This document shows, piece by piece, positions 1 through 52,228 of a stretch of 52,228 bases of DNA. Position 1 is the first letter of the stretch. Every line of letters starts with the position of its first letter. Source of the stretch: Gammaproteobacteria bacterium (GTDB lineage: Bacteria; Pseudomonadota; Gammaproteobacteria; Steroidobacterales; Steroidobacteraceae). The stretch is taken from contig JAIBJM010000022.1 of NCBI GenBank assembly GCA_020029535.1, forward strand, positions 1 to 52,228, given 5' to 3'. The notes under the pieces are model-generated. The model was not told the DNA's origin. It did no database searches and was given only the letters and a program-made list of their open reading frames with translations. The translations under genes were made by a program, and so were the position numbers.

Positions 1-167
1 GCCGCTACGCGAACGATCGCAAGGTCATGGAGGCGGTACTGGCGCGCAAGATCCTGCAGGGCGGCGGCGGTAACTGGGGCGTGGTGCCGATGGTGCCGAA
101 CGAGCACGTGAAGCCAGCGGACGCTCTGTCGCTGGCGCGCTGGGTGCTGGACCAGCTGCCGAAGTAG
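1..167 (+). CDS. Class I cytochrome c domain, C-terminal fragment
   Basis: The window opens inside this gene; the frame starting at base 3 reads 54 residues to a TAG. The fragment has the end of a small monohaem cytochrome c: a VPMVPN segment whose Met is the expected second haem ligand, followed by the NEHVKPADA turn and a C-terminal helix (LARWVLDQLPK). In c551/c552-type cytochromes these are the Met loop and last helix. The CXXCH haem site lies upstream and is not visible, so I cannot tell a free periplasmic cytochrome from a cytochrome domain at the end of a larger dehydrogenase. Confidence 0.75.
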   Translation, partial: RYANDRKVMEAVLARKILQGGGGNWGVVPMVPNEHVKPADALSLARWVLDQLPK

Positions 168-259
168 GAATGCCGGGTCCGTGAAACTGGCAAAAATCGG
201 CTATCGGGGCCGGACGGCCGCGAGATTGCGCTCGTGATCGGCAAGGCGGGCCATCATAT

Positions 260-1576
260 ATGGACACCGCTCAATCCCGGCGGCGTCGGCATTCTGCGCA
301 ACAAAGTCGTGGACGAGACGGCGTGAACCGCAGGGCCTGGACGCTCGTCGCCTTTGCGTCCGGCCTGTATGTGCTGTCCTTCACGGATCGGGTCGTCCTG
401 TCGTTGCTTGTGGAACCGATCCGCGGCGAGATCCTGATGAGCGACACGCAGTTCAGCCTGCTGTTCGGACTGGGATTCGCCACGCTGTACATTCTGGCCG
501 GGCTGCCTCTGGCAACGCTTGTCGATCGGGGCAACCGCAGAAACATCATCTTCGCAGGCGTGGTGTTCTGGAGTGCGTCGACATTATTGGCGGGGTTTTC
601 GACCTCGTACTGGCACTTGCTGGTGACGCGCTCCGGCGTTGCGGTCGGGGAGGCAGCGCTTACGCCTGCGGTTGTTTCGATGATCGCGGATCATTTTTCG
701 CGCGAGAAACGCGCCTTGCCGACCAGCATCTACATGGCTGTCGGTGCCGTCAGCGGCACCGGCGCATTCATCGTTGGTGCGATGCTGGTGGCGTTGTCGG
801 ACGCGATCAGCGTGCCACTGGGACTTTCGCCATGGCGGCTTGTGTTGCTGCTCATCGGCACGCTCGGCATCGTGATCGGGTGCGTGTTCGCCATTGTGGT
901 CAAAGAACCGGCCCGGGTCGCCGAGCGTGTGCAGCAGGCGAGCGCACGTGACACCGCCCGTCACGTTCTCGACAACGCCGGCGTCTATCTGGGCATGTTC
1001 GCCGGTGCAGGGTTCATTCTGATGTTTGCGCAAAGCGTGGTGGCGTGGCTGCCGACATTGCTGGTGCGCGCATACGATATTGCGCCAGGCCGGGCGGGGC
1101 TGATCGTCGGTCTCAGCGCCGCGCCGGTGTCCCTGCTGGGGACGCTTTCCGTTCCGTTGCTTCTCAAGCGCTTTGATATGGCGCGCGCACCGCACCGGTT
1201 GTTCCAGCTGGCCATGGCCGCGGCGCTGCTGAGCCTGCCCTTTGTGCTCGTCGCGCGATCGGGCCTGATTCCGTTGATGGCGGCGATGTTGCCGGCGGCG
1301 TTGGGTTTTGCGGCGAACGCCGTGCTCTCGCCGGTGCTGGTTCAATTCGTGACGCCGGGCGCGATGCGCGGGCGTCTGGTCGCGCTCTATCTGGTCGTGA
1401 TGAGCATCCTCAGCGTCGGCGTCGGGCCGCTGGTCACGTCTTATGGGGCGCAATTCTTTTCTGGCGGCAACGCCCTGGGAGGCGGTCTGGTCGTGACCGC
1501 GGCGCTGGCGATTTTCTGTGCGCTGTGCTGTTTTCTCTACGGGCGGAAACGATCGATGTCCTACAATATAATGTGA
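260..1576 (+). CDS. MFS transporter (spinster/hexuronate-like)
   Basis: A 438-residue protein of the major facilitator superfamily, predicted to sit in the inner membrane. About 12 hydrophobic segments are visible, with the MFS loop 2-3 signature (LVDRGNRRNII, near residue 90) and a charged FTDR motif in TM1, which is common in spinster-type and hexuronate-type members. The substrate cannot be read from sequence. The first 21 residues are Arg/Gln-rich and atypical; an in-frame GTG at 323, preceded by GGACGAG, would give a 417-residue protein starting VNRRAWT and may be the true start. The gene stands alone on the plus strand. Confidence 0.85.
   Translation: MDTAQSRRRRHSAQQSRGRDGVNRRAWTLVAFASGLYVLSFTDRVVLSLLVEPIRGEILMSDTQFSLLFGLGFATLYILAGLPLATLVDRGNRRNIIFAGVVFWSASTLLAGFSTSYWHLLVTRSGVAVGEAALTPAVVSMIADHFSREKRALPTSIYMAVGAVSGTGAFIVGAMLVALSDAISVPLGLSPWRLVLLLIGTLGIVIGCVFAIVVKEPARVAERVQQASARDTARHVLDNAGVYLGMFAGAGFILMFAQSVVAWLPTLLVRAYDIAPGRAGLIVGLSAAPVSLLGTLSVPLLLKRFDMARAPHRLFQLAMAAALLSLPFVLVARSGLIPLMAAMLPAALGFAANAVLSPVLVQFVTPGAMRGRLVALYLVVMSILSVGVGPLVTSYGAQFFSGGNALGGGLVVTAALAIFCALCCFLYGRKRSMSYNIM
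1567..1572 (+). promoter_or_regulatory. Candidate -10 element (TATAAT)
   Basis: An exact TATAAT overlaps the end of the MFS gene, about 70 nt before the GTG start of the small protein at 1639. No good -35 hexamer lies 16-18 nt upstream, so this is a weak candidate promoter for the small gene. Confidence 0.3.
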
Positions 1577-1638
1577 GGGACTTACTATATTGACCGGATC
1601 GCCGCACGATAATGGGCAGCAGGTACGGGAGGATTGAC

Positions 1639-1926
1639 GTGTCCGACAAACGAATCCCGCCGCCGGAGGACGGGCAATCGAAGAAGCCGGAGCTGTCGCT
1701 CGAGGATACCCTCGCTGCGAAGGTACGACTGCGCTATCCCGACAAAGCCGCGCGCGCCGGTCAGGATCCCTATCGGCTCGATGAAGTGCCCAAGCCCGGG
1801 GAAGAGAAGCAAAAACCCACCGACCTGCGCGAGCTGTCGAAGTGGATCAAGGCCAAGCGCGAGATCGAGCAGCTGAAGGCCGCCGAACAGGATAAGGACG
1901 CGGACAAGAACGCGGACAAGAAGTAG
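1639..1926 (+). CDS. Small highly charged hypothetical protein
   Basis: A 95-residue protein starting at GTG 1639. This start is chosen because a strong Shine-Dalgarno GGGAGG (1627-1632) lies 6 nt upstream; the longer in-frame ATG at 1612 lies upstream of that site. The protein has no signal peptide or membrane segment. It is proline- and charge-rich, with a central segment SLEDTLAAKVRLRYPDKAAR, a helical region around residues 60-80, and a Lys/Asp tail built of repeated ADK units. I do not recognise a family. It converges on purT with only 8 nt between the stop codons. Confidence 0.6.
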   Translation: MSDKRIPPPEDGQSKKPELSLEDTLAAKVRLRYPDKAARAGQDPYRLDEVPKPGEEKQKPTDLRELSKWIKAKREIEQLKAAEQDKDADKNADKK

Positions 1927-1934
1927 CGGGCCGC

Positions 1935-3125
1935 TCAGCCCAGCCGTACACCCGCCTGCAGCGTCGTCACCATGGTCCGTGCCTTCGCGCGCGCAGATTC
2001 GACGTCATCACCCAACGCCAGTGCCACACCCATGCGCCGGTGCCCGGATACTTCGGGTTTGCCGAACAGACGCAGCGCCGTGTCCGGTACGCGCAGGGCC
2101 TGATCGAGGTTGCCGAAGCTGACGTTGCTGGAGTGACCGTCGACCAGCAGCGCGCAGGAAGCCGCGGGTCCGCGCTGACGGATCACCGGAATCGGCAGTC
2201 CAAGGATGGCGCGCGCATGCAGCGCGAACTCGGACAGGTCCTGCGAGATCAGCGTCACCAGTCCGGTATCGTGCGGACGCGGCGACACCTCGCTGAACAG
2301 CACCGTGTCGCCGTCGATGAACAGCTCGACGCCGAACAGTCCATTGCCGCCGAGACTGGCGGTCACTGCGGCGGCCATGCGTTGCGCTTCGGTGAGCACG
2401 CGCTCCTGCATCGGCTGCGGCTGCCAGCTCTCGCGGTAATCGCCATCGATCTGCAGATGGCCGATGGGCGCACAGAAGCTGGTCTGTCCGCCATGGCGCA
2501 CCGTCAGCAGCGTGATTTCGTAATCGAAGCGCACGAAGCCTTCGACGATGATGCGACCGCCTCCGGTGCGACCGCCGGCTTGCGAATAATCCCAGGCATG
2601 CTGCAGATCGGCCGCGCTGCGCACCACGCTCTGGCCCTTGCCCGAGGAGCTCATCACCGGCTTGACCACGCAGGGCATGCCCAGTGCCGCGACGGCGTCG
2701 CGGTATTCCGCTTCGGTGCCGGCAAAGCGATAGGGCGAGGTACGCAATCCCAGCTGTTCCGCGGCCAGGCGTCTGATGCCTTCGCGATCCATGGTCAAGC
2801 GCGCGGCGCGCGCGGTGGGAATCACGGTATGGCCTGCGCTTTCCAGTTCCAGCAGCGCCTGGGTGGCGATGGCTTCGATTTCCGGCACGATCAGCTGCGG
2901 CCGTTCGCGCTCCACCAGCGCGCGCAGCGCCTGCGGGTCCAGCATGTTGATCACGTGAGAGCGATGCGCCACCTGCATGGCCGGTGCGTTGGCGTAACGG
3001 TCGACGGCGATCACTTCGCAGCCGAAGCGCTGCAGCTCGATCGCCACTTCCTTGCCCAGCTCACCGGCTCCCAGCAGCATCACCCGGGTAGCGGACGGAG
3101 TGAGTGGCGTGCCGAGCATTGTCAT
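1935..3125 (-). CDS. purT: Formate-dependent phosphoribosylglycinamide formyltransferase
   Basis: A 396-residue ATP-grasp enzyme. PurT makes formyl-GAR from GAR, formate and ATP in purine synthesis, without folate. The N-terminal nucleotide-binding motif [13 protein letters not shown] (about residues 18-30), the ATP-grasp loop SSSGKGQS, and the C-terminal [11 protein letters not shown] metal/ATP site are all present, and the length matches the family. ATG 3125 is followed two codons later by another ATG (3119), and neither has a clear Shine-Dalgarno. The gene is divergent from the amidoligase operon across a 208-nt gap. Confidence 0.95.
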
Positions 3126-3257
3126 CGCAGGAATCTAGCATGGCGAACTGTGGGCGTGCCGCACGGTTCTGGTGCCGTGGGTCCGGCGCCGCGCGTTGGG
3201 CTGGTGCGCCGACAGTGGGCATTGACCGCAGGCCGCCGATTGGTCGCGCGCCTGCCG

Positions 3258-3273
3258 TGGCACAGAGCCTGCA
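3258..3273 (+). promoter_or_regulatory. Candidate sigma-54 promoter
   Basis: TGGCAC, 5 nt, then CTGCA places GG and GC exactly 10 nt apart, matching the -24/-12 consensus TGGCAC-N5-TTGCA with one mismatch. It lies about 60 nt before the ATG of the amidoligase operon. GC-rich DNA yields such matches by chance, so this is moderate evidence only. Confidence 0.4.
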
Positions 3274-3333
3274 ACGGTGCACAGTTGATTGCGCAGCCCG
3301 GCCCAATCCAGTGCACAGTAGCGCCAGGGAGCA

Positions 3334-4752
3334 ATGGGTTCGATGTTCTACAACGAGATGTACACGGGCGATGGCGCCGTGCGGTCGCACTATGCCGCGC
3401 TCGATCAGTGGCTGAAGCGGCAGTCCAGTGACTGGCTGGCGCAGAAGCGCGACGAGGCCGATGCATTGTTCCACCGGCTCGGCATTACCTTCGCGGTGTA
3501 CGGCGAGGAGCAGGGCACCGAGCGGCTGATTCCCTTCGACATCGTGCCGCGCGTGCTGCCGGCTTCCGAATGGCGCCTGCTGGAGGCGGGACTGACGCAG
3601 CGGGTGCGCGCGCTGAACGCCTTCGTCGGCGATGTGTATGGCGCGCAGCAGATTCTGCGCGCCGGCATCGTGCCCGCGGAGGCCATTCTCACCAATGCCC
3701 AGTACCGGCCGGAGATGCAGGATGTGCCGGTGCCCGGCGGCACCTATGCGCATATCGCCGGCGTGGACATCGTGCGCGCCGGTCCGGGCGAGTTCTACGT
3801 GCTGGAAGACAATCTGCGGGTGCCCTCGGGCGTGTCGTACATGCTGGAAGACCGCCGCATGATGATGCGGCTGTTTCCCGAACTGTTCTCGCTGCATTCG
3901 GTGGCGCCGGTGGAGCACTACCCCGAGGTGCTGATCAACAACCTGCGCAGCGTGGCGCCGGCCGGCATCGACGATCCCGCCGTGGTGCTGCTGACACCGG
4001 GACGCTACAACAGCGCCTACTTCGAGCATGCTTTCCTCGCGCAGCAGATGGGCATCGAGCTGGTCGAAGGCCAGGACCTGTTCGTGCGCGACGATTACGT
4101 CTACATGCGCACCACGCGCGGTGCGCAGCGCGTCGATGTGGTCTACAGGCGCATCGATGACGATTTTCTCGATCCGCTGGCCTTCCGGCCCGAGTCGGCG
4201 CTGGGCGTGCCGGGGCTGCTGACAGCCTATCGCGCCGGCCACGTCACGGTGGCCAATGCCATCGGCACCGGCATCGCCGACGACAAATCGGTGTATCCGT
4301 ACGTGCCCGAGATGATCCGCTTCTATCTGTCGGAACAGCCCATCCTCAACAATGTGCCCACCTGGATACTGCGCCGGCCGCAGGATTGCGCGCATGTGCT
4401 GGCCAATCTTTCACAGCTGGTGGTCAAGGAAGTCCATGGCGCCGGCGGTTACGGCATGCTGATCGGGCCGGCGGCCAGCACGGCGCAGATCGAGGAGTTC
4501 CGCGGCCGCATCCAGGCCAATCCCGAGCGCTACATCGCGCAGCCCACGCTGGCGTTGTCGGCCTGTCCCACCTTCGTGGAGTCGGGTCTGGCGCCGCGCC
4601 ACATCGACCTGCGGCCCTTCGTGCTGTCGGGGCGCGATATACAGATTGTCCCGGGCGGTCTGACCCGCGTGGCGCTGCCCGAAGGGTCGCTGGTGGTGAA
4701 CTCCTCGCAGGGGGGTGGCACCAAGGACACCTGGGTACTGGAGGACGGGTAA
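3334..4752 (+). CDS. Circularly permuted ATP-grasp protein (DUF404/DUF407)
   Basis: A 472-residue cytoplasmic protein of the circularly permuted ATP-grasp type 2 family. Visible hallmarks are FYNEMYTGDGAVRSHY at the N-terminus, the central segment HIAGVDIVR...EFYVLEDNLRVPSG, the glycine-rich loop VKEVHGAGGYGM near residue 365, and the C-terminal SSQGGGTKDTW. Comparative genomics predicts these enzymes are amidoligases that make small peptides or peptide tags; no substrate is established. The start follows AGGGAG by 3 nt; a second ATG at 3343 is possible. The stop overlaps the start of the alpha-E gene (TAATG), and the transglutaminase follows, which is the standard three-gene module. Confidence 0.92.
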   Translation: MGSMFYNEMYTGDGAVRSHYAALDQWLKRQSSDWLAQKRDEADALFHRLGITFAVYGEEQGTERLIPFDIVPRVLPASEWRLLEAGLTQRVRALNAFVGDVYGAQQILRAGIVPAEAILTNAQYRPEMQDVPVPGGTYAHIAGVDIVRAGPGEFYVLEDNLRVPSGVSYMLEDRRMMMRLFPELFSLHSVAPVEHYPEVLINNLRSVAPAGIDDPAVVLLTPGRYNSAYFEHAFLAQQMGIELVEGQDLFVRDDYVYMRTTRGAQRVDVVYRRIDDDFLDPLAFRPESALGVPGLLTAYRAGHVTVANAIGTGIADDKSVYPYVPEMIRFYLSEQPILNNVPTWILRRPQDCAHVLANLSQLVVKEVHGAGGYGMLIGPAASTAQIEEFRGRIQANPERYIAQPTLALSACPTFVESGLAPRHIDLRPFVLSGRDIQIVPGGLTRVALPEGSLVVNSSQGGGTKDTWVLEDG

Positions 4753-5693
4753 TGTTGAGCCGTACCGCCGATCATGTGTACTGGCTGGGCCGCTATGTGG
4801 AGCGCGCCGAGACGCTGGCGCGCGCGCTGGATGTGCAGTACCGCCTGTCGTTGCTGCCGCAGGGACCGCAGTCGGTAGCGGCCGGCTGGCTGGATACGCT
4901 GGATGAGCTGGGCCTGCTGCCGGCCTATCGCGAGCGTCACGGCGAAGTGGACAGCGAGCAGCCGGCGCAGTTCATCGCCTTTGACCGGCACAGCACGCTC
5001 AGCATCTACGGCTGCCTGAAGGCGGCGCGTGAAAATGCGCGCGCGGTGCGTGGCGCCATCACCTCCGAAATGTGGGAGACCATGAACGGCACCTGGCTGG
5101 AGGCGCGCGGCTTCGATCCGCAGCAGCAACGGCAGCGTGATCCCGGCGAGTTCATCGACTGGGTCAAGCACCGTTCGCAGCTGTTCCGCGGCGTCTGGCG
5201 CGGCACCATGCTGCGCGATGAGGGTTTTGCCTTCATGCGCGTGGGCATGTCGCTGGAACGCGCCGACGGCACCGCGCGCATTCTCGGCGCGCGGCTGGCC
5301 ACCGCCAGCGGCGGCACTGCGGTCAGCGGCTACTACCAGTGGGGCGTGCTGCTGCACGCGATGTCGATGTTCGAGAATTATCGCAAGCTGTTCCGCGAGG
5401 CGGTGGTGCCCGAGCGCGTGGCCGAGCTGCTGGTGCTGCGCGACGATGATCCGCGTTCGGTGCGCCGCGCAGTGGGCGATCTGTACACCGGCCTGCGCGT
5501 GGTGGCCAACCAGCAATCGCGCGAGACCGAACGGCGCGCCGGCGAACTCGAAGCCATGCTGCGCTTCGGGCGCATCGAAGCGCTGGTGGTGGACCGGCTG
5601 CGCGCCTTCCTCGATGACTGCGTGGTGCGGCTGCGTGACATCGATCGGCGCATCACCAGCGACTTCCTGGTGGCCATCGAGAGCGTGGCATGA
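4752..5693 (+). CDS. Alpha-E domain protein (DUF403)
   Basis: A 313-residue all-helical protein beginning at the ATG inside the TAATG overlap with the ATP-grasp gene. The signature WLGRYVERAETLAR near the N-terminus and the second motif MSLERADGTARIL (about residues 178-190) identify the alpha-E family, which is almost always encoded beside circularly permuted ATP-grasp enzymes. Its biochemical role is unknown; an accessory or peptide-ligase partner function has been proposed from context. It ends 1 nt before the transglutaminase ATG, so all three genes are probably translationally coupled. Confidence 0.9.
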   Translation: MLSRTADHVYWLGRYVERAETLARALDVQYRLSLLPQGPQSVAAGWLDTLDELGLLPAYRERHGEVDSEQPAQFIAFDRHSTLSIYGCLKAARENARAVRGAITSEMWETMNGTWLEARGFDPQQQRQRDPGEFIDWVKHRSQLFRGVWRGTMLRDEGFAFMRVGMSLERADGTARILGARLATASGGTAVSGYYQWGVLLHAMSMFENYRKLFREAVVPERVAELLVLRDDDPRSVRRAVGDLYTGLRVVANQQSRETERRAGELEAMLRFGRIEALVVDRLRAFLDDCVVRLRDIDRRITSDFLVAIESVA

Positions 5694-5694
5694 C

Positions 5695-6501
5695 ATGAAA
5701 CTGCACATCGCGCATCGCACTACCTACAGCTATGCCGCGCCGGCCGGCTACAGCATCCAGCTGCTGCGGCTGACGCCGCGCCGCGATGCCACGCAACGGC
5801 CGCTGCAGTGGCGGCTGCGCGTGCCGGGGCGCCGTGTCGAGCAGTTCGATGCCTTTGGCAACCAGACCCAGCTGGTGACGCTGGAAGGACCGCATATCGA
5901 GCTGGCCATCGAAGCCGAAGGCGTGGTCGAGACCCAGGAAGGCATGGCCGGCGTATTCCCGCATGAGGGCGCCCTGTCGCCGCTGGCCTACGTGGGCAGC
6001 ACCACGCTGACGCATGCCAGCCCGGCACTGGATGATCTGGCGCGCGGCGTCTTCGAGGGTGGCGTCGCGACGCGCGAACGCATCGAGAAACTGATGGAGG
6101 TGGTCACGCAGCGGGTCCGCTACCGGTCGGGCGCCACGCAGGTCACCGACAGCGCCGGCGACGCATTGATGCGCGGCGAGGGCGTCTGCCAGGACCAGGC
6201 GCATGTGGCCATCGCGCTGTGCCGTGCCGCCGGCATCCCGGCGCGCTATGTCAGCGGCTACATCTTCGACAGCGCCGCCGCGCGCAGCGCCAGCCACGCC
6301 TGGGTCGACATCTGGCTGGACGCCGAACAGCACTGGCTGAGCTGCGACATTACGCATCGCGCGCTGGCCGGCGCCACGCTGTGCCGACTGGCATGCGGAC
6401 GCGATTATCTGGACGCGGCGCCGGTGCGCGGTGTGCGCCGCGGTGGTGGCCACGAGCAGCTGGATGTCAGCGTCCAGGTGATCGACGCTTCGCAGCAGTA
6501 G
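5695..6501 (+). CDS. Transglutaminase-like cysteine peptidase of the amidoligase operon
   Basis: A 268-residue protein with an N-terminal beta-rich transglut_N domain (about residues 1-85) and a transglutaminase core. The catalytic triad is visible: Cys165 in GEGVCQD, His201 in SASHAW, and Asp218 in CDITH. No signal peptide is seen, so it is probably cytoplasmic. In this conserved module it is predicted to hydrolyse or rearrange amide bonds made by the ATP-grasp partner. The usual DPTN around the Asp is DITH here, a mild divergence. The start is the ATG immediately after the alpha-E stop. Confidence 0.9.
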   Translation: MKLHIAHRTTYSYAAPAGYSIQLLRLTPRRDATQRPLQWRLRVPGRRVEQFDAFGNQTQLVTLEGPHIELAIEAEGVVETQEGMAGVFPHEGALSPLAYVGSTTLTHASPALDDLARGVFEGGVATRERIEKLMEVVTQRVRYRSGATQVTDSAGDALMRGEGVCQDQAHVAIALCRAAGIPARYVSGYIFDSAAARSASHAWVDIWLDAEQHWLSCDITHRALAGATLCRLACGRDYLDAAPVRGVRRGGGHEQLDVSVQVIDASQQ

Positions 6502-6557
6502 TGCGTTGTTCTCGTGCGCACTAACATGTGGCTCCTCCATCATCCGGGGTGCCCCGC

Positions 6558-8303
6558 ATGTTCCAGATCCGTACTGCGCGCAACATCGGTGTGTTGTTGA
6601 TGGCCGGCCTGATCGCGGCCTGTTCGAGGCAGGCCACCGCACCGCCGCCGGCCGAGAGCGCGGCCTGGACCCGCTTCGCCAGCGATTTTGTCGAAGCTAC
6701 CTTCAAGGCACAGCCCATGTTCGCGGTGCAATCGGGCCGCCATGAATTCGACGGACAGATGCCGGACTGGAGCCGCGCCGGCATCATGGCCGAGATCTCC
6801 CGGCTGCAGCAGGCGCGGGCCGCCGCGCTGGCCATCGATGGCAACAGCATGTCGCCGGCGCAGAACTTCGAGCGCGACTACCTGATCTCGGTGCTCGACA
6901 ACAACCTGTTCTGGATGGCCAAGGCCGAGTTCCCGTTCCGCAATCCGGCCTGGTACGTCAATCAGCTTGATCCCGAGGTGTACCTGTCGCGGCAGTACGC
7001 ACCGCTCCCGCAGCGCCTGCCGGGTTACATCGGCTATGCGAAGAACATTCCGGCCATCGCAGCCAGCATCCGCGCCAATCTGCGCACGCCGCTGCCCAGG
7101 ACGTTTGTCGAATACGCCGTGCGCGCCTTCGGCGGCTTTGCCGATTTCTACCGCCAGGACGTGCCGAAGGTGTTTGCCGGTGTGCAGAACCCGGCTCTGC
7201 AAACGGAGCTGTCGCAGGCCAATGCCGCCGCCGCGCAGGCCATGAGTGAATTGCGCGACTGGTTCATCGCGCAGCGCAGGACCGCCAACGACAGCTTCGC
7301 GCTGGGACCGGAGCTGTTCGCGGCCATGGTGCGCGAGACCGAGGGCATCACGGTATCGGTGGCCGACATCAGGAAAGCCGGTGAGGTCGATGTGGCGCGC
7401 AATACCGCGGCGCTGAAGGCAGCCTGCGCAGCGTTCGCGCCCGGCGCCACGCTGGCCGACTGCATCGGGAAGGTGTCGGCGCGCAAGCCGCCGCAGGGTC
7501 CGGTGGCCGGCGCACGCGCGCAGCTGGCCAGCCTGCGACAGTTCGTCGTCGACAAGGGCATCGTGTCCATTCCCACTGACGAGCAGGCCCAGGTCGAGGA
7601 GGCGCCGCCCTACAACCGCGCCAATTCGGCTTACATCGTGATACCCGGCTTCTATGAGAAGAACGTGGCCTCGGTGTACAGCATCGCGCCGCCCGATCCG
7701 GCCTGGAGCAAGGCCGAGCAGGCCGCCTACATCGACGGCGAGACCGAACTGCTCAACACCACGGTGCACGAGGTGTGGCCGGGGCACTTCCTGCAGTTCC
7801 TGCATTCGAATCGCAGTCCGTCGGTGATCGGTCGGCTGTGGGTGGGCTATGCCTTTGCCGAAGGCTGGGCGCACTACAGCGAAGAGCTGATGTGGGAGAT
7901 GGGCCTGGGCAATGGCAATCCGGAGCATCACATTGCGCAGCTCACCGATGCGTTGTGGCGCGATGCCCGGCTGCTGTCGGCCATCGGCCTGCACACCGAA
8001 GGCATGACGGTGGCGCAGTCCGAGCAGCTGTTCCGTGAGATTTCATTCAGCGATCCCGGCAATGCGCGCCAGCAGGCTGCGCGCGGCAGCTACGATCCGG
8101 CCTACCTGAATTACACGCTGGGCAAGCTGGCCATCCGCAAGCTCCGCGATGACTGGGTGGCGAAGCAGGTGGCGGCCAAGCCGGGCAGCGATCCGAGCAG
8201 CTACTGGCGCGCCTTCCATGACCAGTTCCTGTCCTGGGGCGGACCGCCGATACCGCTGGTGCGGCGGCAGATGCTGCCCGGAGACACTGGCTCGCTGCTG
8301 TAG
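6558..8303 (+). CDS. DUF885 family lipoprotein, putative metallopeptidase
   Basis: A 581-residue protein starting at ATG 6558 (MFQIRTARNIG). This start places a lipoprotein signal peptide at the N-terminus, with Cys after LIAA near residue 22; a GTG at 6528 would add ten residues. The family marker HEVWPGH (about residue 405) and the downstream AEGWAHYSEEL, about 30 residues later, resemble a gluzincin HExxH plus Glu zinc site, so a cell-envelope metallopeptidase is plausible. DUF885 proteins of this length are common in Xanthomonadales-like bacteria, often in several copies. No operon partner is evident; ugd follows after 76 nt. Confidence 0.85.
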   Translation: MFQIRTARNIGVLLMAGLIAACSRQATAPPPAESAAWTRFASDFVEATFKAQPMFAVQSGRHEFDGQMPDWSRAGIMAEISRLQQARAAALAIDGNSMSPAQNFERDYLISVLDNNLFWMAKAEFPFRNPAWYVNQLDPEVYLSRQYAPLPQRLPGYIGYAKNIPAIAASIRANLRTPLPRTFVEYAVRAFGGFADFYRQDVPKVFAGVQNPALQTELSQANAAAAQAMSELRDWFIAQRRTANDSFALGPELFAAMVRETEGITVSVADIRKAGEVDVARNTAALKAACAAFAPGATLADCIGKVSARKPPQGPVAGARAQLASLRQFVVDKGIVSIPTDEQAQVEEAPPYNRANSAYIVIPGFYEKNVASVYSIAPPDPAWSKAEQAAYIDGETELLNTTVHEVWPGHFLQFLHSNRSPSVIGRLWVGYAFAEGWAHYSEELMWEMGLGNGNPEHHIAQLTDALWRDARLLSAIGLHTEGMTVAQSEQLFREISFSDPGNARQQAARGSYDPAYLNYTLGKLAIRKLRDDWVAKQVAAKPGSDPSSYWRAFHDQFLSWGGPPIPLVRRQMLPGDTGSLL

Positions 8304-8379
8304 CGGGACGGGCCTCTTTGTGTTCCGCCGGGCGTTCCGCTAGGCTGAGACTTTCCCAATATAGTCAAAGCCTTAGCAG

Positions 8380-9738
8380 ATGAAAGTTACGATTTTTGGA
8401 TCAGGCTATGTCGGCCTGGTGACAGGTGCTTGCCTGGCGGAAGCGGGCAATCACGTGATCTGCGTAGATGTGGACGCCGCCAAGGTGGCGCGGCTGAATG
8501 CCGGCGAGGTGCCCATCCACGAGCCGGGGCTGGAGGCGTTGATCGGGCGCAACCGCGAGGCTGGCCGCATCGAGTTCTCCACCGATGCCGTGGCCGGCGT
8601 GCGTCATGGCCTGTTCCTGCTGATCGCGGTGGGTACGCCACCGGGCGAAGACGGCTCGGCCGATCTGCGCCATGTGCTGACCGTGGCGCGCACCATTGGC
8701 GAGACGCTGGAGCAGTACGCCATCGTCATCACCAAGTCCACCGTGCCGGTGGGCACCGCCGACAAGGTCAATGCCGAAGTGAGCGCAGCGCTGGCGAAGC
8801 GCGACGTCAACGTCGAATACGACGTGGTATCCAACCCTGAATTCCTCAAGGAAGGCGCGGCCATCGCCGACTTCATGAAGCCGGATCGCGTGGTGGTGGG
8901 CACCGGCAATCCGCGTACCACCGAACTGCTGCGCGCGCTGTACGAACCCTTCACCCGCAACCGCGACCGGCTGGTGGTGATGGATGTGCGCTCGGCCGAG
9001 CTGACCAAGTACGCCGCCAACGCCATGCTGGCCACCAAGATCAGCTTCATGAACGAGCTGGCCAATATTGCCGAGCGCGTGGGGGCCGACATCGAGAAGG
9101 TGCGCGTCGGCATCGGCTCGGATCCGCGCATCGGTTACAGCTTCATTTACCCGGGCACCGGCTACGGCGGTTCGTGTTTCCCCAAGGACGTCAAGGCGCT
9201 GGTGCGCTCAGCGCACGAAGTGGGCTACGAACCAGCGCTGTTCGATGCGGTCGAAGCGGTCAACGAAAGACAGAAGAGTGTGCTGGTGCGCAAGCTCAAT
9301 CATGTCTACGGTTCCGCGCTGCGCGACAGGTGCTTTGCGTTGTGGGGCCTGGCCTTCAAGCCCAACACCGACGATATGCGCGAAGCGCCCAGTCGCGTGG
9401 TCATCGCGGCGTTGCAGGCCGCCGGCGCTACACTGCGCGCCTACGATCCGGTGGCCATGGACGAGGCGCGCCGCCAGCTTGGCGTGAATCCGGCGTTGAC
9501 CTATTGCAAAGGTCCCTATGAGGCGCTGGAAGGCGCCGATGCGCTGCTGATCGTCACCGAATGGCAGGAGTTCCGTAGTCCGGACTTCGACCGCATCAGG
9601 AAGCTGCTGAAGGCGCCGCGGATTTTCGACGGCCGCAATCTGTATGACCCGGCGCTGCTGGAGCGCTTCGGCATCGAGTACTACGCCGTGGGCCGTGGCC
9701 GCCCGGCGCTGGCCGGCTCGCATGAAGGAGTGAAGTGA
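8380..9738 (+). CDS. ugd: UDP-glucose 6-dehydrogenase
   Basis: A 452-residue enzyme that oxidises UDP-glucose to UDP-glucuronate with 2 NAD+, supplying acidic sugars for capsule or exopolysaccharide. The N-terminal Rossmann motif [17 protein letters not shown], the Thr-Glu region around SNPEFLKEG, and the catalytic Cys in GGSCFPKD (about residue 265) are intact, and the length is normal. A TATAGT hexamer at 8360-8365 could be a -10 element, but it would leave a very short leader. The stop overlaps manC by 1 nt, so ugd leads an operon of nucleotide-sugar genes. Confidence 0.95.
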
Positions 9739-11156
9739 TGTTGATACCGGTAGTGCTGTCCGGAGGCTCGGGCACGCGTCTGTGGCCGCTGTCGCGCGAA
9801 CTGTATCCCAAGCAGCTGCTGCCGCTGGTGGGCGAACGCACCATGCTGCAGGAGACTGTGGCGCGATTGTCGGGTCTGGAGGTGGCGGCGCCCATCGTGG
9901 TCTGCAATGAAGCACACCGCTTCCTGGTGGCCGAACAGCTGCGCGTGGTGGGCCATACGGCGCGCGCCATCGTGCTGGAGCCCAAAGGCCGCAACACGGC
10001 GCCGGCCATTGCGCTGGCCGCGCATGCGGCGCTGGCTGATGGCGCCGCCGATGCGCTGTTGCTGGTGCTGCCCGCCGATCATGTGATCCGCAATGTGGCG
10101 GCCTTCCACAGCGCCGTACAGGTGGCGGCGCAGACGGCGCGGAGTGGCCGCCTGGTGACTTTCGGCGTGGTGCCGCAGGCCCCCGAAACCGGCTATGGCT
10201 ACATCCGCCGCGGCGCCGCCGAGGGCGGGGCATATCGCATCGCCAGCTTTGTCGAAAAACCGCCGCTGGAAAAAGCACGCGGGTATCTGCAGTCGGGCGA
10301 GTACTACTGGAACAGCGGCATGTTCCTGTTCGGCGCGCGCCGCTATCTGGAAGAGCTGCAGCGCCATGCGCCGGACATCGCCGCGGCCTGCAAGGCGTCC
10401 TTCGATGCCGCAAAGCGCGATCTGGATTTCCTGCGCGTCGATGCTGCGCAGTTCGAGGCCTGCCGCAGCGAATCCATCGACTACGCGGTGATGGAAAAGA
10501 CCGATGCCGCGCTGGTGGTGCCGCTGGATGCCGGCTGGAGCGACGTAGGGTCCTGGTCGGCGCTGCATGAGGCCTGCGATGCCGATGATCAGGGCAATGT
10601 GGTGCACGGTGACGTGCTGGCCGAAGACACCCACGGCAGCTATCTGTATTCGGAGAGCCGGCTGGTGGCCACTGTCGGCCTCACAGATCATGTGGTGGTG
10701 GAGACCAAGGACGCGGTGCTGGTGGCGCCGAAGAGCCGCGTGCAGGACGTCAAGGCGCTGGTGACGCGGCTGAAGAATGAAGGTCGCTATGAGCATTCGC
10801 TGCATCGTGAGGTGTTCCGTCCCTGGGGCAGCTACGACAGCATCGACAATGGCGAGCGCTTCCAGGTCAAGCGGCTGATGGTGCATCCCGGTGGTGTGCT
10901 GTCGCTGCAGATGCACCATCATCGCGCCGAACATTGGGTGGTGGTGTCGGGCACGGCGCGCATCACGCGCGGCGAGGAAGTTTTCCTGCTGGAAGAGAAT
11001 CAATCCACGTATATTCCGGTCGGTGTGCGTCATCGCATCGAGAATCCCGGCAAGATTCCACTGCACATCATCGAAGTGCAGTCGGGTGGCTATCTCGGCG
11101 AGGATGACATCGTGCGTTTCGAGGACAACTATGGCCGCCAGGGAACCAACACGTGA
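9738..11156 (+). CDS. manC: Mannose-1-phosphate guanylyltransferase / mannose-6-phosphate isomerase
   Basis: A 472-residue bifunctional enzyme (type II PMI/GMP, like AlgA, XanB and CpsB). It converts fructose-6-P to mannose-6-P and mannose-1-P plus GTP to GDP-mannose. The N-terminal pyrophosphorylase signature [15 protein letters not shown]...PKQ and the C-terminal cupin isomerase domain ([30 protein letters not shown]) are both complete. The ATG at 9738 sits 8 nt after GGAG (9726-9729); a GTG at 9735 is also in frame. It overlaps ugd upstream by 1 nt and manB downstream by 4 nt. Confidence 0.95.
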
Positions 11157-12508
11157 GCAAGCTGACCTGCTTCAAGGCCTATGACGTACGCGGCCGCATT
11201 CCCGGCGAACTGAACGAAGAACTGGCCTACCAGATCGGGCAGGCCTATGCCGGTTTCGTCAAACCGGACACGGTTGCGGTGGGTCGTGATATCCGCAAGT
11301 CCAGCACGGTGCTGTCGGCGGCGCTGATCCGCGGCCTCAACGATTCCGGTGTCGATGTGGCCGACATCGGCCTGTGCGGCACTGAAGGTGTCTACTACGC
11401 CACCTTCGCCGAAAAATTCGCTGGCGGCATCATGGTGACCGCCAGCCACAATCCGCCCGACTACAACGGCATGAAGTTCGTGCGCGAGCAGAGCCGGCCG
11501 ATCAGCGCCGATACGGGCCTGAAGGACATGCAGGCCATGATCGAGCAGGGCCGCCTGCCGCCGAAGGCGGCGCAGCCGGGCCACACCGCGCCGCGCGACA
11601 CCTCGGCCAGTTACCTGAAGCATCTGCTGGGCTACATCCAGGGTGCCAAGCTCAAGCCGCTGAAGGTGGTGGTCAATGCCGGCAATGGCGGCGCCGGGCT
11701 GATCGTCGATCAGCTGGAGCCGCATCTGCCATTCCAGTTCGTCAAGGTGCACCACAATCCGGACGGCAGCTTCCCCAATGGGGTGCCCAATCCCATGCTG
11801 GAGCAAAACCGCACCAGCACCATCGAGGCCATTCGCCGCTCCGGTGCGCAGGTGGGTCTGGCCTGGGACGGTGATTACGACCGTTGCTTCTTCTTCGACG
11901 AGCAGGGCGGTTTCATCGAGGGCTACTACCTGGTGGGCCTGCTGGCCGAATATTTCCTGCAGCGTTTTCCGGGCGCAAAGATCGTGCACGATCCGCGCCT
12001 GACCTGGAACACCATCGACCTGGTGCGCAAGTTCGGCGGCGAGCCGGTGCTGTGCAAGTCGGGCCACGCCTTCATCAAGCAGAAGATGCGCGAAGTCGAC
12101 GCCGTGTATGGCGGCGAGATGAGCGCCCATCATTACTTCCGCGACTTTGCCTACTGCGACAGCGGCATGATTCCGTGGCTGCTGGTGCTGGCCATCATGT
12201 CTGAAAGTGGCCGCAGTCTCTCGGAACTGGTGGGCGCTCGGCAGCGTCTGTTCCCGGCCAGCGGCGAGATCAATCGCGAGATCGCCGACAGCAAGGGCGC
12301 GTTGGCCAAGGTGCAGCAGCACTATGCCACCAGCGCCAGCAGCATCGACTTCACCGACGGCCTGTCGATGGAGTTTGCGCAGTGGCGGCTGAACCTGCGC
12401 GGTTCCAACACCGAGCCGCTGGTGCGGTTGAATGTCGAGTCGCGCGGCGATGAATCCTTGATGAAAGAAAAAACCGCCGACGTACTGCGTCTGCTCGACG
12501 CGGGCTGA
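11153..12508 (+). CDS. manB: Phosphomannomutase / phosphoglucomutase
   Basis: A 451-residue alpha-D-phosphohexomutase interconverting mannose-6-P and mannose-1-P, the step between the two manC activities. Visible are the N-terminal [11 protein letters not shown], the phosphoserine loop [11 protein letters not shown] (about residues 95-105), the metal loop DGDYDRC, the sugar-binding [10 protein letters not shown], and the phosphate-binding [10 protein letters not shown]. It starts at a GTG overlapping the manC stop (GTGA), indicating coupled translation. The next gene, an MFS transporter, follows after 34 nt. Confidence 0.95.
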
Positions 12509-12542
12509 CCGTCGCCCATCGCATGGCAGGGGAGAGCTACCG

Positions 12543-13835
12543 ATGCTCGGTATGACGCGTTACCAGTGGACGGTGCTGTTTGCCGCCTGGCTGGGCTGGG
12601 GCTTCGATGTTTTCGACAGCGTGCTGTTCAACTATGTGGCGCCCAACTGCGTTCCGGCGCTGCTGAACCTGGAAGTGGGTTCGCCCGAGGCACGCTCGGC
12701 GACGCTGCTGTGGACCGGCATCCTGACCTCGCTGCTGCTGCTGGGCTGGGCTGCCGGTGGCGTGCTGTTCGGCTATGTCTGCGACCGCATCGGGCGCCTG
12801 CGTACGCTGATGCTGACCATGCTGATGTATGCGCTGGGTACCGCGGCCTGCGCTTTCGCCACCGATATCTGGATGCTGATGGCGTTCCGCCTGATTGCCA
12901 GCCTGGGCATTGGCGGCGAATGGGCCGCCGGCGCATCGATGGTGGCCGAGGTGGTGCCGGAGAACCGGCGCGTCGAGGCCGGCGCGCTGCTGTACACCTC
13001 GGCGCCGTTCGGCCTGTTCCTGGCCACCTTCGTCAACTTCCAGGTGGCCGGCGTCTGGTTCCCTGACGACACTGTCAATTCGTGGCGCTATGTGTTCCTG
13101 TTCGGTCTGATACCGGCGGCGGCGGCCTTCCTGGTGCGGCTGTTCGTGCGCGAGCCCGAGCGCTGGACCCGCAATACCGAGCGCAGCCATACCCGGCTGC
13201 AGGACATCTTCACGCCGGAACTGCGGCGCATCACGCTGTGGGGCACCTTCGTGGCCGTGGTGGCACTGGTCACCTGGTGGAGCTGCAATGCCTTCATACC
13301 GACCATTGCCACCGGACTTGCGCGCGACGCGGCACTCGAGCGCGGTCTGGACCACAGCGCCACGCTGGCGTTGGTCGAGGGCTGGAAGGTGCGCGCCACG
13401 ACCTGGTTCAACGTGGGTGGATTGCTGGGCACCCTGCTGACCATTCCGTTTGCCAAGCGCGTCGGCCGCCGGCCCATGTTCATCACCTACTTCGCGCTGT
13501 CGTCGGCCGCCGTCCTCGCCACCTTCGGTCTGGATCTGCCGCCCGAGTCGCGATTGTGGATGCTGTTCCTGATCGGTGTGCCGGTGTTCGGCGTCTTCGG
13601 CGCTTTTCCGTACTACCTGCCGGAGCTGTTCCCCACCCGCGTGCGGGCTACAGGCTCGGGCTTCTGCTACAACATCGGCCGCGTGGTGGCCGCGGCCGGC
13701 CCCTTCATCGTCGGCGCCGTGGCCGCGCGGGGCGCCGCGCTGGAGACCATTTTCTACGTCGGCTTCGTGCCGTTGATCGGTGTGTTGCTGGGTTCGAAGA
13801 TCATCGAGACGCGTGGCACGCGACTGCAGGACTGA
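12543..13835 (+). CDS. MFS transporter (metabolite:H+ symporter type)
   Basis: A 430-residue inner-membrane protein with about 12 hydrophobic segments. TM1 carries GWGFDVFDS, the DxxD-like motif typical of NanT, aromatic-acid and SHS-type symporters. The loop 2-3 signature GYVCDRIGRLRTL and a second copy AKRVGRRPM are clear. The purine-rich stretch GGGGAGAG lies upstream of ATG 12543; ATG 12552 is an alternative. Its position inside a nucleotide-sugar operon suggests transport of a sugar, sugar acid or other metabolite, but the substrate is not determinable. Confidence 0.82.
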   Translation: MLGMTRYQWTVLFAAWLGWGFDVFDSVLFNYVAPNCVPALLNLEVGSPEARSATLLWTGILTSLLLLGWAAGGVLFGYVCDRIGRLRTLMLTMLMYALGTAACAFATDIWMLMAFRLIASLGIGGEWAAGASMVAEVVPENRRVEAGALLYTSAPFGLFLATFVNFQVAGVWFPDDTVNSWRYVFLFGLIPAAAAFLVRLFVREPERWTRNTERSHTRLQDIFTPELRRITLWGTFVAVVALVTWWSCNAFIPTIATGLARDAALERGLDHSATLALVEGWKVRATTWFNVGGLLGTLLTIPFAKRVGRRPMFITYFALSSAAVLATFGLDLPPESRLWMLFLIGVPVFGVFGAFPYYLPELFPTRVRATGSGFCYNIGRVVAAAGPFIVGAVAARGAALETIFYVGFVPLIGVLLGSKIIETRGTRLQD

Positions 13836-13843
13836 TAACTGAC

Positions 13844-14947
13844 ATGGATTTCATCGATCTGAAGGCTCAGTACCGGGCACTGCGCGAACCGATCAACCAG
13901 CGCATCCAGCAGGTGCTGGATCATGGCCAGTACATTCTCGGCCCCGAGACTGTCGAACTGGAACGCAGGCTGGCAGCCTATGTGGGCGCGAAGCATTGCA
14001 TCAGCGTGGCCAGCGGCACCGAGGCATTGCTGATTGCGCTGATGGCACTGGACGTCGGGCCGGGCGATGAAGTGATCACGGTGCCGTTCACCTTCGTCGC
14101 CACCGCCGAGGTGATCGCACTGGTGGGCGCCACGCCGGTGTTTGTCGATGTGGAGCCCGACACCTGCAACATGGATGTCAGCAAACTCGAAGCGGCCATC
14201 ACCGGCGATACGCGCGCCATCATTCCGGTCAGCCTGTACGGCCAGCCGGTCGACATGGACGAGATCAATGCCATTGCGGCCCGTCATGGCGGCATCACCG
14301 TCATCGAGGATGCGGCGCAGAGCTTCGGCGCCAGCTATCGGGGTCACCGCAGCGGGCATCTGTCGGCCATCGGCTGCACCAGTTTCTTCCCCAGCAAGCC
14401 ATTGGGCTGCTATGGCGACGGTGGTGCCATCTTCACCGACGACGACGGGATTGCGCGCGCCAGCACCGAGATCCGCGTGCATGGCCAGAGTGCCCGCTAT
14501 CACCACACCCGCATCGGCGTCGGCGGCCGCATGGACACGCTGCAGAGCGCCATCCTGCTGGCCAAGCTCGATCGTTTCGACTGGGAGGTGCAGCGGCGCA
14601 TTGCGCTGGGCGCGCGCTATGGCGAGGCGATTCGCGCCAGCGGCGCGCACGCAGCGCTGGTCAGCGTGCGGCCCGACCGCAGCAGCGTCTGGGCCCAGTA
14701 CACCGTACAGGTGGAACAACGCGATGCCGTGCAGAAGACGCTGCAGCAGGCCGGCATTCCAACGGCCGTGCACTATCCGAAGCCACTGCATCAGCAGCCG
14801 GCCTATCGTGAGCTGTGCGCGCCGGGTTCGTTTCCGGTCAGCGAAGCATTGGCCCAGCGCGTGCTGAGCCTGCCGATGAGCGCCGACCTCAGCGAAGCGG
14901 ATCAGGACCGCGTGGTACAGGCGCTGGCGCAGGCCACCACGACCTGA
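13844..14947 (+). CDS. DegT/DnrJ/EryC1/StrS sugar aminotransferase
   Basis: A 367-residue PLP enzyme of the sugar aminotransferase family. The PLP-binding lysine lies in SFFPSKPLGCYGDGGA (about residue 185), with SGTEALLIAL and VIEDAAQSFGA upstream and the RIGVGGRMD substrate loop downstream. It most resembles WbpE-type enzymes that aminate UDP-3-keto sugars, but the oxidase and acetyltransferase partners of that pathway are not in the window, so the substrate is uncertain. It begins 8 nt after the MFS stop and ends the plus-strand operon, 8 nt before the stop of the minus-strand signalling gene. Confidence 0.88.
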   Translation: MDFIDLKAQYRALREPINQRIQQVLDHGQYILGPETVELERRLAAYVGAKHCISVASGTEALLIALMALDVGPGDEVITVPFTFVATAEVIALVGATPVFVDVEPDTCNMDVSKLEAAITGDTRAIIPVSLYGQPVDMDEINAIAARHGGITVIEDAAQSFGASYRGHRSGHLSAIGCTSFFPSKPLGCYGDGGAIFTDDDGIARASTEIRVHGQSARYHHTRIGVGGRMDTLQSAILLAKLDRFDWEVQRRIALGARYGEAIRASGAHAALVSVRPDRSSVWAQYTVQVEQRDAVQKTLQQAGIPTAVHYPKPLHQQPAYRELCAPGSFPVSEALAQRVLSLPMSADLSEADQDRVVQALAQATTT

Positions 14948-14955
14948 GGAGCGGC

Positions 14956-17900
14956 TCAAGCCGATTCGGATTCGGCCTGGTTCTCTTCTTCGGGCGCCGG
15001 CGGCAGGATCAGCCGGCCCTTGCCATATTGAAGCAGTTGCACGAATTCCCGCGACGAGACTGCCTTGCTGTGCAGGTTGCCCTGTGACTGGTCGCAGGCC
15101 ATCTGCCAGAGGAAGTCCAGCTGTTCCTGGGTTTCGACGCCCTCGGCCACCGTGGTCATGCCGAAGCCGCGCGCCAGCGTGATGATGGTCTTGACCAGGA
15201 TCTTGCCCTGGGTGTCCTGCGGCACCTGCATGACGAAGGCGCGATCGATCTTCAGCGTATCGATGGGCAGTACGGCCAGTCGCGACAGCGACGAATAGCC
15301 GGTGCCGAAATCGTCGATGGCGATGCGCACGCCGTTGCTGCGCAACAGCTTCAGCTTTCTGACATCGGCCGCCGAATCCTCCTGCAACGCGCCTTCGGTG
15401 ATTTCGATATCCAGGCCCGAGCGCGCCGTCGACCAGCCCTCGGTGATGCGCAGGAAACTGGCGGCGAAGTCGGGCAGCCGCAGCTGCTGCGGAGAGATGT
15501 TGACGGCGATGCGCATCGGCGGCAGGCCCTCGCGCAACCATTGCTGACAGTCGGCTGCCGCCTGCTGGAGGATCCAGTCACTGACATCGAGGATCAGTCC
15601 ACTTGCTTCCAGCACTGGCAGGAACACGCCGGGAGCGACCAGCCCTGACTCGGGATCGCGCCAGCGCACCAGCGCCTCGACGCCCTCGATACGGCGCGTA
15701 ATGACATTGACCTTGGGCTGGTAATGCAGCTCGTATTCGCGCCGTTCCAGCGCCAGCCGCAGTTTGTGTTCCAGTGCCAGCCGACCCACCATCTCGGTGT
15801 GCTTCTGTGCGCTGTAGTGCAGTTGGCGTTCGCCGCTGACGCGCGCGTTGCGCAGCGCCGTCTCGGCATTCTGCACCAGCGTGTTGGCATCGTTGCCGTC
15901 TTCCGGATAGATCGCGAAACCGGTGCGTACCGCAATCGGCAATTGCCGCCCTTCGATGACGAAGGGCTCGTTCAGTAATACAGCAATCTGTTCGCGCGCG
16001 CGCGTCTGCCATTCGTCGGATGACTGATTGCCGATGTCGTATGCAATGCCGAAGGTGCCGCCGCCGAAGTGTGCCAGCTGTTCGGTATGCGGGAGGCGTC
16101 GTTTCAAGCGGTCGGCGACATGCTGTAGCAGCAGGTCGCCGGTGCGCCTGCCGAATGAGTCGTTGATGACGCTGAGCTGCTCGACGTCGATGATGGCTAC
16201 CATATGATGGTTGCGATGTCCGGCCGGACTGCCGATCAGACGGGCGATGCGCTCGACAAACAGCGATCGCTTGGCCAGGCCGGTCTGTGGATCGAAGTGC
16301 GACAGGAAGCGCACCCGCGTGTCCTTGCTCAGATATTGCAGCGCGAATGACAGATTGCCGGCCACCTCGCGCAGCATGTGCAGTTCCTCGTCGCCGACTG
16401 CTTCGGAGTCGCGCGCCGTCAGCAGCAGCACGCCTACCGGTGTGTCGTCGACCAGCAGCGGCAGGGCCGCCAGCGCATGTTGCCCGGTCGCCAACAGCAG
16501 CCGGCTGAAGGTGGCGGTGCCTTCCAGCTGCTGCGTGTTCTTGCAGATATAGGCTTGCCCGGTCTTCAGCACGCGGCCGACGATGCTGGTGTCGCGGGTG
16601 CCGGCGTCGGTGACTGCGGCACGCAGCGGTTCGGCCGTCTTGTCGTCGATGGCGCTCCAGATCACCGGCTGCAGTGTTGGCGAGCCGGGCGTCTTCCAGC
16701 AGGCGATGGCGGCGGTGTATCCACCCACACTGACGGCCAGCCGGCAGGTCTCCTGCAGCAGCTCGCTGCGGTCGCGGATTCGCACCACCAGGCTGTTGAC
16801 GCCGCTCAGCATGCGCAGCACGCGGTTCAGGCGCGCGATCTGCGCCTCCTGGCGTCGGTGCTCGCGCCGTATTTCTGCTTCTTCCTGTGCGCGCTGCACC
16901 GCCGGGGCCAGCCGGCGCAGGTTGCTCTTCAGTACATAGTCGGTGGCACCGCAGCGCAGTGCTTCAATGGCGCGCTCTTCGCCGATGGTGCCGGAGACGA
17001 AGATGAATGGAACGTCGGGCGCCGTCTCGCGCGCAATGGCCAGCGCCGACATGCCGTCGAACTGCGGCAGCGTGAAGTCCGAGAGGATCACATCGGGCGC
17101 GAAGGTGGCCAGCGCGTGGCGCAATTCTGCTTCGGTTTCGACGCGCTTCGCGACGCAGTGGACCCCGAACAGCTTGTCCGCGTATTTCATGTCGAACCCG
17201 ACGCCATTGTCCTTGACGAAGTACACGCGTTTCGATGGGCCGCCGGCCACATCCGGCTGCTGGTAACTTCCGACTTCTATCCGGGCCACCGGCTGTCGGC
17301 GCGTGAACTTGACGGCATTGGACAGCAGGTTCAGCAACACCTGCTCCAGCAGCGAGGCATCGCCACGGCATTCGGGCAGTGGCTGGATCGCAAACTCGAG
17401 CTTGCGGTCCGGCTCCGCGTTGCCCAGTTCCCGCGCGATGCGCTTCGCCATGGTGTCGAGCTGGATCGGCTGACGCTCCAGCGGTGCGCGACTGAAGCGG
17501 CAGAAAGTCAGCAGGTCTTCGATCAGCTGGTCCATGCGCTTGACGCCGCCGACCACGCGGTTGAGATGGCTGCGGCCCTCGTCGGTCAGCGTGTCGCCGT
17601 ATTCCTCGAGGAAGATCTCGGTGAAGCCGCGGATCGACAGCAGCGGCGAACGCAGATCGTGCGAGACCGAATACGAGAAGGACTCCATATCCTTGTAGGC
17701 TGCCGCCAACTCGGCGGCATGCTCGTGCTCGCGTTGCTGCAGGGCGGCGTTTTCGAGGCGCAGATTGCGGATGTCCAGCGCGCGCGCGATGACGGTGAGG
17801 ATTACATTGAGCTTGAAGGGCTTCAGCACATAGTCGAGTGCGCCCACCTGCATGGCCGCCACCGCCGTGTCGATGGTGCCGTGGCCGGTCATTACGATGC

Positions 17901-18129
17901 CGGCAATCTGCGGGTCCACATTGCGGGCCTTGCGGATCAGCTCGATGCCGTCGATGTCGGGCATCATCAGGTCGGTCAGCAGCAAATCGTGCTCGCCCGG
18001 GCGCAGGTTGCGCAGTGCCTCGCCTGCCGAACTGTAGCCGGTGGCCTTGAAACCCTCGTACTCCAGCGTATGACACAGCGCCTGCATCTGCGCCGTTTCG
18101 TCATCGACCACCAGCAGCCGGGCGCTCAT
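14956..18129 (-). CDS. Receiver-kinase-receiver-GAF-GGDEF-EAL signalling protein with internal fusion
   Basis: A 1057-residue cytoplasmic protein. In order: receiver (1-120, phospho-acceptor Asp53), histidine kinase helix (His157 in SVSHDLRSP), ATPase domain (about 240-322), second receiver (about 328-415, Asp351 in LSDF), GAF (about 450-600), GGDEF-like (about 605-775) and EAL (about 785-1040). The cyclase motif is GGGTF, so synthesis of cyclic-di-GMP is unlikely. The EAL domain keeps EAL (818-820), NIS, EITE, DDFGTGYSS, KIDR and AEGVE, so it probably degrades cyclic-di-GMP. At residues 323-328 the ATPase stops after its G1 box and runs directly into the second receiver, which lacks its first strand and acidic pair. 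Its start overlaps the hybrid kinase gene by 4 nt. Confidence 0.88.
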   Translation of the reverse strand: MSARLLVVDDETAQMQALCHTLEYEGFKATGYSSAGEALRNLRPGEHDLLLTDLMMPDIDGIELIRKARNVDPQIAGIVMTGHGTIDTAVAAMQVGALDYVLKPFKLNVILTVIARALDIRNLRLENAALQQREHEHAAELAAAYKDMESFSYSVSHDLRSPLLSIRGFTEIFLEEYGDTLTDEGRSHLNRVVGGVKRMDQLIEDLLTFCRFSRAPLERQPIQLDTMAKRIARELGNAEPDRKLEFAIQPLPECRGDASLLEQVLLNLLSNAVKFTRRQPVARIEVGSYQQPDVAGGPSKRVYFVKDNGVGFDMKYADKLFGVHCVAKRVETEAELRHALATFAPDVILSDFTLPQFDGMSALAIARETAPDVPFIFVSGTIGEERAIEALRCGATDYVLKSNLRRLAPAVQRAQEEAEIRREHRRQEAQIARLNRVLRMLSGVNSLVVRIRDRSELLQETCRLAVSVGGYTAAIACWKTPGSPTLQPVIWSAIDDKTAEPLRAAVTDAGTRDTSIVGRVLKTGQAYICKNTQQLEGTATFSRLLLATGQHALAALPLLVDDTPVGVLLLTARDSEAVGDEELHMLREVAGNLSFALQYLSKDTRVRFLSHFDPQTGLAKRSLFVERIARLIGSPAGHRNHHMVAIIDVEQLSVINDSFGRRTGDLLLQHVADRLKRRLPHTEQLAHFGGGTFGIAYDIGNQSSDEWQTRAREQIAVLLNEPFVIEGRQLPIAVRTGFAIYPEDGNDANTLVQNAETALRNARVSGERQLHYSAQKHTEMVGRLALEHKLRLALERREYELHYQPKVNVITRRIEGVEALVRWRDPESGLVAPGVFLPVLEASGLILDVSDWILQQAAADCQQWLREGLPPMRIAVNISPQQLRLPDFAASFLRITEGWSTARSGLDIEITEGALQEDSAADVRKLKLLRSNGVRIAIDDFGTGYSSLSRLAVLPIDTLKIDRAFVMQVPQDTQGKILVKTIITLARGFGMTTVAEGVETQEQLDFLWQMACDQSQGNLHSKAVSSREFVQLLQYGKGRLILPPAPEEENQAESESA

Positions 18130-20555
18130 GCGCGCACCTGGTCCGTAATGACCGTTTCGGTGTCGGCGTTTCTGCCGCAGAACTCGGCCAGTACGGCGCG
18201 CAGTTCCGGCATGCGCGGGGGCTTGCTCAACACCCGGTTGACATGCGGGGGCACGTCATTCTCGGCAATCATGCGTTGGCCCCAGCCGGTCAGCATGATT
18301 ACCGGCGTGGCGGGCGCGCCCGCCTTGATGGCCGCGGCGACCCGGCGCCCATCAACATGCGGCATGCCCAGATCGGTGATCACCACATCGAACGGCTTGC
18401 GTTGCCGGACAGCGGCTGCGAAGGCATCGATGCCGGCCTGTCCGCCGTTGGCGGCCACCACCTGGTGACCGTCTGTACTCAGCACGTCTTCCAGCGAGCG
18501 GATCAGCATCGGGTCATCGTCAACGAGCAGGATGCGCAGGCGCCGTACCGTGACCGGGAAGGCGCTGGGGAGACCTGCAATCGCCACGCTGCTGTTCGCC
18601 GGTGCGAACACCAGACGCATGCGCGTGCCGCGTCCCGCCTCGCTGTCGATCTCCAGCTCGGCGCTGTGTCGCTGCACCGTGCCGTACACCATGGCCAGGC
18701 CCAGTCCGCTGCCGCGCTCGCCCTTGGTGGTGAAGAATGGCTCCAGGCAGCGGCGCCGGGTGGCCTCGTCCATACCGATGCCGCTGTCGCCAACCTCGAT
18801 CCAGCTGCGATGGCCTTCACTGCCGGTGCGCAGCGTCAGCACACCGCCGTCCGGCATGGCGTCGACCGCGTTGAATATGAGGTTGGTCAATGCATCGCGG
18901 ATCTCGCCTTCGGCGGCCATCACCTCTACCGGCGCGCTGTGCAGGGCGGACTGCAGTTCGATCATCACGCCACGCTGCTGGGGCAGGGCGCTCCAGCGCG
19001 CGTGCGTCAGTTCCAGCGCCTGCTGCGCCAGCCGGTTCAGATCGACCCGCGTCAGTGTCAGCTGCTGTTCGCGCTGACGGTAGAACTCGCGCATGCGCGC
19101 CACCGTGCCCGCCACGTCATCGATGGCGCGCTGTATGGTGGTCAGGTAGCCGCGCGCCCGCTCGCTGAGATTGGGCTCGCGCTCCAGCAGCGATTCGGTG
19201 TACAGCGACACTGGCGAGATCGCGTTGTTGATGTCGTGCGCGATGCCGCTGGCCATCTGTCCGAGGGCCCGCAGCCGCTCCTGCTGCATCACAGTCTGCT
19301 GCGACTGGCGCAGATCGTCATAGGCCTGCTGCAGGGCGCTGTTGAGCTGGGCCTGCCGCGACGCCAGCGCCACATGCTCGCTGAGCTGCTTGAGGAATTC
19401 ACAGTCAGCACTGGAAAAGGCCTGGCTTGAGCTGCGCGCGGCGATCAGCACGCCATGACAGCTGTTTTCGGCATTCAAAGGCGCCATGACCACGGAGCGC
19501 AATCCGGCCGCGGCCAGGCATTGCGTCATCGGAAAGGGCACCGCCAGGGTGTCCGGCTCGTGAATCAGTCGGCCGGCGACACAGTCTTCCAGCCCGTTGC
19601 CAGCAGCCGGCAGCCGCGTGCCTTCGGCCAGGCCCAGCGGTCCGGCGTGACGCGCGCTGGTGGCACCCACGGTGGTTACGGTGAGTTCGGCGCTGTCGGC
19701 GTCGTACTGGCAGATGCAGCCGAAGTCGATCGGCAGAGTGGTTTCGACGTTCTGCAATACCACACGGAAAATGCTGGCCAGATCGTGACGGTCACCGATG
19801 GCGCGCGTAATGTGCTGCAGCAGGCTGAGATGTCCCAACTGCATGTGCAGGCGCGCCTCCGACTGCTGAATCTCGGCCAGCATGTGATTGAAGGCCTCGG
19901 TCAGCTGGTTCAGTTCATGGGCATCGGTGGGTGCCGCGCGCACCGAATAGTCGCGGCGCGTGGAAATGGCTGCCGCGGTGCGCGCCAGTTCGAGCACCGG
20001 CTCTGTGATCCGGCGCTGCATCTGTCGCGAGATCACGTAGGCCAGCAGGCCGGCGGCGGCGATCACCAGCGTCACGATGCCACCGTACAGGCGTAGCCGC
20101 GCATCGATGGCGCCCATATCGGCGCGCACGTACAGCGTGCCCAGCCTGCGGCCGCCCTCGACCACCGACTGGATGCCGCTGAGGAATCCCCCGCCAAAAC
20201 CATAGCCGCCGATGGCCGGTGTCCGCTGCGGGAAGGTGCTGGCCGCCAGCCGTGCCGGATAGGTCGCGAACAAATCGCCGTCGCGGTCATAGAGTGCCGC
20301 AGCCACGATATGCGGGTCGGCATCGAAGGCGGTCAGCACGGCGGCGGCGTCGGCGGCATTTTCGAAAGCCAGCGCCGCGGTGCTGTTGGCCGCAATGGCC
20401 TTGCCCAGGATTTCCAGCTGATTGCGGTTCGATTGGCGGAAGGTAAGGAAGTCGTAGATGAACAGCGAGGCAGTGCTCAGCAACAGTACGGCACCGCTGG
20501 TCAGCAGCACCATGCGCATCAATTGTTTACGGATCGGCTGATGGGACGCGCTCAT
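18126..20555 (-). CDS. Membrane hybrid histidine kinase (CHASE8-like, HAMP, GAF, receiver)
   Basis: An 809-residue inner-membrane sensor. TM1 spans about residues 14-36 and TM2 about 157-177, enclosing a periplasmic domain of about 115 residues that resembles the CHASE8 sensor of YfiN. HAMP (about 178-235) and GAF (about 255-405) follow. The HisKA helix has His440 in SGIAHDINN, and the ATPase has Asn562, DSGIG (590-594) and GSGLGL (615-620). A C-terminal receiver has Asp728. All catalytic residues for autophosphorylation are present. It overlaps the YfiR-like gene upstream and the EAL protein downstream by 4 nt each, so the three should work together, with the YfiR-like protein probably controlling the periplasmic domain. 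Confidence 0.9.
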   Translation of the reverse strand: MSASHQPIRKQLMRMVLLTSGAVLLLSTASLFIYDFLTFRQSNRNQLEILGKAIAANSTAALAFENAADAAAVLTAFDADPHIVAAALYDRDGDLFATYPARLAASTFPQRTPAIGGYGFGGGFLSGIQSVVEGGRRLGTLYVRADMGAIDARLRLYGGIVTLVIAAAGLLAYVISRQMQRRITEPVLELARTAAAISTRRDYSVRAAPTDAHELNQLTEAFNHMLAEIQQSEARLHMQLGHLSLLQHITRAIGDRHDLASIFRVVLQNVETTLPIDFGCICQYDADSAELTVTTVGATSARHAGPLGLAEGTRLPAAGNGLEDCVAGRLIHEPDTLAVPFPMTQCLAAAGLRSVVMAPLNAENSCHGVLIAARSSSQAFSSADCEFLKQLSEHVALASRQAQLNSALQQAYDDLRQSQQTVMQQERLRALGQMASGIAHDINNAISPVSLYTESLLEREPNLSERARGYLTTIQRAIDDVAGTVARMREFYRQREQQLTLTRVDLNRLAQQALELTHARWSALPQQRGVMIELQSALHSAPVEVMAAEGEIRDALTNLIFNAVDAMPDGGVLTLRTGSEGHRSWIEVGDSGIGMDEATRRRCLEPFFTTKGERGSGLGLAMVYGTVQRHSAELEIDSEAGRGTRMRLVFAPANSSVAIAGLPSAFPVTVRRLRILLVDDDPMLIRSLEDVLSTDGHQVVAANGGQAGIDAFAAAVRQRKPFDVVITDLGMPHVDGRRVAAAIKAGAPATPVIMLTGWGQRMIAENDVPPHVNRVLSKPPRMPELRAVLAEFCGRNADTETVITDQVRA

Positions 20556-21121
20556 GGGTCGCCTCCCGGGTTGCCGATGATCTGTGCCGGCCGCAACAGC
20601 TTGGAGCTGATGGTCAGGCCGGCCTCACGCGCCGATTCGACGTTGATACGCAGCCGGATGCGGCGGTTCTCATTGATGAAGCCGATGATGGTGTCGGCGG
20701 CGGGCGGGTTGGCGGCATCACTGACTGTCAGCATGCCGCGCCGGTCGAGGAGCCGGCCGGGTGCGGCGAGTTCCGGACGCGCTGAGCGGTCGATGAACAG
20801 GATCTGGCAGGGACGCAGATCGGCGAGATGTCGGTAGCGTTCCACCACCAGCGTGCGTGTGCCCACCGATTCGCCGCGTACGGCTTCCTCCAGCGTGGCG
20901 CCGAAGGGGTCCTCGCCCAGCACGCCGATGACAAAAGGTGCCTGCGGACCCGCAAAGGCGTCGTCGGGCCATTCGACGAACTGCGTGAAGTTGAACAGGA
21001 AGATGGCCTTCAGCTGGTATTCGCCCGGGACGGGCGCAGCCGCCACGCTGCCGAGCACACAGCCCAGCAACAACGCCGCCAGCATCGCGGCCGGCTTGCG
21101 GCGCCGCTTCAGCACCGCCAC
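20552..21121 (-). CDS. YfiR-like periplasmic protein (DUF4154)
   Basis: A 189-residue protein when started at GTG 21121, which puts a signal peptide first (KRRRKPAAMLAALLLG, cleavage near AAAPV). Family features are YQLKAIFLFNFTQFVEWP, GVLGEDPFG, the CQILFIDRS segment and the late strand IGFINENRRIRLRIN. YfiR proteins are periplasmic repressors that bind the sensor domain of membrane signalling enzymes such as the cyclase YfiN. Here the adjacent enzyme is a histidine kinase with a YfiN-like sensor domain, so a YfiR-kinase module is inferred. A longer in-frame reading to 21241 adds an Arg-rich segment that looks non-coding. Confidence 0.85.
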   Translation of the reverse strand: MAVLKRRRKPAAMLAALLLGCVLGSVAAAPVPGEYQLKAIFLFNFTQFVEWPDDAFAGPQAPFVIGVLGEDPFGATLEEAVRGESVGTRTLVVERYRHLADLRPCQILFIDRSARPELAAPGRLLDRRGMLTVSDAANPPAADTIIGFINENRRIRLRINVESAREAGLTISSKLLRPAQIIGNPGGDP

Positions 21122-21481
21122 CGGGGCCCGCCGTAAACGCCGTGCTCTACGCGGGAGGGAACGCGGCTGGCATCGCCCACGATTGCCGACCAGGATTGCG
21201 CAGCGTCGGGGGTCGGTGCCAGCCGCGCATTCGGCGGCCACTCGACATCCAGCGCGAACAGCGAACCGTATGCCCGCGCGGCCCGGCGTCTGCCTCTGAC
21301 TGTGCCGCTGCCTGTAGTGCCCATGCGGTCGTGCCCCCGTTCGATGTATGGCAAAAAATTACCACGCTGGGATATGACAACTCGCGGGTTGATCCGCATT
21401 CCGGCAAACAGAACCGTGAACTGGTTGGCATCTGTCGCTGATTGCGACAGATGATCGCGCATATTGCGGGACTAGGGGAGA
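21122..21481. other. Gene-free stretch between yfiR-like gene and tRNA-Val
   Basis: No convincing gene. The open frames here lack family features and Shine-Dalgarno sites. The stretch holds a perfect 10-bp inverted repeat (21429-21453) and a T6 run on the minus strand near 21350 preceded by only tiny hairpins. It presumably carries the promoter of the minus-strand YfiR-kinase operon, but I cannot place it. Confidence 0.5.
21429..21453 (-). terminator. Perfect 10-bp hairpin downstream of tRNA-Val
   Basis: CATCTGTCGC and GCGACAGATG pair over 10 bp around a 5-nt loop, starting 28 nt past the 3' end of tRNA-Val. It would fold in the tRNA transcript and may end or process it. No T-run follows directly, so intrinsic termination is not certain. 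Confidence 0.45.
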
Positions 21482-21556
21482 TGGTGGACGGTACAGGGAT
21501 TGAACCTGTGACCCCTGCCGTGTGAAAGCAGTGCTCTACCGCTGAGCTAACCGTCC
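21482..21556 (-). tRNA. tRNA-Val (CAC)
   Basis: A full cloverleaf reads on the minus strand: a 7-bp acceptor stem GGACGGT/ACCGTCC, D arm GCTCAGCGGTAGAGC, anticodon loop TTCACAC giving anticodon CAC (codon GUG), T arm with GGTTCAATCC, and an encoded CCA end. The TTCAATC T-loop is normal. Confidence 0.97.
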
Positions 21557-21573
21557 GTCGCGAAGGGCCGCGA

Positions 21574-21603
21574 ATTCTAGCCGCTCGCCCGGGCCCCTGC
21601 CAA
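21574..21603 (-). promoter_or_regulatory. Sigma-70 promoter of tRNA-Val
   Basis: On the minus strand TTGGCA (21598-21603) is followed by an 18-nt spacer and TAGAAT (21574-21579); each hexamer matches consensus at 5 of 6 positions. A GC-rich discriminator follows, as expected for a growth-rate-controlled stable RNA, and the tRNA 5' end is 17 nt past the -10. Confidence 0.65.
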
Positions 21604-21661
21604 CCCGGATGGCAGCCTGAATGGCGGTTCCGGGGCTGCCCGGCTACCATTCGCGCCCCTT

Positions 21662-23086
21662 ATGACTACCGTCACCCGCTTCGCTCCCAGCCCCACCGGC
21701 ATGCTGCACATCGGTGGTGTGCGTACTGCCTTGTTTTCGTGGTTGTATGCGCGCCATCACGGCGGCCGCTTCATCCTGCGTATCGAGGACACCGACCGCG
21801 AGCGGTCCACCGATGAGGCCGTGCAGGTGATTCTCGACGGCATGAAATGGCTGGGGCTGGATTCCGACGCTGGGCCGTTCTACCAGACCCAGCGCTATCC
21901 GCGCTATCGCGAGGTGCTGGGGCAGATGCTGGCCGGTGGCCATGCTTACCACTGCTATTGCAGCCGTGACGAGCTGGAGGCCATGCGCAACCAGCAGCTG
22001 GCAGCGAAGCAAAAGCCGCGCTACGACGGACGTTGCCGCGCGCGTGCCGAGCATGGCATTGCGCCGCCTGCGGGCATCACTCCGGTGGTGCGCTTCCGCA
22101 ATCCGCTGGAGGGCGAGGTGGTAGTGGAAGATCTGGTGCATGGTCGTACCGTGTTCCAGAACACCGAGCTGGACGACCTGATCATTGCGCGCTCGGACGG
22201 CAACCCCACCTACAATTTCTGCGTGGTGGTCGACGACATGGACATGGGCATCACCCACGTGATCCGCGGCGACGATCATCTGAACAACACGCCGCGGCAG
22301 ATGAACATGCTGCGCGCACTGGGCGTCGCGCCACCGGTGTATGCGCATGTACCAATGATTCTCGGCCCGGACGGCGCCAAGCTTTCGAAGCGTCACGGCG
22401 CGGTCAGCGTGCTGCAATACCAGGAAGAAGGCTATCTGCCCGATGCGTTGCTGAACTATCTGGTGCGGCTGGGCTGGGCCCATGGCGACCAGGAAGTGTT
22501 CACGCGCGAGGAAATGATTGCCGCCTTCGACATCAGGGATGTGGGCAAGGCCCCTTCAGCCTTCAACCCGGAGAAGCTTCTGTGGCTGAACCAGCAGCAC
22601 ATGATGAAGGTGCCGGTGGCGCAGCTGGCCGCCGCCCTGCGCGATCAGCTGCTGCGTCTCGGCGTGGCCGACGCCAACCAGGCCCTGCTGGAGGGCGTGG
22701 TCAATGCGCAGCGCGAACGCTCGAAGACGCTGAAGGAAATGGCCGAACTCAGCCGGTACTTCTTCCGCGAATATGAGGCATTCGATGACAAGGCGGCGCG
22801 CAAGCATCTGACCGTGGAAGTGGCCCCGGTTCTGGAGGCTGTCGGTCAGGGGCTACAGCAGCTGTCCGCCGACGCCTGGACTGCGGGTTCGGTACATGAG
22901 GTCATTAATTCGGTGGCTACACGTCATGGGGTCGGACTTGGTAAAGTCGCCCAGCCCTTGAGGGTAGCCATGTCCGGCACCGGCGTTTCACCACCGATCG
23001 ATCTGACGGTCGCACTGGTGGGCAGGGAAAGCGCGCTGGCGCGTATCAAACGGGCAATGGAATACTGTATTGCCAACAAAGGATGA
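21662..23086 (+). CDS. gltX: Glutamyl-tRNA synthetase
   Basis: A 474-residue class I aminoacyl-tRNA synthetase charging tRNA-Glu. The HIGH-type motif is in APSPTGMLHIGGVRTA and the KMSKS-type motif is KLSKRHGA. The Cys-rich insert HCYCSRDELEAM...YDGRCR resembles that of other proteobacterial enzymes. Length is normal for a bacterial GluRS. The gene is divergent from tRNA-Val, with the tRNA promoter 60 nt upstream. The cognate tRNA-Glu (TTC) gene lies about 4 kb downstream. Confidence 0.97.
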   Translation: MTTVTRFAPSPTGMLHIGGVRTALFSWLYARHHGGRFILRIEDTDRERSTDEAVQVILDGMKWLGLDSDAGPFYQTQRYPRYREVLGQMLAGGHAYHCYCSRDELEAMRNQQLAAKQKPRYDGRCRARAEHGIAPPAGITPVVRFRNPLEGEVVVEDLVHGRTVFQNTELDDLIIARSDGNPTYNFCVVVDDMDMGITHVIRGDDHLNNTPRQMNMLRALGVAPPVYAHVPMILGPDGAKLSKRHGAVSVLQYQEEGYLPDALLNYLVRLGWAHGDQEVFTREEMIAAFDIRDVGKAPSAFNPEKLLWLNQQHMMKVPVAQLAAALRDQLLRLGVADANQALLEGVVNAQRERSKTLKEMAELSRYFFREYEAFDDKAARKHLTVEVAPVLEAVGQGLQQLSADAWTAGSVHEVINSVATRHGVGLGKVAQPLRVAMSGTGVSPPIDLTVALVGRESALARIKRAMEYCIANKG

Positions 23087-23090
23087 GAGC

Positions 23091-23294
23091 ATGAACGAAG
23101 AAAAGCAGCAGAAATTCACTTCCAAGGTGCGTCGCGGCCTGGTGTGGGTGTACGCGCAGGCCAATGGTGAGCTGGAGCGTATCAAGAGCACTGCGACCGG
23201 TGCCAAGGTACCCGGCTTCAGCGCCGCCGAACTGGCGGATGTGGAAGCGGCGTTGACCTGGATCGCGCAGAATCGCGAGACCGGCGAGGGCTAA
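23091..23294 (+). CDS. Small conserved-looking hypothetical protein
   Basis: A 67-residue soluble protein starting 4 nt after gltX, with GGATGAGA as a weak ribosome-binding site just upstream. It is hydrophilic and basic at the N-terminus (EEKQQKFTSKVRRG), with two likely amphipathic helices (LVWVYAQANGELERIK and AAELADVEAALTWIAQN). I do not recognise a family. Its proximity to gltX suggests co-transcription. Its stop codon lies within an imperfect inverted repeat that may form a terminator. Confidence 0.65.
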   Translation: MNEEKQQKFTSKVRRGLVWVYAQANGELERIKSTATGAKVPGFSAAELADVEAALTWIAQNRETGEG

Positions 23295-23309
23295 CCCGCC
23301 GGGTCAGCC
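23289..23309. terminator. Candidate bidirectional hairpin between convergent genes
   Basis: GGCTAACCC, GCC, GGGTCAGCC forms a 9-position stem with one mismatch. It includes the stop of the small protein and lies just past the stop of the minus-strand FnIII gene. No T-run follows on either strand, so the evidence is weak. Confidence 0.3.
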
Positions 23310-23315
23310 TGAAGG

Positions 23316-23717
23316 TCAGCTGATGGTCTTGCTGGCCGTGTTCGACAAATCACTCTCGACGCCGGCAGCGTTGTAAGCCTTGATGGCGAAGTACCACGTG
23401 CCGGTGCCGAGATTGCTGACCACGTAAGTGGTAATTCCGACCGTATCGATGTTCACACTCTCCGTCAGCGCATCGGCATCGGTGCCGTAGTAGATGCGAT
23501 AGCCGGTAAGGTCGGTCAGTGCCGAGCCATCGGTGTTCTCCGTGGGTGCAGACCATGACAGCGTCGCGGTGCCGGAGCCGACGTTCGACGTTTCAGTGCC
23601 GGTATTCGCTGCTCCAGCACTGGCATCATCGCCACCGCCTCCGCAACCGACCAGCAGCATGGCCGCCATAATCGGCAGGCATATCTTCCAACACAGGTTT
23701 GCAGCACATTCCGACAT
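23316..23717 (-). CDS. Fibronectin type III lipoprotein
   Basis: A 133-residue secreted lipoprotein: signal peptide to about residue 25 with lipobox LLVGC, then a Gly/Ala/Ser/Thr-rich linker and one FnIII domain (about residues 50-133) with WSAPTENTDGS, YRIYYGT and WYFAIKAYNAAG. The ATG follows GGAGGACGA, an excellent Shine-Dalgarno. The FnIII domain closely matches the C-terminus of the large lipoprotein at 24617-26404, so the two are partial paralogues. Its leader contains a GEMM-I riboswitch, placing this surface protein under cyclic-dinucleotide control. An adhesive or matrix function is inferred. Confidence 0.85.
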   Translation of the reverse strand: MSECAANLCWKICLPIMAAMLLVGCGGGGDDASAGAANTGTETSNVGSGTATLSWSAPTENTDGSALTDLTGYRIYYGTDADALTESVNIDTVGITTYVVSNLGTGTWYFAIKAYNAAGVESDLSNTASKTIS

Positions 23718-23761
23718 TCGTCCTCCATGCCGGTCGTGTGCTGTAGCGAGTTGGGGGGAAG

Positions 23762-23781
23762 CGACAACTGTCCGGTTGTCG
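23762..23781 (-). promoter_or_regulatory. Hairpin of riboswitch expression platform
   Basis: CGACAAC, 6-nt loop, GTTGTCG: a perfect 7-bp hairpin on the minus strand. Its 5' arm overlaps the last bases of the aptamer's closing stem, so hairpin and ligand-bound aptamer should exclude each other. It is followed by a C-run, not a T-run, 44 nt before the ATG. Confidence 0.6.
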
Positions 23782-23864
23782 GCAGCCCCGCTATCTCAGC
23801 CCGATGGCACGAGACCGGAGGTTTTGCGCCCCCGCCTTCCGACGGGTTTGCCAAGGTTCATGTG
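23780..23864 (-). promoter_or_regulatory. GEMM-I (cyclic-di-GMP class I type) riboswitch aptamer
   Basis: Read on the minus strand, the region has the conserved GEMM-I blocks in order: GGCAAACC, a 6-bp P2 stem (CCCGTC/GGCGGG) capped by a GGAA GNRA tetraloop, GGGGCGCAAAACCTCCGG (consensus GGGACGCAAAGCCUCCGG), a P3 stem (TCTCGTGCC/GGCTGAGA), then ATAGCGGGGCTGCCG (consensus GGUAGCGGGGUUACCG). TTGGCA and TGCCGA can form the closing stem. The order and spacing follow the Vibrio Vc2 aptamer. GEMM-I RNAs bind cyclic-di-GMP and a variant group binds cGAMP; I cannot assign the ligand with certainty. Confidence 0.85.
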
Positions 23865-24100
23865 CAGAATACGGAGGTAGGAATTGTCCGTCGAACTGTC
23901 GGCACAGACTGACACTGTCGCCAATTGCCGCCAGCTCCGAATTGTGGATACCAGCGCAATAACCAGCTGCGGGATGAGTTCAGTGGACGTGAAATCCGTC
24001 AAAGTCCGCACATGGCCGCGCCCGGTGATCGGGCAAGTGGCGAGATCAATCGTCGCGATTGGTCAAGGCACTACGGCCGCCTGAGGCGCATAAGCGGAAG

Positions 24101-24481
24101 TTATCGGGACTGCGACACGAAAATGACACCAAGCACGATCAGTCCGATACCAACGAGACGTGGCGCCGTCAATGCTTCGTGCAGCGCGAGCCGACCGTAG
24201 AGAGCCGTCAGAACGAACCCCATGCTTACGAAGGGGTAGGCATAACTCAGGTCGGTGCGCGCCAGGATCACCAGCCAGAGTGCGGTACTGAGTGCATACA
24301 GCAGCAGGCCGATGATGACTGCTGGCGAGACCACCGCGCGTGCTGCGTAACCAGCAACATTGCCGGCGTCCAGCAATCCGACCAGCGCCGGATGGGAAGC
24401 GCCCAGCTTTAGCGCGATCTGCCCGGCAGTCGTGAGCAGGACGCACAGGAGGATGGTAAAGGTCAGATTGAGATGAGTCAT
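24101..24481 (-). CDS. Small 4-TM DMT/EamA-like membrane protein
   Basis: A 126-residue inner-membrane protein with four hydrophobic segments, the size of SMR or ArnE/ArnF half-transporters. TM1 has LTTAGQIALKLG, similar to ArnE/EmrE-like members, and the C-terminal half has YAYPFVSMGFVLTALYG and HEALTAPRLVGIGLIVLGV, typical of the DMT superfamily. Such proteins act as dimers to flip or export lipid-linked sugars or small cations; the substrate here is unknown. ATG 24481 is chosen; a GTG at 24493 adds four residues. It separates the two related FnIII lipoprotein genes. Confidence 0.75.
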   Translation of the reverse strand: MTHLNLTFTILLCVLLTTAGQIALKLGASHPALVGLLDAGNVAGYAARAVVSPAVIIGLLLYALSTALWLVILARTDLSYAYPFVSMGFVLTALYGRLALHEALTAPRLVGIGLIVLGVIFVSQSR

Positions 24482-24616
24482 GGTTGTGTCCACAAGATCG
24501 CCCGAAAGGACGCCAGTATCGATCCCTCATTGTAATGCGTCTGCATGAATAGCAGGCGCAGCGGCAAGTGGGTGCGATCTATAGCCGCTCAGCTCATCAA
24601 GTGGCGTCAGGAGGCC

Positions 24617-26404
24617 CTAGCTGATCGACTTGCTCGTGAGGTTCGACAGGTCGCTTTCGACTCCAGCCGTGTTATACGACTTCACCGCGAAGTACCACGT
24701 GCCGGCAGCGAGATTGCTGATCTGGTAGGTGGTGATTCCAACTGTTGGAATATCAATAACTTGATCCAGCAGGTTGGCATTTGTTCCGTAATAAATGCGG
24801 TAACCCGCCAGATTGGTGAGCGCGCTGCCGTCGGTGTTCTGAGTGGGCGCCAGCCAGGACAACGTGGCGTCACGAGAGGAGACCTGGGTCACCACGATTG
24901 TGAAAGTGGGGAGGGCCGTGGTGGCAGTACCATCGCTGACGCTGATGACAATGTTCGAGAACGTGCCGGACGTGACAGGTGTGCCGCTCAGCTGGCCGGT
25001 CGAGGTGCTGAAAGTGGCCCAGGACGGCTTGTTGCTGATCGAGAAGCCCAGCATGTTGCCGTCGGCATCGGCCGCCACCGGCGTAAAGCTGTAAGCCTGC
25101 CCTGCGGTCACCGATGTGGCGGGTGTGCCGCTGATGGTGGGTGCGCGATTGCTCTGCGTGACCTGGATCGAGAAGGCGCCGAGCGCAGTGCTGGCCGTGC
25201 CATCGCCGACGCTGACGACGATGTTGCTGAAGGTACCGACATTCGCCGAGGTGGGCGTGCCGCTGAGACGACCGGTGGAAGTGCTGAAGGTCGCCCACGA
25301 GGGCTTGTTCTGGACGCTGAACGTCAGTGTGTTGCCATCGGCATCGCTGGCGGTGGGTGTGAAGCTGTAGGCGTTGCCGGTGGCGACGCTGGTGGTCGGA
25401 GTGCCGCTGATCGTCGGCGCGCGATTCACCACCGGAACGGAGGTTACTTCGATGGTGAAAGGCGCCAGGTTCGCCGACACCGTGCCGTCGCTGACGCTGA
25501 TGCGCACGTCGTAGTAGCTGCCGGTCTGAGCGGGTGTACCTGCTAGTGCGCCGGTGCTGGTGTTGAAGCTGGCCCAGCCGGGCTTGTTCTGGACGCTGAA
25601 CTTCAGTGTGTCGCCGTCGGCATCGCTGGCGGTGGGTGTGAAGGCATAGGCCTGATTCGCGACGCTGCTGCGCAGCGGGTCACCGGCGATGGTGGGCGCG
25701 CGGTTAGAGGCCATGACCTGGATCGTGAAGGCCGGCAGCGAGATGCTGCTCTTGCCATCAGTGACGCTGATAACGATGTTGGCGTAGCTGCCTACCTGCG
25801 TGCCGTCGGGCGTGCCCGTCAATGCGCCGCTGCCGGTGTTGAAGGTCGCCCAGGCCGGGCGATTGACGATGGAATAGCTCAGTGCATCGCCGTTGGCATC
25901 GCTGGCCGTGGGCTGGAAGCTGTAGCTCTGACCGACGGTCACTGCGACGGCCGGCGTACCGGAAATGACTGGCGCGGTATTGCCGTTGGCGCTGGTACGG
26001 TCGCGGACGCGGATCTTGAACGGTCCCACCGAGCCGCTGCGGCTGCTGCTGGCGGCGGTGATGGTGATCTCGGTGGTCTCGCCCACATCGGTGCTGGTGG
26101 GTGTGCCGCTCAGAGAACCGGTGCTGGAATCGAACTCCGTCCAGCCAGGCTGGCCGGCAATGGTGTAAGTCACCGGCTCAGGCTGCTGTTCGGCAACCAC
26201 GGGCTGGAACTGATAGGTGTCGCCTTCGCTGATTTCGGTGGTGGGCACTCCGCTCAGCGTGATGGACGCAGATTGTTCTTCGTTCGCCGTGGCGGGCGAA
26301 GTCTGCGTGGCGTCGTCGTCGCCATTGCACGCAGCCAGTAACGCAACGATCAACAGCGTAGGAAGAATCCGCCACTTTCGAGAAAGACTGTCCGGCGTCC
26401 ACAT
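24617..26404 (-). CDS. Lipoprotein with five Ig-like (He-PIG) repeats and a FnIII domain
   Basis: A 595-residue surface lipoprotein. ATG 26404 is chosen because AGGAG lies 8 nt upstream and it gives a clean signal peptide with lipobox LLAAC. After an acidic linker come five tandem repeats of about 90 residues, each with APxISGTP at the start, YSFTPTASDADGD-like motifs, and GWxxFxxSTGxLSGTP, the hallmark of the cadherin-like putative Ig (He-PIG) family. A C-terminal FnIII domain matches the protein at 23316-23717 almost residue for residue. Calcium binding through the DADGD loops and a role in adhesion or matrix are inferred. Confidence 0.87.
   Translation of the reverse strand: MWTPDSLSRKWRILPTLLIVALLAACNGDDDATQTSPATANEEQSASITLSGVPTTEISEGDTYQFQPVVAEQQPEPVTYTIAGQPGWTEFDSSTGSLSGTPTSTDVGETTEITITAASSSRSGSVGPFKIRVRDRTSANGNTAPVISGTPAVAVTVGQSYSFQPTASDANGDALSYSIVNRPAWATFNTGSGALTGTPDGTQVGSYANIVISVTDGKSSISLPAFTIQVMASNRAPTIAGDPLRSSVANQAYAFTPTASDADGDTLKFSVQNKPGWASFNTSTGALAGTPAQTGSYYDVRISVSDGTVSANLAPFTIEVTSVPVVNRAPTISGTPTTSVATGNAYSFTPTASDADGNTLTFSVQNKPSWATFSTSTGRLSGTPTSANVGTFSNIVVSVGDGTASTALGAFSIQVTQSNRAPTISGTPATSVTAGQAYSFTPVAADADGNMLGFSISNKPSWATFSTSTGQLSGTPVTSGTFSNIVISVSDGTATTALPTFTIVVTQVSSRDATLSWLAPTQNTDGSALTNLAGYRIYYGTNANLLDQVIDIPTVGITTYQISNLAAGTWYFAVKSYNTAGVESDLSNLTSKSIS
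24895..26250 (-). repeat. Coding tandem repeats (He-PIG units, about 270 bp period)
   Basis: The five Ig-like units are partly conserved in DNA; for example, segments near 25060-25140 and 25330-25420 encode the same TPxASDADG and ISGTP blocks. The two units nearest the FnIII end are the most alike, suggesting recent unit duplication. Confidence 0.6.
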
Positions 26405-26683
26405 GTCGCGCGCTCCTGCATGCATCCAGCGCGACGTAGACTAAGTTGCATGTATCGGGACTTAACAACTGTCGTTGTGCTCGCACGTCTGTGCGTTGCG
26501 ACGGCGTCGTCAATCGGCGTCAGCAGTCATAAAAATTTCTTGTTGCAGTCGTATCGATAACACGCAGAAGGCTGTGGAATTCAAAGATATTCCATTGCTT
26601 AAAATCATCGCGCCTGCGACGCGGTGAAGATCCGGAAAAAGTTTTGCGGGCGCGCGCTTGCTGCGTTCAAATCGGCGGACATC

Positions 26684-26776
26684 GCAACCGGGCGCCCGAC
26701 GGGTGCGTCGGAGCTCGGTTGCTAATGATCCGGATATTCAGATCTGTGATGCGCGTCATACGCGCATCACCATCCG
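26684..26776 (+). ncRNA. Candidate structured RNA element
   Basis: Two adjacent two-part hairpins are visible. The first is GCAACCG (26684-26690) with CGGTTGC (26716-26722), enclosing CCGAC/GTCGG. The second is CGGAT (26731-26735) with ATCCG (26772-26776), enclosing a perfect 11-bp stem GTGATGCGCGT/ACGCGCATCAC around a CAT loop (26746-26770). More stems follow near 26797-26839. I do not recognise a known RNA family, and strand and transcription are unproven. Confidence 0.35.
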
Positions 26777-26921
26777 CAATGTCCGTCCGCTGCGGCCGAC
26801 GACAGAGCTGCTCGCGGCGGTCTTCGTCGCGTGCGCGACCACCACGCGACCGCCTGTTCACGCATCGTTCGTTGTGGGTAAATTTTGTCGCTATAACAGC
26901 CAGTTAGTCGTAAGCAATGGC

Positions 26922-26951
26922 TTGACAGAACCCCAGCTTACCGCGTACCGT
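26922..26951 (+). promoter_or_regulatory. Promoter of the tRNA-Ala/tRNA-Glu unit
   Basis: An exact TTGACA (26922-26927) is followed after 18 nt by TACCGT (26946-26951), a poor -10, and then a GC-rich discriminator typical of stringently controlled stable RNA promoters. The mature tRNA-Ala starts 15 nt later. Confidence 0.55.
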
Positions 26952-26965
26952 CGCGACCCTTTCGT

Positions 26966-27041
<76 letters not shown>

Positions 27042-27060
27042 AGTTTGCACTGGTTGCCGG

Positions 27061-27136
27061 GTCCCCATCGTCTAGAGGCCTAGGACATCACCCTTTCACG
27101 GTGGTAACCGGGGTTCGAATCCCCGTGGGGACGCCA
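27061..27136 (+). tRNA. tRNA-Glu (TTC)
   Basis: A complete cloverleaf 19 nt after tRNA-Ala: acceptor GTCCCCA/TGGGGAC, the CGTCTAGAGGCCTAGGACA D-arm region typical of tRNA-Glu, anticodon loop CTTTCAC (anticodon TTC), T arm CCGGGGTTCGAATCCCCG, and an encoded CCA. It is probably co-transcribed with tRNA-Ala. Confidence 0.98.
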
Positions 27137-27167
27137 ACCAGCCCTCGCCGCAAGCTGGGGCAGGAAC

Positions 27168-28526
27168 TCACCGCCCCTTGAAATCATCCGGCACCAGCTG
27201 GTGCCGCCCGAGCAGTTTGTAGAAGTCGGTGCGGTTGCGCTTGGCCAGGCGCGCGGCCTGGCTGACATTGCCGCCGGTGATCTGCAGGATCTGCGACAGG
27301 TAGCTGCGCGTGAATTCATCGCGCGCCTCGTCGAAGGACACCAGCCGCGTCTGCGTGCCGCCCAGCGACTGCTGTACCAGTTCCACCGGAATGATCGGCG
27401 TCTGCGCTACGGCGCAGGTCTGGCGCACCACGTTCTGCAGCTGGCGCACATTGCCGGGCCATTCGCTGGTGGCGAGCAGCTCGACGGCCTCCGGCGCGTA
27501 GATTTTGCGCACCCCGGTTTCTTTGGCGATCTGCGCCAGGAAGTGGCCCGCCAGCAGCGGGATGTCTTCGCGGCGCTTCGACAGCGGCGGCAGGTCGATG
27601 TGCACCACGTTGAGCCGGTAGTACAGATCCTCGCGGAAACTGCCGGCGGTCATCAGTTGCTGCAGGTCGCGATGTGTGGAGGAGATCACGCGCACATTGA
27701 CCGCGATGCCATCTGCAGCACCCACTGGTCGAACCGCGTTCTCCTGCAGTACGCGCAGCAACTTGACCTGCAGTCCCGCGGGCAGCTCGCTGATCTCCTC
27801 GAGCAGCAGCGTGCCACCATCGGCGTTGAGGAACAGGCCACGCAGTGCCTTGTGCGTGCCGGCCGCGGCGCGGCCGAACAGTTCGACATCCAGCAGGTCT
27901 TCGGCCATGCCGCTGCAATTGACGGTGACGAAGGGCTTGGCGCGGCGCGGGCTGGCATTGTGAATCGCCTGCGCCAGCAGTTCCTTGCCGGTGCCGCTCT
28001 CGCCGGTGATCAGCAAGCGTGTGTCGGTGCCAGCGACCATGTGCGCCTGGCCGAGCCGCTCGTCCATGAGGGCGCTGCGCGTGATGATGCTGGCGCGCCA
28101 GTCATCGCCGGTGTCAGTGAAACCGGAGATCTTCAGTGCCTTCTGCACCTGCGACAGCAGTTCCTGCTTCTCCACCGGCTTGGTGAGGAAGCCGAAAGCA
28201 CCCATCTGCGTGGCCTGCACGGCGTCGGGAATGGTGCCGTGCGCGGTCAGCATGATGACCTTCAGTCCCGGCCAGCGGCTTTGCAATTCCTTCAGCAGGC
28301 TGATGCCGTCCATCTGGTCCATGCGGAGGTCGGAGATCACCAGGTCGGGCCGGAAGCGGCTGGCGGCGGCCAACGCCTGCACGCCGTTTTCCACGGCTTC
28401 GACTTCGTAGTTTTCCGCGCGCAACCGGATGGTCAGCAATCGCAGCAGGCCCGGGTCATCGTCGACCGCGAGGATACGCGCCTTGCGCTTGGTGTTCTGA
28501 TTGTTGTGGCTCGATACATTGATCAC
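27168..28526 (-). CDS. glrR: GlrR-like response regulator lacking the GAFTGA loop
   Basis: A 452-residue NtrC-family regulator: receiver with Asp66 (about residues 15-130), AAA+ domain with Walker A GESGTGKE (175-182) and arginine-finger region FREDLYYRLN (about 298-307), and a Fis-type helix-turn-helix (GGNVSQAARLAKRNRTDFYKLL, about 415-440). Its context (kinase, QseG-like lipoprotein, regulator) matches the GlrK-QseG-GlrR system. The loop that normally carries GAFTGA is replaced by RAAAGTHKALR (219-229), about three residues shorter, and the Walker B Asp is Glu (LLLEE). Both changes argue against normal sigma-54 activation. It overlaps the lipoprotein gene by 4 nt. Confidence 0.9.
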   Translation of the reverse strand: MINVSSHNNQNTKRKARILAVDDDPGLLRLLTIRLRAENYEVEAVENGVQALAAASRFRPDLVISDLRMDQMDGISLLKELQSRWPGLKVIMLTAHGTIPDAVQATQMGAFGFLTKPVEKQELLSQVQKALKISGFTDTGDDWRASIITRSALMDERLGQAHMVAGTDTRLLITGESGTGKELLAQAIHNASPRRAKPFVTVNCSGMAEDLLDVELFGRAAAGTHKALRGLFLNADGGTLLLEEISELPAGLQVKLLRVLQENAVRPVGAADGIAVNVRVISSTHRDLQQLMTAGSFREDLYYRLNVVHIDLPPLSKRREDIPLLAGHFLAQIAKETGVRKIYAPEAVELLATSEWPGNVRQLQNVVRQTCAVAQTPIIPVELVQQSLGGTQTRLVSFDEARDEFTRSYLSQILQITGGNVSQAARLAKRNRTDFYKLLGRHQLVPDDFKGR

Positions 28527-29173
28527 GGCTTGCGTCCTTCCGCCGCGTTCTGGCGTTCGGTCAGATTGCGCTCGATCTTGGCTATGGCGTCCAGCTTGGC
28601 CTGCGCTTCCTCGAGCTGTTTGCGCAGTTTGGCATTCTCGTCCAGTTCGTTCTGCAGTCTGCGGTTGGCAACAGCCAGACGGTCGCGTTCGATGCGATCG
28701 GTGTCCACCTGCAGGCGCAGGTTGTCGGTGCGCAGGCCCAGCTCGCGGTCCAGCTGCGTCAGCTGTACCAGCGTCAGCGCGCGTTCCACCGGGGCCAGGG
28801 ATTCAGGCTGCGCCGCCAGTTCGCGCAGCAGCATGCGGGCCTGATCCGGATCGCGGGCCACGGGGCCGGGTAGTCCCAGCACCAGTGCATAGCGCAACTG
28901 GGCCGGTCCGCGCGGTGCGCGCTCGTATGCAATACGGGAGCTGGCCAGGATCTCAGCCTGTTCGGCCGGCCCGCCCTGCGCCAGCCGCTGCAGCATCTGG
29001 ATGGTGTCGGCCATCATCAGTGCCACCGTGGTATCGCGGTCCGGGGTCGGCGTGGCGGCGGTGGCGGTCTGCGATGAGCGCAGACTCTCCAGCGAGGCGC
29101 AGCCGGTGCTCAGCAAGGCAGCCAGGCCGATCAGCGGCCAGCATCGGATCATGGAGCGGCGGTCAGGCTGCAT
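28523..29173 (-). CDS. qseG: QseG/YfhG-like lipoprotein
   Basis: A 216-residue protein starting at the ATG at 29173, which is preceded by AGGAAGG in the minus sense. The signal peptide ends at lipobox LLSTGC. The rest is helical, with a C-terminal coiled coil (about residues 160-205, NLRLQVDTDRIERDRLAVANRRLQ...). Position between kinase and regulator and overall form match QseG (YfhG), an outer-membrane lipoprotein of the GlrK/GlrR (QseE/QseF) system. It overlaps the kinase gene by 11 nt and the regulator gene by 4 nt. Confidence 0.75.
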   Translation of the reverse strand: MQPDRRSMIRCWPLIGLAALLSTGCASLESLRSSQTATAATPTPDRDTTVALMMADTIQMLQRLAQGGPAEQAEILASSRIAYERAPRGPAQLRYALVLGLPGPVARDPDQARMLLRELAAQPESLAPVERALTLVQLTQLDRELGLRTDNLRLQVDTDRIERDRLAVANRRLQNELDENAKLRKQLEEAQAKLDAIAKIERNLTERQNAAEGRKP

Positions 29174-30701
29174 GGGCCTTCCTGCGCGCGGTGACTGCAT
29201 TGACATCGGTTTCAGCACGGGTCTCCGGCGTGGCCTGGCCGCGCAATGGCATGTGCATACGGAAATGCGCGCCGGGGTACTGTCCGTCCATCAGCTCGAT
29301 GGTGCCCTGGTGTACGCCGACGAATTCATGTACCACCGACAGGCCGATGCCGGTGCCCTTGACGCGCCCGCCCGGCGAACGGCCGGTGTAGAAGGCGTCG
29401 AAAATATGGGCGCGATCATCTTCCGGGATGCCGGGTCCGGCGTCGGCAATGTCCAGTACCAGCTGCGCGCCGTCGCCGCGCGCATGCAGGTAGATCACGC
29501 CGCCACGCGGCGAGTATTTGATCGCATTCGACAACAGGTTCTCCAGAATCAGTCTCAGTTTGCCGCGGTCCGCCTGCAGCGTCAGTTCGTCGATCTGCAC
29601 ATCGAGGCGCACCCGCTGCGAGACCAGCGTCAGCTGCTGGTTTTCCAGCACCTGCTTGATCAGCGGCCGCAGGCGGAATTCCGACAACTCGAGTTTCAGG
29701 CTGTTGCTCTGCCAGGCGCTGAAGGACAACAGGTTTTCGATCAGCCGCTGCAGCTTTATGCCGTTATCCTGCAGGATGGCCGCGACCTCGCGCTGCCCCG
29801 ACTCCAGCGGTCCCACGGCACCATCCATCAGCAGTTCGGTGCCTTCGCGGATATTGGCCAGCGGCGTCTTGAGCTCATGGGACATGTGGCGCAGGAAGCG
29901 GTTCCGTTCCTGCGCCAGTTCGAACAGGCGGTTGCGCAGCCATTCCAGCTGGATGCCGAGGCGCTGCAGGTCGACCGGGCCGCGCACGGCGATCGGGTTG
30001 ACGAAATTGCCGCCACCCAGCTCGGTAATCGCACGGTCCAGCTGCCGCAGCGGCCGGCCCAGACCGAAGGCAAAGGCCAGCACGGCCAGCAGCAGCAGCG
30101 GCAACAGCAGCGAGGCTTCCAGGAACAGCTGTCGGCGCGCGGCGCCGGTCTGTGCCTCCAGCGAGGCCAGCTCGGTATCGATCTGCTCGTTGATCAGCGT
30201 GCTGATGCGCGCGGCGCGTGCACTCAGTGCTGCCAGCTCGGCATCGGCGGCAGCGGCGCCGGCCACGGCGGCGTTGGAGCTGGCAGGTGCCGAATTGCTG
30301 CTGCGCCCGGTGCCGACGGCGGCGCGCACATTGCGCTGTGCGGCGGCGAAATCGGCGATGGCTTGCTGGGCCTCCGCCGAGTTCACCTGGCCGCGCAGGG
30401 TTGCCACCGTGGTGGCCAGCCGCTCATCGTGTTCGCGGAAGGTGGCCAGCACCGACGCATCGCCCAGTACCTGGTACAGCCGGGCGGCTCGTTCCAGCGA
30501 GGCGATCTGGCCGAACATGTCCTGGGAAAGGCGGGTGGTCTGTACGCTCTCCTGCACCAGCAGCTGGCTGAAGGTGGTCAGTTGCCGGATCTGGAAGGTG
30601 GCGTTGATGATGGCCGCCAGCAGGGGCACGGCAATGATGGCCATGCCCAGCAGCAGGAAGCCGTTCAACGATTTGGGCAGACTCAGACGCATCGCAGCCA
30701 T
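29163..30701 (-). CDS. glrK: GlrK-like sensor histidine kinase
   Basis: A 512-residue membrane kinase: TM1 about residues 15-35, a helical periplasmic domain with an Ala/Ser-rich insert near residues 130-155, TM2 about 195-218, HAMP, then the kinase core with MSHELKTPLANI (phospho-His), ENLLSNAIKYS, DAGPGIPEDD and KGTGIGLSVV. All catalytic motifs are intact. In E. coli GlrK phosphorylates GlrR in response to envelope conditions. It is first in the three-gene operon; ATG 30701 is used, with ATG 30692 as an alternative. Confidence 0.88.
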   Translation of the reverse strand: MAAMRLSLPKSLNGFLLLGMAIIAVPLLAAIINATFQIRQLTTFSQLLVQESVQTTRLSQDMFGQIASLERAARLYQVLGDASVLATFREHDERLATTVATLRGQVNSAEAQQAIADFAAAQRNVRAAVGTGRSSNSAPASSNAAVAGAAAADAELAALSARAARISTLINEQIDTELASLEAQTGAARRQLFLEASLLLPLLLLAVLAFAFGLGRPLRQLDRAITELGGGNFVNPIAVRGPVDLQRLGIQLEWLRNRLFELAQERNRFLRHMSHELKTPLANIREGTELLMDGAVGPLESGQREVAAILQDNGIKLQRLIENLLSFSAWQSNSLKLELSEFRLRPLIKQVLENQQLTLVSQRVRLDVQIDELTLQADRGKLRLILENLLSNAIKYSPRGGVIYLHARGDGAQLVLDIADAGPGIPEDDRAHIFDAFYTGRSPGGRVKGTGIGLSVVHEFVGVHQGTIELMDGQYPGAHFRMHMPLRGQATPETRAETDVNAVTARRKAHAA

Positions 30702-30744
30702 TGTAAGTCAGGGCAGCGGGCAGGGCGCGTCAACCCCCCGCCGC

Positions 30745-31743
30745 CTATTGCCAGGGCGACTGCAGCAGTTGCTGTTCCCAGCGCAGGCCGCTGCGCACGA
30801 TCTCGTCCAGCTGGTCCAGCCGGGGCTGCCAGCCCAGCACCTGGCGGATGCGGTCGGCGCGGGCCACCAGCGACGGCGGATCGCCCTCGCGCCGCGGTTC
30901 CTCGCGTACGACCAGCGGGCGGCCGGAGACGCGCTGCACCGAGTCCAGTACTTCGCGCACGCTGTAGCCATGCCCGTAGCCGCAGTTGACCACGGTGGCG
31001 CTGCCGCCACGGCGCAGGTAGTCCAGGGCGTCGAGGTGGGCGCGGGCCAGATCCTCGACGTGGATGTAATCCCGCACGCCGGTGCCATCGGCCGTGGGGT
31101 AGTCGGTGCCGTAAATCGACACATGCGACCGTTTGCCCACTGCCGCTTCACAGGCCACCTTGATCAGCAGTGTGGCCTTGGCGGTGGATTGCCCGATGCG
31201 GCCCTGTGGATCGGAGCCGGCCACATTGAAATAGCGCAGGCTGACGTAGCGGAAATCGGTGACCGCGGCCAGGTCGCGCAGGATCATCTCCGACATCAGC
31301 TTGGAGGTGCCGTAGGGATTGATCGGCGCCAGCGGCTGTTCCTCGCTGGCGGCACCGCCCGGTGGAATGCCGTACACCGCGGCGGTCGAGGAAAACACGA
31401 ACTGCCGTACCTTGCCCTGCATGCAGCTCTCCAGCAGGTTGCGGGTCATGCTGGTGTTGTTGGCGTAGTACTTCAGCGGGTCGCGCACCGACTCCGGCAC
31501 GATGGTCTTGGCGGCGAAGTGCATCACCGTGTCCACGTCGTGCTCGGCCAGCACACGGCTGACCAGCTGCTGATCGCCCATGTCGCCCACCACCAACGGG
31601 GCATCGATCACTGCCTGACGGAAACCCGTGGACAGGTTGTCCAGTACCACCACGCGTTCGCCGCGCGCGCGCAGTTGCATCACCACGTGGCTGCCGATGT
31701 AACCGGCGCCGCCGGTCACCAGAATCGATTGTTGGTTGCTCAT
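30745..31743 (-). CDS. galE: UDP-glucose 4-epimerase
   Basis: A 332-residue short-chain dehydrogenase/reductase that interconverts UDP-glucose and UDP-galactose, linking central sugars to polysaccharide synthesis. Visible are the NAD-binding GGAGYIGSH, a TAAVYG block with the catalytic Ser/Thr region, YGTSKLMSE (the Tyr-x3-Lys pair), RYFNVAGSDPQG, and the late RAHLDAL. ATG 31743 (MSNQQS) is used; ATG 31752 adds three residues. It is divergent from srkA, with a 34-nt gap. Confidence 0.93.
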   Translation of the reverse strand: MSNQQSILVTGGAGYIGSHVVMQLRARGERVVVLDNLSTGFRQAVIDAPLVVGDMGDQQLVSRVLAEHDVDTVMHFAAKTIVPESVRDPLKYYANNTSMTRNLLESCMQGKVRQFVFSSTAAVYGIPPGGAASEEQPLAPINPYGTSKLMSEMILRDLAAVTDFRYVSLRYFNVAGSDPQGRIGQSTAKATLLIKVACEAAVGKRSHVSIYGTDYPTADGTGVRDYIHVEDLARAHLDALDYLRRGGSATVVNCGYGHGYSVREVLDSVQRVSGRPLVVREEPRREGDPPSLVARADRIRQVLGWQPRLDQLDEIVRSGLRWEQQLLQSPWQ

Positions 31744-31777
31744 GTGCGGCATGATAACGGCATTGCCCGGAGCAGCT

Positions 31778-32773
31778 GTGAACCACCCTTCAAAATCAAC
31801 CCCTTACGCAGAACTGAGTCCCGACCTGGTGCTGACGATTGCGGAGCAGCTGCAACTGCGGCCCGACGGCCGGCTGTTTGCGCTCAACAGTTACGAGAAC
31901 CGCGTCTACCGCGTGGGCCGTGAAGACGCCGAGGCCGTGGTACTGAAGTTCTATCGCGAGGGGCGCTGGAGCGACGCACAGATTCTCGAAGAGCATGCCT
32001 TTGCGCTGGAACTGGCCGCCGCGGAGATCCCGGTGGTGGCGCCGCTCCAGTTGCAGAACGGCAGCACGCTGCAGCGCTGTGAGGGATTTCGCGTGACGGC
32101 CTTTCCGCTGCAGGCCGGTGCTGCGCCGGAACTGGACCATCCCGGTGCGCGCGAAGTGCTGGGCCGCACGCTGGGGCGCATTCATGCCTGCGGCACACGC
32201 CAGCGGTTCAGGCACAGGCTTACGCTGGAAGGTGATCGGCTGGGTGGGCGTGCCCGCCAGGTGGTACTGGCCTCCGGGCGCCTGCCGGATGCGCTACGCG
32301 ACCGCTACGCCGATCTCAGCGCCATGCTGCTCGAGCGCATCGAGGCCGTATGGGCGCCGCTGCGGCCGCTGCGCACGGTGCGCCTGCATGGCGATTGCCA
32401 TCTGGGCAATCTGCTGTGGCGCCCCACCGGCCCTCTGTTCGTCGATCTGGATGACTGCATGCAGGGCCCAGCCATGCAGGATCTTTGGATGTTCCTGTCC
32501 GGCAGCGCCGATGAGCAGCGCGGCCAATGGCAGCAGCTGATGAGCGGCTACGAACAGTTCGCGATGCTCGACTATGCCGAGATCCGCCTGATCGAAGCAC
32601 TGCGCGCCACGCGCATGCTGAATCACGCGGCCTGGATCGCCGAGCGCTGGGCTGATCCGGCCTTTCCGCGGGCCTTTCCATGGTTCGGCGAGCCGCGCTT
32701 CTGGGAGCAGCATCTGAACGATCTGGCTGAGCAGTGTGCGGCCGTCAGCGAGCCGCCGGCGCTGGCTGGCTAG
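31778..32773 (+). CDS. srkA: SrkA/RdoA-type stress-response Ser/Thr kinase
   Basis: A 331-residue protein of the YihE/SrkA family, a eukaryotic-type kinase fold that in E. coli protects against oxidative and envelope-stress death. The start is GTG 31778, 5 nt after GGAG (31769-31772). Hallmarks are FALNSYENRVYRV, the Lys in VVLKFYREGRW, the catalytic LHGDCHLGNLLW and the metal-binding FVDLDD, followed by the C-terminal RMLNHAAWIAERW segment. Length is normal. Confidence 0.93.
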   Translation: MNHPSKSTPYAELSPDLVLTIAEQLQLRPDGRLFALNSYENRVYRVGREDAEAVVLKFYREGRWSDAQILEEHAFALELAAAEIPVVAPLQLQNGSTLQRCEGFRVTAFPLQAGAAPELDHPGAREVLGRTLGRIHACGTRQRFRHRLTLEGDRLGGRARQVVLASGRLPDALRDRYADLSAMLLERIEAVWAPLRPLRTVRLHGDCHLGNLLWRPTGPLFVDLDDCMQGPAMQDLWMFLSGSADEQRGQWQQLMSGYEQFAMLDYAEIRLIEALRATRMLNHAAWIAERWADPAFPRAFPWFGEPRFWEQHLNDLAEQCAAVSEPPALAG

Positions 32774-32795
32774 CGTCGCTGCGCTGTGCAAGTTA

Positions 32796-33323
32796 ATGTT
32801 AGTCATGGGAGCGGGGCGGACATGCGGGATATTGCTGGCGGCGATTGCCGGCATGTCGCTGGGATTGTCGGCCTGCACTCGTTCCACCGAAGAAGTACGC
32901 GCGGGCCGCGAGGCCCACACCACTGGTAACAGCGCGCCGGCCGCAGCAACTGTCGCCATCGCCACCGATGCCGACATGGTCAGTGCCGTCGGCAATGCCA
33001 GATCCGGCCCGCCCATCGATCTGAAGTTCCGGCTGACCGGGCGTCCCGAGGTCGGGCAGTCGCTGCCGATGGATTTGCTGATCGTGCCCGATGCGACCGC
33101 CCGCGTGGTGCGCATTCATCTGTCATTGCAGGGCGGCGAGGGTCTGCAGATCGAAGGTTCCAGCAGCGTCGACTTCGAGCAGATCGAGCCGGCACTGCGC
33201 GCGCAGCTGCGCATCAAGCCGCTGCAGGAAGGCGTGTGGTCGCTGAGCGTCACGGCGCTGGTGGATACCGAAACCAGTTCGGTGGCACGCACTTATTCAA
33301 TACCGGTTATTGCCGGTATTTGA
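32796..33323 (+). CDS. Hypothetical lipoprotein
   Basis: A 175-residue protein with a lipoprotein signal peptide ending at LGLSAC (about residue 27), an Ala/Thr linker, and a beta-rich domain (about residues 70-170) with DLKFRLTGRPEVGQ, VRIHLSLQGGEGLQIEGS and VWSLSVTALVDTE. I do not recognise the family. ATG 32796 is used; ATG 32805 is equally plausible, as neither has a strong ribosome-binding site. The last codons lie inside a perfect 8-bp inverted repeat. Confidence 0.7.
   Translation: MLVMGAGRTCGILLAAIAGMSLGLSACTRSTEEVRAGREAHTTGNSAPAAATVAIATDADMVSAVGNARSGPPIDLKFRLTGRPEVGQSLPMDLLIVPDATARVVRIHLSLQGGEGLQIEGSSSVDFEQIEPALRAQLRIKPLQEGVWSLSVTALVDTETSSVARTYSIPVIAGI
33299..33320 (+). repeat. Perfect 8-bp inverted repeat at gene end
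   Basis: AATACCGG, TTATTG, CCGGTATT, ending immediately before the TGA of the lipoprotein gene. It could fold as a terminator-type hairpin, but no T-run follows. Confidence 0.4.
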
Positions 33324-33401
33324 CCGTAATCCGCGATCTGCCTCACGCGGCCGCGGCCGCCTGATTCGTATCATCATCCTGCCTCCCTCAGAGCGCGGGT
33401 T

Positions 33402-36400
33402 ATGTCAAAGGTTTCCCAATCTTCACGCAGTCTGCCGGTGCTGTCGGCCGCGGATGCGGTGCTGGCCGATCGCTCGCGCGCGACCGCCGCTCTGCACCTG
33501 CGTCTGCGTCGCCAGCTGGAGAGCGTCGATCATGGCGACGGTGCTGCGGCGACGCTGGCGCAGCTGCTGCCGCTGATCAGCGCCAGTTACGAGCAGATCG
33601 ACGAAGAGCGCCGCGGCGTGGTGCGTTCGATGCAGCTGCTGGCGGAAGAGTCGCGCTCATTCGCGCAGCATGTTGCTGCCGAGGAAGCCAGCCATCTGCA
33701 GGCCATCCTCGATCACATCCACGATGTGGTGGTGACCGTCAGCGCCGATGGCACCATCAGTGTCTTCAACCCAACCGGCGAACGGGTGTTCGGTTACTCG
33801 CACAGCGAAGTGACCGGCATGTCCATCCTGCGGCTGCTCCCCGACATCGCGCTGCAGGGCTCGCTGCAGCGAGCCCTGCAGATGCTGGCCGCCGGTCCCG
33901 GCGCGACCGGCCAGCGTCCGGCGCGTGAAACGCGCGGCCGCCGCCAGAATGGTGAAGAATTTCCGGTCGAGATCGTCGCCAGCCTGGTGCATTTCCAGCG
34001 CCGCGAGATGTATGTGCTGTGCCTGCGCGACATCAGTCAGCAGCGCCGCGCCGAACAGGCGCTGCGTGACAGTGAATTCCGTTATCGCACGCTGGTGGAG
34101 AATGCCCCGGAGATGATCGTGGTGCTGGACACCGCCAGCGGTGTCTGCATCGACGCCAACGAGAATGCGCGCCGCTTCTTCTCGATCGAGCGCAGCGGCG
34201 TCGGGGATCTTGCGCTGCTGGACCTGTTGACAGTCGCCGGTGAGCTGCCGGCCCAGGCTGATACCACTGCCGAGCCCGACGGCACCTGGCCGGCGCTGCT
34301 GTTGGCACCGCGTCCCAAGGTGTTCGAGTGGCTGTACCGCCAACCCGAGGGCAGTTCGGTGGCCACCGAAGTGCGCCTGTTGCCGATGCCGGGCGAGGGC
34401 GGGCTGGTGCGTGCCAGCATCACCGACATCACCTCGCGCAAGCGCGCCGAGATGATCACGGCCGGCGCCCGCAATGTGTTCGAGCAGGTCGCCGCCGATG
34501 CGTCGCTGTCGCAGGTGTTCGCTGCCATCGTGCAGATGATCGAGTCGGTGTGCAGCGACTATATTGCCGTGGTCAGTCTGCTGGACGAGGACGGGCGCAA
34601 CTTCGTCGAAGTGGTGGGCGCGCGGCTGCCGCAGCCCATGCGCAAGCTCGAAGAGCATTCCATCGTCGATATCCGCAATGGTTCGGCGGCCGCCGCGGTG
34701 TATCTGGGCCGGCAGGTGGTGGCCGCCAGCATCGCCGGCGATCCGCACTGGCTGCGCCGCCGCGAAACGGCGCAGCAATGCGGCATTGCCTCGGCCTGGG
34801 CGGTACCGATCAAGGCTTCCAATGGCCGCGTACTGGGGGCGGTGGCGGTGTATCGCTCGCGGACCGGTGCGGCGCCGTCGGCTGACCTGGATCTGATGCA
34901 GCACGCCGCAAAGCTGGCGACCATTGCCATCGAACGGCGCCGCGCCGTCGAAGCGTTGCGCACCAGCGAAGCCAACTATCGCGGCCTGTATGAAAGCGTG
35001 CTGGAAGGCGTGTATCGCTGCGGGCCTACTGGCCAGCTGTTGGCGGTGAATCCGGCCTTCGTGAAGATGCTGGGCTATGCCGATGCCCAGGCGCTGTACG
35101 TGCTGCCCGGCGTGGCCGCGCTGTATTGGGCGCCCGGCGAGCGCGCGGCCTTCGAGCAGCGGCTGCAGCACGAGGGCGAAGTGCATAACGCCGAAGTGCT
35201 GCTGCGCCGGCGCGACGGAGCGCAGGTGGTGGTGCTGGAGAGCGCACGCGTGCTGCGCGACGAGGCGCAGCGTGTCATTGCCTACGAAGGCACCATCGCC
35301 GATATCACCGCGCGCAAGCGCGCCGAGCAGGCCATGTTCGCCGAGAAGGAACGCGCGCAGGTGACGCTGCAGTCCATCGGCGATGCGGTGATCACCACCG
35401 ACAGCGAAGGACGCATCGAATACCTGAATCCGGTGGCCGAACAGCTGACGGGCTGGAGCAGTGACGAGGCCCGCGGCCATGCCATCAATGCCGTGCTACG
35501 GCTGCTGGATGACGCCAGTCGCGCGGAAATGGACAGTCCGCTGCTGCGCTGCCTGCGCGAGGGCAAGGTGGTGGAACTGGCGGAGCAGAGCGTGCTGGTC
35601 AATCGCGCCGGCCAGGAAATGGCCATCCAGGATTCGGCGGCGCCGATTCGTGACCGCGCCGGTGACGTGGTGGGCGGTGTGGTGGTGTTCCGCGATGTGA
35701 CCAAGGAACGGCGCCTGAAGCGTGCGCTGTCCTACCAGGCCGTCCACGATGCGCTGACCGGCCTGATCAACCGGCGTGAATTCGACAACCGGTTGCAGAC
35801 GGCGGTGCAGAGCGCACGCAACGGCGAAGGCACGCATGCGCTGCTGTATGTGGACCTGGACCAGTTCAAGGTGGTCAACGATACCTGCGGCCACTCGGCC
35901 GGCGATCGCCTGCTGCGCGACGTTACCGCGCTGTTGCAGCAGCAGGTGCGCACCACCGACACCATTGCGCGCCTGGGCGGCGACGAGTTCGGCATTCTGG
36001 TGCAGCACTGTTCGGTGGAACAGGCAGTGCGCGTCGCCGACAACATCCGTCAGGCCGTGCATGATTACCGTTTCACCTGGGAGCGCAACACTTCGACGAT
36101 CGGTGCCAGCATTGGCGTGGTGGAAATCTCGCGTGACAGCGAGAGTGCCGCCAGCCTGATGAGTGCCGCCGACATCGCCTGCTATGCCGCCAAGGATGCC
36201 GGTCGCAATCGCGTGCACGTCTATGAGAGCACCGAAGCATCCGGCCGGCATCGCGAGATGTATTGGGTCAGCCGTGTCACGCGCGCGGTGGACGAGGGGC
36301 GGCTGGAGCTGTTCCATCAGCCCATCGTGCCCACGGTGGACGGCGTCACGCCAGCGCCACCCTTCCATGAATTGCTGGTGCGGCTGCGTGGTGACGGTGA

Positions 36401-37016
36401 TTCACTGATCATGCCCGGTGAATTCATTCCGGCGGCCGAACGCTACAACGTCATTTCGGCCATCGATCGCTGGGTTGTGCAGCGCGCGGCGGAGATTCTG
36501 ACCGAGCGGCGTACGCTCAATCCTGATGATCAGCTGCAGCTGGCGGTGAACCTCTCGGGCACCTCGCTCAGCGAGCGCAGCTTCCTCGACTATGTGCTGG
36601 GCTTTGTCGAAGACGCGCGCGTGGCCGGCGGGCTGTGCTTCGAGATCACCGAGACGGCGGTGATCACCAACATGACGCAGGCCGTGTACTTCATGCGCGA
36701 GCTGAAGCAGCGCGGCTGCCGCTTCGCGCTGGATGATTTCGGCAGCGGCGTGGCCTCATTCCATTATCTGAAGACGCTGCCGGTGGACTATCTGAAGATC
36801 GACGGGCAGTTCATCGCCAATGCGGCTCATGATGCCGTCGATCGCAGCATGATCGAGGCCATCTGCAAGGTGGCCGGCGCGCTGGGCATTGCCACCGTCG
36901 CCGAGAAGGTGGAATCAGCGCCGGTGCGCGCGCAGCTGGCGGTGCTGAAGGTGGACTTCGTGCAGGGCTTTCTGGTGGCGCGACCGCAACCCGTCGCCGA
37001 GCTGCCCCCGCCCTGA
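33402..37016 (+). CDS. PAS/GAF/GGDEF/EAL cyclic-di-GMP signalling protein
   Basis: A 1204-residue soluble protein without membrane segments. After a helical N-terminus come two PAS domains (about residues 105-230 and 225-350), a GAF domain (about 355-520), two more PAS domains (about 525-645 and 650-770), GGDEF (about 775-935) and EAL (about 950-1200). The cyclase site RLGGDEF is intact. The EAL motif reads ELL, keeping the catalytic Glu, and NLSG, EITETA, DDFGSG, KIDGQF and AEKVE are present, so both activities are possible. It should sense intracellular signals. The next gene, a PAS kinase, follows after 95 nt. Confidence 0.92.
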
Positions 37017-37111
37017 AGGCCCGGCGCCCGTATCACAATTGGATATTTCTTGCGTGCGGGAAGCGCAGAATCGGGAGATGCACCACCAGGGTCAATAGAA
37101 TCTGCGACGCG

Positions 37112-38914
37112 ATGGATACGGAATTCATCCGCAAGCTGTGGGATGAAACGCCGGATGCGGTCCTGGCTGTATCCATCGATGGCCGCGTCCTGTTCTGGAA
37201 CCGGGCCGCGCAGCTGTTGTTCGGATATTCGGCCGATGAGGCCTGCGGACAGATGCTCGATGCGCTGGTCCTGCCGGCCGACGACCGGCAAGATGAGCTT
37301 TCCCCGCCTGCCGTCTACGAATCGGTGCGTCGTCGCAAGGACGGATCACTGTTGCAGGTCAGCGTTTCCAGCAAGATTGTCCACGATGAGCAGGGTCAGC
37401 CACAGTTCCTGCTGCTGACCAAGAGAGACATCACGGACCTGAAGGCAATGCGCGCCGCCAAGCTCGTGGAAGCGCAGTTCCGGGATCTGCTGGAATCGAT
37501 GCCGGATGCCATCGTGATGGTTAATCTCACCGGCAGTATCGTGCTGGTGAATTCGCATGCCGAAAGCCTGTTCGGCTATGAGCGCGGTGCCCTGATGGGC
37601 AAGCCGATTGAACTGCTGTTGCCGGAGCGGCTGCGCGCCGGCCACAGGGCGCATCGCGGCGCGTTCTTTGCGTTGCCCCGCAAGCGCTCCATGGGTGCAG
37701 GACTGGAGCTTTTCGGCCGCCGCAACGATGGCGAGGAGTTTCCGGTCGAGATCAGTCTCAGTCCGCTGGCGACCGACGAGGGAACGCTGGTCATGAGCGC
37801 CGTCCGGGACATTTCCGATCGTCGCAAGGCCGAGCAGAAGTTCCGCGGGTTGCTCGAGTCGGCGCCCGACGCCATGGTGATTGTCAGCAGGGGTGGAATC
37901 ATCGCGTTGGTCAATTCCCAGGCCGAGCAGATATTCGGTTACGACCGTCGGGAGCTGCTGGGACGGCCGATCGAGATGCTGGTTCCGGAGCGCTATCGCG
38001 CCAAGCATACCGGGCATCGCGCAGGTTTCTTTGCGCATCCGCGCGCGCGTTCCATGGGCGCCGGACTGGAACTGTACGGGTTGCGCAAGGACGGCACCGA
38101 GTTCCCGGTGGAGATCAGTCTCAGTCCGCTTGAGACCGAAGAGGGCTTGTTTGTGTCGAGCGCCATCCGTGATGCCACGGATCGCAAGCGCGCCGAGCGC
38201 GCCCTGTCCGAGGCCAGCCGGCTGAAGAGCGAGTTCGTCGCCAACATGTCGCATGAGCTGCGCACGCCGCTGAACGGCATCATCGGCTTCTCGGAGTTCC
38301 TGATCGACGAGAAGGCGGGCTCGCTCAATGCCCAGCAGAAGGAGTATCTGGGCGACGTGCTCAGCAGTGGGCGTCATCTGCTGCAGGTCATCAATGACGT
38401 CCTCGATCTGTCGAAAGTGGAAGCAGGCAGGATGGAGCTGTTTCCGGAGTCCTTTGCGATCGGGCCGGCGATCGAAGAGGTATGTTCGGGGATGTCGCCG
38501 CTGGCCCGACAGAAGAATATCCGTATCGAGCGCCGTATCGATCCCGCGCTGGTCCATGTCAGGCTGGACCGGCAGAAGTTTCTGCAGGTGCTGTATAACC
38601 TGATGTCGAACGCAGTGAAGTTCACCGACGATGGAGGCTCGGTGGTGCTGACGGCCGCCAGCCATGGCGACGGTCAGCTGCGCATCGATGTGCGCGACAC
38701 CGGCGTTGGCATCAGGCCGCAGGACATCGGCCGCCTGTTCACCGAATTCCAGCAGCTCGATTCCAGCCCGACGCGTCGCTATCAGGGGACCGGGCTGGGA
38801 TTGGCCCTCACCAGAAAAATCGTCGAGTTCCAGGGAGGCAGCATATCGGTCGCCAGCGAACCGGGAGTTGGCAGTACCTTCACAGTCATGCTGCCCAGGC
38901 AGGTACAGCCATGA
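37112..38914 (+). CDS. Soluble PAS-PAS-PAS histidine kinase
   Basis: A 600-residue cytoplasmic kinase: three PAS domains (about residues 5-115, 117-236, 237-355), then HisKA with [12 protein letters not shown] (phospho-His near residue 380), ATPase domain with [15 protein letters not shown] and GTGLGLAL. The second and third PAS domains are near-duplicates, both with FGY...IExLx[12 protein letters not shown] and [10 protein letters not shown]. No membrane segment is present. It overlaps the CheY-like gene by 4 nt, which is its likely phosphorylation partner. No strong ribosome-binding site precedes ATG 37112. Confidence 0.92.
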
Positions 38915-39276
38915 GAATCCTGATCGTCGACGACAATCCGATCAATCTGAAGCTGGCCACCTACGTGCTCGAGGCCGATGGCATGGAGATCGAGACGGCC
39001 ATGGACGCCAATCAGGTGCTGGAATTGCTGGCGCAGGGTGTGCCGGATCTGATCCTGATGGACCTGTCCCTGCCAGGGATGGATGGCCTGACGCTGACAC
39101 GCAAGCTGAAAGCAGATCCACGCTATGGGCACGTCCCGGTGGTCGCCCTGACCGCCTCGGCGATGAAGGGCGATGACAGCAAGGCTTTCGATGCCGGATG
39201 TATCAGCTACATCACCAAGCCCATCGACACGCGGACCTTTGCCGCGCAGATCCGCGCGTTGCTGGGCGGGCCTTGA
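38911..39276 (+). CDS. CheY-like single-domain response regulator
   Basis: A 121-residue receiver domain with the acidic pocket DDN near the N-terminus, phospho-acceptor Asp in [13 protein letters not shown] (about residue 51), the Thr/Ala switch in [12 protein letters not shown], and the Lys of ITKPIDT. There is no output domain. It resembles DivK-type partners of PAS hybrid kinases. The ATGA overlap with the kinase gene implies coupled translation and a dedicated phosphorelay. Confidence 0.93.
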
Positions 39277-39309
39277 GCAAGGCGGGGCTGTGTTCGCCCA
39301 CTTTGTTTC

Positions 39310-39855
39310 CTATTGCACGGGTGCGGTAATGATTCCCCGGCTCAGGTGCGTCGGGAGCCCTTCTGTGGGCAGGTCGGGTTTGAACTGGCGGTGGCACGCC
39401 TCGCAGTTGAGGACGAGTTGATCGCCGGCATCCTGCAGAGCCTGGACGTTCCTGTTTCGAGCAGCCTCCGCAGCGGCGAGTGCCACCTGGCTCATCTGCT
39501 GTGTGAACGGCACCCACCCCGGCGAGTTCGTCCATTTCATGTCCATGGGTCCGGTACCACCGACCTGAAGCAGGGTGCCCGTGGTTGCAAGCTGAATCGC
39601 GTGATACTCGATCTGCTCCCAACCTTTGTCTGTGCGAGGAGGCTTCAGTGCTGCGTTCCAGATCGGATCGGCGGCCTGATCAACGAACATCACCATCAGC
39701 TTGTTGAAGCTGACGACTGGTTTGATGGTGCTGGTTGGCGCGGCGCTCGCAGGTGGCGGGACCACTGCGTCTGCCGGCGTCCCCGCCTGCTTGCCACCGC
39801 AACCGGAGACCGTCGAGAGAGCCGCGACGATTCCTGCCAACTGCCACTTTTTCAT
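39310..39855 (-). CDS. Cytochrome c-like lipoprotein
   Basis: A 181-residue protein. ATG 39855 is chosen because AAGGAG lies 7 nt upstream. The N-terminus is a lipoprotein signal with Cys after STVSG, followed by a Pro/Ala linker. Near the C-terminus a single haem site NCEACHRQF occurs after a helical domain (about residues 55-155), the arrangement of four-helix cytochrome c'-like proteins. A periplasmic redox or gas-binding role is inferred. It opens the stress cluster, on the same strand as and downstream of hsp20. Confidence 0.8.
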   Translation of the reverse strand: MKKWQLAGIVAALSTVSGCGGKQAGTPADAVVPPPASAAPTSTIKPVVSFNKLMVMFVDQAADPIWNAALKPPRTDKGWEQIEYHAIQLATTGTLLQVGGTGPMDMKWTNSPGWVPFTQQMSQVALAAAEAARNRNVQALQDAGDQLVLNCEACHRQFKPDLPTEGLPTHLSRGIITAPVQ

Positions 39856-39904
39856 GTCCATTCTCCTTTTTGAACGGTTCACATCGCGCCGGCGTGTACC
39901 TCGC

Positions 39905-40348
39905 TCATTGGACCTTGATTTCCACCGCCTTCGGCTTCTCGGCCTTGAGCTTCGGCACGTGCACCTTCAGCACGCCATCCTTGCTCTCGGCCCGGATGCT
40001 CGCCGCGTCGGCGTTGTCCGGCAGGTTGAAACTGCGGCAGAAGTTGCCGTAGAAGCGCTCGATGCGATGCGTCTTCTCATCCTTTTCCTCTTTCTCGAGC
40101 TTGCGTTCGCCCTGGATGGTCAGCACGCCGTTTTCCAGCGTGACCTTGACATCCTCGCGCTTGATGCCCGGCAGTTCTGCCTTGACGACATACTCTTTTT
40201 CCGTTTCGCTGATGTCTGCCGCCGGCGCCCATTCGTAATGGCTGCCGCCGGTCTGCTCCAGCATTCGCGGTAGACGCCCGAACAGGGGCGAGAAGCTGCG
40301 GAAGAATTCGTCCGCTTCCTTGAAGGGTTCCCAGCGTATCAGGCTCAT
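39905..40348 (-). CDS. Hsp20/alpha-crystallin small heat-shock protein
   Basis: A 147-residue chaperone. It has an N-terminal arm (MSLIRWEPFKEADEFF), an alpha-crystallin domain (about residues 43-138) with YVVKAELPGIKREDVKVTLENGVLTIQGER and the C-terminal DGVLKVHVPK, and a short KAVEIKVQ tail with an IxV-like motif for oligomer contacts. AAGGAG precedes the ATG at 40348. The IbpA/Hsp20 family holds unfolded proteins during stress. It lies downstream of the universal stress protein gene on the same strand. Confidence 0.95.
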   Translation of the reverse strand: MSLIRWEPFKEADEFFRSFSPLFGRLPRMLEQTGGSHYEWAPAADISETEKEYVVKAELPGIKREDVKVTLENGVLTIQGERKLEKEEKDEKTHRIERFYGNFCRSFNLPDNADAASIRAESKDGVLKVHVPKLKAEKPKAVEIKVQ

Positions 40349-40422
40349 GAAGGACTCCTTGTTGCAGTGACAGAGGTGCGCGTCTTTCGTGGCTCACGAC
40401 GTTACTGCAAGCCGTCCGGACC

Positions 40423-41412
40423 TCAATAAGTAGATGTACGCATGGATCGCCGCACTGCCATGCCAGTGCGGGGAACCGGCGTTTTGAAGCTGCGCGGCTT
40501 CACCACCAGCAGATCACAGGTTGTGGCGTCGATGGTGCGTTCGGCGGTGTTGCCGATCAGCAGGCGCCGGAGGCCACGCCTCGACGTTGCTCCCATGACC
40601 AGAACATCGGCACGCAGCCGGCGGGCGAGCACCGGCAGCACGCTTTCCGGGTAACCGGCCTGCAGATGCAATTGCCGTGGTGGCAGATCGAGCGGCGCCA
40701 CATAGCGTTGCAGGGTTCGCTGCACGTATCGCTCCTGCTCTTCATCGACTGCGGGATCGATGGGCCCAACCATGGGATCCGCCAGCGACATGCTGGCCAT
40801 CATCGAAGGCGGCAACCAGATGTGCGCGACGTCCAGCCGGCCGGAATGCGCAGCAGCGAGTGCCCGGGCGGCTTCCAGAATCCGCCGGTCCAGGCGCGCG
40901 GGTCTCGCATGGGTGTGCAGGGGATCAATCGCCGCGAGCACTCGGGCCTTGCCCCAGGCTCGTGCCTTCCTGACGAACAGCAGGGGCGCGGGACAGAGCC
41001 GGATCAGCTGCCAGTCGGTATTGGTGAAGAACAGGCGCGCACCGAAGCTGTGCCGGCGGCTCTCTGCCACGACCAGATCCGGCCTGGAGCGCAACACCTC
41101 GCGCACGATGGCCTCGTAGGCTGGATCGTCCCAGACGGTCTTCACCGTCACCTTCAGTCCGCTGCGCCGCAGCGGTGCCGCCAGCTTTTCCAGCATCGCG
41201 CGCCGGTCGGCGAGAGTGGCCTTGATTCCTTTCTCCAATGTCGTGCGGTACAGGCTCGACCCTTCGGTATACGGACTGAATACGCTGTGAAAGAGAACCA
41301 GCCGCGCACCCGTGTGGCGGGCAAGCTGCCCGGCGCGACGCAGCGCCAGCTGGTGCTTTCCCCCGGGTGCTTCGATGCCGACGAGAATGGTCTTGAAGAA
41401 TCGCTGCGCCAT
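40423..41412 (-). CDS. Tandem UspA universal stress protein
   Basis: A 329-residue protein with two UspA domains (about residues 1-150 and 155-310), the layout of UspE. The second domain keeps the ATP-binding signature GATSRRGLRRLLIGNTAERT; the first is degenerate at the equivalent place (RRHSFGARLFFTNTDWQLI). Such proteins respond to starvation, oxygen limitation and other stress. The last codons overlap a TAC-type heptamer that may be part of the hsp20 control region. The start codon region has a second such heptamer about 80 nt upstream. Confidence 0.9.
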   Translation of the reverse strand: MAQRFFKTILVGIEAPGGKHQLALRRAGQLARHTGARLVLFHSVFSPYTEGSSLYRTTLEKGIKATLADRRAMLEKLAAPLRRSGLKVTVKTVWDDPAYEAIVREVLRSRPDLVVAESRRHSFGARLFFTNTDWQLIRLCPAPLLFVRKARAWGKARVLAAIDPLHTHARPARLDRRILEAARALAAAHSGRLDVAHIWLPPSMMASMSLADPMVGPIDPAVDEEQERYVQRTLQRYVAPLDLPPRQLHLQAGYPESVLPVLARRLRADVLVMGATSRRGLRRLLIGNTAERTIDATTCDLLVVKPRSFKTPVPRTGMAVRRSMRTSTY

Positions 41413-41512
41413 TGATGCATCCCCCCGATCATCCGGTTACGCGGCATCAAGCTAGTCCCGCGCCTGCGGCTGCGGCATCCGCATAACTACCTAGAGCATC
41501 CGTGCCCGCCAT

Positions 41513-41656
41513 GGCGCGCAGAGTGATTACGATCCGCACGCAGTGGAAGTCGAACGTTTCGCGAAACGGCTCGCCCGGCGCCTGGACATCGAGCGCCGCT
41601 GCGCCGGTGTCGATGAGCGTCTGGTCCGGCGCGCGGCATTCTCGAAGCAGGCCTGA
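41513..41656 (+). pseudogene. Remnant of host-attachment (eRF1-like) gene
   Basis: These 47 codons plus stop match the C-terminal part of the intact gene at 47841-48362: GAQSDYDPHAVEVERFAKRLARRLDIERRCAGVDE, then RLVRRAAFSKQA. The N-terminal two-thirds are absent, and 38 codons are missing between the two blocks. The loss lies exactly between two GATGAGC copies that are 114 bp apart in the intact gene (48201 and 48315), so recombination at this 7-bp repeat explains it. The remnant is between the usp gene and the YqjD-like gene. Confidence 0.85.
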
Positions 41657-41769
41657 GCGGCGGGGCGCAGTGCATTGCGGCGAATACCTATGGGCAGCTC
41701 AGGGTGTCGAGCTGAAAATCCGGGACAAGGGATATGTCCGTTCGCCATCCACCATGCGGGGTCCAGCTT

Positions 41770-42102
41770 ATGTCCCAGGTAACCACCGACAAGTTGCTCG
41801 AAGATTTCAGGCTGGTCGTCCACGATGCGGAGGAACTGCTGAAAGCCACCGCCGGGCAGGCCGGCGAAAAGGTTGCGCAGGCACGTGCCCGGGCAGAGGC
41901 CTCGCTGCAATCGGCCAAGGCCCAATTCGCCGCGATGGGTAACGGCGCCGCTGCTCACGCCCGGGAGGCAGCTCAGGAAGCGGCCGATCGCGCGAACACT
42001 TATGTGCGCAGCAACCCCTGGGCCTCCATCGGTATAGGCGCCGCTGCTGGTCTGCTGGTCGGGCTGCTGCTGGGGCGGCGTCACGGGGGAGGTTCCTCGT
42101 GA
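41770..42102 (+). CDS. YqjD/ElaB-like (DUF883) inner-membrane ribosome-associated protein
   Basis: A 110-residue protein with an amphipathic helical N-terminal part (about residues 5-75, with KLLEDFRLVVHDAEELLKATAG) and a C-terminal membrane anchor (WASIGIGAAAGLLVGLLLGRR). This is the form of the YqjD/ElaB/YgaM family, tail-anchored stationary-phase proteins that bind ribosomes in E. coli. ATG 41770 is chosen over a longer in-frame ATG at 41734. Its stop overlaps the next gene (GTGA), mirroring the yqjD-yqjE order. Confidence 0.88.
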   Translation: MSQVTTDKLLEDFRLVVHDAEELLKATAGQAGEKVAQARARAEASLQSAKAQFAAMGNGAAAHAREAAQEAADRANTYVRSNPWASIGIGAAAGLLVGLLLGRRHGGGSS

Positions 42103-42497
42103 CCGGCGAGCCGGGCTTCGCCCAGGCGGCCGCGAATCTCTCGCAATCGCTTGCACGCCTGATGGAGACGGTGGCGGGTTTTGCCCGGACGCGATTGGAT
42201 CTGCTGGGCGGATCGATGGAGACCGAACGGCGCCGCAGGATGTGGCTGGCGTTTGGTACCTGCGCCCTGGTCCTGCTGCTGAGTTTCGGAACACTGTTCG
42301 CCGGTTTCGCTGTTGTCGCTGCCTTCTGGGACACGTATCGGGTGCTTGCGGCCGCAGCGGTTGCCGCCGGATTTTTTGTATTGGCAGGAGCGGTCGGGTG
42401 GACACTGTGGGCGAAGCGGCGCCGGCACCCATCGGCGCTTGATTGGATCGCGCAACTCGTCGCATTGTTTGCCGAATATCGACGGCTGATGCGTTAG
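42099..42497 (+). CDS. YqjE-like phage-holin-type membrane protein
   Basis: A 132-residue inner-membrane protein with a helical N-terminus (SQSLARLMETVAGFARTRLDLL) and two membrane segments (about residues 48-70 and 78-100), matching the YqjE/holin 3-6 family. It starts at a GTG overlapping the YqjD-like stop, and pairs of this kind are conserved. Function is unknown beyond membrane association in stationary phase. It converges on the DUF2934 gene with a 4-nt overlap of the stop codons. Confidence 0.85.
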   Translation: MTGEPGFAQAAANLSQSLARLMETVAGFARTRLDLLGGSMETERRRRMWLAFGTCALVLLLSFGTLFAGFAVVAAFWDTYRVLAAAAVAAGFFVLAGAVGWTLWAKRRRHPSALDWIAQLVALFAEYRRLMR

Positions 42498-42781
42498 GCG
42501 TTTGCGTCGCCGGCCATGCCGTCAGCGCCGCGTTCCAGCATGCTGTCGACGTCCCGCTCCGCCAGATACCAGTCTTCGGCCTCATGCCCCGGCTGGAAGG
42601 CGCGGCGTTCCGCGTGGAAGTATGCGGCTTCCTCGATCATCGCGTGTCGCCGCCGGGCGTCGAGGATGTCTGCGTCCGGAGCGACGCGGGAGCTCGTCCG
42701 GGTCCCCTCGCCGACAGGCAGCGGTGCTGGCGCAAGCGGCGCGGCTGCCCTGCGTCTGGATGCGGTGGTCTGACGTGGCAT
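42494..42781 (-). CDS. DUF2934 protein
   Basis: A 95-residue soluble protein starting at ATG 42781, 6 nt after a perfect AGGAGG. An Arg/Ala-rich N-terminus precedes the DUF2934 core, IEEAAYFHAERRAFQPGHEAEDWYLAERDVD (about residues 50-80, in two blocks). DUF2934 is a short helical domain of unknown function, frequent near stress genes. It is transcribed away from the PilZ gene, sharing a 152-nt divergent control region that contains a TACGTAT element. Confidence 0.85.
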   Translation of the reverse strand: MPRQTTASRRRAAAPLAPAPLPVGEGTRTSSRVAPDADILDARRRHAMIEEAAYFHAERRAFQPGHEAEDWYLAERDVDSMLERGADGMAGDANA

Positions 42782-42844
42782 GACGGAACCTCCTGAAGCG
42801 TTTCGCCGATAAATGCTCCGCCGCCGGATCGGCTGCCGCAATGC

Positions 42845-42860
42845 GAAGTAATACGTATAT
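42845..42860. promoter_or_regulatory. Candidate operator in DUF2934/PilZ divergent promoter region
   Basis: GAAGTAATACGTATAT contains overlapping TAC-type heptamers (TACGTAT; TACTTCG on the other strand) resembling NarL/FixJ-family half sites. It lies about 65-80 nt from the DUF2934 start and 75-90 nt from the PilZ start. Similar elements occur at 40426-40432, 41488-41494 and 51652-51658. Confidence 0.35.
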
Positions 42861-42933
42861 GCGCGCGTCCGGCCCGGTAGCACCATTGCGATGACGTAGG
42901 CGGGAGGCTGATCGCAGCCAACCTGGAGGCGAA

Positions 42934-43335
42934 ATGGAGCACCGGTGGGGTCAGAGAATTCCGGCAGCGATTCCGGTCCGGCTGGTCGGTTATCCGGATA
43001 CTGTGGGTTCAGGTTGGCTGTGGGATGTCAGCATCAGCGGCGCTTTCATACTGACCGAACTTCGGCCGCCGCTGTTGTCATCCCTGGAGATCGAAGCGGA
43101 CTTGAGTCACTGCGGAGGTGACGTGGCTGAGCGCCTCGGCGGCTGGGTGGTGCGCCGCGACGCCGCTGGTATCGGGCTGGAGTGGAGCGAACTTGCGCCA
43201 GCTGTGCTGCGTGCCCTGCTGGGCAGCGAACTGGTTCAGCTGGGCACGTCTGCCCTGTTACCTGGAGCGTCTGCGCAGGGGCGTGCGTACGCTTTTCCAT
43301 CAACAGTCTGCCAATCCGGGGAGTGGTCATCATGA
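42934..43335 (+). CDS. PilZ domain cyclic-di-GMP receptor
   Basis: A 133-residue soluble protein. The cyclic-di-GMP motifs are intact: RxxxR is Arg4-WGQ-Arg8 and DxSxxG is DVSISG (31-36). The domain covers about residues 3-105, leaving a short tail. A strong GGAGG precedes ATG 42934. It is the first gene of a seven-gene run; its stop overlaps the DUF2892 start by 4 nt, suggesting that this run is linked to cyclic-di-GMP level. Confidence 0.88.
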
Positions 43336-43532
43336 GCATCGATCGTTGGGTACTGGCTTTTGCCGGGGCGATGGTTCTGGCGAGTGTCGCACTTGGCTAC
43401 GCCGTGCATGCCGGCTGGTTGTGGCTCGGGGTCTTTGTCGGCGCGAATCTGCTGCAGTCGGCGTTCACCGGGTTCTGCCCGCTGGCGATCATCCTGAAGA
43501 AATTCGGGGTCAAGCCCGGCGCCGCTTTCTGA
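43332..43532 (+). CDS. DUF2892 (YgaP-type) small membrane protein
   Basis: A 66-residue protein with two membrane segments separated by a short turn. It has the typical start [17 protein letters not shown] and end [20 protein letters not shown], the TGxCPL motif of DUF2892. The function is not established; such domains occur alone or fused to rhodanese in YgaP. It starts at an ATGA overlap with the PilZ gene and ends 8 nt before the RND adaptor. Confidence 0.88.
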
Positions 43533-43540
43533 CGGGGTCG

Positions 43541-44611
43541 ATGATGCGAGGGGTTGCATGGCTCGCCGGGTGCGTGGTCCTGGTCGCAGGTTGCGGCGAT
43601 CGGCGTGAACCGGTGTCGCCGACGGCGGCGGTGCCCGGGCTGTCAGTCATCGTCGTGGCCCCGGAAACCGTGAGTCTGGAGCGCCGGCTCGACGGCACGA
43701 TCGAGGCGGTCAATCAGGCCACGGTGTCCGCGCAGACTTCCGGGCGTGTGGCCGAGATTCTCTACGACGTCAACGATTTCGTGCCAGCGGGGGCGGTCAT
43801 CATCCGCCTGCGCAGTGCGGAGCAGCGCAGCGGACTCGAGCGGGCGCAGGCGGCATTGCGCGAAGCAGCGGCGCAGGAGGCTGAAGCGCAGGCGCAGTAC
43901 AAACGGGTCGCCGCAATTTACGAAAAGCGTCTGATATCCAGGGCAGATCTCGATGAAGCCGAAGCGAAACGCGACAGCGCGGTTGCGCGGCTGGCGTCCG
44001 CGCAGGCTGCGGTCTCCGCAGCGCGCGAGGGCGTCAGTTACACGGAGATCCGCGCGCCCTACGCGGGCGTTGTGACCAGACGTCACGTCGAGCTCGGCGA
44101 GTCCGTGTCTCCCGGGGCGCCGCTGATGAGCGGTTTGTCGCTGCAGCGCCTGCGCGTCGCCGTGGACATTCCGCAGACGATCGTGGACGCCGTGCGCGAG
44201 CGGCGCAAGGCGGTGGTGTATCTGACCGACAGAGGCGGCGGGGAACGGCGCATCGATGCGGTCGGGCTCACCATCTTTCCGGTTGCTGCGCCACCGGCCA
44301 ATACCTTCCATGTGCGCGTCAGTCTGCCGGAGAACGCAGCGGCGCTGTATCCCGGCATGTTTGTCAAGATCGGGTTCGAGATTGGCGCGGCGCAACGCCT
44401 GCTGGTGCCGATGAGTGCACTGGTCGAGCGCGGCGAGTTGCGGGCAGTGTATGTGCTCGACAGCCAGGGCGGGACCTCGCTGCGTCAGCTGCGCACCGGC
44501 CATCGATACGGTGAACGCATCGAGGTGCTGGCGGGTTTGCGGGCGGGAGAAAAAGTCGCGCTCGATCCCGTCGCGGCCATGCGCCATCTGACCGGGGCGC
44601 CGGCTACATGA
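43541..44611 (+). CDS. RND efflux periplasmic adaptor (MFP) lipoprotein
   Basis: A 356-residue membrane fusion protein. The signal peptide ends at lipobox LVAGC (Cys18). A split lipoyl domain (GTIEAVNQATVSAQTSGRVAEI... and YTEIRAPYAGVVTRRHVELGESV) flanks a coiled-coil hairpin (about residues 100-165), followed by beta-barrel and membrane-proximal domains (LLVPMSALVERG; GLRAGEKVALDP). It links the inner-membrane pump to an outer-membrane channel; no channel gene is in the window. Its stop overlaps the pump gene by 4 nt. Confidence 0.93.
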   Translation: MMRGVAWLAGCVVLVAGCGDRREPVSPTAAVPGLSVIVVAPETVSLERRLDGTIEAVNQATVSAQTSGRVAEILYDVNDFVPAGAVIIRLRSAEQRSGLERAQAALREAAAQEAEAQAQYKRVAAIYEKRLISRADLDEAEAKRDSAVARLASAQAAVSAAREGVSYTEIRAPYAGVVTRRHVELGESVSPGAPLMSGLSLQRLRVAVDIPQTIVDAVRERRKAVVYLTDRGGGERRIDAVGLTIFPVAAPPANTFHVRVSLPENAAALYPGMFVKIGFEIGAAQRLLVPMSALVERGELRAVYVLDSQGGTSLRQLRTGHRYGERIEVLAGLRAGEKVALDPVAAMRHLTGAPAT

Positions 44612-47600
44612 GCGGGCCGCTGGGCCTGAGCGGCCGCATCGCCCGGCGTTTCCTCACCAGTCAATTGACGCCACTGCTGGCGCTGACTGCGCTGTTGCTG
44701 GGCGCGTTCGCCTGGCTGGTAACGCCGCGCGAGGAAGAACCGCAGATCGACGTTACCTTCGCGAACATTTTCATTGCCTATCCTGGCGCAAGCGCAATCG
44801 AGGTCGAGAACCTGGTCAGCACCCCCATGGAGCAGGTGCTCGGGGAAATCTCCGGCGTCGAACACATCTACTCGGTATCGCAGCCGGGGCTTGCGGTGCT
44901 CACCGTGCAGTTCGAGGTGGGCGAGGCGCGCTCCGAAGCCATCGTGCGGCTGTACAACGCCGTGTATTCGAACAAGGACTGGCGGCCAGCCAACGCCGGC
45001 ATTCTCGAGCCGCTGATCAAGCCGAAGGGCATCGACGATGTGCCGATCCTGACGTTGACGCTCTGGACGCTGGATCGCGGGCGCAGTGCGTTCGAGCTGG
45101 GGCAGGTGGCGCACGCCATCGAAGCCGAGCTGAAACGCGTGCCGGGGACGCGCAATGTCTACACGATCGGTGCTCCGGATAACGTCGTGCGGGTGGCGCT
45201 CGATCCGCAGCGTCTCGCGGGCTTCAATGTCACCGTTGCGGAACTGGCGCGCTCGCTGGAAGCCGCCAACCTGGTTCGTCAGGCCGGCGAACTGGTGGGT
45301 CCTGCTGCCGATGGAAGTCGCGTGACGCCGGTGCAGGCAGGGCAGTATCTGGCGGACCGCGATGAAGTGGCGGCGCTGGTGGTCGCGGTGCATGACGGTC
45401 GTCCGGTATATCTGGAAGATGTGGCCCAGGTCAGCGCCGGGCCGGACGACACCGAACAGCTGGTGTGGTTTGGAACGGGGCCGGATGCTGCCCTGCGCAA
45501 TCTGCCTGCCGCGGCGCACGCGCCGGCAGTCACGATCGCCCTCTCGAAGAAGCCCGGCACGAACGCCAGCGATGTGGCGGATGCCGTGGCCAGACGGGTC
45601 GAAATGCTCAAGGGCACGTTCATTCCGTCGGGCGTCGAGGCCACCGTGACCCGCAATTACGGTGTCACCGCCAACGACAAGGCACAGAAGCTGATCCAGA
45701 AGCTGATGTTCGCCACCGTCGCGGTGGTGGTGCTGGTGTTGCTGGCGGTCGGGCGCCGCGAGGCGGTCGTGGTGGGCGCGGCGGTGATCGTCACGCTGGC
45801 GGCGACGCTGTTTGCCTCCTGGGCGTGGGGCTTCACGATCAACCGCGTGTCATTGTTCGCGCTGATCTTCGCCATTGGCATCCTGGTGGATGATGCCATC
45901 GTGATCGTCGAGAACATCGAGCGCCATCTGCACCGGGGTGGCGACGCGCTGCAGCTGATTCCGCAGGCGGTGGATGAAGTGGGCGGGCCGACCATTCTCG
46001 CGACCTTCACGGTGATCGCCGCGCTGCTGCCGATGGCGTTCGTCAGCGGGCTGATGGGGCCGTACATGAGCCCGATTCCGATCAATGCCAGCATGGGCAT
46101 GGTGATTTCCCTGGCGGTGGCGCTGGTCTTCACGCCGTGGCTGTGCCGCAGGCTGCTGGGCAGACAGACGCAGGAACATGCCGCCGCACCGGCGGACGAT
46201 TCCAGGCTGCACCGTCTGTTTGCCCGTGTTCTGGGTCCTTTCATCGATGAGACCCGGGGCCGGCGCAACCGGCATCGTCTGTACGCCGCCATTGCAGTCG
46301 CCATTCTGCTGGCTGTCGCACTGGTGGCCGTGCAGTGGGTGGTTCTGAAGATGCTGCCCTTCGACAACAAATCCGAGTTCCAGGTGGTGCTCGACATGCC
46401 GGAGGGCACGACGCTGGAAGAGACCGCGCAGGTGCTCGATGAACTGACGCACGCGATCGCGAAGGTTCCGGAGGTCACGGACTATCAGGTCTACGCCGGT
46501 ACCGCTGCGCCCATCAATTTCAACGGCCTGGTGCGCCAGTACTACCTGCGCGCTGCGCCGGACCTCGGCGATGTGCAGGTCAACCTGGCCGACAAGCATC
46601 ATCGCGACCGTACCAGCCATGAGATTGCCGGTGCGGTGCGGCCGGCGCTGGCCGCGATCGGCAAACGCTACAACGCTGCCGTGCAGGTCGTGGAAGTGCC
46701 GCCCGGGCCGCCGGTGCAGGCGCCGCTGGTTGCCGAGGTGTACGGACCGTCTTACGACGCACAGCGCAGGCTTGCGGGCGAACTGCGGGACCTGTTCGAT
46801 ACCACGCCGGACATCGTCGATGTGAACGACAGTGTCGAGGGACCGGCTGAGCGACTGGTGGCCTCGATCGACCGGCAGAAAGCGGCACTTCTGGGTGTCG
46901 ATCAGGCGCAGGTGGTAAACACCGCTTCCATCGCCATCGATGGGCTCGATGCCACTTACGTGCATACGGGGCGCGAGCGCTATCCGATTCCCGTGCGCCT
47001 CAGACTCGGCGCCGGCGACAAGGCGGCCATCGAGCCCGTGCTGGAACTGGAGGTGCGCGCACGCGGCGATGCCGTGGTGCCGTTGTCCGAAGTCGCACGC
47101 GTCGAACGCCAGCCCTGGGATGGCGCGATCATTCACAAGGACCTGTTGCCGGTGGTGTTCGTCACCGGCGATCTGGCCGGCAAGCTCGACAGTCCCCTGT
47201 ACGGCATGTTCCGGCTCGTCAGGCGCATCGGGGTCGAGCAGCGGTTCGTCGCTCCGCCCGAGGATCCCAACCGCTTCGCCGTCAAGTGGGACGGCGAGTG
47301 GCGCATCACCTACGAGACTTTCCGCGACATGGGCCTAGCCTACTCAGTGGGGCTGATACTGATCTATCTGCTGGTGGTCGCGCAATTCAAATCCTATGCC
47401 GTGCCACTGATCATCATGGCGCCGATTCCGCTCACGATCATCGGCGTGATGCCGGGCCACGCCCTGCTCGGCGCTCAGTTCACCGCCACTTCGATGATCG
47501 GCATGATTGCGCTCGCCGGCATCATCGTGCGCAATTCCATCCTGCTGGTGGATTTCATCGACATGGAGCGAACCGCGGGCCGTCCCCTGCAGGAGGCGGT

Positions 47601-47844
47601 GGTCCGCGCCGCGGCCATCCGCGCCCGTCCGATCGCGCTGACCGCCGTGGCGGCCATGGCAGGCGCCTTCTTCATCCTCGACGATCCGATCTTCAACGGC
47701 CTGGCCGTGTCGCTGATCTTCGGCATCTTCGTATCGACACTGCTGACGCTGGTGGTTATTCCTGTGCTGTATCTGGCGTACAGAAAACGCTTCGGTGGCG
47801 TTGCGTGCTCGATATCGGCCCCTCTGAAATCAGGAGATTCATGA
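44608..47844 (+). CDS. RND efflux pump permease (AcrB/HAE type)
   Basis: A 1078-residue inner-membrane proton antiporter. Visible are TM1 after RRFLTSQLTPL, the porter-domain start YPGASAIEVENLVSTPMEQ, and TM4 with the proton-relay Asp pair in GILVDDAIVIVENIERH (about residue 427). TM10-12 follow, with LAGIIVRNSILLVDFID near the end. Length and duplication are normal for the family. The Asp pair favours organic substrates over heavy metals, but the actual substrate is unknown. It overlaps the adaptor and the host-attachment gene by 4 nt each. Confidence 0.94.
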   Translation: MSGPLGLSGRIARRFLTSQLTPLLALTALLLGAFAWLVTPREEEPQIDVTFANIFIAYPGASAIEVENLVSTPMEQVLGEISGVEHIYSVSQPGLAVLTVQFEVGEARSEAIVRLYNAVYSNKDWRPANAGILEPLIKPKGIDDVPILTLTLWTLDRGRSAFELGQVAHAIEAELKRVPGTRNVYTIGAPDNVVRVALDPQRLAGFNVTVAELARSLEAANLVRQAGELVGPAADGSRVTPVQAGQYLADRDEVAALVVAVHDGRPVYLEDVAQVSAGPDDTEQLVWFGTGPDAALRNLPAAAHAPAVTIALSKKPGTNASDVADAVARRVEMLKGTFIPSGVEATVTRNYGVTANDKAQKLIQKLMFATVAVVVLVLLAVGRREAVVVGAAVIVTLAATLFASWAWGFTINRVSLFALIFAIGILVDDAIVIVENIERHLHRGGDALQLIPQAVDEVGGPTILATFTVIAALLPMAFVSGLMGPYMSPIPINASMGMVISLAVALVFTPWLCRRLLGRQTQEHAAAPADDSRLHRLFARVLGPFIDETRGRRNRHRLYAAIAVAILLAVALVAVQWVVLKMLPFDNKSEFQVVLDMPEGTTLEETAQVLDELTHAIAKVPEVTDYQVYAGTAAPINFNGLVRQYYLRAAPDLGDVQVNLADKHHRDRTSHEIAGAVRPALAAIGKRYNAAVQVVEVPPGPPVQAPLVAEVYGPSYDAQRRLAGELRDLFDTTPDIVDVNDSVEGPAERLVASIDRQKAALLGVDQAQVVNTASIAIDGLDATYVHTGRERYPIPVRLRLGAGDKAAIEPVLELEVRARGDAVVPLSEVARVERQPWDGAIIHKDLLPVVFVTGDLAGKLDSPLYGMFRLVRRIGVEQRFVAPPEDPNRFAVKWDGEWRITYETFRDMGLAYSVGLILIYLLVVAQFKSYAVPLIIMAPIPLTIIGVMPGHALLGAQFTATSMIGMIALAGIIVRNSILLVDFIDMERTAGRPLQEAVVRAAAIRARPIALTAVAAMAGAFFILDDPIFNGLAVSLIFGIFVSTLLTLVVIPVLYLAYRKRFGGVACSISAPLKSGDS

Positions 47845-48362
47845 TGAAAACCCAGGCAATCGGCAACGCCGATGTCATTCGCGCCAGCCGCCATCGGATC
47901 TATGTGGTGGTCGCCGATGGGGGAGCGGCGCGCGTCCTGCATGCGCTGGGGGCCGATGGCGGCTCGGGGTTCGTCGAGATCGCACGCATCGAGCGCGCGT
48001 CGGCGCATCAGTCGGCCCGGGAGCTCGTCACTGATCGCACCGGGCGGGTATTCGACAGCGGCAGTCGCGTGGGTGTGGGACCCAGGAGTCATGCACGCCA
48101 CGGCGCGCAAAGCGATTACGATCCGCACGCGGTGGAAGTCGAACGCTTCGCAAAGCGGCTCGCCCGGTGCCTGGATATCGAGCGTCGCTGCGCTGGCATG
48201 GATGAGCTGATATTGATCGTCGAGCCCAGATTCCTCGGCGTACTGCGGCCGCGGCTTTCCACCACGACGCGGCGCCTGGTCAAGCGCGAGATCGCGCGCG
48301 ATCTGGTGCGCGCCGATGAGCGGCAAATCCGGCGCACGGCATTCTCGAAGCGGGCCAGATAG
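47841..48362 (+). CDS. Host-attachment family protein (bacterial eRF1-like)
   Basis: A 173-residue soluble protein with the features of the 'required for attachment to host cells' family, now grouped with bacterial eRF1-domain-3-like proteins: RIYVVVADGGAARVL at the start, then a variable middle, HAVEVERFAKRLARCL, LILIVEPRFLGVLRPRL, and a basic end. AGGAG lies 5 nt before ATG 47841, which overlaps the pump stop. Despite the family name, attachment has been shown only in rare cases; a ribosome or nucleic-acid link is inferred from fold. A decayed second copy lies at 41513-41656. Confidence 0.85.
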   Translation: MMKTQAIGNADVIRASRHRIYVVVADGGAARVLHALGADGGSGFVEIARIERASAHQSARELVTDRTGRVFDSGSRVGVGPRSHARHGAQSDYDPHAVEVERFAKRLARCLDIERRCAGMDELILIVEPRFLGVLRPRLSTTTRRLVKREIARDLVRADERQIRRTAFSKRAR

Positions 48363-48366
48363 CGCC

Positions 48367-49734
48367 ATGAGCCTGCGTCTGGGTTTTCTCGGCGCCGCCG
48401 GAACGGTCACCGGGTCGCGCTATCTGCTGGAGGCGGGCGGACGCCGGTTGTTGATCGACTGCGGCCTGTTCCAGGGTTACAAGCAGCTGCGGCTGCGGAA
48501 CTGGTCACCGCTGCCGTTCGATGCAGCCGCCATCGACGCGGTGATCCTCACGCACGCCCATATCGATCACAGCGGTTACCTTCCGAGACTGGTGAAGCTG
48601 GGATTCAGGGGGCCGGTGTTCTGTTCACCGGCGACGCTGGAGCTGTGCCGCATCCTGCTGCCCGACAGCGGTCATCTGCAGGAAGAGGATGCGAAGTTCG
48701 CCAATGCCCACGGCTTCTCGAAACATCATCCGGCGCTGCCGCTCTATACCCGCGCAGACGCCGATGCCTGCCTCGAACGGTTCAGGCCGGTCGGCGTCGG
48801 CAGCAGCTTCAGGCCTGCCGGCGGTGTTATGAGCGTACTGCAGCCGGCCGGGCACATCCTTGGGGCCACATTCGTCCGCGTCGAGCACCAGGGCACAGCG
48901 GTGACATTCAGCGGCGATCTCGGTCGTCCCGACGACGCGCTGATGAAGGCGCCCGCGGCGCCGGCACCCACCGATTATCTGGTGGTCGAATCCACCTATG
49001 GCAACCGGCGTCATCCCGCCATCGACGCCCGAGCGGAGCTTGCGGGCTGGCTGCGCAAGGCATGCGCGCGCGGCGGCGTCACCGTGATTCCCACTTTCGC
49101 CGTGGGCCGGGCGCAGACACTGCTGTGGCATATTGCGCAGCTCAAGGAGCATGGAGAGTTGCCGGATATTCCGGTATTTCTCGACAGCCCGATGGCCACC
49201 GACGCGACGGCGCTCTATCGGCTGTTTCACGAAGAGCATCGGCTGGGCGATGAGGAGAGCCGGCGCATGTGCGCGGCGGCGCGGTTCGTCAACACGGCGA
49301 AGCAATCCATGGCACTCGACAGTGGCAGCGGACCGATGATCGTGCTGTCTGCTGCAGGCATGGCCACTGGCGGTCGCGTGCTGCATCATCTGAAAGCATT
49401 CGCGCACGATCCGCGCAATCTGATCCTGTTTGCGGGATTTCAGGCGCCGGGTACGCGCGGCGCAGCGCTGGTGGCGGGCGCGCCGACGATCCGCATCCAC
49501 GGGCAGGAGCATGCTGTCAGGGCGGAGGTCGGGCAGCTCCAGGCGTCTTCATCGCATGCCGATGCCGATGAAGTGCTGGCCTGGATGCGGCAGCTCAGCT
49601 CGCCGCCGCGCCAGGTGTTCGTGACTCATGGCGAGCCCGGTGCCAGCGATGCATTGCGCCTTCGCATCGAGCACGAGCTCGGCTGGAATGCGACGGTGCC
49701 CGCTTATCGCGATGACGTCGAGTTGCAGCCATGA
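48367..49734 (+). CDS. MBL-fold beta-CASP nuclease (Ysh1/CPSF73-like)
   Basis: A 455-residue metallo-beta-lactamase enzyme. The zinc motif THAHIDHSGYLP (about residues 58-69), GHILGA and FSGDLGRPDD are present, followed by the beta-CASP insert (VESTYGNR; PTFAVGRAQ; FLDSPMA) and the C-terminal RMMBL region (SAAGMATGGRVLHHL; SSHADADEVLAW; VTHGEP). All metal ligands appear intact. Bacterial members are RNA-processing or degrading nucleases, often found near stress genes. It starts 4 nt after the host-attachment gene and overlaps the next gene by 4 nt. Confidence 0.92.
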   Translation: MSLRLGFLGAAGTVTGSRYLLEAGGRRLLIDCGLFQGYKQLRLRNWSPLPFDAAAIDAVILTHAHIDHSGYLPRLVKLGFRGPVFCSPATLELCRILLPDSGHLQEEDAKFANAHGFSKHHPALPLYTRADADACLERFRPVGVGSSFRPAGGVMSVLQPAGHILGATFVRVEHQGTAVTFSGDLGRPDDALMKAPAAPAPTDYLVVESTYGNRRHPAIDARAELAGWLRKACARGGVTVIPTFAVGRAQTLLWHIAQLKEHGELPDIPVFLDSPMATDATALYRLFHEEHRLGDEESRRMCAAARFVNTAKQSMALDSGSGPMIVLSAAGMATGGRVLHHLKAFAHDPRNLILFAGFQAPGTRGAALVAGAPTIRIHGQEHAVRAEVGQLQASSSHADADEVLAWMRQLSSPPRQVFVTHGEPGASDALRLRIEHELGWNATVPAYRDDVELQP

Positions 49735-50306
49735 AACGCAAACGAGCCGCAGGTGCCCATCCCGTCAGCACCGTGGGCGTGCGCGTCAAGCGCCTCGGGC
49801 AGTTGTTCAACTCGCTCGATCCGAGCCCGTTCTGGGATCAGGACCTGGACAAGGAAGCCGCTGAATTCCTGGAGACGGAGTTTCGCGACAAGCCGCGCGA
49901 TCATGCCTGGGTGCTGAACGTGACGACGGCCGACGTCGGGACCTACAGCGAGCATGACGTGCAGGAGGCCGTCAAACGCTATTACCAGCGTTCGGAGGAA
50001 TCCATCCGTCAGCGGACGCGCGAACGGTACCGCATCGGCCGCCTGGCGCTTGCGCTCGGTGTCGGTGTATTCATTGCCTGCATGGCCGGTCGCGAGCTGT
50101 TGAATGCGGCGCTTCCGGGCGGTGCTCCGTTCGTCCTCGACGAAGGGCTGATCGTGCTGGCGTGGATCGCGCTGTGGCTGCCGACGGAGCATTTCGTTTA
50201 TGACATCGTGCCGTTGATCCGCGAGCGACGCTTCTTCGAGCGGCTGGTGCAGATGCGCGTGCATGTGCGCATGGAGCAATCGTCTCCGGACTTCGGAAAG
50301 GAGTGA
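49731..50306 (+). CDS. Hypothetical two-TM membrane protein
   Basis: A 191-residue protein starting in an ATGA overlap with the nuclease gene. The N-terminal half is soluble and acidic (FNSLDPSPFWDQDLDKEAAEFLETEF; DVQEAVKRYYQRSEESIRQRTRERYRIG, in blocks), and two membrane segments lie at about residues 100-120 and 138-155, with a basic C-terminal tail. I do not recognise a characterised family. It ends the seven-gene run. Its last 109 bp overlap the CHAD gene on the other strand. Confidence 0.75.
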   Translation: MKRKRAAGAHPVSTVGVRVKRLGQLFNSLDPSPFWDQDLDKEAAEFLETEFRDKPRDHAWVLNVTTADVGTYSEHDVQEAVKRYYQRSEESIRQRTRERYRIGRLALALGVGVFIACMAGRELLNAALPGGAPFVLDEGLIVLAWIALWLPTEHFVYDIVPLIRERRFFERLVQMRVHVRMEQSSPDFGKE

Positions 50307-51130
50307 AAGTATGGCTCAAGACGCGCTCGTTTCCGTGCCGCCTCTTTGCGCAACCCGGCTTTCAGTGGTTTGGATAGAGCAGGCTGCAATGGCTGCTGTT
50401 TCAGCCAGCGCCGTATCTGTTCGAAGTCGTGCAGATCCCCGAGGCAGTTCTGCAGGTCATGCAGCAGTGTAGACGCCTTCATGTCGCGGCTTCGTCCCAC
50501 CCGGGTACCACCGGCATCGAGCAGATAGCGGCACTTCTTGACGCGGATACGCAGGGCATGAAGCCGGCCCGGTGTGTCGGGGTTCTGCCCGACGGCGCGA
50601 ACCATCTTCTTCCACTGGCGCCGCAGTGTGCTCGCCAGCAGCTCATCGGCGCGGGCGCCCGGCTCGAAGATCGAGCAATCGTCAATGAGCCGGGCCAGCG
50701 CGCGCCGTCGTTCACGTGAGGATCCGGAGTGCAGTTGCTCCTGCAGTCGCTGCCGTGCTTTCCGGCGCATGGATTGCAGGGCCGCCATGACTTCGTGAGC
50801 CGCCACGACGGAGCTGCCATCCATGTCACGCAACATCGGCAGCAGGATTCCGCAACGGATGTCCGCGTCGCGCACCGCGCCGAGCTGATCGGCGATGTCT
50901 TTCAGGTCGCGTTGCAACCGCGAGCTGGCCGATGCGGCGATCGCTGGCGCCAAGGCGGACAGGATGGTTCGCAACCGCCGGACGGCAACGCGCGCCTTGT
51001 GCACGTCCTCGGCGCTGCAGCGATGGGCCAGCCGACCGAGCAATGCACGCGAGGCGCGGTAATGGGTGCGCGCCAGAGTCTGTACGGTCCAGCGACGATT
51101 CGTCCCGTGCGCGGCCGCTTTATGCGCCAT
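50198..51130 (-). CDS. CHAD domain protein
   Basis: A 310-residue helical protein starting at ATG 51130, 7 nt after GAGGG. The conserved CHAD features are present: VHKARVAVRRLRTILSAL near residue 45, the internal repeat ALRIRVKKCRYLLDAGG (about residue 195), and many Arg/Lys/His on helices. CHAD domains bind polyphosphate and localise to polyphosphate granules. The last 25 or so residues lack family features and are encoded opposite the end of the membrane protein gene. It lies 10 nt downstream of OsmC on the same strand. Confidence 0.9.
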   Translation of the reverse strand: MAHKAAAHGTNRRWTVQTLARTHYRASRALLGRLAHRCSAEDVHKARVAVRRLRTILSALAPAIAASASSRLQRDLKDIADQLGAVRDADIRCGILLPMLRDMDGSSVVAAHEVMAALQSMRRKARQRLQEQLHSGSSRERRRALARLIDDCSIFEPGARADELLASTLRRQWKKMVRAVGQNPDTPGRLHALRIRVKKCRYLLDAGGTRVGRSRDMKASTLLHDLQNCLGDLHDFEQIRRWLKQQPLQPALSKPLKAGLRKEAARKRARLEPYFHSFPKSGDDCSMRTCTRICTSRSKKRRSRINGTMS

Positions 51131-51140
51131 GGCGGTGCCC

Positions 51141-51587
51141 TCAACGCGAGTCGGTAGCCGAGACGATTTCCGTCTCAAGCGTGCGGGTTCCATGCAGGGA
51201 ATTGGCGATCAGGCAGTCGTGTTCGGCGCGTTCGAGCAGTCCACGTGCCTTGTCGTGATCGCTGCCCGCGGCTACGGTGAGCACTGCAGCGGTGGCGAAC
51301 CGCGTGAACCGGGCGATTCCTTCGGTGCGTTCCAGCGTCCCGTCGACGCGGCAGTCGAGTTGCAGCCAATCGAAGCGCGCCGCGCGTGCCAGGCTGCGGA
51401 AGGTCAGGATGAAGCAGTCGGCTACCGCGGCGCAGAGCAGATTTTCCGGCGACCAGAAGCCGACTGGCCCATCGAACTGCGGCGGCGGCGCCGTGGCGAT
51501 GTCCGGCAATTGTGATGAGGAGACCATGACAGGTCCCGCCGCGGATCCGGCGGCGGAGACCCGATAGATGTGCGGATATGGATGCAT
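51141..51587 (-). CDS. OsmC family peroxidase-like protein
   Basis: A 148-residue protein of the OsmC/Ohr superfamily, which reduces organic hydroperoxides using two cysteines. Both are visible, in VADCFILTF and ERAEHDCLIANSL, with the SPENLLCAA segment before the first. AGGGA lies 7 nt before ATG 51587. It is probably transcribed together with CHAD. The 138-nt divergent region upstream contains a TACGTAT element (51652-51658) about 65-70 nt from this start. Confidence 0.9.
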   Translation of the reverse strand: MHPYPHIYRVSAAGSAAGPVMVSSSQLPDIATAPPPQFDGPVGFWSPENLLCAAVADCFILTFRSLARAARFDWLQLDCRVDGTLERTEGIARFTRFATAAVLTVAAGSDHDKARGLLERAEHDCLIANSLHGTRTLETEIVSATDSR

Positions 51588-51651
51588 CTGAATTCCCTGA
51601 TGAGCGGTATACAGTGCAAGGCAGGAACTGTCCTCGGGACAATAGGACTTC

Positions 51652-51658
51652 TACGTAT
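51652..51658. promoter_or_regulatory. TACGTAT element in osmC/ppsA divergent region
   Basis: A palindromic TACGTA core about 65 nt before the OsmC start and about 70 nt before the ATG at 51726, matching the core of the element at 42845-42860. Confidence 0.3.
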
Positions 51659-51725
51659 GGACGCCAATCATGGCCGCATGCAGCCTGTCCGCATCTTCGG
51701 TGAAGCGGATGGGTGAGTGGTGGGA

Positions 51726-51980
51726 ATGCAAAGACGGATACCTTCCGAATCGGTGGTCTGGTTCGAGCACCTCAGCGTTGGCGATATCAGCCGGGTCGGC
51801 GGCAAGAACGCCGTGAAGGTCGGCATCTGCGGTCAGGCGCCGAGCAACCATCCGGAATTTGCTGCCTTCCTGGTCGAGGCGGGCATCGATTCGATCTCGC
51901 TCAACCCGGACAGCTTCGTGGCTACCACGCGGCGGGTTGCCGAGACGGAGCGCATGCAACTGCGCGCGAGCGGGACATGA
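51726..51980 (+). pseudogene. ppsA: Collapsed phosphoenolpyruvate synthase (both ends joined)
   Basis: An 84-residue open frame. Residues 8-29 ([23 protein letters not shown] region) are the N-terminal start of PEP synthase, and residues 30-75 ([19 protein letters not shown]...[12 protein letters not shown]) are its C-terminal end. The roughly 700 residues between, holding the ATP-grasp, phosphohistidine and PEP-binding parts, are gone, joined in frame near 51812. It cannot be an active enzyme. The frame remains open and its stop overlaps the alcohol dehydrogenase start, so it may still be translated. Confidence 0.85.
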
Positions 51981-52228
51981 GCAGCAGGATGAAAGCAGCG
52001 GTGGTACGTGGTTTCGGGCAGCCGCTGACAATCGAGGAGCGGCCGATTCCGACGCCGGGTGCGGGGCAGGTGCTCATAAAGGTCGTTGCCAGCGGGGTCT
52101 GTCACACGGATCTGCATGCGGTGGACGGCGACTGGCCGGTGAAACCCGCGCTGCCTTTTGTGCCGGGCCACGAGGGTGCGGGTTTTGTCGCTGCACTGGG
52201 CCCGGGGGTGACGCGACTCAAGGAGGGC
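51977..52228 (+). CDS. adhP: Zinc-dependent alcohol dehydrogenase, N-terminal fragment
   Basis: The first 84 residues of a medium-chain zinc alcohol dehydrogenase, cut by the window end. The catalytic zinc ligands are visible in SGVCHTDLH and PGHEGAG, and [12 protein letters not shown] is typical of AdhP-type enzymes. The start is ATG 51977 in an ATGA overlap with the PEP synthase remnant; ATG 51989 (MKAAVV) is an alternative. It would interconvert ethanol or similar alcohols and aldehydes, fitting a low-oxygen or stress role. Confidence 0.88.

Follow-up and report, generated by a model that had tools for sequence, protein, structure and literature searches.

The window, that is, the whole stretch of 52,228 nt that was analysed, contains no N and carries a fused gene on the reverse strand (Table 1). 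Its single open frame of 1057 amino acids joins parts of a histidine kinase to a receiver and to GAF, GGDEF and EAL domains. A hybrid kinase gene lies directly upstream, and a YfiR/HmsC-like gene heads the cluster. The two upstream genes (18126–21241) form a YfiR/CHASE8 pairing ahead of the kinase part. The familiar partner of YfiR is the cyclase YfiN. Genes for tRNA-Val(cac), tRNA-Ala(ggc) and tRNA-Glu(ttc) are located at 21482–21556 and 26966–27136.

Table 1. Features of the fused gene and of the two genes upstream of it. Positions are those of the window, residues those of the fused protein.
Feature	Position	Strand	Description
Fused gene	14956..18129	(-)	REC1-HisKA-HATPase (N-terminal half)-REC2 (without beta1/alpha1)-GAF-GGDEF-EAL
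REC1	17788..18114	(-)	residues 6–114 (Pfam); D9/D10, D53, T81 and K103 present
HisKA	17503..17685	(-)	residues 149–209 (Pfam); H157 present
HATPase_c, N-terminal half	17164..17364	(-)	residues 256–322; profile positions 1–59 of 111
ATPase strand, KRVYFVKD region	17209..17235	(-)	residues 299–307; receiver beta1 in one AlphaFold model, contradicted by a second
Joint	17155..17172	(-)	residues 320–325, LFGV/HC; break between 17161 and 17160
REC2 remainder, from beta2	16840..17160	(-)	presumed phospho-acceptor D351
GAF	16336..16776	(-)	residues 452–598 (Pfam)
GGDEF, degenerate (GGGTF)	15826..16302	(-)	residues 610–768 (Pfam)
EAL	15064..15765	(-)	residues 789–1022 (Pfam, 1.1e-66); presumed catalytic motifs present
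Upstream hybrid kinase	18126..20555	(-)	CHASE8-HAMP-GAF-HisKA-HATPase-REC; ATGA overlap with the fused gene
YfiR/HmsC-like (DUF4154) gene	20552..21241	(-)	head of the cluster; start codon uncertain

The REC1 residues of the table are those to which we assign active-site roles, and H157 is presumably the phospho-acceptor histidine of HisKA. In our naming of the HATPase_c boxes, the N box and G1 are present, and the half with G2 and the lid is gone. The REC2 remainder retains the aspartate D351, a threonine in FVSGTIGE (from residue 377) and a lysine in YVLKSN (from residue 398), which we take to serve the receiver, D351 as phospho-acceptor. All EAL motifs that we regard as catalytic (EALVR, N, ITE, DDFG, K, EGVET and Q) were found in the fused protein. 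The GGDEF or GGEEF motif of an active diguanylate cyclase is absent from it and reads GGGTF; thus, the EAL domain is the output that remains. A degenerate motif (GGGTF or similar) next to a still recognisable EAL domain also occurs in the relatives at loci L041, L044 and L002. Judged by their motifs, proteins of this type look like dedicated phosphodiesterases.

The joint is located between V323 and H324, within the segment 17140–17170. Domain profiles confirmed the original prediction that the G1 region of the ATPase runs in frame straight into a receiver. The predicted absence of the ATPase G2 box and of the first strand and acidic pair of the receiver was borne out as well. Pfam found only the first part of the HATPase_c profile, which is covered from position 1 to 110 and from 2 to 108 in two intact relatives. 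REC2 matches the Response_reg profile from position 24–25 onward only, and it has lost its original beta1, first helix and acidic pair at the joint. The GAF-GGDEF-EAL part is kept in frame, as predicted; the frame stays open and Pfam recognises all three domains. The protein is not a hybrid histidine kinase with a complete kinase core and a complete receiver, as both are cut at the joint. The missing kinase tail, which starts with FQR.H, is present in all 17 relative kinases listed.

Relatives have a gene for a REC-HisKA-HATPase kinase and a separate gene for a REC-GAF-GGDEF-EAL protein. The view that an ATPase domain was spliced into the middle of a receiver had to be given up for a fusion of two genes. 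Complete, separate genes occur in genomes of the same genus, in line with the expectation that close relatives carry the complete forms. In G009, the hybrid kinase is followed by a REC-HisKA-HATPase protein of 402 amino acids, a REC-PAS-GAF-GGDEF-EAL gene (gene 1) and a REC-GAF-GGDEF-EAL gene (gene 2), whose EAL domain was seen partly. The gene order is similar in G006, also of this genus. Kinase and receiver gene are divergent in G223. The loci of G009 and G006 (L178 and L179) have tandem REC…GGDEF-EAL genes after the kinase, the second of which is in the frame of the kinase in both genomes. Across 24 loci, including one of the own genome (L196), kinase and receiver gene follow each other on the same strand in 15, with 266–761 bases between the positions that are joined here. 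These spacings refer to the nearest receiver, which is only 44–54% identical in L043, L181 and L192. The receiver gene is on the opposite strand in four loci, and none was present within the examined stretch, in some cases a short one, in five. Among 17 scanned loci of relatives, several of them too short to show the neighbours, 12 have the hybrid kinase ahead of the kinase, and 8 of these 12 also have the YfiR-like gene. The order of the modules varies among the relatives: same strand, opposite strands or non-adjacent. The own genome has a second pair of a kinase and a REC-GAF-GGDEF-EAL-type protein on opposite strands (L196, contig C79). A relative of gene 1 persists on the same contig.

Other fused forms were searched with 200 residues spanning the joint (joint at query position 123/124). 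The search covered 15 genomes of the genus, 217 of the family, and 396 of the order and 369 of the class, the latter two drawn evenly; these overlapping sets all contain the own genome. Scores were computed for the best candidates of each genome, and results refer to the matches listed. Among these, the query was matched from 1 to 200 in one stretch by the own genome only, in all four sets. The compact joint was hence not found to be common to many species. An end-to-end match would have topped these lists. The other rows were kinase matches ending at query position ~121–146 or receiver matches. The latter mostly start at ~87–141, some reach 75–83, and one reaches 40 through a stop. They extend to the left of the joint since the ATPase residues align with the start of these receivers. 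A conserved compact architecture is not supported by the matches listed; the rows that cross the joint are receiver starts or kinase ends aligned onward. Two candidates, G089:C360 and G088:C145 (with one stop inside), were discarded as fusions; each is a complete receiver closely preceded by a stop. Among frames of at least 250 amino acids in the loci compared, no bridging protein was detected outside the window's own copies, the only ones in which this kinase part is followed by this receiver within 260 amino acids. From these comparisons, the gene looks like a private in-frame fusion. The locus itself is sporadic in the genus, with weak matches only (best E 1e-8 to 1e-5) in 10 of the 14 other genomes. 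No paper on the fused protein was among the matches listed in a literature search.

In the phylogenetic analysis, the C-terminal part formed a group with G223 and the gene-2 rows of G009 and G006 (support 99/99). Its end branch of 0.29 compares with 0.54 for G223 and with 0.46 plus 0.17–0.18 for the gene-2 rows. In the kinase tree, the fused gene lies at an unresolved fork, with an end branch of 0.62 versus 0.41 and 0.95 for two other single rows at that fork. As this placement is not firm, the putative orthology of the N-terminal half rests on synteny and about 53–54% identity. Deviations at conserved columns are few in the N-terminal half (REC1 2/47, HisKA 1/18, ATPase part 1/20; 15 relatives) and in the C-terminal half (REC2 0/39, GAF 1/20, GGDEF 1/36, EAL 2/32; 19 relatives). 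Every domain is within the range of the relatives, with EAL at the top of this range. The lack of excess deviations and the lengths of the end branches suggest that the fused gene is either young or kept.

These observations are probably best explained by a lineage-specific in-frame deletion that fused two genes of a conserved yfiR–hybrid kinase–kinase–phosphodiesterase cluster. We infer that the cell really carries this deletion, from a single example in one assembly of one genome. It would have removed the last ~49–73 codons of the kinase, as counted in relatives, the stop codon and the spacer, and also roughly the first 30–40 codons of the REC-GAF-GGDEF-EAL gene. The size of the missing segment, which was to be taken from full-length homologues, could be narrowed to two estimates that depend on the ancestral gene order. 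The loss would be about 0.27–0.76 kb if the two genes had been direct neighbours, and about 3.1 kb if a REC-PAS-GAF-GGDEF-EAL gene intervened, as in the two same-genus genomes. Between the positions joined here, the distance from kinase to gene 2 is 3117 bases in G009 and 3072 bases in G006, both multiples of three; the corresponding distances to gene 1 (335 and 266 bases) are not. The phase may give a weak hint to the loss of ~3.1 kb. Counting against the deletion, the closest-branching relatives are without a direct same-strand pair, since G009 and G006 have a gene in between and G223 has a divergent arrangement.

The same joint could arise during assembly, if the two genes are in fact separate in this genome and the intervening DNA was lost by the assembler. 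The assembly is a draft of 120 contigs and the genes are separate in relatives, but we consider such an artefact quite improbable. Searched against the assembled DNA, a 21-base left flank gave one other match, with 3 mismatches, and a 27-base pattern covering the right flank gave none. No repeat at the joint was seen in these flank searches. The codon after the joint encodes F in all 17 relative kinases listed, unlike in receivers, and the two also differ in the residues that precede the shared G, so only a few bases can be shared at the joint. Assembler word lengths far exceed a few bases, and the shared sequence would be far too short to mislead an assembler. A collapse of repeats appears unlikely, and a deletion at short homology would fit a joint with so few shared bases better. 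The frame is intact through the joint. Matches to the missing ATPase tail in the own genome are all part of other long open frames, with at best 55–58% identity to the query relative. An intact second copy was not seen in the assembly in searches with the protein and with the missing tail.

A real deletion includes two further readings as sub-cases, and the probabilities of the rivals overlap. The fused gene may be a decaying pseudogene, in which the deletion inactivated both proteins and the frame is still open only because it is young. Both domains at the joint are incomplete and the locus is sporadic in the genus. We nevertheless regard decay as rather unlikely: conserved columns show no surplus of changes in any domain, the C-terminal part has an end branch of 0.29 and the EAL motifs are intact. 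The absence of decay would also fit a very recent event with a product that is perhaps useless. The other sub-case is a receiver repaired by its new neighbour. The stretch that now precedes REC2 (RVYFVKDN…KYADKLFGV, residues 301–323) has nearly the same length and pattern as the lost receiver start. The strand and helix of the ATPase G1 region might thus replace beta1 and alpha1 of REC2, with D307 in the acid pocket, and REC2 would fold and might be phosphorylated; we consider this unlikely. RVYFVKDNGVGFDMKYADKLFGV aligns with a lost receiver start, for example IRILQVEDSETDAELAAHQLKRAGL in gene 2 of G009, with one residue fewer. D307 is at the place of the second acidic residue of the receiver, but K306 replaces the first. 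The ATPase stretch adds +4.7 bits to the score against a family receiver profile, a value reached by 37 of 4000 shuffles. The Pfam profile, however, gains nothing (49.1 vs 49.6 bits), and the score was equalled or exceeded by 217 of 4000 segments of the GAF-GGDEF-EAL parts of relatives, a receiver-free random pool, and by 9 of 91 kinase segments. Against these controls, the gain appears modest.

AlphaFold models of the joint disagree. Residues 285–440 were modelled with the complete (beta-alpha)5 order and strand 299–305 as the first (pTM 0.75), from an alignment that leans to the receiver by receiver rows cut at the joint. The block around the first strand has a pLDDT of 54–72, with a short stretch under 50. 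Foldseek and VIA-align aligned this model to solved receivers from about the first strand (Z 15.3–17.9, 50 matches listed). A model of residues 120–440 (pTM 0.50, pLDDT 52–64 at the joint) has, by its secondary structure, no strand in the beta2 region and places strand 300–307 beside an ATPase strand. Its alignment of 36 kinase and 4 receiver rows leans to the kinase, its row numbers having been adjusted so that kinase and receiver rows aligned to their proper parts. Foldseek matches of this model were histidine kinases mixed with a receiver protein. A loss of REC2 function, as in the predicted loss of normal phosphorylation, is likely but not certain, since the strand from the ATPase may take the place of strand 1 of the receiver. 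That the deletion created a working chimeric receiver, in which the G1 aspartate D307 is reused as the magnesium-site aspartate, seems quite doubtful. If true, one step took the ATPase of the kinase and joined its histidine domain directly to a phosphorylatable phosphodiesterase.

For the deletion product itself, the domains that remain suggest a function. An ATPase without its lid half should have lost self-phosphorylation, as expected from the HATPase family. The product would be without ATP-dependent kinase action and would keep an intact REC1, the HisKA histidine and an intact EAL domain. Most likely, it is a dead kinase with an intact EAL phosphodiesterase, joined to REC1 and a dimerising HisKA domain. 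Control of the phosphodiesterase has most likely passed from its own receiver to REC1 and the upstream hybrid kinase, or simply to enforced dimerisation. The output would then be REC1-driven or constitutive. The simplest remaining function would be a HisKA-dimerised c-di-GMP phosphodiesterase, with REC1 addressed by the overlapping hybrid kinase.

Genes are known to become fused by deletion; what is unusual here is a joint in the middle of domains. Passages of Lind et al. (eLife 2015, PMC4395868) describe in-frame deletions in Pseudomonas fluorescens SBW25 that fuse diguanylate cyclase genes to upstream genes, with activation as a consequence; one of these deletions removed four intervening genes. 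These laboratory fusions of c-di-GMP genes to upstream genes give new phenotypes (PMC4395868). As in SBW25, a c-di-GMP gene is joined in frame to an upstream gene by a deletion. Unlike the laboratory fusions as described there (PMC4395868), whose enzymes make c-di-GMP, the one here is found in a natural genome and combines an EAL protein with a signalling kinase, each of which has a domain cut at the joint. A hybrid histidine kinase in Xanthomonas arose from fused kinase and regulator genes, as told in a passage of PMC8175716. In both cases, cognate kinase and regulator genes become one. The route in Xanthomonas was the loss of a stop codon and read-through (PMC8175716, same passage), whereas half of each joined domain is gone here and a working hybrid kinase is not expected. 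The locus looks like a natural snapshot of a two-gene signalling relay rewired by one deletion, comparable to the laboratory fusions by which c-di-GMP enzymes are activated. Its mid-domain joint poses the question whether a strand of an unrelated alpha/beta fold can substitute for the first strand that a receiver has lost. An undisturbed form of the downstream partner is represented by the REC-GAF-GGDEF-EAL regulator of 780 amino acids in L195. It is homologous to the REC2 remainder, GAF, GGDEF and EAL throughout (56% identity). Unlike the fused gene, it has a receiver from profile position 1 and no kinase part.
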